Shown here in pieces: positions 1 through 34,622 of a stretch of DNA of 34,622 bases. The notes under the pieces were generated by a model, which was given only the letters and a program-made list of their open reading frames with translations, had not been told where the DNA came from and ran no database searches. Position numbers and translations under genes: made by a program. The first letter of the stretch is position 1. The number at the start of each line of letters is the position of its first letter. Origin of the DNA: Actinomycetota bacterium (GTDB taxonomy: Bacteria; Actinomycetota; Acidimicrobiia; IMCC26256; PALSA-610); contig SXHN01000110.1 in NCBI GenBank assembly GCA_005773635.1, positions 1 to 34,622 of the forward strand, in the 5' to 3' direction.

Positions 1-1476
1 CTGGAGCGTGACGCAACGCCCATGCCTGCGTCGGCTGACGAAGCCTTTCTGTGGGCACGACGTGGTGCTCCACAAGTGCGGCACTCGCACGCGATGCTCG
101 CACGGCTTCGAAATTTGCTGCGCGATCGGTGCCCGGATGTTTTAGAGGCATTGCTGGATGCGGGTGCTACCGAGATGTTGTTTATGCAAAACCTCCCTGA
201 AACATTGACCGACTTCGACGCTCGCGATGGCGATGAAGACCTCGTGGCTCTGGCGTGCCGACGCACGACCTTTGAGTGGGTGTTGCGCCGCTATGTGCTG
301 TCGATCACAGGCATCGAGATTCGAGATGGCGTGCTGGTTGACGGTTTCGTCGTTGATGAACCGCAGGTTGCTCAAACACGTATTGAGACTCCCCGCGTCG
401 TTGGTGTTCGAACCAACGCGGGGTTAGAACTAGCGGATCTTGTGATTGATGCAAGCGGGCCTCGAACTCCCTCGGCGACATGGCTCCACGACATTGGCGT
501 GATTGAGCCTGAACCCGACGTGCAGATGAGCGAGATTGTGTATTTCTCGCGCTTCTACCGGCTGCGCGAGGGTTTTGAAGCGCCGGTGCTTGCGGGCCCG
601 GTTGCTGGCGACCTCGGCTATCTGAAGTTCGCGGTGTTCGTTGGTGACAACCGTACGTTTTCGTTGACCTACGCCGTTGATTCGCAGGATCAAGAATTGC
701 GTAGCCGCTTGGCTGATGCCGATGGGTTTGAACTTGCAGCGCAACAGCTGATGGCTGCTCGACCCTGGATCGATGGGCGTAGCGAACCGATTACCGAGGT
801 ACACGTAATGGCAGGTTTGAAGAACCGGCGAAGACATTTCGTAGTCGACGGATCTCCCATCGTTACGGGTGTGGTGAGTGTTGGCGATGCGTCGGTATGC
901 ACGAACCCGCTCTATGGGCGTGGGTGTTCCCTGTCCTTGGTGCACGCATTTGGCGTTGCAGATTTGGTGAAACTTCACGGAGCTGAACTTCGAGAGCTTG
1001 CGCTTGCAGTGGATGAATTCACGAGGCGAGAACTTGACCCGTGGTTCAAAGCCGCGGTCCAGCAAGACCTCGAAACAATCGAACTGCGGGAGTCGCGTGC
1101 CCTTGAGGGCGCGAGCGCAGGCGAGCGGGTGGAGTCGCGTGCCCTTGAGGGCGCGAGCGCAGGCGAGCGGGTGGAGTCGCGTGCCCTTGAGGGCGCGAGC
1201 GCAGGCGAGCGGGTGGATACCAGCGATGTAGTTGACCCAAAGCAATGGGCGCGCGATGTGTTTCGTGAAGGTTTGATGCCAGCAATGAGGACATCGCCGG
1301 TGGTGTTTCGGGCGTTTCTGCGGTGGTTTAATTTGCTCGCGACGCCAGATGCGCTGATGAACGATCCTGCGGTGATAGGTGCCGTATTGGCCTCGTATCA
1401 AGATCGGGAGCATCGCCCGCCGGAGCCGTTGATGGGTCCTGCGAGCCGGGATGCATTTCTTGTCGCAGTGTCTTGA
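1..1476 (+). CDS. FAD-dependent oxidoreductase/monooxygenase, 5'-truncated by window edge
   Basis: The reading frame is open from base 1, before the first ATG at 22. The first residues (LERDATPMPAS) look like the acidic end of the second beta strand of a Rossmann FAD domain, so the GxGxxG loop and true start lie upstream of the window. Downstream, VIDASGPRTPS and the late GDASVCTNPLYGRG motif (FAD pyrophosphate/ribityl contact) match the PHBH-like fold of FAD-dependent monooxygenases and reductases. The substrate cannot be told. A 14-residue unit, ESRALEGASAGERV, occurs three times in a row near residues 364-405 (counting from base 1) and looks like an insertion into an otherwise alpha-helical C-terminal region. 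The next gene is a small ferredoxin on the same strand 172 bp away, which could be an electron partner, but the gap argues against tight coupling. Family assignment is fair; function is unknown. Confidence 0.8.
   Translation: MERDATPMPASADEAFLWARRGAPQVRHSHAMLARLRNLLRDRCPDVLEALLDAGATEMLFMQNLPETLTDFDARDGDEDLVALACRRTTFEWVLRRYVLSITGIEIRDGVLVDGFVVDEPQVAQTRIETPRVVGVRTNAGLELADLVIDASGPRTPSATWLHDIGVIEPEPDVQMSEIVYFSRFYRLREGFEAPVLAGPVAGDLGYLKFAVFVGDNRTFSLTYAVDSQDQELRSRLADADGFELAAQQLMAARPWIDGRSEPITEVHVMAGLKNRRRHFVVDGSPIVTGVVSVGDASVCTNPLYGRGCSLSLVHAFGVADLVKLHGAELRELALAVDEFTRRELDPWFKAAVQQDLETIELRESRALEGASAGERVESRALEGASAGERVESRALEGASAGERVDTSDVVDPKQWARDVFREGLMPAMRTSPVVFRAFLRWFNLLATPDALMNDPAVIGAVLASYQDREHRPPEPLMGPASRDAFLVAVS
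1090..1215 (+). repeat. Three perfect tandem copies of a 42-bp in-frame repeat with internal palindrome
   Basis: Units lie at 1090-1131, 1132-1173 and 1174-1215 and are identical by eye. The length of 42 bp keeps the reading frame, and each unit adds 14 residues (ESRALEGASAGERV). Each unit contains a hairpin: in the first copy CGCG-T-GCCC (1094-1102), loop TTGA, then GGGC-GCG (1107-1113). The second half holds a short direct repeat GCGAGCG. Perfect identity between copies implies recent expansion or active homogenisation. Confidence 0.95.
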
Positions 1477-1648
1477 TGGGTTCAGCTGAATGATGGGTAT
1501 ACCAGATTGATGGCTGCCGAAGAGCGTCCGAATGTGCGGCGCGTTGCATCTCTCGGTGTGTGTCGATCACAGGAAGCCCCGCGTTCGCGATCATGTTCGG
1601 ATTAACGTTTCGTAGGTGTCGCGCTGGCGCACTCATGGAGGGAGCACG

Positions 1649-1849
1649 ATGTTGAGAATTGCTGTCGACCAGGCACAGTGCGTGGGCCACGGACGCTGTT
1701 ACGCGCTTGCCCCTGATGTGTTTGGCCCCGATGATTTTGGTCATTGCGAAATCCTCATCGATGAAGTGGCCCCTGGTTCCATGATGGAGGCACAAGCTCG
1801 TTTGGGTGCGCAGAATTGTCCCGAACAAGCGATCGTGATCTCAGACTGA
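1649..1849 (+). CDS. Small [3Fe-4S]/[4Fe-4S] ferredoxin of the P450-partner type
   Basis: A 66-residue protein begins MLRIAVDQAQCVGHGRCYALAP and ends near NCPEQAIVISD. The cluster motif is C-x2-H-x2-C then CP near the C-terminus: three cysteines plus a histidine in the place of the usual second cysteine. This CxxHxxC pattern is known from small actinobacterial ferredoxins that pass electrons to cytochromes P450. The start is set by a strong GGAGGGA at about 1637-1643; an in-frame ATG at 1616 is less likely. No P450 gene lies in the window. The nearest redox gene is the FAD oxidoreductase upstream on the same strand. It converges on the pseudopilin gene, with 17 bp between stop codons. Confidence 0.88.
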   Translation: MLRIAVDQAQCVGHGRCYALAPDVFGPDDFGHCEILIDEVAPGSMMEAQARLGAQNCPEQAIVISD

Positions 1850-1866
1850 TCACAGACGGCGTGAGA

Positions 1867-2856
1867 TCATCTTGACGCGTAGTGGGCGGCGATCGTGGCT
1901 GCGCTCAGCTCGCCGTTGAAGATCGCGACTTCATCGATTCGGCCGCGGAATTGGTACCCCGTGTCATTGGCCCAGCCGGAAATACGTGCATTGGGTCCGA
2001 GTCTGGCCCATGCCGCGCAGCTGCCCCAATTGTTGCCGCCGAGGTGCGAGATGGTTCTTGGTTGGCCATCGATGTACAGCTTGTTTCGTGAGAGATCGCC
2101 ACTCACCCATACCGCGGCAACGTGCACCCATCGGTTCGCCATGCCGGTCGATGAGGTGCCTTCGACATTGCTGCAACCGTTATTGAAGCCGAGGCCGCCA
2201 TATTGAAACCACAGGTCGGTCAACTGCCACCCGAAGGGCATCACACCTTGGGTCCCGTTCCAGTACATCCAGAATTCGACTGTTGTTGAAGCACCGGCAG
2301 TTGCGTTGACTGGAAGCCCCGACAACGTTACGGGCGATCCTACGAAGTTGGCGGCAGTGTTGGCGTCATTGGTGAGCGCGCCAGCTTGGCTTTTTTGTAC
2401 GGAATTGCCGTACGTGCCGTGACGGTTGCCGCCGCTGCTGTCGTTGGCCGTCGAACCGTTTGCTTCGCCAAGGCGGTAGTACGCGATTGGATTACTTGCC
2501 AGTACCGTGGATGAATAGGTCCCGGGTTGCCCCGTTGGTGCGGGAGCGGATCCGGCGCACGTTCCGATGGTGGAGTAGGTGATCGTGGCGCCGCTAGTTG
2601 TGAAATCGTTGAGGGTGGAGGCTTTCGCCAGAAATCCGCCTTGCACGAGCGCAGCCTGATTCGCAGGGAGCGCAGAGTTCTTGGCTTGATAGGTCTCGAC
2701 CGCGGTGCGTAGCGCGCGTGCGTCGGATGCGCATGCTGAATTCTGGCCCCGATCGCTAATCCCACCTACTGCGAAGACCACGACGCCAGCCAAGACACCA
2801 AGCACCGAAATCACAACGAGGAGTTCCGAAAGGGTGAATCCTGTTTCGTAGTGCAT
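1867..2856 (-). CDS. Type IV pseudopilin/prepilin-like protein fused to a C-terminal LamG-type domain
   Basis: A 329-residue protein starts MHYETGFTLSELLVV, a class-III prepilin signal. Cleavage is expected after Gly6, with Phe7 becoming the N-terminus and the conserved Glu at +5 (Glu11). A hydrophobic helix spans about residues 7-30, and a short pilin-like helix follows (about 38-60). From about residue 115 to the end it resembles a concanavalin-A/LamG_3 fold: IAYYRLGE, the W-rich strand VEFWMYWNG, WVHVAAVW, LYIDGQPR and the terminal GRIDEVAIFN. Such domains usually bind carbohydrate or surface ligands. An upstream ATG at 2895 would give a 19-residue, Arg-rich leader and remains possible; the frame stays open to 3048. 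A membrane protein gene lies 134 bp upstream on the same strand. No pilus ATPase, platform protein or prepilin peptidase is in the window. Confidence 0.82.
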   Translation of the reverse strand: MHYETGFTLSELLVVISVLGVLAGVVVFAVGGISDRGQNSACASDARALRTAVETYQAKNSALPANQAALVQGGFLAKASTLNDFTTSGATITYSTIGTCAGSAPAPTGQPGTYSSTVLASNPIAYYRLGEANGSTANDSSGGNRHGTYGNSVQKSQAGALTNDANTAANFVGSPVTLSGLPVNATAGASTTVEFWMYWNGTQGVMPFGWQLTDLWFQYGGLGFNNGCSNVEGTSSTGMANRWVHVAAVWVSGDLSRNKLYIDGQPRTISHLGGNNWGSCAAWARLGPNARISGWANDTGYQFRGRIDEVAIFNGELSAATIAAHYASR

Positions 2857-2990
2857 GCGATCGCCGCGGCATCGTTGCGTCCTGCTGCAGCGCATGGGTT
2901 CTTGATCGGCACCTTTGCAAAGAACTGAACGCGATTGCACGCGAGGCGCCGGCGGGTTACCTCGACGCTGCGTTGGCTCGCTCTGCGTGG

Positions 2991-3662
2991 CTAAGAATCG
3001 TGTTTGACGCGTTTGCTTGTACTCTCGATTTCGCCATCGTTGATCCACACGCGGAATGTGACTTCAACCGGGCCGTTGCGGAACTCCATCGTGATGTCGT
3101 CGCCCGTCCGCACGGGTTCATCAACGGTCCAACCTCGCTTGAGGCTGGTCGTGACTCGGAGCTTGCTGGGCGAGGTAAACCGAACCGTCGCAATCGCCCA
3201 AGTGGCGACGCGAAACTGTTGAGGATCGCCTAAATCTGTAGTTGTTGTAGTGGGCTTGCGCTTTGTGGTTGTGGTCACCTCCGGGGCGGCCGACGTTGAG
3301 GTGACGCCGCTCGGTTGCGTGGCTTCGGTTGGTGCACTACTCGGCCGAGATGAGGGCTGAAAGGGCTTGGAACCGTCGCCATTGGTCGACTCGGAGGGCG
3401 CCAGTACCGTGGTTGTGGAAGCTGATATTCGACGGCGAGTTGTGCTGGGAGAATCGCTGCCTCTTGGATTGATAGGAGCCGTATCGTCGGTTTTCACGAC
3501 TCCCGCTGCGCCGAGCGTGAGCCCTCCGGGACCCCAACGGTCGTTGGACAAGATGCCAAGGTTGAGCGTGATCCCGGCCACCACGACCGCGGTCGCAGTC
3601 ATGAATACGGCAAGAAATCTCACGACGCGATGCGTCATGAGACTGGACTTTGCGCGTGCCAT
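2991..3662 (-). CDS. Single-pass membrane protein with Ser/Thr/Pro-rich linker, unknown function
   Basis: About 223 residues from ATG 3662 (MARAKSSLMTHRVVRF...). A basic N-terminus leads into one hydrophobic segment (VVRFLAVFMTATAVVVAGITL, split here as about residues 12-32). A long low-complexity Ser/Thr/Pro stretch with Thr runs (about 65-150) follows, and a roughly 75-residue C-terminal domain that looks beta-rich (VATWAIATVRF, KLRVTTSL, ITMEFRNGPVEVTFRVWIN). I infer N-in topology with the C-terminal domain outside the membrane. The layout (helix, flexible Thr-rich stalk, small beta domain) resembles surface-anchored or minor-pilin-like proteins, but there is no clear prepilin cleavage site. 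It is transcribed toward the pseudopilin gene 134 bp downstream. The frame is open further upstream to 3842; ATG 3662 was chosen because the membrane segment then sits at the N-terminus. No strong ribosome site is visible. Confidence 0.65.
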   Translation of the reverse strand: MARAKSSLMTHRVVRFLAVFMTATAVVVAGITLNLGILSNDRWGPGGLTLGAAGVVKTDDTAPINPRGSDSPSTTRRRISASTTTVLAPSESTNGDGSKPFQPSSRPSSAPTEATQPSGVTSTSAAPEVTTTTKRKPTTTTTDLGDPQQFRVATWAIATVRFTSPSKLRVTTSLKRGWTVDEPVRTGDDITMEFRNGPVEVTFRVWINDGEIESTSKRVKHDS

Positions 3663-3822
3663 AAGGGATGTATCGGCAATTTCGCGCTGAGCGTAAGTGC
3701 CATCATGGAGGCCATGGTAGGTGAAGAGGTTCGCTGTGAGCTTGCGCGAGCGATTCCACACAACTAGAACGTGTTCTCGCTTCGCAATTGGGCAGGCGGA
3801 TCTGGTGTGGTGAGGAGCTTGC

Positions 3823-5001
3823 ATGTACGTCGGGTATGACAAAGAGCACGTGGACCTGCGAGATGAACTGCGGGCGTATTACGCACAGCTGATCACTCCC
3901 GAGGTCGAAGAGGATCTCCGCAAAGGCGAGGGTGTCGGTCAAGCTTCTAAGGATCTTTGGAAGAAGATGGCTGCTGATGGTTGGTGTGGCCTCGGCTGGC
4001 CCACAGAATATGGCGGCAAGAATCTCACTCCGATCGAGCAGTTTGTATTTTTCGACGAGTCGATGCGGTCGGGTGCCCCGGTCCCGATGCTCACAATCAA
4101 CTCAGTCGCGCCGACGATCATGCGCTATGGAAGCGAGGAACTCAAACAAGAGTTCATTCCGAGAATTCTCGCCGGCGAGATTCACTTCGCCATTGGATAC
4201 ACCGAATCTGAATCGGGTACCGACCTCGCGTCGTTGAAGACCAGTGCGGTGCGAGATGGAGATGAATACATCATCAACGGCCAGAAGGTGTTCACCTCGT
4301 TGGCGACAGGCGCTGACTATGTTTGGCTCGCGGTGCGTACCAATGCAGAGGTCAAGAAGCACAAGGGAATTTCCATCATCATCGTTCCCACCGATACGCC
4401 AGGGTTTAGTCACAAACCAATCGAGAACTTTGGGCAAATGAACACGAATATCACTTACTACGAGGACGTCCGGGTTCCTGCGAAGTATCTCGTGGGTGAG
4501 GAAAACGGTGGGTGGGGCTTAATTACCAATCAGTTGAACCATGAGCGAGTAACCCTGTGCAGTTCTGGGATCGTGGAACGCCAGCTCGGTGATGTCACGC
4601 AGTGGGCGAAGTCGACGAACCTGGCCGACGGCACTCGCGTGATCGATCAAGAATGGGTCCAGATCAACCTTGCCAAGGTGCACGCAAAGCTTGAGTTTCT
4701 CAAGCTCGCGAACTGGAAAGTCGCGTGGAACGCGACCGCGGGAGCACCCCTCGACCCTGCGGCAGCGTCGACAATCAAAGTGTTTGGCACCGAGTTCTAT
4801 TTGGAAACTGCACGGCTGTTACTTGAGGTTCTCGGTAGCGCGGCAGTGTTGCGTCGCGGGTCGCCGGGAGCTGTGGTGCGCGGGCGACTCGAACACATGG
4901 TGCGTTCGATGCACATCCTCACCTTTGGCGGCGGCGTCAATGAAATGCAGCGCGATCTCATCACGCTGTTCGGTCTTGGCATGCCATCGATTTCTCGCTA
5001 A
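3823..5001 (+). CDS. Acyl-CoA dehydrogenase, subunit A of a tandem pair
   Basis: A 392-residue protein of normal length for the acyl-CoA dehydrogenase family, which oxidises the alpha-beta bond of acyl-CoA using FAD. Seen: GWPTEYGGKNLTPIEQ in the N-terminal helical domain; GYTESESGTDLASLKT, the FAD/substrate signature of the middle beta domain; VRVPAKYLVGEENGGW at the domain junction; and a C-terminal FGGGVNEMQRDLIT flavin-contact segment. The start at 3823 has GAGGAG about 7 bases upstream. The next gene, also an acyl-CoA dehydrogenase, starts 9 bases after this stop. Adjacent fadE pairs in actinobacterial steroid and side-chain catabolism (for example FadE26-FadE27 and FadE28-FadE29) form alpha2beta2 enzymes, and by analogy this pair may do so. 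The substrate is not determinable here. Confidence 0.93.
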   Translation: MYVGYDKEHVDLRDELRAYYAQLITPEVEEDLRKGEGVGQASKDLWKKMAADGWCGLGWPTEYGGKNLTPIEQFVFFDESMRSGAPVPMLTINSVAPTIMRYGSEELKQEFIPRILAGEIHFAIGYTESESGTDLASLKTSAVRDGDEYIINGQKVFTSLATGADYVWLAVRTNAEVKKHKGISIIIVPTDTPGFSHKPIENFGQMNTNITYYEDVRVPAKYLVGEENGGWGLITNQLNHERVTLCSSGIVERQLGDVTQWAKSTNLADGTRVIDQEWVQINLAKVHAKLEFLKLANWKVAWNATAGAPLDPAAASTIKVFGTEFYLETARLLLEVLGSAAVLRRGSPGAVVRGRLEHMVRSMHILTFGGGVNEMQRDLITLFGLGMPSISR

Positions 5002-5010
5002 GGACATCAC

Positions 5011-6123
5011 ATGGACTTTTCACTCTCAGAAACTCAGCACGATCTCACAGGATTGGCCCGCCAGATCCTGTCGGACCGGATGACATTGACGCACCTCAAG
5101 GCAGTCGAGCGCTCAGAGGAAGGCTTTGATCGCGACACGTGGAACGAGTTCGCGAAGGCGAATTTGCTCGGGATTTGTATTCCCGAATCCAACGGTGGTC
5201 TCGGGCTGACCTTTACCGACCTGTGCCTGGTGCTGCGCGAAATCGGTCGCTACGTGGCTCCGCTTCCAGCTGTCGCTTGCTTGGTATCTTCGGCGTTGCC
5301 GTGCGTGGAGTTCGGAACCCCGGAACAACAAGCGTGGATGCAGTCTGTGGTTTCAGGTGAGTTCATCGGCACAGCGGCGTTGCAAGAATACGGGGCCGAC
5401 GCGTCGCAGCCTTATGTGACCGCCACCCCCGACGGCGACAACTGGCTCCTGAACGGTGTGAAGACCGCCGTCCCGTTTGCTGATGTCGCTGGTGCGATTC
5501 TCGTGCCCGCTCGTGTTGAGGGCACTCATGACATCGTGATCCTCAATGTGATGCAAGATGCGAGTGGGATGACGCTCGACCGTCAGGTCGGCCAAAATTA
5601 TGAGCACCTTTTCGAAATCACCTTCACAAATACGCCAGCGGGGCGAGATGGTCAAATTGGAAGCGTTGCGCAAGGTCGAGAAATTCTCGAATGGATCCTC
5701 GATCGAACGATGCTTGCGATGTGTGCAGTTGTTGGTGGCGCGTGCGACGAAGCTGTGAAGATCACGGCTCAGTACACGATCGACCGCAAGCAGTTTGACC
5801 GCCAAATCGGCACGTTCCAGGCGGTGTCCCAACGAATGGGCGACGCATACATCAACAATCAGGCGATTGAACTCACGATGTTGCAAGCAGCCTCTCATCT
5901 TGACGAGGGGCGCATCGTTCCCGAAGAAGTCGCGACTGCAAAATGGTGGGCCTGCGAAGGCGGTAATCAAATTGGCCATGCTTGTTTGCATGTTCACGGC
6001 GGGATCAGCATTGATCTCGATTATCCGATTCACCGTTACTTCTTGTGGATCAAACAGGCTGAGTTCACCTTGGGTTCGGCGACGGCTCAGCTCCGGCGTA
6101 TCGGAGCAATAATCGCGCAATAG
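5011..6123 (+). CDS. Acyl-CoA dehydrogenase, subunit B of a tandem pair
   Basis: A 370-residue acyl-CoA dehydrogenase homologue. It starts MDFSLSETQHDL with AAGGA at 5000-5004, overlapping the stop codon of the preceding acyl-CoA dehydrogenase, so the two are almost certainly one operon. Seen: the N-terminal alpha domain (GICIPESNGGLGLTFTDL), a shortened middle domain without the full SGTDL-type signature found in its neighbour (here LQEYGADASQ), YTIDRKQFDRQIGTFQAVSQRMGD, and HVHGGISIDLDYPIHRYF near the C-terminus. The weak flavin/substrate signature here and intact signature in the neighbour fit a heteromeric enzyme with one functional site per A-B dimer, as known for mycobacterial ChsE-type enzymes. 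That is inference, and the catalytic base was not assigned. Confidence 0.92.
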   Translation: MDFSLSETQHDLTGLARQILSDRMTLTHLKAVERSEEGFDRDTWNEFAKANLLGICIPESNGGLGLTFTDLCLVLREIGRYVAPLPAVACLVSSALPCVEFGTPEQQAWMQSVVSGEFIGTAALQEYGADASQPYVTATPDGDNWLLNGVKTAVPFADVAGAILVPARVEGTHDIVILNVMQDASGMTLDRQVGQNYEHLFEITFTNTPAGRDGQIGSVAQGREILEWILDRTMLAMCAVVGGACDEAVKITAQYTIDRKQFDRQIGTFQAVSQRMGDAYINNQAIELTMLQAASHLDEGRIVPEEVATAKWWACEGGNQIGHACLHVHGGISIDLDYPIHRYFLWIKQAEFTLGSATAQLRRIGAIIAQ

Positions 6124-6175
6124 CCGTTGGCAACGCTGGCGGAAATCCACCACATTTAATCGCAACCCGTGCACA

Positions 6176-6376
6176 ATGTGGGTGATGACGTTTGTGTTGC
6201 AAGCTGGATTCGATGTTGAGATCAGCGATGGAGAATCACGCAGCCGAGATATCTATCGACTCGCAGATTTACCTCGGGATCTCAAAGAATTGGTGGTCTG
6301 CCAACGGTCGCGTGACGAAGTCGAGTGGTACTCGCCAGACGGTGCGCGTTGGCGGGTCTGGCCTGCCTTTGTGTGA
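6176..6376 (+). CDS. Small hypothetical protein
   Basis: A 66-codon frame from ATG 6176 (MWVMTFVLQAGFDVEISDGE) ending WRVWPAFV. The composition is protein-like (balanced, with several Trp and acidic residues), and it sits in a gap on the strand of its neighbours, 52 bp after the acyl-CoA dehydrogenase and 54 bp before the next gene. I do not recognise a family. There is no clear ribosome site at 6176; a second ATG at 6185 is in frame. An overlapping frame at 6192-6473 looks like a shadow. It could be a real small gene or chance; codon use alone favours it modestly. Confidence 0.45.
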   Translation: MWVMTFVLQAGFDVEISDGESRSRDIYRLADLPRDLKELVVCQRSRDEVEWYSPDGARWRVWPAFV

Positions 6377-6430
6377 GGTCATTCAAAACGTTGGATTGTC
6401 CGTTACTGACCCAGGGATCAGTTACGATCG

Positions 6431-7873
6431 GTGTTGGTGGCAAATCGTAGGAAGATCGGGCAGGGCCACCTAGCAAAGGTGACACACCCCGCGTTGCGCG
6501 ACGCTGCGCCAAGCGTGTTTTGGCTTGATCGCGCGGGCTTTGAGTCAGTGCGACCGACGTTGACTGCCGAAATCGACTGCGATTTGTTGGTCATCGGCAG
6601 TGGGTATACCGGTCTCTGGACAGCACTCCAAGCCCTTGAGCGCGATCCTGGACGCGATGTGGTGGTCATCGATGCCACCACAACCGCGTATGGCGCATCG
6701 GGTCGTAACGGCGGATTTTGCGACGCCTCATTGACGCACGGTATTGCGAACGGCCTGAGCCATTTTCCGCAAGACATCGAGACGCTCCTACAACTTGGTC
6801 GCGACAATCTTGACGCGATGGAGAATTCATTGCATAAGTACAACATTGACGCAGATTTCGAGCGCACGGGCCAGATCTCGGTTGCGAACGCACCTTGGCA
6901 GGTTGAGAGCTTTCTCGAAGACTGTGAGCAACTTGTCTGCCATGGCGAAGACGCGGTGGTGCTCGATCGCGAGCAACTCCGAAACCACGTGGTATCGCCG
7001 CAACTCCACGGTGGCTTGTTGCACCGCAGCAACAATGCGCTCGTTGATCCGGCCAAGTTGTGTCGCGGGTTGGCAGAGGTATGTGAACAACTCGGCGCAC
7101 GAATTTTCGACGCAACGCGGTGTACGGGGCTTGCGGTTCATGGAACAATGATTTATGCAACGACCGAACACGCGAACGTTCGTGCGGGCAAGGTTGTAAT
7201 CGCCACCAACGCGTTTCCGGGATTGATTCCAGTCATACGTCGGCGGGTTGTGCCGGTCTGGGATTACGTTCTCATGACGGAACCACTGTCTGTTGCGCAT
7301 CTTTCCGCGATCGGGTGGGCCGGTCGCGAGGGGCTTTCAGATGCGGCGAATTTGTTTCATTACTTTCGTTTGACCTCGGACGACCGAATCCTGTGGGGCG
7401 GCTACGACGCGTTGTACTACTTCAACGACAAGGTTGATATTCAACGTCGCGAACAATGTCCGAAGACGTTCGATTTGTTGGCTCGACAGTTTTTTGCAAC
7501 CTTCCCTCAACTCGAAGGTTTGCGATTTACGCATCGATGGGGCGGGCCGATCGCCACGACGTCGCGGTTCTGCGCGACGTTCGGTACCACGATGCAAGGT
7601 CGGGTTTCCTTCGCAGCGGGCTATACCGGCCTAGGGGTAGGGGCTTCTCGGTTCGGTGCTCGAGTCGCTCTCGATCTCATCGATCAACCGGGGTCGGAGC
7701 TGCTCAAACTTGATTTCGTCCAGAACGCTCCGATTCCGTTTCCGCCCGAACCTGCGAGGTATCTCGGCATCCAAATGACTCGCCGCGCAATCGCGCGGAG
7801 CGATGCAAATGAAGGTCGTCGGGGTCCGTGGTTGAAGCTACTTGATCGATTTGGCGTCGGTTTCGACAGCTAA
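6431..7873 (+). CDS. FAD-dependent oxidoreductase, DAO family (glycine/D-amino-acid or polyamine oxidoreductase-like)
   Basis: Up to 480 residues. The N-terminal dinucleotide-binding motif is clear: DLLVIGSGYTGLWTALQALE, with the acidic strand end VVVIDATT, then the FAD-contact segment YGASGRNGGFCDASLTHG typical of the DAO (PF01266) enzymes related to PuuB and monomeric sarcosine oxidase. A second FAD segment, VSFAAGYTGLGVGASRFG, sits near the C-terminus. Such enzymes oxidatively deaminate amines or amino acids; the substrate is unknown. The first start (GTG 6431) is uncertain: GTG 6437 and GTG 6479 (VTHPALRDAAPSVFW) are in frame, and the latter fits the usual N-terminus better. Its stop is 4 bases past the stop of the convergent LLM gene. 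Confidence 0.87.
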   Translation: MLVANRRKIGQGHLAKVTHPALRDAAPSVFWLDRAGFESVRPTLTAEIDCDLLVIGSGYTGLWTALQALERDPGRDVVVIDATTTAYGASGRNGGFCDASLTHGIANGLSHFPQDIETLLQLGRDNLDAMENSLHKYNIDADFERTGQISVANAPWQVESFLEDCEQLVCHGEDAVVLDREQLRNHVVSPQLHGGLLHRSNNALVDPAKLCRGLAEVCEQLGARIFDATRCTGLAVHGTMIYATTEHANVRAGKVVIATNAFPGLIPVIRRRVVPVWDYVLMTEPLSVAHLSAIGWAGREGLSDAANLFHYFRLTSDDRILWGGYDALYYFNDKVDIQRREQCPKTFDLLARQFFATFPQLEGLRFTHRWGGPIATTSRFCATFGTTMQGRVSFAAGYTGLGVGASRFGARVALDLIDQPGSELLKLDFVQNAPIPFPPEPARYLGIQMTRRAIARSDANEGRRGPWLKLLDRFGVGFDS

Positions 7874-8634
7874 CTCCTACGTGTGGCCGCTAGCAGTTCC
7901 TCGACCGGCGTCATGTCAAAGGGTTGACTCATCATAACGATGATGTGCTCGGCACCGGATTGGACGTACTCTCGCCAAATATTGATTTCGGTAGGCATGA
8001 TCGCGACAGTTCGTTCGATCTGGTTGGGTTTCCTGCCGACCTTTGCGCACCACTCGTTCAGGATCGCGTTTTTGCTGGCGAAGTTTGCTGGTGGTCCGAA
8101 GGTATTCCAAGCGTCAGCGTGTTCGGCGACGAGGCGAAGCGTGACCTTTTCGCCACTGCCACCGATGAGAATCGGCATGTGTCCAGGCGGTTGCGGGTTC
8201 AGTGTGTCGAGACGATGGTTGATGCGATCGAGTGCTACGTCGAGTGCTTGGAGCCGCGCTGCGGCGGTACCAAACTCGTATCCGTATTCGGTGTAGTCAC
8301 GTTCGAACCATCCTGAACCAACGCCCAAAATAAATCGTCCATCGGACAAGTGGTCGATGGTGCGCGCCATATCAGCAAGTAGATCAGGATTGCGATACGA
8401 ATTGCACGTCACCAGTGCCCCAAATTCTGCGTGCTTTGTTTCGACGGCCATCGCCGCTAGGAGTGCGTAGCACTCGAAGTGCGTAGCATCCGGGTCTCCG
8501 AACAGAGGAAAGAAATGATCCCACAGCCAGATCGTGTCGACCTGTAGTTCGTCGGCTGCCCGCCAGGCTGCTCGGAGCGCGTCCGTGGTGGTGCCTTGAG
8601 GTTGTAGCTGTACACCGACTTTCACACGTGCCAT
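7870..8634 (-). CDS. LLM-class (luciferase-like) oxidoreductase, probably F420-dependent
   Basis: A 254-residue TIM-barrel protein starting MARVKVGVQLQPQG. The start is supported by GAGGGA just upstream; the frame continues to 8661 but lacks a better signal. Seen: DTIWLWDHFFPLFGD, GALVTCNSYRNPDLLADMARTIDHLSDGRFILGVGSGWFERDYTEYG (the most diagnostic stretch of the bacterial luciferase-like family) and MPILIGGSGEKVTLRLVAEHADAWN. In actinobacteria most such proteins use coenzyme F420 rather than FMN, which is inferred here. It is somewhat short for the family (300-350 is common), with a compact C-terminus. It lies 23 bp downstream of rnd on the same strand and may share a transcript. The substrate is unknown. 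Confidence 0.88.
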   Translation of the reverse strand: MARVKVGVQLQPQGTTTDALRAAWRAADELQVDTIWLWDHFFPLFGDPDATHFECYALLAAMAVETKHAEFGALVTCNSYRNPDLLADMARTIDHLSDGRFILGVGSGWFERDYTEYGYEFGTAAARLQALDVALDRINHRLDTLNPQPPGHMPILIGGSGEKVTLRLVAEHADAWNTFGPPANFASKNAILNEWCAKVGRKPNQIERTVAIMPTEINIWREYVQSGAEHIIVMMSQPFDMTPVEELLAATRRS

Positions 8635-8657
8635 GTCCCTCACTGTAGTTGCGGACA

Positions 8658-9815
8658 TCACGGCGCGGGTTGAAGATCGACGCGCCGCCCGCCGTCGGTG
8701 AGGCGCACAACCGCTTCGCCGTGGAGCAGCTGACGAATCGGTTCTCCGACCGTTTCTTTGCGCCAGCCGTCGGCGAGGCGTCCGCCACCGGAGTTGATGA
8801 GTTCAGTCAGATCGGATCGGCTCGCTAGCAACGACGATTCGATTTTGAGTTCACTCGCGCGTTGATTGAGCCAAGCTGCGATGACCGATACTGCTGGCGC
8901 GAGCGTTCGGTCCGTTTCGTCACGAGCCGGCAACACGAGATCTTCTGTCTTGAGGCTGGCTCCGAGCTCAATCGCGGCCAGCAGACCATTGGCCACGGTG
9001 TCTTTGAGAACGCGACCGTCGATACCTCGCACCGCGGCGAGTTCATCGCGAGTTCGGGGAGGACGTGAAATGACACCGGCCATCGCCAAGTCGGAGAGGA
9101 TGAAGCGGGTTGGTTGATCGAGTTCGGCACCCCGCATTTCGCGCCACGCGGCGACCTCTTGCGCGACCCCACGCGACTTGCCACGAAGTTGACGGTGCCC
9201 TTTGAGTTTCCACCAAGCTGTGCGCGGGTCGGGCCATGCCCGATTGCGCAGCAGACGTTCCTCACATTCGAGTTCGGCCCATGCAAGTCGATCACGTTTC
9301 GTGAGGTCGTCCCGAAGGCGGTTGGCAATGTGCAGCAAGTGGAGTACGTCTCCGGCGGCGTAGGTGCGCTGATTGTCGGTGAGCGGGCGCTTGGTCCAAT
9401 CGGTCAAGCGATCGCCTTTGGAAATCTCCACGTCGGCGAGGCGCTCCGCGAGGTGCAGAAGTGATGGAGTGCCCATGCCACAGAACCCAGCGGCGATCTG
9501 GGTGTCGAACATGAGGGTCGGAGTCGACCCTGTGGCTCGGCCGAGTATCGCGAGATCTTGATCCCCAGCGTGGACGACCATGGTGGCGGGGCCATCAAGG
9601 ATTTCAGCCAGGGGCTCCATTGAAATTGCTAAGGGATCGATGAGCGCGAGACCGCCTTCCCATGCGATCTGTACTAGCGCAAGCTTCGGAAAGTACGTCT
9701 TTTCGCCATGAAACTCCGTGTCGAGCGCGTATTCGGCAGCGCTGCGGAGTGACGCCACAACTGTGTTCAGCGCCGCGTCGGTGTCGATCCAGATTGGTTC
9801 CATTGCCCACAGCAT
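8658..9815 (-). CDS. rnd: Ribonuclease D (3'-5' exoribonuclease) with HRDC domain
   Basis: A 385-residue protein, close to the usual length of RNase D, which trims 3' ends of tRNA precursors and other structured RNAs. The DEDDy exonuclease motifs are visible: ExoI ALDTEFHGE, ExoII VVHAGDQDLAIL and ExoIII YAAGDVLHLL with the Tyr four residues before the Asp. An HRDC domain follows (WREMRGAELDQPTRFILSDLAM), then a second helical repeat ending RRVDLQPAP. Two starts are possible, ATG 9815 (MLWAMEP) and ATG 9803 (MEPIWID). The longer is reported, but the shorter matches typical N-termini at least as well. It is 10 bp downstream of ccdA. Confidence 0.92.
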   Translation of the reverse strand: MLWAMEPIWIDTDAALNTVVASLRSAAEYALDTEFHGEKTYFPKLALVQIAWEGGLALIDPLAISMEPLAEILDGPATMVVHAGDQDLAILGRATGSTPTLMFDTQIAAGFCGMGTPSLLHLAERLADVEISKGDRLTDWTKRPLTDNQRTYAAGDVLHLLHIANRLRDDLTKRDRLAWAELECEERLLRNRAWPDPRTAWWKLKGHRQLRGKSRGVAQEVAAWREMRGAELDQPTRFILSDLAMAGVISRPPRTRDELAAVRGIDGRVLKDTVANGLLAAIELGASLKTEDLVLPARDETDRTLAPAVSVIAAWLNQRASELKIESSLLASRSDLTELINSGGGRLADGWRKETVGEPIRQLLHGEAVVRLTDGGRRVDLQPAP

Positions 9816-9825
9816 GCCTCATCCA

Positions 9826-10626
9826 CTAGCTGTAATCCTTGATCCAGCTCAAACCGTGGTCTGAAAGGAAGTTGGAAAGCCCGCTTGTGATCTTGGTGAA
9901 CTCGTTTGTAATGAGCAACACCCCGAAGATCGCCATCACAACAGCCGAGGCAATCACGATTTTGTTGAAGTGGCGCCGCAGCCGAGAAATCGCTCGAACT
10001 GAGCGGGCCATCGTGAGCCCAGTGACGAGAAACGGTACGCCGAGCCCAAGGGTGAAAGCCAGCAACAGTGCGGCCCCCGCGACTGCGTCGCCATTTTGAA
10101 TCGCAATGGTCGCGGCTGAGCCTGCGATCGGACCGATACAGGGTGTCCACCCGAACGCGAAGGCCGAGCCGAGCACGAGTGGTGCGGCCCGCCCGGCTCG
10201 ATCGAGCTTCGGGTGAAATCGAAACTCTTGGTATACCCAAGGTGCTTTCGCCACGATTGAGCCGGCGAGAAATACTGCGAAGGTCAACACAATGAGCCCC
10301 GAGACGCGCGTGAGGAGCACTTGGTGTGACTTCAGAGCAGACCCAAAGGCTCCGAGTGCAGAGCCGGTTGGCACGTATACCAACGCGAATCCTGCGATGA
10401 ATAGCGCGGTGGTAGCCGTTATTCTTCGACGCTGGCCTCGAGGTGATTCTTGCAGCGTTGCGAGATCGAGGCCAGTGATGACTGACAAATATCCAGGGAC
10501 TAGCGGTAACACGCAAGGAGATAGAAACGAAAGGATGCCCGCGGCAAACGCGATGAGAAACGAGCCGGGTCCGACGCTGTCGAAACGCTGAAATACTCCA
10601 GCAATCACCTGTCCATTGTGCTGCAC
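9826..10626 (-). CDS. ccdA: CcdA/DsbD-type transmembrane thiol-disulfide electron carrier
   Basis: About 266 residues with six likely membrane helices. CcdA carries reducing equivalents from cytoplasmic thioredoxin across the membrane for cytochrome c maturation or envelope disulfide reduction. The two conserved cysteines are present in the expected motifs: SPCVLPLVPGYLSVITG (Cys38) and WTPCIGPIAGSAAT (Cys163). ALLLAFTLGLGVPFL is also typical. The GTG at 10626 is a possible start, but GTG at 10608 (VIAGVFQRFD) is in frame and nearly as good. No CcsA/ResB or thioredoxin-like partner is in the window, so its client pathway is unknown. The start region faces a methyltransferase gene on the other strand, so both promoters fit in very little space. 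Confidence 0.9.
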   Translation of the reverse strand: MQHNGQVIAGVFQRFDSVGPGSFLIAFAAGILSFLSPCVLPLVPGYLSVITGLDLATLQESPRGQRRRITATTALFIAGFALVYVPTGSALGAFGSALKSHQVLLTRVSGLIVLTFAVFLAGSIVAKAPWVYQEFRFHPKLDRAGRAAPLVLGSAFAFGWTPCIGPIAGSAATIAIQNGDAVAGAALLLAFTLGLGVPFLVTGLTMARSVRAISRLRRHFNKIVIASAVVMAIFGVLLITNEFTKITSGLSNFLSDHGLSWIKDYS

Positions 10627-10674
10627 CGCCGTGCGGCGCTTCGCATCGCGGCGTTGTATCGCTCATACTTGGGT

Positions 10675-11286
10675 ATGGAGAATCGTTGGTCCGATACCGA
10701 TGTCCCCCGTGGCGATGCATACGACGCCCGCTGGCGGACCCTGCAAGCTGAGGGCGTCAACGTGCACGGCGAAGCTGACTGCGTTGAGCGACTGGTGCAC
10801 GAGTTTGAGTTGGGATGTTCGGTGATCGATGCTGGCTGCGGCACTGGTCGCGTAGCGATTGAGCTTGCGGCCAGGGGGTTTCGCGTGCTTGGAGTGGACG
10901 CTGATCTCGCGATGTTGGAGCGCGCCAGGGTTAAGGCCCCACATCTTGAGTGGACGCTTGCCGATTTGGCGCATTGGGAGCCTCCTGGGGAGCAGGGTGC
11001 ACTACCAATGCAGTTCGATGTCGCTGTATTGGCGGGCAACGTCATGATCTTTGTTGCGGCCGGGACCGAACAAGCGGTGCTGGAATCGACGACCCGGGCG
11101 TTGCATGCACGAGGGATTGTCGTGGCTGGGTTTCAGGTGCGGCCCGACCGACTTTCGCTGCTGGACTACGACGTCTCTGCGTCGCGAGCCGGGCTCGAAT
11201 TACTTACACGTTTCGCGACGTGGCAAGGGGATCCGTACGTCGGTGGCGACTATGCCGTGAGCGTGCACCGGCGTCTTACAGCCTGA
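10675..11286 (+). CDS. Class I SAM-dependent methyltransferase
   Basis: A 203-residue protein from ATG 10675 (MENRWSDTDVPRGDAYDARW). The SAM-binding motif I is clear: CSVIDAGCGTGRVAIELAARG, followed by the acidic residue of motif II in VLGVDADLAMLERAR, then DVAVLAGNVMIF for motif IV. This is a small free-standing methyltransferase; the substrate is unknown. The frame extends upstream to a GTG at 10618, which would overlap the divergent ccdA start, so the ATG is preferred. Its 3' end overlaps the convergent histidine kinase gene by 11 bp. Confidence 0.87.
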   Translation: MENRWSDTDVPRGDAYDARWRTLQAEGVNVHGEADCVERLVHEFELGCSVIDAGCGTGRVAIELAARGFRVLGVDADLAMLERARVKAPHLEWTLADLAHWEPPGEQGALPMQFDVAVLAGNVMIFVAAGTEQAVLESTTRALHARGIVVAGFQVRPDRLSLLDYDVSASRAGLELLTRFATWQGDPYVGGDYAVSVHRRLTA

Positions 11287-12592
11287 CCGACGGGAGGCGC
11301 ACCTCAAAACGGGCGCCGCCCAGCGGCGCTCGAGAACATGTCACCGAGCCTTCATGCGAAGTGACAACCCGCTGTACGAGCGCGAGCCCTAGCCCTGCGC
11401 CTCCGAGTTCTCGACCTCGGCCTAGATCAGATCGGGCGAATCGTTCGAAGATGCGTCGCCATTCCGACTCCGGCACGCCGTCGCCGTCGTCGTCGACGCG
11501 CAACACGACTTCGTGGCCTTCAGTAACGAGTTCGAGTCGGACAACGTTTCGGGCATACCTCGCGGCGTTGTCGCACAAGTTCCGCACCACCTGTTCAAGT
11601 GCGCGACGATCGCCGATCACGCGACCAGCCGAGACAGCAGCTGTCGTGATTGGTTTGGCTCGTGCGTGGCTGGCTTCTGCGAGCACGATGTCGTCAAGGT
11701 CGACTTCAACACGTTTGAGTGGCTGTCCCTCTTCGATCCGAGCGAGTGCGAATAGGTCGTCGACAAGCCGTTCCAGCCGATCGCGCTCCGACAAGACTCG
11801 ATCTGCAACCTCACTCCATTGCACAGAGTCGGGGTGTGCCAACGCGACCTCGAGTTCGGTACGCATCGATGCAATCGGCGATCGCAATTCGTGTGATGCG
11901 TCGGAAACGAATTGGCGTTGTCGTAGCTGAGAAGATTCGAGGCGGTCGAGCATCGCGTTCATCGTCGCTGCGAGTCGCGCGACCTCATCGTCGGTTTCGG
12001 GGACGGGGACGCGACGATCAATCGTCGATCCACTAATCGATTCGACCTCTTCGCGAATCTTCGCCACTGGCCGAAATGCTCTTCCCACGAATGTCCAAAT
12101 CATTGCCGCAACCAATGCGATGAGCAGCGGTGTTGCGATGAGTAGCGACCGTCGCACGGTCTCTACGCTGCGATCTGCGCTGTCGAGGGAGCTCGCGACT
12201 TGCACCGTGTAGCAACACTTTCCGGTTACTGGGTTGATGACGCGCTGACTGAGCCGTTCGTATTTACTCTTTCCCGGCAGTTCGCGCGGTCGAACGCCTG
12301 CTGATAGCGGTTGAATGGGATCACTTCCATTGAGGTTTGTGCTCTCGATGACGTTGTTGGAATTGATGACTTGGTAGTACACCGGCTGCCCTTCGATTTG
12401 AAGTTGCGCGAATGGCGTGCCGTTGAGAATTTGTTGCACCACGCCTTTGAGGGCGGCGTTCGTTGCGTTCTTCACGGTCTCGTGTACCCGGTCGTCGACT
12501 ACCCGCACAAGTCCGAATGCGGCCACGATAAACGCGATTGCGAATACTTCGGTCGCGACAATTGTTACGCGGGCGCGAACTGATTGCCGCAT
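11276..12592 (-). CDS. Membrane sensor histidine kinase with HAMP domain
   Basis: 438 residues. The first membrane helix spans about 10-31. An extracytoplasmic sensor of about 115 residues follows, then a second helix (about 150-170), HAMP (about 171-225) and the kinase core. The H-box is FVSDASHELRSPIASMRTE with phospho-acceptor His234; then the N-box NLCDNAARYA, G1 DDDGDGVPESEW, F-box RIFERFARSD and G2 GGAGLGLALVQ. All key motifs are intact. The sensor contains adjacent cysteines (Cys126-Cys127, GKCCYTV), which could form a redox or metal site. It starts 3 bp after the stop of the response-regulator gene, a standard two-component operon. The stimulus is unknown. Confidence 0.95.
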   Translation of the reverse strand: MRQSVRARVTIVATEVFAIAFIVAAFGLVRVVDDRVHETVKNATNAALKGVVQQILNGTPFAQLQIEGQPVYYQVINSNNVIESTNLNGSDPIQPLSAGVRPRELPGKSKYERLSQRVINPVTGKCCYTVQVASSLDSADRSVETVRRSLLIATPLLIALVAAMIWTFVGRAFRPVAKIREEVESISGSTIDRRVPVPETDDEVARLAATMNAMLDRLESSQLRQRQFVSDASHELRSPIASMRTELEVALAHPDSVQWSEVADRVLSERDRLERLVDDLFALARIEEGQPLKRVEVDLDDIVLAEASHARAKPITTAAVSAGRVIGDRRALEQVVRNLCDNAARYARNVVRLELVTEGHEVVLRVDDDGDGVPESEWRRIFERFARSDLGRGRELGGAGLGLALVQRVVTSHEGSVTCSRAPLGGARFEVRLPSVRL

Positions 12593-12595
12593 GGC

Positions 12596-13282
12596 TCAGT
12601 CGTTGTCCTCGACGACGATGCGGTAGCCAACGCCGCGAACAGTGTGAATGAGTTTGGTGGTGGCGTCAGCGTCGATCTTTTTACGGAGATACCCCACGTA
12701 TACCTCCACGATGTTTGGATCCCCTTCAAATTCTGGTCCCCATACTTCGCGTAGGAGTTCTTGTTTCGGTGCGACGGAACCGTCGCGGCGCAGCAGTGCT
12801 TCCAGGAGCGCGTATTCACGGCGGGTCAGGCTGATCTCCATGCCGTCTCGTGTGCAACCGGCCGTGCCGGGATCGAGTGCGAGCGGCCCTAGTTCGAGGA
12901 TGTTCGGGCGGGCCTGGGTGCGGCGCGCGAGCGCTCGCAATCGAGCTACGAGTACCACGAATGAGAATGGCTTGGATAAGAAGTCGTCGGCTCCGGTATC
13001 GAGTGATTCGGCTTCGTCGTATTCACCGTCTTTGGCCGTGAGCATCAAGATGGGCGTCCACACATCGGCCGCTCGCAAGAGCTCGCAGACCTTGAAACCG
13101 TTAAGCCCAGGAAGCAAAATATCGAGAAGGATCGCGTCGTGTCGACGTTCGAGACCGATTTCAAGGCCGAGCTTGCCGTCGTGCACGACTTCGACGTCGA
13201 AGCCTTCTGCGATCAGGCCGCGTTGCACCGCGTCCGCGAGTGCAACTTCGTCTTCAATCATCAATACGCGCATACCCACCAT
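12596..13282 (-). CDS. OmpR-family two-component response regulator
   Basis: 228 residues from ATG 13282 (MVGMRVLMIEDE); ATG 13273 (MRVLMIEDE) is the likely alternative. The receiver domain is complete: acidic pocket Glu10/Asp11, phospho-acceptor Asp54 in DAILLDILLPGLNG, Thr82 in LMLTAKD and Lys104 in LSKPFS. The C-terminal winged helix (about 135-225) is of Trans_reg_C type: SLTRREYALLEALLRR, the recognition helix around NIVEVYVGYLRKKID, and HTVRGVGYRI. It should bind DNA as a phosphorylated dimer at direct repeats. It is encoded directly upstream of its presumed partner kinase. An in-frame extension to 13864 runs antisense through the helicase gene and is not credible. Confidence 0.95.
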   Translation of the reverse strand: MVGMRVLMIEDEVALADAVQRGLIAEGFDVEVVHDGKLGLEIGLERRHDAILLDILLPGLNGFKVCELLRAADVWTPILMLTAKDGEYDEAESLDTGADDFLSKPFSFVVLVARLRALARRTQARPNILELGPLALDPGTAGCTRDGMEISLTRREYALLEALLRRDGSVAPKQELLREVWGPEFEGDPNIVEVYVGYLRKKIDADATTKLIHTVRGVGYRIVVEDND

Positions 13283-13339
13283 AAAAGCGCGAATCCACTC
13301 ACGTCGCGGCGCGTGAGCTAGGTTTTTCTCAGATTTCTT

Positions 13340-14527
13340 GTGGATTCCGAACTCGACCCTCCCGAAGCAACATTTGCCAGCATTGGTGTGTCTGCTCGCC
13401 TTGTTGCAGCGCTCGCCGTCGGGGGCATTGAAAAGCCGTTCGCGATTCAGACGTTGGCAGTGCCCGATGCGCTTGCGGGCCGTCATGTACTCGGCAAAGC
13501 CAAGACCGGATCGGGCAAGACCTTGGCGTTCGGCGTTCCGATGCTTGACCGCGTGTCGTCGGCTACGCCTCATCACCCAACCGGATTGGTGTTGGTACCC
13601 ACTCGCGAGCTTGCGAGCCAGGTCAGCGAAGTGCTCGAGCCTCTCGCGAAGGCTTTGGGCCTCGTAGTTGATGCCATGTACGGCGGTACTTCGATGGATC
13701 GTCAAATTGCTGCGCTCCATGCTGGAGTCGACATCGTTGTTGGCACTCCGGGGCGGCTCATCGACTTGATGGAACGCGGCGAGCTGCACCTCGATGCGAT
13801 TCAGGTGCTGGTGCTCGACGAAGCCGACCGTATGGCCGACATGGGGTTTTTGCCCCAGGTGCAAAAGATTCTGTACCGAATCACCGGTGAACCACAGATC
13901 ATGCTGTTTTCAGCGACACTTGATGGTGGCGTTGGCGCGATCGTACGTCGGTATATGAAGGATCCGATCTCCCACGAGGTCGGCGCCGATGAGCTCACCG
14001 TTGAACAGATGGAGCACCGTTTCCTGAGGGTCCACGCAATGGACAAAGTGAAAGTCGCGGCAGCGATTGTGCGGGGATCTGAAAGATCGTTGTTGTTCTG
14101 CCGAACTAAACGTATGGCTGACACGCTTGAAATGGCGCTGCGACGCGAAGGCGTCATGGCTGCTGCCCTGCATGGCGATCTCCGCCAAAGCGGGCGCGAG
14201 CGTGCCTTGAGTGATTTCGCAGACGGCAAGGTCAAGGCGTTGGTCGCGACGGATGTCGCGGCGCGTGGATTGCACATTGATGCGGTCGACGTTGTGGTGC
14301 ACTACGACCCTGCCGAAGACCACAAGCAGTATCTTCATCGGTCTGGTCGGACCGCGCGTGCGGGCGAGAGCGGTGTTGCCGTGACATTGGCGCTGTGGAA
14401 TGAAGAAAATACCGTCCGATTTTTGCAACGGCGCCTCGGTTTAGATTGCCCGGTTCCCGAGATCTTCTCCAACAATCCGGTGCTCGCCGATCTTGCTAAT
14501 TGGGATCCTGCGGCGACTGCTGTTTAG
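13340..14527 (+). CDS. DEAD-box ATP-dependent RNA helicase
   Basis: 395 residues from GTG 13340. The complete helicase motif set is visible: Q motif (KPFAIQ, Gln37), Walker A AKTGSGKT (54-61), PTRELA, TPGR, DEAD box in VLVLDEADRM (160-163), SAT (191-193), then domain 2 with FCRTKRMADTLE, TDVAARGLHIDAVD and HRSGRTARAG. The length shows only the two RecA-like domains with almost no C-terminal tail, similar to minimal RhlE-type enzymes that remodel structured RNA, ribosome intermediates or cold-stabilised mRNA. No good Shine-Dalgarno precedes the GTG. A short inverted repeat CTCACG/CGTGAG (13298-13317) followed by TTTTT lies in the leader. ubiA follows 18 bp later, so this may be the first gene of the cell-wall operon. 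Confidence 0.94.
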   Translation: MDSELDPPEATFASIGVSARLVAALAVGGIEKPFAIQTLAVPDALAGRHVLGKAKTGSGKTLAFGVPMLDRVSSATPHHPTGLVLVPTRELASQVSEVLEPLAKALGLVVDAMYGGTSMDRQIAALHAGVDIVVGTPGRLIDLMERGELHLDAIQVLVLDEADRMADMGFLPQVQKILYRITGEPQIMLFSATLDGGVGAIVRRYMKDPISHEVGADELTVEQMEHRFLRVHAMDKVKVAAAIVRGSERSLLFCRTKRMADTLEMALRREGVMAAALHGDLRQSGRERALSDFADGKVKALVATDVAARGLHIDAVDVVVHYDPAEDHKQYLHRSGRTARAGESGVAVTLALWNEENTVRFLQRRLGLDCPVPEIFSNNPVLADLANWDPAATAV

Positions 14528-14545
14528 TCGGACCCGGAGTCGGTT

Positions 14546-15412
14546 ATGGCTGCTGCGTATCTGAGACTCGCCCGTCCGAAACAATGGATCAAGAATGTTC
14601 TCGTGTTTGCCGCGCCGGGCGCAGCAGGGGTTCTCACTGAAGCTGCGCCGCTCATTCGTACGAGTATTTCGTTCCTAGCCTTCGGGCTCGCCGCTTCCGG
14701 AACCTACGCCTGGAACGACGCGCTCGACGCGGAATCTGACCGAAATCATCCTACGAAACGAATTCGTCCGGTGGCGAGTGGAGCAATATCACCGCTAGCC
14801 GCGAAAGTATTTGGCGTTGCATGTTTCATTGGCGCCAGTGCCGTAGGTTTTGCGATCAACCGTAATCTCGGGACTGCAATTGTGGCCTACATCGTGTTGA
14901 CCCTGTTGTACTCAATGAAGCTCAAACACGAGCCAGTACTGGATCTTGTCGCGGTGGCATCCGGGTTTGTGATCCGAACCGTGGGCGGTGGGGCTGCTGG
15001 CGAAGTACGCATTTCCACTTGGTTCCTCATCGTGGCTGGAGCGGGGTCGTTGTTTATCGTTACTGGGAAACGAACTGCCGAAGTGAAGCTGCTCGGGACC
15101 AAAGCGACCTCGCACCGCAAAGCACTTGAGGGATACTCCGATTCGTTTCTTCTCTATGTGCGTTCAGTGTCGTCTTCGGTAGCGATACTCGGATATTGCC
15201 TTTGGGCGTTTCAATTTTCTGAGCAAGCTGGCAACTCAACGTGGTTTGAACTCTCGATTGTGCCATTCGTGGTGGGCATGCTGCGGTATTCATTGTTGTT
15301 GGAACATGGCGAAGGTGGTGCGCCAGAAGATTTGGTTTTGGCCGACCCGGTGTTGTTGGGTGTGGGCGTTTCGTGGGTCGCGGTATTCGCTGCTGCGGTG
15401 TACTTGCTGTGA
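14546..15412 (+). CDS. ubiA: Decaprenyl-phosphate phosphoribosyltransferase (UbiA superfamily)
   Basis: A 288-residue polytopic membrane protein with about 8-9 hydrophobic helices. It matches the UbiA-type 5-phosphoribosyl-1-diphosphate:decaprenyl-phosphate phosphoribosyltransferase (Rv3806c in M. tuberculosis), the first step of DPA synthesis. Seen: LARPKQWIKN at the N-terminus; the Mg/diphosphate motif with its extended signature NDALDAESDRNHPTKRIRP; and YSMKLKHEPVLDLVAVASGFVIRTVGGG for the second motif region. The NHPTKRIRP part separates this group from quinone prenyltransferases. The start at 14546 follows CGGAG at about 7 bases. Its stop overlaps the next start (GTGA), and the next two genes are dprE1 and dprE2, which confirms the pathway. 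Confidence 0.93.
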   Translation: MAAAYLRLARPKQWIKNVLVFAAPGAAGVLTEAAPLIRTSISFLAFGLAASGTYAWNDALDAESDRNHPTKRIRPVASGAISPLAAKVFGVACFIGASAVGFAINRNLGTAIVAYIVLTLLYSMKLKHEPVLDLVAVASGFVIRTVGGGAAGEVRISTWFLIVAGAGSLFIVTGKRTAEVKLLGTKATSHRKALEGYSDSFLLYVRSVSSSVAILGYCLWAFQFSEQAGNSTWFELSIVPFVVGMLRYSLLLEHGEGGAPEDLVLADPVLLGVGVSWVAVFAAAVYLL

Positions 15413-16785
15413 GTACACCTCTTGTCCGTCATGAGACGCTGCAGGGGTGGGGTCGCACGTCGCCGAGCGAATCTACCGTGTACGAACCAGATAGCGAATT
15501 CCAGGTGCCTGCGATTCTCGAAGCGTGGGAATCGGATGGCGGCGCTCAACGGCGCGGATCCATCGCGCGCGGGCTCGGGCGTAGTTATGGCGACGCCGCA
15601 CAAAACGCTGGTGGGGCAGTGGTGAGCTCGGCTGCGCTGTCGAGAATTCTTGAGCTCGACCGCGCCGCAGCGACTGTGCGCGTTGAACCAGGCGTGAGCA
15701 TCGAAGCGCTGTTGAAGTTTCTCGTGCCGCGCGGATTCTTCCCGACGGTCATTCCTGGTACCGGCATAGTTTCCGTCGGTGGCGGCATTGGCGCCGACAT
15801 TCATGGCAAGTTTCGTCATGGGTCATTCTGCGACTTTGTCGATTCCGCGACGCTGGTAACGCCTGCGCTCGGCCCGATGCGAATCAGTGCCGAAACCAAC
15901 GCGGATGTTTTCTGGGCAACGGCTGGAGGAATGGGGCTTACCGGCGTTGTGACTGAGGCGACGTTGCGTTTGCATCGCATCGCTACCTCGCAAATGCGGG
16001 TTGACACAACTCGGTGTCGCGACATCGACGACTGCATGACTGCCATGATGGATGATTCGCGTGGCGAGCGTTACAGCGTCGCGTGGATCGACTGCCTTGC
16101 GAATGGCGCGAACCTAGGGCGATCGATATTGGAGACCGCAGTTCATGCAACGGTCGGTGATTTACCGGCAGAGCGTGCGCGCGACCCACTCGCGTACGGT
16201 GCGGGACTCAGCGTTTCGGCGCCGCCGTGGATGCCCAATGGATTGCTCAATTCGTGGACGGTTAAAGCGTTCAACGAATTGTGGTTTCGAAAATCACCGA
16301 AGCGACCCCATCGCACCACGGTCAGCATTCCCACCTTTTTTCATCCGCTCGACATGGTGAAGGGATGGCCCAGTATCTATGGACGTCACGGATTCGTGCA
16401 GTACCAGTTTGTCGTTCCCTACGGTCATGAACATGTTGTACGCATCATCTTGGAGCGGTTGTCAGCAGCCAAATGCGCGTCGTTTCTTGCGGTACTCAAA
16501 CGGTTCGAGACGAGTAACGCGGGGCTGTTGTCGTTCCCTATGCCGGGTTGGACGTTGGCGCTTGATGTCCCTGCAATGCATCCGGGTTTGAACAAGATCC
16601 TCGACGCATTCGACGATCTCGTGCTCGAAGCTGACGGGCGCGTCTACTTAGCAAAAGACGCGCGAGTCGCACCTCAGAGGTTCGCGGCGATGTACCCTCA
16701 CCTCGAGCGATGGCGTGAGGTGCGTGCCCGACTCGACCCGAATTGCGCGCTCCAAAGCGACTTATCGCGTCGGTTGGGTTTGTAA
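15409..16785 (+). CDS. dprE1: Decaprenylphosphoryl-beta-D-ribose 2'-oxidase DprE1
   Basis: A 458-residue FAD-linked oxidase (VAO/PCMH fold). With DprE2 it epimerises decaprenylphosphoryl ribose to the arabinose donor DPA. Seen: RGSIARGLGRSYGDAAQNAGG and GTGIVSVGGGIGADIHGKFRHG (FAD domain), FVQYQFVVP, FLAVLKRFE and YLAKDAR with the catalytic-pocket Lys (Lys416, equivalent to M. tuberculosis Lys418). The start GTG 15409 overlaps the ubiA stop in a GTGA, implying translational coupling; the frame's earlier ATG at 15373 lies inside ubiA. At the site of M. tuberculosis Cys387 (GWNVCVDFP) this protein has GWTLALDVP, so Ala384. Ala here is compatible with catalysis and would prevent covalent benzothiazinone attachment (inference from mycobacterial work). 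Confidence 0.93.
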   Translation: MSTPLVRHETLQGWGRTSPSESTVYEPDSEFQVPAILEAWESDGGAQRRGSIARGLGRSYGDAAQNAGGAVVSSAALSRILELDRAAATVRVEPGVSIEALLKFLVPRGFFPTVIPGTGIVSVGGGIGADIHGKFRHGSFCDFVDSATLVTPALGPMRISAETNADVFWATAGGMGLTGVVTEATLRLHRIATSQMRVDTTRCRDIDDCMTAMMDDSRGERYSVAWIDCLANGANLGRSILETAVHATVGDLPAERARDPLAYGAGLSVSAPPWMPNGLLNSWTVKAFNELWFRKSPKRPHRTTVSIPTFFHPLDMVKGWPSIYGRHGFVQYQFVVPYGHEHVVRIILERLSAAKCASFLAVLKRFETSNAGLLSFPMPGWTLALDVPAMHPGLNKILDAFDDLVLEADGRVYLAKDARVAPQRFAAMYPHLERWREVRARLDPNCALQSDLSRRLGL

Positions 16786-16830
16786 GTTCTGTCGGTTGGC
16801 TTCAATTTTTGGTCGAGAAAGGAACTCCTT

Positions 16831-17586
16831 ATGCGCGACGCGCTTGGCGATGTGCAGTCAGTGTTAGTGCTCGGAGGTCGCTCTGAGATTGCATTGGCGA
16901 CCGTTCATTTGCTCGCGGGTCAGCGCCTCCAACGGGCAGTTTTAGCGGTGCGCAACCCCAAAGCAGCATCCGAGGAGGCCGACCGAATTCGCGCTGCGGG
17001 TGTCAGCGTTGACGTCGTAAAATTCGATGCTGCGGACACCGAATCACACGCAGCGTTCGTCGCTGCAATGTTCACCGATCGTGATATCGATCTTGTACTC
17101 GTCGCGTTCGGAATTGTCGGTGACCAAGCTCAGGCCGATCACGATGCGCAGCACGCACTCGAGATCGTGCACACCAATTTCCAGGGCGCAGTGTCGGTTC
17201 TGATTCCTATTGCCGACGCAATGTCGAGGCAAGGTCACGGAACCATCGCAGTGCTTTCTTCGGTTGCCGCGGTGCGGCCTCGGCGCGCGAATTTCGTCTA
17301 TTCGTCGAGCAAAGCTGGGCTCGACGCATTCACAAATGGCTTGGCCGATATGTATGCGGGCACTGGTGTTCATGTGATGGCAGTGCGCCCGGGATTCGTC
17401 GCAACGCGGATGACCACGGGCATGAAGCCTGCACCGTTTGCGACGACGACCGACGTCGTCGCGCGTGCGATTGTGGATGGCATTCGGGCTCGGTCGACTG
17501 TCGTGTACGCGCCGGCGATACTGCGATTTGTGATGCCTGCATTGCAAATCGTGCCGCGGTTCGTGTGGCGTAAAATGCGGGCCTAA
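16831..17586 (+). CDS. dprE2: Decaprenylphosphoryl-2-keto-ribose reductase DprE2 (SDR family)
   Basis: A 251-residue short-chain dehydrogenase, the usual length for DprE2, which reduces the 2-keto intermediate made by DprE1 with NAD(P)H. Seen: the nucleotide-binding motif VLVLGGRSEIALATVHLL (the GGxSEI form is characteristic of DprE2), VAFGIVGDQ for the NAG-equivalent region, catalytic Ser in AVLSSVAAVRPRRAN and catalytic YSSSK (Tyr and Lys). A hydrophobic C-terminus (ILRFVMPALQIVPRFVW) may contact the membrane. An AAAGGA ribosome site precedes ATG 16831. It lies 45 bp after dprE1 in the same orientation and converges on the carboxypeptidase gene. Confidence 0.92.
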   Translation: MRDALGDVQSVLVLGGRSEIALATVHLLAGQRLQRAVLAVRNPKAASEEADRIRAAGVSVDVVKFDAADTESHAAFVAAMFTDRDIDLVLVAFGIVGDQAQADHDAQHALEIVHTNFQGAVSVLIPIADAMSRQGHGTIAVLSSVAAVRPRRANFVYSSSKAGLDAFTNGLADMYAGTGVHVMAVRPGFVATRMTTGMKPAPFATTTDVVARAIVDGIRARSTVVYAPAILRFVMPALQIVPRFVWRKMRA

Positions 17587-17590
17587 CACG

Positions 17591-17621
17591 AACCAGTCAC
17601 GCAACCAGTTATGAAACCAGT
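17591..17621. repeat. Three AACCAGT direct repeats at exact 12-bp spacing
   Basis: AACCAGT occurs at 17591-17597, 17603-17609 and 17615-17621, each start 12 bp from the last, within the 44-bp gap between the convergent dprE2 and D,D-carboxypeptidase genes. The last copy can also form a small hairpin with downstream GGTT. No T-run follows, so a classical terminator is not evident. Confidence 0.7.
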
Positions 17622-17630
17622 CTGGGGTTA

Positions 17631-18983
17631 CTAGTCGGCGTCTCGACCACGCGTGACGCGAACGTTGCTGGCAACAGGTGGCCCTGTGCGCATACCCGCG
17701 CGGTATTTGCCATCGACTACCGGCAGGGATCCTCGGCGTAGCGCAGCCTGCATTGAGCGCCGCTTGGCCAGCCGGCGAGCTTTTTGGCGTTTAACCTGCG
17801 CACGGCGAGCGATGATGGCCCCGACGAAGGCCGCCGCGATGAGTATGAAGGTCAGCGTCGATACGCTCGAATCACTGTTTGTTGCGACGTTGCCGTTTCG
17901 TTCTTGTGTGGTGCGACTCGGATCAGAAGTTGTTGCGGGCGCAGATGTCGATACAGCGGAATTCGTAGCCACTGTTGTAGCGGCACCCAACCCCGATGAC
18001 GTGGAGGCGGTGGATTGCGTGGCCAGTGCGGCAAAGTCGCGCTGTAGGGCTTTGCGTTGGCTAAAGCTTGTATAAGCCACGGCCGGCAGTTTTTCGTTGC
18101 CATCGCCGACAGCACCCAACTGTGTGGCGAAGCCTTGATCGAGGAGCTTCTGGGCCCACCCGAATGTGTCAGCTGATGACATGACTACCGCAATGATCGT
18201 TCTCCCATCGCGAGTCGCGGTTGCGGCGAGTGTGCCTCCGGCCTTGGTTGTGAAGCCGGTCTTTGCTCCGTCGGCGCCCGGGTATGAACGACTGAGGCCT
18301 GTGAGCAGGCTGTTGGAATTCTTGAGTGTGTGCGAGACGCCTTGCGGATCTGTGTACGTGTAGGAGGTGGTGGCCAACCACGATTGGATTTGCGGAACGC
18401 TTCGGGCGTTGCGGACTGCGATTGCGACGTCGTATGGACTCATTAAAGGTCCACCGCCGATCGATTGTTCATCGTCGAGGCCTGACGGGTCGTTGAACGT
18501 GCTCTCGGTCATTCCGATGCGGCGAGCGGTATCAGTTGCTGCGGCCCCAAAATCATCAACGTCGGGGGTGACATTTTCGGCGATCGCGAATGCGGCGTCA
18601 TTGCCCGAACTCACCAAGAGCACGCCGAGTGCGGTCTTCATGGACCAGGTTTGGCCAGCTTGCATGCCGTTCGGAAACCGATTCTGTGACCCATGTTGTA
18701 CAGCTTTGGCAGTGATCGAGATCTTGCTGTTGACGCTGAGGCGATCAAGGGCTGTTAAGGCAGTAACGATCTTGACCATCGAGGCTGGTGGGCGAGGCGT
18801 ATGGGCGTCGCGGGATGCCAACACATTGCCGGTACCGGCATCGACGAGGATCCAACCTGCAGGTTCGGGAGTGGTCGGTTCGACGGCCTCGGCTGGGGCC
18901 GTAGTCGTCGCGGCCCCGAAAAAACTGACCGAGGCGCACATGAGCACCGCAGCCGCGGTGCGGCGAGAAAAGGAATGCCGCAT
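17631..18983 (-). CDS. D-alanyl-D-alanine carboxypeptidase (penicillin-binding protein, S11 family)
   Basis: 450 residues starting MRHSFSRRTAAAVLMCASVSFFGAA (signal peptide or anchor, about 1-33, cut likely after an AEA-type site). It removes the terminal D-Ala of peptidoglycan stem peptides outside the membrane. All three penicillin-binding motifs are present: SMVK (Ser68, Lys71), SGN (126-128) and KTG (241-243). The catalytic domain ends near residue 300. It is followed by a Ser/Thr-rich linker, a membrane helix (TLTFILIAAAFVGAIIA) and a very basic cytoplasmic tail of about 60 residues. A C-terminal membrane anchor with a long basic tail is typical of actinobacterial DacA/DacB homologues. 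It lies next to the arabinogalactan genes, a cell-envelope context. Confidence 0.93.
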   Translation of the reverse strand: MRHSFSRRTAAAVLMCASVSFFGAATTTAPAEAVEPTTPEPAGWILVDAGTGNVLASRDAHTPRPPASMVKIVTALTALDRLSVNSKISITAKAVQHGSQNRFPNGMQAGQTWSMKTALGVLLVSSGNDAAFAIAENVTPDVDDFGAAATDTARRIGMTESTFNDPSGLDDEQSIGGGPLMSPYDVAIAVRNARSVPQIQSWLATTSYTYTDPQGVSHTLKNSNSLLTGLSRSYPGADGAKTGFTTKAGGTLAATATRDGRTIIAVVMSSADTFGWAQKLLDQGFATQLGAVGDGNEKLPAVAYTSFSQRKALQRDFAALATQSTASTSSGLGAATTVATNSAVSTSAPATTSDPSRTTQERNGNVATNSDSSVSTLTFILIAAAFVGAIIARRAQVKRQKARRLAKRRSMQAALRRGSLPVVDGKYRAGMRTGPPVASNVRVTRGRDAD

Positions 18984-19139
18984 GAGCGGCCCACGTTAGG
19001 CGAATCGCGCTTTGGAGCCGAGTCATAGCCCGCGGATGCCCGCGCCGTGTGTGCAACGGCGCCGCCACTCAGTACGCGAGATGCAAAAAACCCGAAAACG
19101 ATCGGAGGAGCATTGCTACGAAGTGCGAAAATAGCTGCA

Positions 19140-20339
19140 ATGGAACGAATCTCTGCACGTATCGCCGCAATCAAAGAGTCGGCGACTTTGGCCGTGGACT
19201 CGAAAGCAAAAGCATTGCAGGCCGCTGGGGAACCGGTTGTCGGATTCGGTGCTGGAGAACCAGATTTTCCTACTCCGCCACACATCGTTGCCGCGGCGGT
19301 GGCGGCGTGCAATGAACCTCGATATCACCGGTATTCGCCAACGCCAGGGTTGCCGGCTCTGCGCGATGCGATCGCAGCCAAAACGAAGCGCGATAGCGGA
19401 ATTGATGTTGACGCCGCGAACGTCCTTGTGACGAATGGCGGCAAGCATGCCGTGTACAACACGTTCCAAACGCTGCTGAACCCCGGTGACGAAGTGTTGC
19501 TCCCTGCTCCGTATTGGACTACCTACCCCGAAGCCATCGAATTGGGTGGGGGCGTTCCGGTTGTGATTGAGACCGATGAGTTGAACGGTTTTCGGGTCAC
19601 ATTGGCGCAGCTTGAAGCGGCTCGGACTCCGCGCACAAAGGTGTTGTTGTTCGTATCGCCGTCGAACCCCACGGGAGCCGTGTATCCGCGCGGTGAGGTT
19701 GCCGCGATTGGTCAGTGGGCCGTTGAGCACGGAATTTGGGTTGTCACCGATGAGATTTACGAGCATCTCACATTTGGCGATCATGAATTCACGTCGATGC
19801 CCGCGGTTGTGCCTGAACTCATCGACACCTGCGTGATCCTGAACGGAGTGGCGAAGACGTATGCGATGACTGGGTGGCGGGTTGGTTGGATGATCGGCCC
19901 GAGCGATGTGATCAAGGCCGCCAGCAACTTGCAGTCGCACTCGACGAGCAACGTTTCCAACGTGGCGCAGATGGCGGCACTCGCGGCGGTTGCGGGTGAT
20001 CTCGACGCGGTCAGTGAAATGCGCGACGCCTTTGCCCGCCGCGGCAAATTGATGCACGCCATGCTGTCTGCGATCCCTGGTGTTACGTGTATGGAACCAC
20101 AAGGCGCGTTCTACTGCTTTCCAGGCTTCCACGGAGTGCTCGGCAAATCGATCGGCGGGCGTACTGCCGCGACCACGTTGGAACTCTGTGAGATCCTGCT
20201 CGATGCAGCAAAAGTAGCGATCGTGCCCGGTGAAGCTTTCGGGGCACCTGGTTATTGTCGGCTTTCGTTTGCGCTCGGCGACGATGACCTTGGCGAAGGC
20301 GTGCGCCGTATCGCTGAACTTTTGGAGACGGCACAGTGA
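19140..20339 (+). CDS. aspC: Class I PLP-dependent aminotransferase (aspartate aminotransferase-like)
   Basis: A 399-residue fold-type I aminotransferase. Seen: [34 protein letters not shown] (split: helix, then the substrate loop), [24 protein letters not shown] with the PLP-pyridine Asp, the Schiff-base Lys239 in [16 protein letters not shown], and a C-terminal CRLSFAL with the carboxylate-binding Arg. This is the bacterial subgroup Ib AspC type, often of broad specificity. ATG 19140 was chosen because it gives the usual N-terminus. A TTG at 19113 in frame is preceded by a strong GGAGGAG, so the true start may be 9 codons upstream. The stop overlaps the serA start in a GTGA, so the product is probably made in a fixed ratio with SerA. 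Confidence 0.92.
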
Positions 20340-21922
20340 CGACTCGCGTATTGGTCACGGAAGAGATCGCCGATTCTGGGCTCGATCAACTGCGAGCCGC
20401 GGGATTCGACGTCGACGTGCAACTTGGTTTATCGCCGACAGAACTGCTTGATGCGGTCAAGGGTGCTCACGCTCTGATCATCCGTTCTGCTACCAACGTC
20501 GATGCGGCCACGTTGGAGGCGGGCTCCGACCTCGTTGCGGTCGGTCGCGCGGGTATCGGTCTCGACAACGTCGATGTGGCTGAAGCAACCCGTCGCGGAG
20601 TGATGGTTGTGAACGCGCCAACTTCGAACATTCTCTCCACCGCCGAACACACCATGGCGATGTTGCTCGCGAGCGCACGCAACGTCGCGCAAGCCCATCG
20701 CGATCTCACCAATGGTCAATGGAATCGCAGCCAATGGGAGGGCGTCGAGTTGTACGGCAAGACGTTGGGCGTACTTGGACTTGGCCGAGTTGGCACGCTT
20801 GTCGCTCAGCGCGCGTTGGCCTTCGGTATGACCTTGGTGGCGTTTGACCCATACGTGAGCCCCGATCGCGCGCGTCGTATCGGCGTGCGCCTGGTCGACT
20901 CGGTGAACGAACTTGTGGCCGAATCCGACTTTTTGACTATTCATACTGTGAAGACGCCCGAGACGGTTGGGCTCATTGGGGAGGCCTCGCTGCAACACGC
21001 AAAGCCGAACCTGCGCATCATCAACGTTGCGCGCGGCGGAATCATTGATGAAAACGCGCTGGTCGCCGCGATCGGCGAAGGTCGGGTAGCGGGCGCCGCG
21101 TTGGACGTGTTTTCCAAAGAACCGATGACGGACTCGCCGCTGTTCGCGTTGCCGTCAGTGGTTGTGACCCCGCATCTTGGTGCATCAACGGCTGAGGCCC
21201 AAGACAAAGCCGGGATTACCATCGCCGAACAACTGTTGTTGGCGCTGCGCGGTGATTTCGTCCCGTTTGCCGTCAACATTGCTGCGAGCGAAGCTGCCGA
21301 GACGGTGCGACCGTTTCTGGCGTTGAGCGAGCGATTGGGTCGGCTCTTTACTGGCCTTGGAGCAGGGGCGCCGGCCACCCTCGAAGTCACCTACGAAGGT
21401 GCGATCGCCGATTTCGACTGTCGGGTACTCACGCTGTCGGTGCTCCGCGGTGTGCTTGGCCCGGTCGTCAGCGAACCGGTGACATTCGTGAATGCACCGC
21501 AGCTTGCCGATGAACGCGGCATCCAAATTCGCGAAGTAAAAAGCGCGAGCGCCCAGGACTATGTGAATCTCATCAGCATTCGCGGCGAGATCGGTGGCCG
21601 CGTCACCCATGTCGCCGGCACGTTGTACGGCAAGAATGACGCGCCGCGTATCGTGGGAATTGATCATCACATTGTGGATCTGCCGCCCTCTGCGCACATG
21701 CTTGTGGTGCGCAATGCCGATGTGCCCGGGATGATCGGGACTGTCGCGACAATTCTTGGAGCGCAGGGCGTCAACATCGACGATATGGACGTTGGTCGCA
21801 GCCCTACTGGCGAAGCCGCGATGATGGCAATATCGACTGCAGAAGCAGTGCCAGCTGCAGTTGTGGATGCGATTCGAGACAGTGCTGGCGTGATCGACGC
21901 CAAGGCAATCGAACTGACCTGA
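20336..21922 (+). CDS. serA: D-3-phosphoglycerate dehydrogenase
   Basis: 528 residues, the long (type 1) SerA with catalytic, ASB and ACT domains, as in M. tuberculosis. It oxidises 3-phosphoglycerate to phosphohydroxypyruvate, the first step of serine synthesis. Seen: NAD motif [14 protein letters not shown]; catalytic Arg in [13 protein letters not shown]; catalytic His in [14 protein letters not shown]; an intervening ASB domain (about 320-450); and an ACT domain ([22 protein letters not shown]) that usually gives serine feedback. Start GTG 20336 overlaps the aminotransferase stop by four bases. The AlkD-like gene follows after 12 bp. Confidence 0.96.
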
Positions 21923-21934
21923 GTAGCGCCGAAT

Positions 21935-22609
21935 ATGAATGCGCGCGTTGTTGCTGTCCAACTCGCGTTGAGTCAATACGCTGATGCCCAACGCGCGATG
22001 TCGATGGCTGCGTACATGAAGGGTCACTTTGCGTTTTACGGAGTGCCCGCGCCGCAACGCAAAGCGTGTCAACGCGAGGCGTTGCTTGATTGGCGCCCCG
22101 ATGCAGCCAGCCTGGTTGCTTTTGCTCGCGCGGCATGGCGAGTTGCCGAACGGGAAATGCAATATGTGGCTTGCGACGCGCTGGACCGTCATCGGAAAGT
22201 GTTGTCGCCATCGAGCGTCAACGTTTTGGAAGAGCTTGTGGTCACCCGAAGTTGGTGGGACACGGTCGATGCAATTGCGCCGGTCGTCGGAGGGCTAGCG
22301 AAATCCGATAGTGATGTGTCGGGGTTGATGTCGCAGTGGGTTGACCACGATCACATGTGGCTGCGGCGCGTTGCCATCTTGCATCAGTTGCGGTGGAAAC
22401 ACGATACGGACGCGGATCTGCTGTTTGAGTTTTGTGCCCGCAGGGCCCATGAATCGGAATTCTTCATTCGCAAGGCAATCGGGTGGGCGTTGCGGGAATA
22501 CTCCAAGACCAACCCAGACGCAGTGCGGGGCTTTGTTGTTGATCATGCTGCGGTGTTGAGTGGGCTTTCGCAGCGTGAGGCGTTAAAGCACATACAGAGG
22601 CAGGGGTAA
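21935..22609 (+). CDS. AlkD-like DNA alkylation repair protein (HEAT-repeat)
   Basis: 224 residues. It resembles AlkD, a HEAT-like-repeat glycosylase that removes N3- and N7-alkylpurines without base flipping. Seen: MAAYMKGHFAFYGVPAPQRK near the N-terminus, EREMQYVACDAL, SWWDTVDAIAPVVGG (the Trp-Trp-Asp region lining the DNA groove), HMWLRRVAILHQL, and FFIRKAIGWALREYSKTNPD (catalytic-cleft Arg/Trp helix). The length is typical (about 225-240). It starts 12 bp after serA, so it is probably co-transcribed, although its function is unrelated. The stop codon sits in the first copy of a 13-bp tandem duplication. Confidence 0.92.
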   Translation: MNARVVAVQLALSQYADAQRAMSMAAYMKGHFAFYGVPAPQRKACQREALLDWRPDAASLVAFARAAWRVAEREMQYVACDALDRHRKVLSPSSVNVLEELVVTRSWWDTVDAIAPVVGGLAKSDSDVSGLMSQWVDHDHMWLRRVAILHQLRWKHDTDADLLFEFCARRAHESEFFIRKAIGWALREYSKTNPDAVRGFVVDHAAVLSGLSQREALKHIQRQG

Positions 22610-22624
22610 CCGGCAGGGGTAACG
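22599..22624. repeat. 13-bp tandem duplication across the stop codon of the alkD-like gene
   Basis: GGCAGGGGTAAC occurs at 22599-22610 and again at 22612-22623, with a 13-bp period. The TAA stop (22607-22609) lies in the first copy, so loss of that stop would not simply be rescued in frame by the second (13 is not a multiple of 3). Confidence 0.8.
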
Positions 22625-22724
22625 GGCTGGAGCAGCGGATTTCGGCGCTGGGGTCGTGATCAATGTGACTAGTGTCGGAAAGCCGCATATCGTACTTAAT
22701 GCCGTAGTGCGGGAAGCCGAAACA

Positions 22725-23504
22725 ATGGACATGATGGTGGCTGCGGTGACGGTGTTGGCGGGCGCTTGTGCGGCGCTGGCCGTGGCATGGATTCGGCAGC
22801 GGAACCGTGCGCAACGCCTAGAACGGCTGTTGGCCCTGCGTGAAGAGCTCGATGAGGCAATGAGCGCGGAGACGGTCAACGCGATGTTGACGACGTGGAT
22901 CGCGCTCACCGGCGAGGAAGCCGACGAGGCCGCGACCCGTTTCGCACAACAGCGGATTGAGGTATTGCACTCTTTGGCGTTGAGCAACACCGCGGCCGCC
23001 GTCGACACGCTCACTGGGCTTTGGAACCGCAGGATGCTCGACATCGAGGCAACGCGACTCTCGCAGCAGAACGAGTTGTATTCGGTCGCGATCGCGGATC
23101 TCGATTACTTCAAGGTGTTGAACGACACCCACGGTCATGATCTGGGCGACGTGGCTTTGGTGGTGTTTGCACAGTCGCTGTTGGCCTCGGTGGGGCATCG
23201 CGACGTCGTATGCAGAATGGGGGGCGAGGAATTCATCGTCGTGTTTCCAGGAGTCACGCAAGGCCACGCCGCTGAAGCCATGCAACGGGTTCGCGCGTAC
23301 TTGAAGGCAGAGCTTCGAATTCGAGATCTCCCTGAGGTGACGGCCAGTTTCGGCATCTCGGAATCGACGATGGCCGAAACCTTCGATACGGTTGTGCAAC
23401 TCGCCGATCAGGCGCTCTTGCGAGCGAAGCGATCCGGGCGCGACCAGATTCAAACTGCGAGTCGACCTGGGCGCTATCACGAAATTGTGCGCAATGCCGC
23501 GTAG
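22725..23504 (+). CDS. GGDEF-domain protein, probable diguanylate cyclase
   Basis: About 259 residues from ATG 22725 (MDMMVAAVTVLAGACAALAVAWI), a single N-terminal membrane helix followed by a short coiled-coil-like region. The GGDEF domain starts at VDTLTGLWNRRMLD. The active-site motif is MGGEEFIVVF, with metal Asp in IADLDYFKVLNDTHGHDLGD, so cyclisation of GTP to c-di-GMP is expected. The product-inhibition I-site (RxxD ending six residues before GGEEF) reads GHRD: the Asp is there but the Arg is replaced by Gly. There is no recognisable sensory domain. An in-frame GTG at 22656 would add 23 residues. It is convergent with leuD. Confidence 0.9.
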   Translation: MDMMVAAVTVLAGACAALAVAWIRQRNRAQRLERLLALREELDEAMSAETVNAMLTTWIALTGEEADEAATRFAQQRIEVLHSLALSNTAAAVDTLTGLWNRRMLDIEATRLSQQNELYSVAIADLDYFKVLNDTHGHDLGDVALVVFAQSLLASVGHRDVVCRMGGEEFIVVFPGVTQGHAAEAMQRVRAYLKAELRIRDLPEVTASFGISESTMAETFDTVVQLADQALLRAKRSGRDQIQTASRPGRYHEIVRNAA

Positions 23505-23609
23505 CCCCAACACCGTCACGTCGGGCCTTGGGTTGTCCCACGATCTGGCGGTTTGCGCGGCCTTAGTGTGACCGCGCCGGGGGTTTGGGTCGCGCCGGAC
23601 GTTGCGTTG

Positions 23610-24206
23610 TTATTTTGCGGCGGCGGGGAGCCAACTTGGTCGTGTGGTTTCGAACGACGTGATGTCGTCGTTGTAGCGCAACGTGAGGCCGATATCGTCG
23701 AGGCCGTTGAGGAAACGGTATTGCGTGAAATCGTCGAGCTCAAAGGCTTCGTCGATCTGTAGCTCGGGTATCGCGACACGGCGTGCTTCCACGTCGATGA
23801 CGATTTCGATGCCGGGGTTGTCTTCGAGCGATTCCCAAAGCTGCTCGATGATGGATTGCGCAATGGTGATCGTGAGCAATCCAGTTTTTGTCGAATTGTT
23901 GCGGAAGATATCCGCGAATCGCGACGACAAAACTGCGGCGAATCCGTATTGTTGCAACGCCCAGACTGCGTGTTCGCGGCTTGAACCCGTGCCAAAGTTT
24001 GGCCCCGCGACGAGAATAGAAGCGCGGGCATAGCGCTCTTGATTGAGGACGAAGTCTGAGGACTCGCGCCACTCGCCAAATAGTCCCTCACCGAACCCGG
24101 TGCGTTCGATGCGTTTGAGCCAATCACTGGGAATGATCTGGTCAGTATCGACATCGGACCGCCGAAGCGGCACGCCTGTCCCCGTGATGATGTTGACTTT
24201 TTGCAT
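23610..24206 (-). CDS. leuD: 3-isopropylmalate dehydratase small subunit
   Basis: 198 residues, the normal length. It forms the swivelling domain of isopropylmalate isomerase with LeuC and isomerises 2- to 3-isopropylmalate in leucine synthesis. With citramalate-derived substrates the same enzyme also works in the pyruvate route to 2-ketobutyrate. Seen: the DVDTDQIIPSDWLKRI substrate loop, GPNFGTGSSREHAVWAL and SSRFADIFRNNSTKTGLL. An AAGGA site lies before ATG 24206. It is 15 bp downstream of leuC. Confidence 0.97.
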   Translation of the reverse strand: MQKVNIITGTGVPLRRSDVDTDQIIPSDWLKRIERTGFGEGLFGEWRESSDFVLNQERYARASILVAGPNFGTGSSREHAVWALQQYGFAAVLSSRFADIFRNNSTKTGLLTITIAQSIIEQLWESLEDNPGIEIVIDVEARRVAIPELQIDEAFELDDFTQYRFLNGLDDIGLTLRYNDDITSFETTRPSWLPAAAK

Positions 24207-24221
24207 GGCAGTCCTTGGATT

Positions 24222-25616
24222 TCAATCGAGGTCGTCGGGCGTAGCGAAATGGCCAGCGATGGCAGTCGCAGCCGCAACTTCGGGTGATACAAGGTGGGTT
24301 CGGCCACCTTTACCTTGACGCCCTTCGAAATTGCGGTTGCTCGTTGAGGCACTTCGTTCGCCAGCGGTCAGTTTGTCGTTGTTCATCGCGAGGCACATCG
24401 AACACCCGGGTTCGCGCCAATCGAATCCCGCGGCGCGAAAGGCCGTGTCGAGACCTTCGGCTTCGGCCTGTGCCTTCACCGCGTGGGAGCCGGGAACGAC
24501 AAGGGTGCGGACGCCAGTTTTTACCTTGCGCCCTGCCACTACGGCCGCCGCGGCACGGAGATCTTCGATGCGCGAATTTGTGCACGAGCCAATGAACACA
24601 GTATCGACAGGTACATCACGCATTGACGCGCCGGCTTGAAGGCCCATGTACTGCAACGCGCGGGTGATTGCCTCGCGTTCCACCGGGTCGTCGGTTGCGT
24701 CAGGAAATGGGATGACGTCGTCAATCGAGATTGTTTGGCCAGGGTTCGTGCCCCAAGAAACATGTGGTCGCAAGACGGTCGCGTCAAGGTTGACTACGTT
24801 GTCGAACACTGCGTCATCGTCGGTGGCAAGTGACCGCCAATCGTCGAGGGCTTGCTCCCACGCCCGACCTTTCGGCGCAAAACTGCGACCTTCAAGATAC
24901 GCGAACGTGGTGTCGTCGGGAGCGATGAGCCCGGCGCGAGCGCCCGCCTCGATCGACATGGTGCACACGGTCATGCGGCCCTCCATGGAGAGCGCTCGAA
25001 ATGCGGATCCGCGAAACTCCAATACCGAGCCGATGCCACCTCCGGTGCCGAGGCGAGCGATGACGGCCAACACGATGTCTTTGGCCGTGACCCCCCGAGG
25101 CGCGTCACCTTCGACGTTGATTGCCATCGTGCCGGGTACGGTCTGTGGCAACGTTTGGGTGGCGAGGACGTGTTCGACTTCGCTTGTGCCAATGCCGAAG
25201 GCGAGTGCCCCAAAGGCGCCATGGGTGGATGTATGGCTGTCGCCACACACAATGGTCATGCCTGGTTGGGTGAGCCCTTGTTCGGGGCCAATCACATGCA
25301 CAATGCCTTGGTTCGGGTCGCCCATCCCGTACATCCGAATACCGAATTCCGCACAGTTTGACGCCAATTTGGCCATTTGCAACTGCGAGATTTCTTCGAT
25401 GGTCTCGGTGAGGCTGGTCGGGACGTTGTGGTCCATCGTCGCAACCGTGAGATCGGGTCTCCGCACTCGACGCCCAGTGAGACGTAAGCCGTCAAAGGCT
25501 TGGGGCGATGTGACCTCGTGGACCAAGTGCAGGTCAATGTACAAGAGGTCGGGTTCGCCGCCCCCTGTGCGCACGATGTGGCGGTCGTAGATCTTTTGCG
25601 ACAGTGTGCGAGCCAT
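24222..25616 (-). CDS. leuC: 3-isopropylmalate dehydratase large subunit
   Basis: A 464-residue aconitase-family large subunit that holds the catalytic [4Fe-4S] cluster. Seen: [10 protein letters not shown] at the N-terminus, [40 protein letters not shown], cluster Cys in [13 protein letters not shown] and the CxxC pair in GCSMCLAMN. The start ATG 25616 gives the family's usual N-terminus; the frame stays open upstream to 26186 but runs antisense through the divergent regulator gene. It is first in a leuCD operon. The 144-bp gap to the divergent winged-helix gene carries an inverted repeat that could be an operator. Confidence 0.96.
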
Positions 25617-25722
25617 GCCTGTAATTATGGTTTGCCCCGGTAGCCGCTCGGGAACCGTGCCGAAACCCAGTGTTTGAGAGCTTTTGACCGCAAGCGATAC
25701 GACCCGTAGTCGTCGCGCCGCT

Positions 25723-25740
25723 GTAACGATCCGTTTACAA
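25723..25740. promoter_or_regulatory. Inverted repeat TGTAA-N8-TTACA, candidate operator
   Basis: TGTAA (25723-25727) and TTACA (25736-25740) are perfect 5-bp arms around an 8-bp spacer, an 18-bp site. It sits 20 bp before the GTG start of the winged-helix gene and overlaps a possible -10 (TACAAA, 25737-25742) for it. It is also about 107 bp upstream of leuC. The geometry suits a dimeric regulator acting on one or both divergent genes; that it is bound by the adjacent protein is inference. Confidence 0.4.
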
Positions 25741-25760
25741 ATCTGCCGTACGGTGGTGCT

Positions 25761-26243
25761 GTGGATGTACAAGTACTGCGTTGGCCATCGGAACGACTCA
25801 CCATCGATGACCTCCGGGCTCATGGTGTCCCCAGGGTGCTGCTGATCGAAGATGGCGAACCCGTGCCGGTGCCGCCGGATTGTTTGGAAGATTGGGTTCG
25901 GCTGCCGGTCGCTGATGCGGATCTGGAAGCGCGCCGGATGGCCGTCGAGTTGCGAGCGAGCCAACATGCGGTGCGGCCTACGATCGATTCCGATGGCGTG
26001 TTGCGGTTTCAAGGGGCGTGGGTCGGCCTGTCGCCGTTGGAGCGCGACCTCGCAGTCCCATTGGTAGAGAAATTCGGAGGCGTGGTGTCGCGCGGGCTGC
26101 TGGCCGATCGAGCTTGGCCCGAAGGTTTGCCAAGCCGCAATGCGCTCGATGTGCACGTTTTGCGCCTGCGGCGTCGGCTCGAGCACATCGGCTTGGAGCT
26201 GCGCACCATCAGATCGCGAGGATATTTATTGCAAGGCGCCTAG
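25761..26243 (+). CDS. Winged-helix transcriptional regulator without a canonical receiver domain
   Basis: 160 residues from GTG 25761. The C-terminal half (about 75-158) is an OmpR/PhoB-type winged helix: [35 protein letters not shown], then [20 protein letters not shown] as recognition helix and IRSRGYLL as the wing. The N-terminal half (about 1-70) resembles a shrunken receiver ([12 protein letters not shown]), but no phospho-acceptor Asp, Thr or Lys pattern is seen, so control by phosphorylation is unlikely. It is divergent from leuC and convergent with greA (9 bp between stops). There is no clear Shine-Dalgarno, and a possible -10 about 20 bp upstream suggests a very short leader. It is a candidate local regulator of leuCD or itself. 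Confidence 0.82.
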
Positions 26244-26252
26244 GCGCTGCCG

Positions 26253-26723
26253 TTACAGGGCCTTGACCGAAACCAACTCGACGCGCAGTTCTTTGCGAGG
26301 CCCCTGATACGTGACGCTATCGCCAGGGTGTTTGCCCAACAAGACTGTGCCTAACGGCGACGAAACCGACAACACTTCGTAAGTGTCGTTGCGTTCTTCG
26401 ATGGAACCCATGAGATATGTGGTGGTTGAGGAATCGCCTTCATAGCGGAGCTCAACGAGGCACCCAGGGGCTGCTGAATCGTCGCCTTCGACGTGCGCCA
26501 CGACCACAGCCCGTTTCAGCATGTCTTCGATTTGACGGACTCGTGACTCGTTGTGGCCTTGCTCATCTTTGGCCGCGTGATACTCGGCGTTTTCTTTCAG
26601 GTCGCCGTGGGCGCGGGCTTCTTCGATGCGAGCGACGATTTCCTTGCGCCGCGTGGTGGTGCGCTCTTCGAATTCCGCCGTGAGGCGGTCGAGGGCCGGT
26701 TGAGATAGTTCGAGAGGTTCCAT
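26253..26723 (-). CDS. greA: Transcription elongation factor GreA
   Basis: 156 residues, the typical length. GreA enters the RNA polymerase secondary channel and stimulates cleavage of backtracked RNA. Seen: an N-terminal coiled coil (about 10-75) with the acidic tip motif GDLKENAEYHAAKDEQ, and a C-terminal FKBP-like domain (VSSPLGTVLLGKHPGDSV). The starting Met at 26723 has no good ribosome site. It lies 39 bp downstream of livF in the same orientation and may be read from the transporter transcript as well as its own promoter. A 12-bp perfect palindrome (GCGCCTAGGCGC, 26236-26247) spans the stop of the convergent neighbour. Confidence 0.96.
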   Translation of the reverse strand: MEPLELSQPALDRLTAEFEERTTTRRKEIVARIEEARAHGDLKENAEYHAAKDEQGHNESRVRQIEDMLKRAVVVAHVEGDDSAAPGCLVELRYEGDSSTTTYLMGSIEERNDTYEVLSVSSPLGTVLLGKHPGDSVTYQGPRKELRVELVSVKAL

Positions 26724-26762
26724 GACGTACGGGAGGCTACCTGCAAGTCGAGTGGTACAGGA

Positions 26763-27551
26763 CTATGCCTCACCGAGATAGGCGTTGGAAAGCGCCGTCG
26801 AGTCCGCCAGGAGCTCCGCGGCGGATGCGTTGATCGAAATCGCTCCGCGCACCATCACGTAGGCACGGTCAGCAGTCGAAAGCGCAGCGTTGACGTGCTG
26901 TTCCACAAGGAGCACGCCCACGCCCTGGTCCTGGCAGATATTGCGCATGAGCGGCAACAACTGCTCCACGACGATAGGAGCGAGGCCGAGACTCAACTCA
27001 TCGATCATGATCACTTTGGGGCGAGCAGCTAACGCGCGGGCGACCGCAAGCATTTGTTGTTCGCCGCCCGACATGAGCCCGGCCTTGCGATCCAGGATTG
27101 CCCGCAGAGCCGGAAACGGAGCCACGGCAGCTTCGATTGCATCGGTATCGCGACGGGCAGCGGCGAGCTTGAGGTGCTGGCGTGCCGTGAGCCCGAAAAA
27201 CAAGGCCCTGTCTTCGGGCACATAGGCGAGGCCTCGCGCTCGCAACCCGAGTGCCGTCGCGACCACTTTGCGTTTGCCGTTGAGCGGCTGAACTTCTCCC
27301 AAGATTGTGCAGTCGCCGCCGATGCGCGGCAGCAGGCCCGCGATTGTGGACAACGTTGTGGTTTTGCCTGCACCGTTGGGACCAAGCAGCGCGACCACTT
27401 CGCCTGCGCACACGTCGAGGTCGATGCCATGAACGACTTCCACGTCGTTGTATCCGGCTGTGAGGCCGCGAACCGACAGCAACGGCTCACGACGCGGCAG
27501 CTGCGCCACCGCAGAGGTAAGGGCTCCCGCTTCACTCGGTTGGTCACTCAT
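26763..27551 (-). CDS. livF: Branched-chain amino acid-type ABC transporter ATPase LivF
   Basis: 262 residues. Walker A is GPNGAGKT (57-64), the signature is SGGEQQ (161-166) and Walker B is KVIMIDELSLGLAP (Asp184, Glu185). LVEQHVNAALSTADRAYVM is the H-loop region and is characteristic of LivF. It overlaps livG by 8 bp, indicating coupled translation. An N-terminal extension of about 20 residues precedes the usual start. With LivG it forms the ATPase heterodimer of a HAAT-type importer. Confidence 0.95.
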   Translation of the reverse strand: MSDQPSEAGALTSAVAQLPRREPLLSVRGLTAGYNDVEVVHGIDLDVCAGEVVALLGPNGAGKTTTLSTIAGLLPRIGGDCTILGEVQPLNGKRKVVATALGLRARGLAYVPEDRALFFGLTARQHLKLAAARRDTDAIEAAVAPFPALRAILDRKAGLMSGGEQQMLAVARALAARPKVIMIDELSLGLAPIVVEQLLPLMRNICQDQGVGVLLVEQHVNAALSTADRAYVMVRGAISINASAAELLADSTALSNAYLGEA

Positions 27552-28296
27552 GTGCAGATCCGAGGTATGCGGCGATCACTGCTTGATTGCCGCGAATTTC
27601 TTGGGGCGTGCCAGTTGCAATTACGCGGCCGAAATCAAGCACTGTGATGTCGTCACAGACGTCAAGCACCAATGTCATGTCGTGGTCGACAAGCAACACT
27701 CCGATGCCTCGCTTGGGCAACGAAGCAATGAGTTCGCCGAGCTTGTCGGTTTCGTCGGGGTCGAGACCAGCCGCGGGTTCGTCGAGTAACACGAGTTTTG
27801 GCTTTCCCGCGAGCGCCCTCGCAACACCAACGATGCGCCGCTGACCATGCGACAATTGCTTCGGACGAAGGTCGATCAGATCGTTGATTTTGGTCATTTC
27901 GATGGCATCGCTAACCGACTCGGCGGTGACTCGGCGGTTCGGGTGAATCGCGTCCAACATTGTGGAGTACCAGCGGGGCGCGCTTGCCGCGACGATGAGA
28001 TTTTCTCTGATCGTGAGATCGTCGAAGAGCTCAACGGATTGGAAGGTCCGCACTAGGCCGGCCCGGGCCCGGCTGTGAGGAGGCAGCGATTCGAGACGTC
28101 GTCCTGCGAGTTCGATGATGCCGGTCGCCTTCGGGACAAAGCCACAAATCGCGTCGATCGTAGTTGTTTTTCCCGCTCCGTTTGGTCCGATGAGACCCAT
28201 GACGCGATCGGTGTGGACGTCGATGCTGACGTCGTCGACTGCCCGGAGCCCGCCGTAGCTCACGCCGAGTTGGTGGATGTGCAGCAGCGGATTCAT
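27544..28296 (-). CDS. livG: Branched-chain amino acid-type ABC transporter ATPase LivG
   Basis: 250 residues. Walker A is GPNGAGKT, the signature region LSHGQRR (His instead of the usual second Gly/Ser position, common in LivG-type proteins), and Walker B is KLVLLDEPAAGLDPDE. LLVDHDMTLVLDVCDDITVLDFG is the classic LivG H-loop. The start overlaps the permease stop by 4 bp (ATGA), and the 3' end overlaps livF by 8 bp, so permease, LivG and LivF are translationally linked. Confidence 0.95.
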   Translation of the reverse strand: MNPLLHIHQLGVSYGGLRAVDDVSIDVHTDRVMGLIGPNGAGKTTTIDAICGFVPKATGIIELAGRRLESLPPHSRARAGLVRTFQSVELFDDLTIRENLIVAASAPRWYSTMLDAIHPNRRVTAESVSDAIEMTKINDLIDLRPKQLSHGQRRIVGVARALAGKPKLVLLDEPAAGLDPDETDKLGELIASLPKRGIGVLLVDHDMTLVLDVCDDITVLDFGRVIATGTPQEIRGNQAVIAAYLGSAHE

Positions 28297-30260
28297 GCGG
28301 TGCTCATGCGCCGAAGTTTTGCGACGCTGTGACGCACCGCCGCGACCACACCGTCGGGGTACAGAATCGCGACGGCTATGAGCATGAGTCCGCTGATTGC
28401 GAACTGGTAATTCGACGCGTTGCCGGTGTTGCCCCCCTGGAGCTGGGTGAGTATCCCTCCGGAAGCCAAAAGCCCCGCGACCAATGCGCCACTAATCGAT
28501 GCGATACCTCCCAGGAAACACAGTGCAAGCACTGCGAGTGCGCCCACCACCATGAACTGTTGCGCAGAGAGTGCTGGCGATTGATACGCCAGCAAGGCGC
28601 CGCCGGTGCCAGCGAGCGCAGCACAGACTGCGAAGGCGCTGAGTTTCGTTTGGGTTACGTCGATTCCTGCGGCGGCCGCGGCACGTTCGTTGCCCCGTAC
28701 TGCAAGCCAACGTAATCCAGTTGGGCTGCGTCGAAGGTTCGCAACCGCGAGCGTGGCTAGTACGAAGAGGATCACCGCGAAGATGCCGAACGCGGCGCGA
28801 AAGTTTTCGTCGCCGGTAGCCGAGAACCCGAGATCGATTCCGAAGATCTCGGGCCGCGGGATTGCTCCCAACCCGGCCAGCGATGGTGAATTGAAAACCA
28901 GTTGTTCAATCGCGACCGCGGCTGCGATTGTCGCGACGGCGAGGGTCATGCCCCGCACGCGCACAGCGGGTAAGCCCAACAGCAAACCGATGGCGATTGT
29001 GATGGCGATCGCGAGGAACGGCGCAACCGGAAACGACAGACCCTGTTTCGTCAGTTTGACCGTCGCAAATGCGGCTACGCCTGCGAACGCGTACTGAGCG
29101 AGCGAGATCTGGCCAACGTATCCCGTCACCACGACGCTGGCGAGACCTACGAAACCGGCAATTGTTGACACGACGATGGCGAGACGCCACTGCGCGTCGA
29201 GTTGCAGTAACGCGACGATCGCGGCGGTGGCCATCACCAAACTCCACGCGACAGGATTCCTCGGTGTGGGCGATTCGGGTAGCCGAGATTCGATCATTGC
29301 GGCTCGGTTCGGCAACTTGGAGCCCCGCCACGTGATCGCCACGAGAATCGCGATGACGGGTACGGCTTGACTCAGTCCGTTGTTTGGGAGCCAATCGGGG
29401 AGTGACTTGGATTGCAGCTGAAACCACACGAGTGAACCTTGGGTCATCCCAATCGCGAGCCCGGCGGCGGTTGTCACTGCGAAGCTGTCGAGGCCTCCAA
29501 GCAGAGCCGCGGCAAGCGCGGGCACTACCAAGAGGCTGGTCTCGGTAGGCACGAGCACGCCCGAGACGCCCACGATCAAGATGACGGCTCCGGCACCAAG
29601 CAGCGATGCCAGCACCCAGTTGAAGATCCCGATGCGATGTGGAGAAATACCAGTGAGAATTGCACCCTTTTCTTGCTCGGCCGTCGCAGTGGTTGCTAAC
29701 CCGAACCGCGTGTAGCTGAACGCGAGTGCGAGCAGCAGCGCCGCCACGACCGCAAAACCCGAGAGTACAAAGGCTGAGGTCGGGATCTTGGCGCTTCCGA
29801 TCTTGATGACTCCGCTCGGCAGCATCGACGTGAGCTTGAGTGATGCCGCACCGCTACCGATCTCCTTCGCCCGTAGCGACATTGTGGAGGTGAGATACAG
29901 AAATATACCGAGTGACGCAATCACGCGGGCGAGCGGCGGAGCGTTGCGAAGGGGTCGAAATACTGCGACATAGAGCAGTGCTCCGAAGAATGCCGCGAGT
30001 AACAGCGCGATACTGAGCGCCGCCGCGACCGTCGGACGATCCAAGATGTGCACCTTGCTGGGCGCGCCAAGGATCGGTAACCACAAATCACCGCCCCGTT
30101 CGGTCGAATCCACATCGTAGTTTCGGAGCCCATAAAACGCGTATGCGCTGTACATGCCGACCGCAGCGTGGGCGATGTTGATGACATTGGAGGCGCGAAA
30201 CGACAGCACAAGGCCCAGTGCGAGCGCGGCGATGACCGCGCCTCCTTGCAGCCCGGTCAA
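28293..30260 (-). CDS. Fused LivH-LivM permease of a branched-chain amino acid-type ABC importer
   Basis: 655 residues in one uninterrupted frame. Residues 1 to about 310 match LivH: TGLQGGAVIAALALGLVL, NVINIAHAAVGMYSAY, RFGLATTATAEQEKGA (the cytoplasmic coupling loop, cf. LivH R..ACAEN) and ALLGGLDSFAVTTAAGLAIG. After a linker (about 310-340), residues 340-640 match LivM: VVVTGYVGQISLAQYAFAGVAAF, VRVRGMTLAVATIAAAVAIEQL, WLAVRGNERAAAAAGIDVTQTKLSAF and FLGGIASISGALVAG. The two are normally separate subunits. The listed start is a TTG with GAAAG upstream. The frame is open 15 codons further and reads IIRYFESALTGL, which looks like a real LivH N-terminus, so a rare ATT start at about 30284 is conceivable. 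livG overlaps the stop; livK lies 75 bp upstream. Confidence 0.92.
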   Translation of the reverse strand: MTGLQGGAVIAALALGLVLSFRASNVINIAHAAVGMYSAYAFYGLRNYDVDSTERGGDLWLPILGAPSKVHILDRPTVAAALSIALLLAAFFGALLYVAVFRPLRNAPPLARVIASLGIFLYLTSTMSLRAKEIGSGAASLKLTSMLPSGVIKIGSAKIPTSAFVLSGFAVVAALLLALAFSYTRFGLATTATAEQEKGAILTGISPHRIGIFNWVLASLLGAGAVILIVGVSGVLVPTETSLLVVPALAAALLGGLDSFAVTTAAGLAIGMTQGSLVWFQLQSKSLPDWLPNNGLSQAVPVIAILVAITWRGSKLPNRAAMIESRLPESPTPRNPVAWSLVMATAAIVALLQLDAQWRLAIVVSTIAGFVGLASVVVTGYVGQISLAQYAFAGVAAFATVKLTKQGLSFPVAPFLAIAITIAIGLLLGLPAVRVRGMTLAVATIAAAVAIEQLVFNSPSLAGLGAIPRPEIFGIDLGFSATGDENFRAAFGIFAVILFVLATLAVANLRRSPTGLRWLAVRGNERAAAAAGIDVTQTKLSAFAVCAALAGTGGALLAYQSPALSAQQFMVVGALAVLALCFLGGIASISGALVAGLLASGGILTQLQGGNTGNASNYQFAISGLMLIAVAILYPDGVVAAVRHSVAKLRRMSTA

Positions 30261-30335
30261 CGCACTTTCAAAATACCTAATGATCTTGGGACCGCCTTGA
30301 AGCAGCTACGGACTCGACGCAGTGGTACGCCAAGC

Positions 30336-31646
30336 TCATTGTTTGAGCCAAGCTGCGATATCGAGCCATGGCGTGACTTGTTGAATCGCGCCGTCTTTGA
30401 GCTGGCCCAGGGTTTGCTGTGGCGAGCACATTGCCGGATAGCCAGGGAATTGTTTGCCGTCGCAGGTAAAAGGGTGGCCTGAAAACCCTGGTTCGTTCTT
30501 CGCGGCGCGGAATCCTGCAAGGATCGCTTCCGGTGTGACCTTGTCGCCACCGATGTTGCGCATGATGCCGTACAGAATCATCGTCGATTTGAACGACAGC
30601 GTCCCGGCACTTTGTGCTTCGTATTTGTACTTTGGTCCGTAGCGATTCGCGGCCGCCCTGTACAAGACCGAGTCGGGATTGTTCGGCGTCAGGTCGGATT
30701 CCAGATTGAAAATAATGCCTTCCGCAGCGTCACCAACCGAGTCGATGATTTTGGGGGCGGCGCACGCGCCGGTGACCATGAGCGGCACTTTGAGATCAAT
30801 CTGCTTGGCAGTTTTCATGGTCGGCACACAGCCGGTGTCGGCCGTCAACGCCAGCACTGCGTCTGGGTCCGTCGCAGCGGCCTGGTTGAGTGCTTGCGCC
30901 ATGTCACCTCCGATGATCGGCACCGTGATCATCGCCGGAGTCCCGCCGTGCGCAATGATTGCTTTTTCCACAAGCTTGCCCGCGTCGGTGATGGGCGGAA
31001 ACTCGGCGTGGATCACCGCGATTTTCTTGGCTTTCAACGTGTCCATCGCATACTGAGCCATGCCGACTGCGGCGCCCCAGGTTCCCGCGCTGAACTGGAA
31101 CACTGTCTCGCCTCGAACCGAGTCGAAGCTCACCGGAATACCACCCACCAGCGGAATTCCATTGTCGACCAGCGTCTGGATACCGGTACCCCAAATGTCG
31201 ATGCCGCCGATTACGGCAACGACCTTCTTGGTAACCATCTGCTGAGCGCAACTTTGCGAGATGTCAGGGCTGCCCTGCGTGTCACAGGTAATGAGCTCCA
31301 GTGGACGCCCGTCGACACCATTGAGTTCAGTATTGATGAAATCGATCGCCATTTGATCGGCACTTGTGAGTTCCGGGAATGCGGCCAGCGGACCAGTGTC
31401 TTGGTTGATTGTGCCGATACGAATAGGAGCGCCGGTGGCTTTCGTGGCTTTTGCTGGGAGCAATTTGTCGATCGTGCTGTCGTCGGGCGCACACGCCACA
31501 ACTGACTCGGCGGTCTGGCAATCGACAACAGCTTTGGCGACGGTGGTGGTGGTCCCGTCAACCTTGTTTCCGGGAGTCTCTTCGCTGCAAGCCGCGGTAA
31601 AGAGTGAAATCGCAGCTATAGCGGCGAGCAGTTTTGGCGTACGCAC
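30336..31646 (-). CDS. livK: Substrate-binding lipoprotein LivK-type (periplasmic-binding fold I)
   Basis: 436 residues from GTG 31646 with GGAGAG upstream. The N-terminus MRTPKLLAAIAAISLFTAAC is a lipoprotein signal with lipobox FTAAC, lipidated at Cys20. The mature protein has a Thr-rich tether and then a type I binding fold: IRIGTINQDTGPLAAFPEL, DGRPLELITCDTQGSPDISQSCAQQMV, VVAVIGG, KKIAVIHAEFPPITDAGKLVEKAI and VPLMVTGACAAP. This is the capture protein for the downstream Liv-type importer. The ligand (BCAA or another amide, acid or urea) cannot be read from sequence. Extra Cys pairs suggest disulfides in the exported domain. Confidence 0.93.
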   Translation of the reverse strand: MRTPKLLAAIAAISLFTAACSEETPGNKVDGTTTTVAKAVVDCQTAESVVACAPDDSTIDKLLPAKATKATGAPIRIGTINQDTGPLAAFPELTSADQMAIDFINTELNGVDGRPLELITCDTQGSPDISQSCAQQMVTKKVVAVIGGIDIWGTGIQTLVDNGIPLVGGIPVSFDSVRGETVFQFSAGTWGAAVGMAQYAMDTLKAKKIAVIHAEFPPITDAGKLVEKAIIAHGGTPAMITVPIIGGDMAQALNQAAATDPDAVLALTADTGCVPTMKTAKQIDLKVPLMVTGACAAPKIIDSVGDAAEGIIFNLESDLTPNNPDSVLYRAAANRYGPKYKYEAQSAGTLSFKSTMILYGIMRNIGGDKVTPEAILAGFRAAKNEPGFSGHPFTCDGKQFPGYPAMCSPQQTLGQLKDGAIQQVTPWLDIAAWLKQ

Positions 31647-31698
31647 GGACTCTCCAAATGTTGGTTAGATGTTCACGGCTGGGGCGCGAAGCGAGCGT

Positions 31699-31727
31699 AG
31701 GTTAACGGTGTTCACCCGTGCGTGCAA
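31699..31727 (-). promoter_or_regulatory. Putative livK promoter
   Basis: On the minus strand a TTGCAC (plus 31722-31727) and TAACCT (plus 31699-31704) are separated by exactly 17 bp, a reasonable -35/-10 pair. The predicted start near 31692 gives a leader of about 46 nt to the livK GTG. It faces the leader-peptide promoter of the divergent leuB operon. A GGTG-TT-CACC palindrome at 31707-31716 lies between the two boxes. Confidence 0.4.
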
Positions 31728-31736
31728 TGCGTACGG

Positions 31737-31742
31737 TAAGAT
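31737..31742 (+). promoter_or_regulatory. Putative -10 box for the leuB-ilvE-cimA leader transcript
   Basis: TAAGAT matches the actinobacterial TANNNT -10 consensus and ends 7 bp before the leader-peptide ATG at 31750, so transcription probably starts on or next to that A: a leaderless leader peptide. No good -35 is seen at 16-18 bp (TTCACC is 20 bp away). Leaderless amino-acid leader peptides are known in Corynebacterium. Confidence 0.4.
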
Positions 31743-31749
31743 CCGCCGT

Positions 31750-31809
31750 ATGACCTCCTACCAGCACAACATCGATTTGGCATTTGTCCGAATCATTGTG
31801 ATTGTGTAG
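31750..31809 (+). CDS. Branched-chain amino acid leader peptide (attenuator)
   Basis: A 19-codon frame encodes MTSYQHNIDLAFVRIIVIV and stops at TAG 31807-31809. The last seven residues (VRIIVIV) include six Ile/Val codons, and 8 of 19 residues are Ile, Leu or Val. It lies directly after a likely -10 box and directly before tandem hairpins, an intrinsic terminator and then leuB, the classical architecture of ribosome-mediated attenuation. When charged Ile- or Val-tRNA is scarce the ribosome should stall on the final codons and change folding of the downstream RNA. There is no Shine-Dalgarno; leaderless translation is likely. Confidence 0.8.
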   Translation: MTSYQHNIDLAFVRIIVIV

Positions 31810-31833
31810 CGAACGCCGGGTTCCGGTGTTCGC
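31809..31833 (+). promoter_or_regulatory. Attenuator upstream hairpin
   Basis: Arms GCGAACGCCGG (31809-31819) and CCGGTGTTCGC (31823-31833) pair over 11 positions with one G-U and a 3-nt loop. The 5' arm begins in the stop codon of the leader peptide, so a ribosome stalled on the last Ile/Val codons would cover it. It is followed after three bases by the terminator stem. Confidence 0.75.
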
Positions 31834-31836
31834 GTC

Positions 31837-31862
31837 AGCCGCCCTCAACCGGGCGGCTTTTT
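31837..31862 (+). terminator. Intrinsic terminator of the leuB-operon attenuator
   Basis: Stem AGCCGCCC (31837-31844) and GGGCGGCT (31851-31858), loop TCAACC, then a run of five T (31858-31862). It lies between the leader peptide and leuB on the plus strand, with about 58 bp to the leuB start. The location inside an operon leader, not after a gene, indicates conditional termination. Confidence 0.9.
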
Positions 31863-31919
31863 CATGTCCGAATCTCCACGACTATTCATTCTGACTGCAT
31901 CAACAACGAAGGATTGCCC

Positions 31920-32921
31920 ATGGCCCACAAGATTGCCGTGATTGCCGGTGACGGAATTGGAGTCGAGGTCACTGCAGTGGCCCTCGATGTGGTCCGCGCG
32001 GCTGGCGTGGCGATCGAGACGGTTGATTTCGACCTCGGCGGAGCTCGTTACCTGCGCACTGGCGACATCTTGCCCGACGCAGAACTCGACCAATTGCGAA
32101 CCTTCGACGCAATCGTCGGTGGTGCGATCGGCACTCCTGAGGTGCCCCCCGGAGTCCTGGAGCGGGGTCTCCTGCTGAAAATGCGCTTTGCGCTGGATCT
32201 CTATATCAACTTACGCCCGTTCAAAGCGCCAAAGAGCCAGTACAACGATGGCGTCGATTTCATGGTGGTCCGCGAAAATACTGAGGGCACCTATGCGGGT
32301 GAAGGTGGACTTTTGCGTCAGGGAACGTCGCACGAAATCGCGACGCAAGGCTCAGTGAATACACGCATGGGGGTCGAGCGTTGCGTGCGGTACGCGTTCG
32401 ATCTCGCACAATCTCGTGACCGCAAACATTTGACCTTGGTGCACAAGACAAACGTCTTGACATTTGCCGGTGATCTCTGGCAACGCACCTTTAATGAGGT
32501 TGCCGCCGAGTACGCCGATGTGGCCACCGCGTACAACCACGTCGATGCCGCTTGTATTTACATGGTGCAAGACCCCGCGCGCTATGACGTCATTGTTACC
32601 GACAATTTATTTGGCGATATTCTCACCGACCTTGCGGGCGCCATCAGCGGTGGAATCGGGCGAGCCGCATCCGCCAACATGAACATGGCGCGAACAGCAC
32701 CTTCTTTTTTTGAACCGGTTCATGGTTCTGCACCCGACATCGCAGGAAAGGGAATCGCCGACCCCCGGGCCGCGGTATTCAGTGCTGTGATGATGCTGGA
32801 ATTCCTCGGCGAGAACGATGCCGCGCAACGAATTCGCAGCGCAGTTGCGGCTACCGACGATTTCTCTGGAAGCACCGAACAGATTGGCGCTGCTATCCGC
32901 GGCGCGTTGCAAGACCTGTAA
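31920..32921 (+). CDS. leuB: 3-isopropylmalate dehydrogenase
   Basis: A 333-residue NAD-dependent beta-decarboxylating dehydrogenase. It oxidises 3-isopropylmalate for leucine, and in citramalate-pathway organisms also 3-methylmalate. Seen: IAVIAGDGIGVEV, the substrate loop LLLKMRFALDLYINLRPFK, VVRENTEGTYAGEGG, the catalytic Lys in LVHKTNVL, DNLFGDILTDLAGAISGGIG and the NAD motif FEPVHGSAPDIAGKGIADP. GAAGGA (31908-31913) sets ATG 31920 as the start; a TTG at 31914 is too close. First structural gene after the attenuator. Confidence 0.94.
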   Translation: MAHKIAVIAGDGIGVEVTAVALDVVRAAGVAIETVDFDLGGARYLRTGDILPDAELDQLRTFDAIVGGAIGTPEVPPGVLERGLLLKMRFALDLYINLRPFKAPKSQYNDGVDFMVVRENTEGTYAGEGGLLRQGTSHEIATQGSVNTRMGVERCVRYAFDLAQSRDRKHLTLVHKTNVLTFAGDLWQRTFNEVAAEYADVATAYNHVDAACIYMVQDPARYDVIVTDNLFGDILTDLAGAISGGIGRAASANMNMARTAPSFFEPVHGSAPDIAGKGIADPRAAVFSAVMMLEFLGENDAAQRIRSAVAATDDFSGSTEQIGAAIRGALQDL

Positions 32922-32971
32922 CCGACCCTACGCTGTACCGCCTACCTCGTTGTTTCGAAAGGACACCCACC

Positions 32972-33889
32972 ATGCCGATTACCCCAACCGCCAAGATCTG
33001 GATGAACGGCGAAATGGTCGACTGGGACAAAGCCCAAATTCACATCCTGACCCACACGCTGCACTATGGCATGGGCGTGTTCGAAGGAATTCGTGCCTAC
33101 GAGACTGCAACTGGACCTGCAGTGTTTCGCTTGACTGAACACATGCAGCGGCTACACCGAAGCGCGCACATGATGCAAATGGACATGCCGTATTCGGTTG
33201 ATGTGCTTGTGCAAGCAACCAAAGATGTTGTTCGTGCGAGTGGCTTGCCGAGCTGTTACATCCGTCCGATCGCGTACTACGGCTACGGAGAAATGGGGCT
33301 CAATACGATTCCTTGCACTGTGGACGTGGCGATTGCGTGTTGGCCATGGGGGGCGTATTTGGGTGACGACGCACTCACCAAAGGCGTGCGCATGAAGATT
33401 TCGTCGTGGCGCCGTCATGACCACAACATCATGCCGCCTGCGTCGAAGACCACTGGTAACTACGTGAACTCTTCGCTGGCCAAGGTGGAGGCGTTGAAGG
33501 CCGGGTACGACGAAGCTCTGTTGCTGAACCCTCAAGGCATGGTGAGCGAATGCACGGGCGAAAACATTTTCGTTGTCGTCGACGGCACGATCGTCACCCC
33601 GCCTAGTACTGCGGGAGCGTTGCGTGGCATCACCCAAGATTCGGTCACGACGATCGCTCGCGATTTTGGCTACGAAGTGCGCGTCGGCGAACTTTCTCGC
33701 ACCGATTTGTACACGGCTGAAGAAATGTTTGTTGTCGGCACCGCGGCGGAGGTGAGCTCAGTGAATTCGGTCGATGACCGCTCGATTCCGTGCCCGGGGC
33801 CGATGACGCTCGCGATTGGTGAGGAATACGGCCGCGCAGTTCGCGGTCAAGTCGACAAGTACAAAGACTGGTGTGAGCATGTCAACTAG
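32972..33889 (+). CDS. ilvE: Branched-chain amino acid aminotransferase
   Basis: A 305-residue fold-type IV PLP enzyme. It carries out the last step in Val, Leu and Ile synthesis. Seen: HTLHYGMGVFEGIRAYE, RLTEHMQRLHRSA, the Schiff-base Lys159 in ASKTTGNYVNSSLAK, the EALLLNPQGMVSECTGENIF loop, and a C-terminal EMFVVGTAAEVSSVNSVDDR. GAAAGGA precedes the ATG. It is 50 bp after leuB and overlaps cimA by 11 bp, so it is in the same operon under the attenuator. Confidence 0.96.
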   Translation: MPITPTAKIWMNGEMVDWDKAQIHILTHTLHYGMGVFEGIRAYETATGPAVFRLTEHMQRLHRSAHMMQMDMPYSVDVLVQATKDVVRASGLPSCYIRPIAYYGYGEMGLNTIPCTVDVAIACWPWGAYLGDDALTKGVRMKISSWRRHDHNIMPPASKTTGNYVNSSLAKVEALKAGYDEALLLNPQGMVSECTGENIFVVVDGTIVTPPSTAGALRGITQDSVTTIARDFGYEVRVGELSRTDLYTAEEMFVVGTAAEVSSVNSVDDRSIPCPGPMTLAIGEEYGRAVRGQVDKYKDWCEHVN

Positions 33890-34622
33890 TGCCGATAACC
33901 CACGGACTCCGTCAAGCGTTGAGATTTACGACACGACGTGTCGCGATGGTGCGCAGCTCGAAGGTATCTCGCTGACGGTTGACGACAAACTTCGAATTGC
34001 CGAGCAACTTGATTGGCTCGGTGTGCACTACATCGAAGCTGGTTGGCCCGGCGCGAACCCCAAAGACATCGAGCTGTTTCAACGAGCCCAGACCGACCTA
34101 CGACTTCACACCAGCACCCTGGTTGCGTTCGGTATGACCCGCCGAGTAAAGGGCAAGGTCGATAGCGACGACACATTGCGAAATCTTGTCGAAGCGAATA
34201 CTCCGGTCGTGTGTATCGTCGGCAAGACGTGGGATTACCACGTGCTCGAAGCGCTAGAGACCACGCTCGATGAAGGCGTCGCCATGGTGGCCGACTCTGT
34301 CGAGTTCCTCAAGGCTGAAGGGCGCGAAGTTTTTTTCGACGCCGAGCATTTCTTCGATGGTTATCGGTCGAACCCCGAATTCGCGTTGCGGGTGCTCGAA
34401 GGTGCAGTAACGGCCGGTGCAACGCGCCTCGTGCTGTGCGACACCAACGGCGGCACCCTGCCGTTTCAAGTAGAAGAAACCGTGAGTGCGGTGTACGACT
34501 ACTTCGGTGGCGACGTCGGCATTGCAGTGCATCTGCACGACGACGCGGGCACTGGTGTAGCCAACGCGCTTGCGGGGGTTCGGGGTGGGGCCATTCAGGT
34601 GCAGGGCACCATCAATGGCTAC
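33879..34622 (+). CDS. cimA: (R)-citramalate synthase (alpha-isopropylmalate synthase family), 3'-truncated by window edge
   Basis: The frame from ATG 33879 is open to the last base (248 codons), so the gene continues outside. The start overlaps ilvE by 11 bp. Seen: YDTTCRDGAQLEGISLTVDDKLRIAEQLDWLGV (split: metal Asp and catalytic Arg in TTCRDGAQ), YIEAGWPGANPKD, FFDAEHFFDGY, LVLCDTNGGTLP, and metal His in VHLHDDAGTGVANA. The EGISLTVDDK and GWPGANPKD forms are typical of citramalate synthase, which condenses pyruvate and acetyl-CoA to give 2-ketobutyrate for isoleucine without threonine. A LeuA-type role cannot be fully excluded without the C-terminal regulatory domain. Cys replaces the common Leu in TTLRDG. 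Confidence 0.88.
   Translation, partial: MSTSADNPRTPSSVEIYDTTCRDGAQLEGISLTVDDKLRIAEQLDWLGVHYIEAGWPGANPKDIELFQRAQTDLRLHTSTLVAFGMTRRVKGKVDSDDTLRNLVEANTPVVCIVGKTWDYHVLEALETTLDEGVAMVADSVEFLKAEGREVFFDAEHFFDGYRSNPEFALRVLEGAVTAGATRLVLCDTNGGTLPFQVEETVSAVYDYFGGDVGIAVHLHDDAGTGVANALAGVRGGAIQVQGTINGY

Follow-up and report, generated by a model that had tools for sequence, protein, structure and literature searches.

A probable Ile/Val leader-peptide attenuator with adjoining, non-overlapping hairpins upstream of leuB-ilvE-cimA in Acidimicrobiia

Leader peptides and terminators upstream of branched-chain amino acid genes have been described in several actinobacteria, and the mycobacterial ilvB1 and Corynebacterium ilvBNC leaders are the known systems closest to the locus reported here. 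In the ilvB1 leader of Mycobacterium tuberculosis, induction by an AHAS inhibitor is lost once the control codons LVVI are replaced by AAAA; its proposed antiterminator is described as mutually exclusive with the terminator and as hidden by a ribosome standing on the stop codon (PMC13236596). The 'fast' attenuator of Corynebacterium glutamicum ilvBNC has three hairpins, two of which adjoin at their bases with a three-nucleotide overlap, GCC (PMC11857589). In addition, mapping in Streptomyces lividans has revealed leaderless leader peptides (PMC8079986). A comparative survey of branched-chain leaders in actinobacteria reported both peptides and terminators and left the switch unclear (PMC1262725). 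Leaders of leuB and cimA are absent from the Streptomyces lists (PMC1262725, PMC8079986), and the genome set of PMC1262725 was drawn without Acidimicrobiia. Furthermore, in Streptomyces coelicolor, changes to the ilvB leader codons had no effect, as far as PMC1262725 cites that earlier work; by analogy, this result would count against reading such leaders as ribosome-mediated attenuators.

Here, we describe a leader from a window of 34,622 nucleotides (the whole stretch of DNA that was analysed), which is one contig (C104) of a 3.56-Mb genome in 125 contigs that is 95% complete and has Acidimicrobiia metagenome-assembled genomes as relatives. A short leader ORF, a hairpin that begins in its stop codon (P1) and an intrinsic terminator (P2) precede leuB-ilvE-cimA, and together they very probably form a ribosome-mediated attenuator in which sensing of charged tRNA-Ile and tRNA-Val governs this operon. 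For comparison with Mycobacteriaceae, the ilvB leaders of relatives including Mycolicibacterium stellerae were used, the M. tuberculosis leader being known from PMC13236596. These leaders likewise carry four branched-chain control codons (LVVI or LLVI), and P1 abuts the terminator in both groups (gap 0 or -1 in Mycobacteriaceae ilvB, 0-6 here). The first control codon lies 15-18 nt from P1 in Mycobacteriaceae and about 17 nt in Acidimicrobiia, the latter spacing being bounded below by construction since P1 was parsed from the third base of the stop codon. However, the mycobacterial stop codon usually sits around the P1 5' arm, 30 nt or more past the first control codon, whereas here it lies 15 nt past that codon and P1 starts within the stop. 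The operons also differ (ilvB1NC in M. tuberculosis, leuB-ilvE-cimA with Ile/Val codons only here), and terminator and antiterminator are mutually exclusive in M. tuberculosis according to the authors, whereas P1 and P2 have no bases in common. The M. stellerae ilvB leader (L234) shows this design with an overlap: AACCC belongs both to a P1-like hairpin of ~17 bp and to the foot of the terminator, and the leader frame extends beyond the control codons.

The C. glutamicum ilvBNC leader and the ilvB-II motif (PMC11857589, PMC10272879) share with the present elements a near-leaderless upstream ORF, branched-chain codons and adjacent antiterminator and terminator bases. They differ in the GCC shared between hairpins, where the boundary overlap here is not above chance, and in a third hairpin, an anti-antiterminator overlapping the leader ORF, where no conserved hairpin lies in the ORF here. 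The Streptomyces leuS, trp and ilvB leaders (PMC1262725, PMC8079986) also combine leaderless leader peptides with terminators, with Leu codons before leuS, but their peptides run several residues beyond the control codons, whereas one codon and then the stop follow here. The LEU element, an actinobacterial leuA pseudoknot in which a Leu codon run pairs with a Shine-Dalgarno box and which has no obvious terminator, is set apart on the terminator, because all elements here, leuA ones included, have P1 and a terminator. Proteobacterial trp, his and ilv attenuators have the same operon-matched control codons, leader stop and intrinsic terminator, but the present elements have no 1:2 hairpin and no antiterminator sharing terminator bases. 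By its place, P1 corresponds to the trp 2:3 antiterminator, and the distance from control codons to ribosome-gated hairpin is similar to that of trp 2:3.

The leader and operon in the window

The features of the locus are listed in Table 1. A preliminary description, made from the letters of this DNA, had reported a 19-codon frame ending V-R-I-I-V-I-V with a lone Leu codon, a -10 box 7 nt before its ATG, an 11-bp hairpin from the stop codon with a terminator 3 nt further on, and leuB with its own ribosome site; the sequence bears out each of these, the Leu codon being TTG at codon 10, the first base of P1 being the G of the stop codon and the P1-P2 spacer measuring 3 nt. The proposed leuB-ilvE-cimA operon likewise holds, as its genes pass or match NCBIfam models and 89 of 106 related loci have them in this order. 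Folding of the leader beats 200 of 200 dinucleotide shuffles (z -3.9). An Rfam search of the window, covering leader, riboswitch and T-box families, gave no gathering-level match, its sole hit being at chance level (E 4.2).

Table 1. Coordinates of the leader, its hairpins and the downstream genes in the window
Feature	Position	Strand	Evidence
-10 box TAAGAT	31737-31742	+	sequence; 7 nt ahead of leader ATG
Leader peptide ORF, MTSYQHNIDLAFVRIIVIV then stop, ATG31750 to TAG31809, 19 codons	31750-31809	+	sequence; equivalents 5' of leuB in most Acidimicrobiia loci
Control codons ATC ATT GTG ATT (Ile-Ile-Val-Ile), -5 to -2 from stop	31792-31803	+	codon conservation
Hairpin P1, 11 bp, GCGAACGCCGG-GTT-CCGGTGTTCGC	31809-31833	+	folding, covariation, ribosome-mask folding
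Terminator P2, 8 bp, AGCCGCCC-TCAACC-GGGCGGCT; stem 31837-31858, T run to 31862	31837-31862	+	intrinsic terminator; covariation
leuB ribosome binding site GAAGGA	31908-31913	+	sequence
leuB, 3-isopropylmalate dehydrogenase, ATG31920	31920-32921	+	NF002898, 493 bits against a cut-off of 393
ilvE, branched-chain amino acid transaminase	32972-33889	+	TIGR01122, 398 bits against a cut-off of 246
cimA, citramalate synthase, 5' part, runs off contig end	33876-34622	+	TIGR00977 best match over the 249 aa present; order kept in relatives

The leader transcript is probably leaderless. Among the 112 elements, 41 of the 173 in-frame ATG or GTG candidates have a TANNNT box 6-10 nt ahead of them, whereas the other two frames yield 1 in 142 (Fisher p = 4e-11), and all three element copies of the window's own genome carry such a -10 box. 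This enrichment gives comparative backing to the earlier proposal of a leader mRNA without a 5' UTR, and it fits the leaderless leader peptides of S. lividans (PMC8079986). A sigma-70 -35 consensus was looked for at the leader promoter of the window and not found. Divergent from the attenuator, an operon of the branched-chain amino acid ABC transporter type occupies positions 26763-31646 on the minus strand and encodes LivG, a fused LivH-LivM permease (655 aa) and a substrate-binding protein (all by NCBIfam) as well as an ORF at 26763-27551, so that branched-chain transport and biosynthesis operons have a common intergenic region.

Conservation of control codons and hairpins in relatives

A covariance model that begins at the stop codon and is therefore blind to the peptide codons (R1) detected the element in 53 of 58 genomes searched of the order, most of these relatives being metagenome assemblies, and nearly always 5' of leuB. 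Equivalent ORFs occur in most Acidimicrobiia leuB loci, so the small frame is conserved, with endings before the stop such as ..AIIVIL, ..AIIVIP, ..SVVVIR, ..VIVIVIV, ..RVIIIP and ..SIVIIR. The share of Ile or Val at positions -5, -4, -3 and -2 is 0.95, 1.00, 0.98 and 1.00 in 43 leuB elements selected by their ORFs; since these were picked by their codons, the fair test is provided by the 27 leuB elements found with the covariance model alone, where the shares are 0.89, 0.56, 0.56 and 0.96. In the codons preceding -5, the share falls to about 0.05-0.1. The check on Ile/Val codons that the preliminary description had suggested thus comes out in its favor, as Ile or Val stands at -5 to -2 in nearly every relative. 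An arrest peptide was considered and rejected, because conservation is limited to the four control residues and the position next to the stop may hold P, R, S, Q, T, D, E, V or L. Three genomes of the order of 1.6-1.9 Mb (G022, G033 and G039, family f10) have leuB, and the attenuator was not detected in them, perhaps reflecting loss through genome reduction.

Covariation argues that P1 and P2 are real RNA structures. In the alignment, 97.9% of cells are paired for P1 and P2 together and compensatory change is seen at 11 of 20 pairs (6 of 9 consensus pairs in P1, 5 of 11 in P2), and the covariation score of 0.284 exceeds that of shuffles (0.152), none of 500 being as high. The base of P1 (GCG/CGC) is conserved. 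The P1 sequence shows compensated variation, and one element (L049) has most of it replaced. The gap between P1 and P2 is 0-6 nt in 111 of 112 elements. Within the terminator stem (CCGUCC/GGGCGG), A1 columns 41/58 hold a U-G wobble in 35 of 41 leuB elements, U-A in three and C-G in three including the window. In addition, a short consensus after the T run (~CRTTGTCCG or CGTTCCCG; window 31863-31870, for example) recurs across elements of several genes and classes and may belong to the termination site.

The same module before other branched-chain genes

A second model (R2) was built from the leuB set and secondary R1 matches, with codons never used in finding the elements before genes other than leuB; as a covariance model never sees the codons, its matches amount to a blind test of codon specificity. 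Downstream of the matches, the identities of leuA, ilvB, cimA and leuS genes were confirmed. Before the stop, leaders of leuA (both kinds) end in ..LLLM, ..LLLT or ..LLLLM (pattern LLLx-stop); those of ilvB in ..ILVVT, ..LVVVVT or ..LVLIT, with Ile, Leu and Val codons; those of cimA as first gene in ..IIIID, ..FIIIP or ..AIIIC (pattern IIIx-stop); and those of leuS in ..LLLR, ..LLLT or ..LGLM (mainly LLLx-stop). Within the class, 26 of 40 genomes had matches, and within the phylum at least 60 of 246 did; the strict filters of the wide search make such counts lower bounds. The window's own genome has three copies, before leuB (window), leuA (C67:22504, ending TTLLLM) and ilvB (C66:48282, ending TTLVVVVT).

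Judged from these sequences, the leader codons match the downstream operon, and a module of three to four control codons, one codon, stop, P1 and P2 appears to be reused across Actinomycetota with the codons alone exchanged. It would sense Leu before leuA and leuS, Ile, Leu or Val before ilvB, Ile before cimA, and Ile or Val before leuB-ilvE-cimA. Control by leader peptides thereby reaches leuB-ilvE-cimA, cimA standing alone and additional leuS genes. The preliminary description had proposed sensing of Ile and Val but not of Leu at the window locus, and the Ile/Val run at -5 to -2, the covariation of P1 and P2 and the operon-matched codons all support that view, which places leuB under Ile/Val rather than Leu control. 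Dehydrogenases of the LeuB type act in leucine synthesis as well as in isoleucine formation via citramalate, and ilvE is used for all three branched-chain amino acids. The leuB of the window, the one close LeuB found in a search of its own genome, may also serve the citramalate route, and control of leuB-ilvE-cimA by Ile/Val, leuA by Leu and ilvB by all three would make a coherent division of sensing. Threonine deaminase (ilvA) is present in the same genome, so cimA need not be the sole isoleucine route.

Weak model matches at four loci (L160, L161, L185 and L229) were judged false, being without a leader, and one candidate leuS element (L191) was dropped for want of a confirmed downstream gene. 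A strong R2 match (E 3e-11) at L190, positions 723-791, lies 5' of an aminotransferase gene of the aspartate/serine-glyoxylate type; its leaderless-looking GTG frame reads MKLTRRSNK before the stop, without a branched-chain run, and its hairpin pair may be coupled to another sensor. Another match (L207, positions 1501-1569), with a leader ending in GFVAIA before the stop, lies 5' of a gene that by eye resembles isocitrate lyase and is either a chance match or a further regulon member.

Ribosome position, readthrough and rival explanations

Folding with a ribosome mask (assumed footprint reaching from 18 nt before the first base of the A-site codon to 12 nt after it) gave P1 a probability of 0.98 when control codons 1-2 were in the A site, 0.35 for codon 4 and 0.00 for the stop codon; the corresponding values in the window were 1.00, 0.01 and 0.00. 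This pattern points to P1 as the part that reads ribosome position. In contrast, P2 had a probability of 0.88-0.98 in all ribosome states, so the mask folding proposed earlier, given its assumed footprint, sustains a ribosome-gated P1 and leaves P2 closed in every state.

The preliminary description had doubted that the switch follows the textbook, and rightly, as no conserved antiterminator pairing was found. Three kinds of pairing that would let an antiterminator share bases with P2 were compared with swaps or shuffles, and none was convincing. Pairing of the control codons with the P2 3' arm, prompted by the sequence CTCCTGC, which the leuA2 codons share with the P2 5' arm, was rejected because most types were no better than shuffled codons. 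An extension of P1 into the P2 base through the bases of the stop and last codon, in the style of C. glutamicum, scored about equal to shuffled sequences and was also dropped. For a 1:2-type hairpin in the leader ORF, RNAalifold gave no conserved structure; this negative is strongest for leuB, as poor alignment of the ilvB set made even the P1 helix disappear there. The third kind, between the P1 3' arm (GGYGUUCG) and the spacer plus P2 5' arm (CGACCGUC), would form a weak antiterminator when the ribosome masks the P1 5' arm. A 7-8 bp hairpin with one mismatch does recur in many leuB elements, and its mean energy of -6.3 kcal/mol compares with -5.6 (sd 0.35) for shuffled arms. However, arms swapped between genomes give an equal energy (-6.2), the pairing is far weaker than P1 (about -20) or P2 (about -17) and comprises 4-6 pairs in the window, and it would form with the ribosome at the stop, which is the state of amino acid plenty and thus the wrong direction. 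This candidate was rejected on these grounds, and we consider it improbable that such a pairing makes the switch. The short pairing GGTG/CGCC noticed earlier exists in the window, but its conservation is not above chance. Without a base-sharing antiterminator, the step from P1 to readthrough is left unexplained by base pairing.

A conserved short ORF with consecutive codons for amino acids of the pathway stands before the operon, an intrinsic terminator lies between this ORF and the first gene, and P1 depends on ribosome position under the assumed footprint; as the mutual exclusivity of the textbook was not found, the element is classed as a variant working like ribosome-mediated attenuators. 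In the proposed mechanism, the transcript would begin at the leader ATG or directly beside it, and the 19-codon leader would be translated by a ribosome following RNA polymerase. With plentiful Ile and Val, the ribosome would reach the stop codon and its front edge would cover the P1 5' arm, which starts in that codon, so that P1 would be open, P2 would close and transcription would end. When Ile or Val is short, the ribosome would stall on ATC-ATT-GTG-ATT with its front edge just short of P1; P1 would then fold, P2 would fail to terminate and leuB-ilvE-cimA would be transcribed. We infer both the translation of the leader and this direction of control, in which P1 would be the starvation-state antiterminator. 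As P1 refolds after ribosome release, repression would need a ribosome lingering at the stop, or else basal readthrough would occur.

How P1 would prevent termination may be a matter of space. To terminate, P2 would have to close within the RNA exit channel all the way to the RNA-DNA hybrid, and a stable 11-bp P1, tethered by a few nucleotides at the 5' foot of P2, could not be drawn into the channel with it. Tentatively, and with somewhat less than even confidence, we suggest steric antitermination, whereby an abutting P1 without shared bases would block P2 closure inside RNA polymerase and ribosome position would decide whether P1 is present. More than 100 elements show one geometry, with the ribosome-gated hairpin and the terminator touching without overlap, which turns the 'missing antiterminator' into a directly testable steric hypothesis.

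Instead, the main role of P1 might be to pause transcription, keeping RNA polymerase in place until the ribosome catches up and melts the hairpin, with antitermination arising otherwise, through timing or ribosome-polymerase contact. Pause hairpins occupy this place in other leaders, P1 is a stable GC hairpin, the mask folding predicts that it melts once a ribosome arrives at the stop, and pausing has been proposed for the C. glutamicum leader (PMC11857589); we regard this as rather unlikely, however, because pausing alone explains neither readthrough with a stalled ribosome nor the constantly short P1-P2 gap. Alternatively, a protein might bind P1 or the P1-P2 tandem and bring about antitermination, the leader ORF being incidental or auxiliary. 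That no RNA-RNA switch was found and that the GCG/CGC base is conserved would suit such a protein, yet the leader codons follow the operon in each of five gene families, which would be unnecessary with one shared RNA-binding protein, and both the compensated variation of P1 and its replacement in L049 speak against a bound sequence, making this very unlikely. The predicted folding of P2 in all states would also agree with a constitutive terminator and a chance ORF, a mere transcript end 5' of leuB with no regulation. This we judge extremely unlikely, given the 95-100% Ile/Val at -5 to -2 in relatives against about 7% in neighboring codons, the operon-specific amino acids and the conserved geometry of codons, stop and P1.
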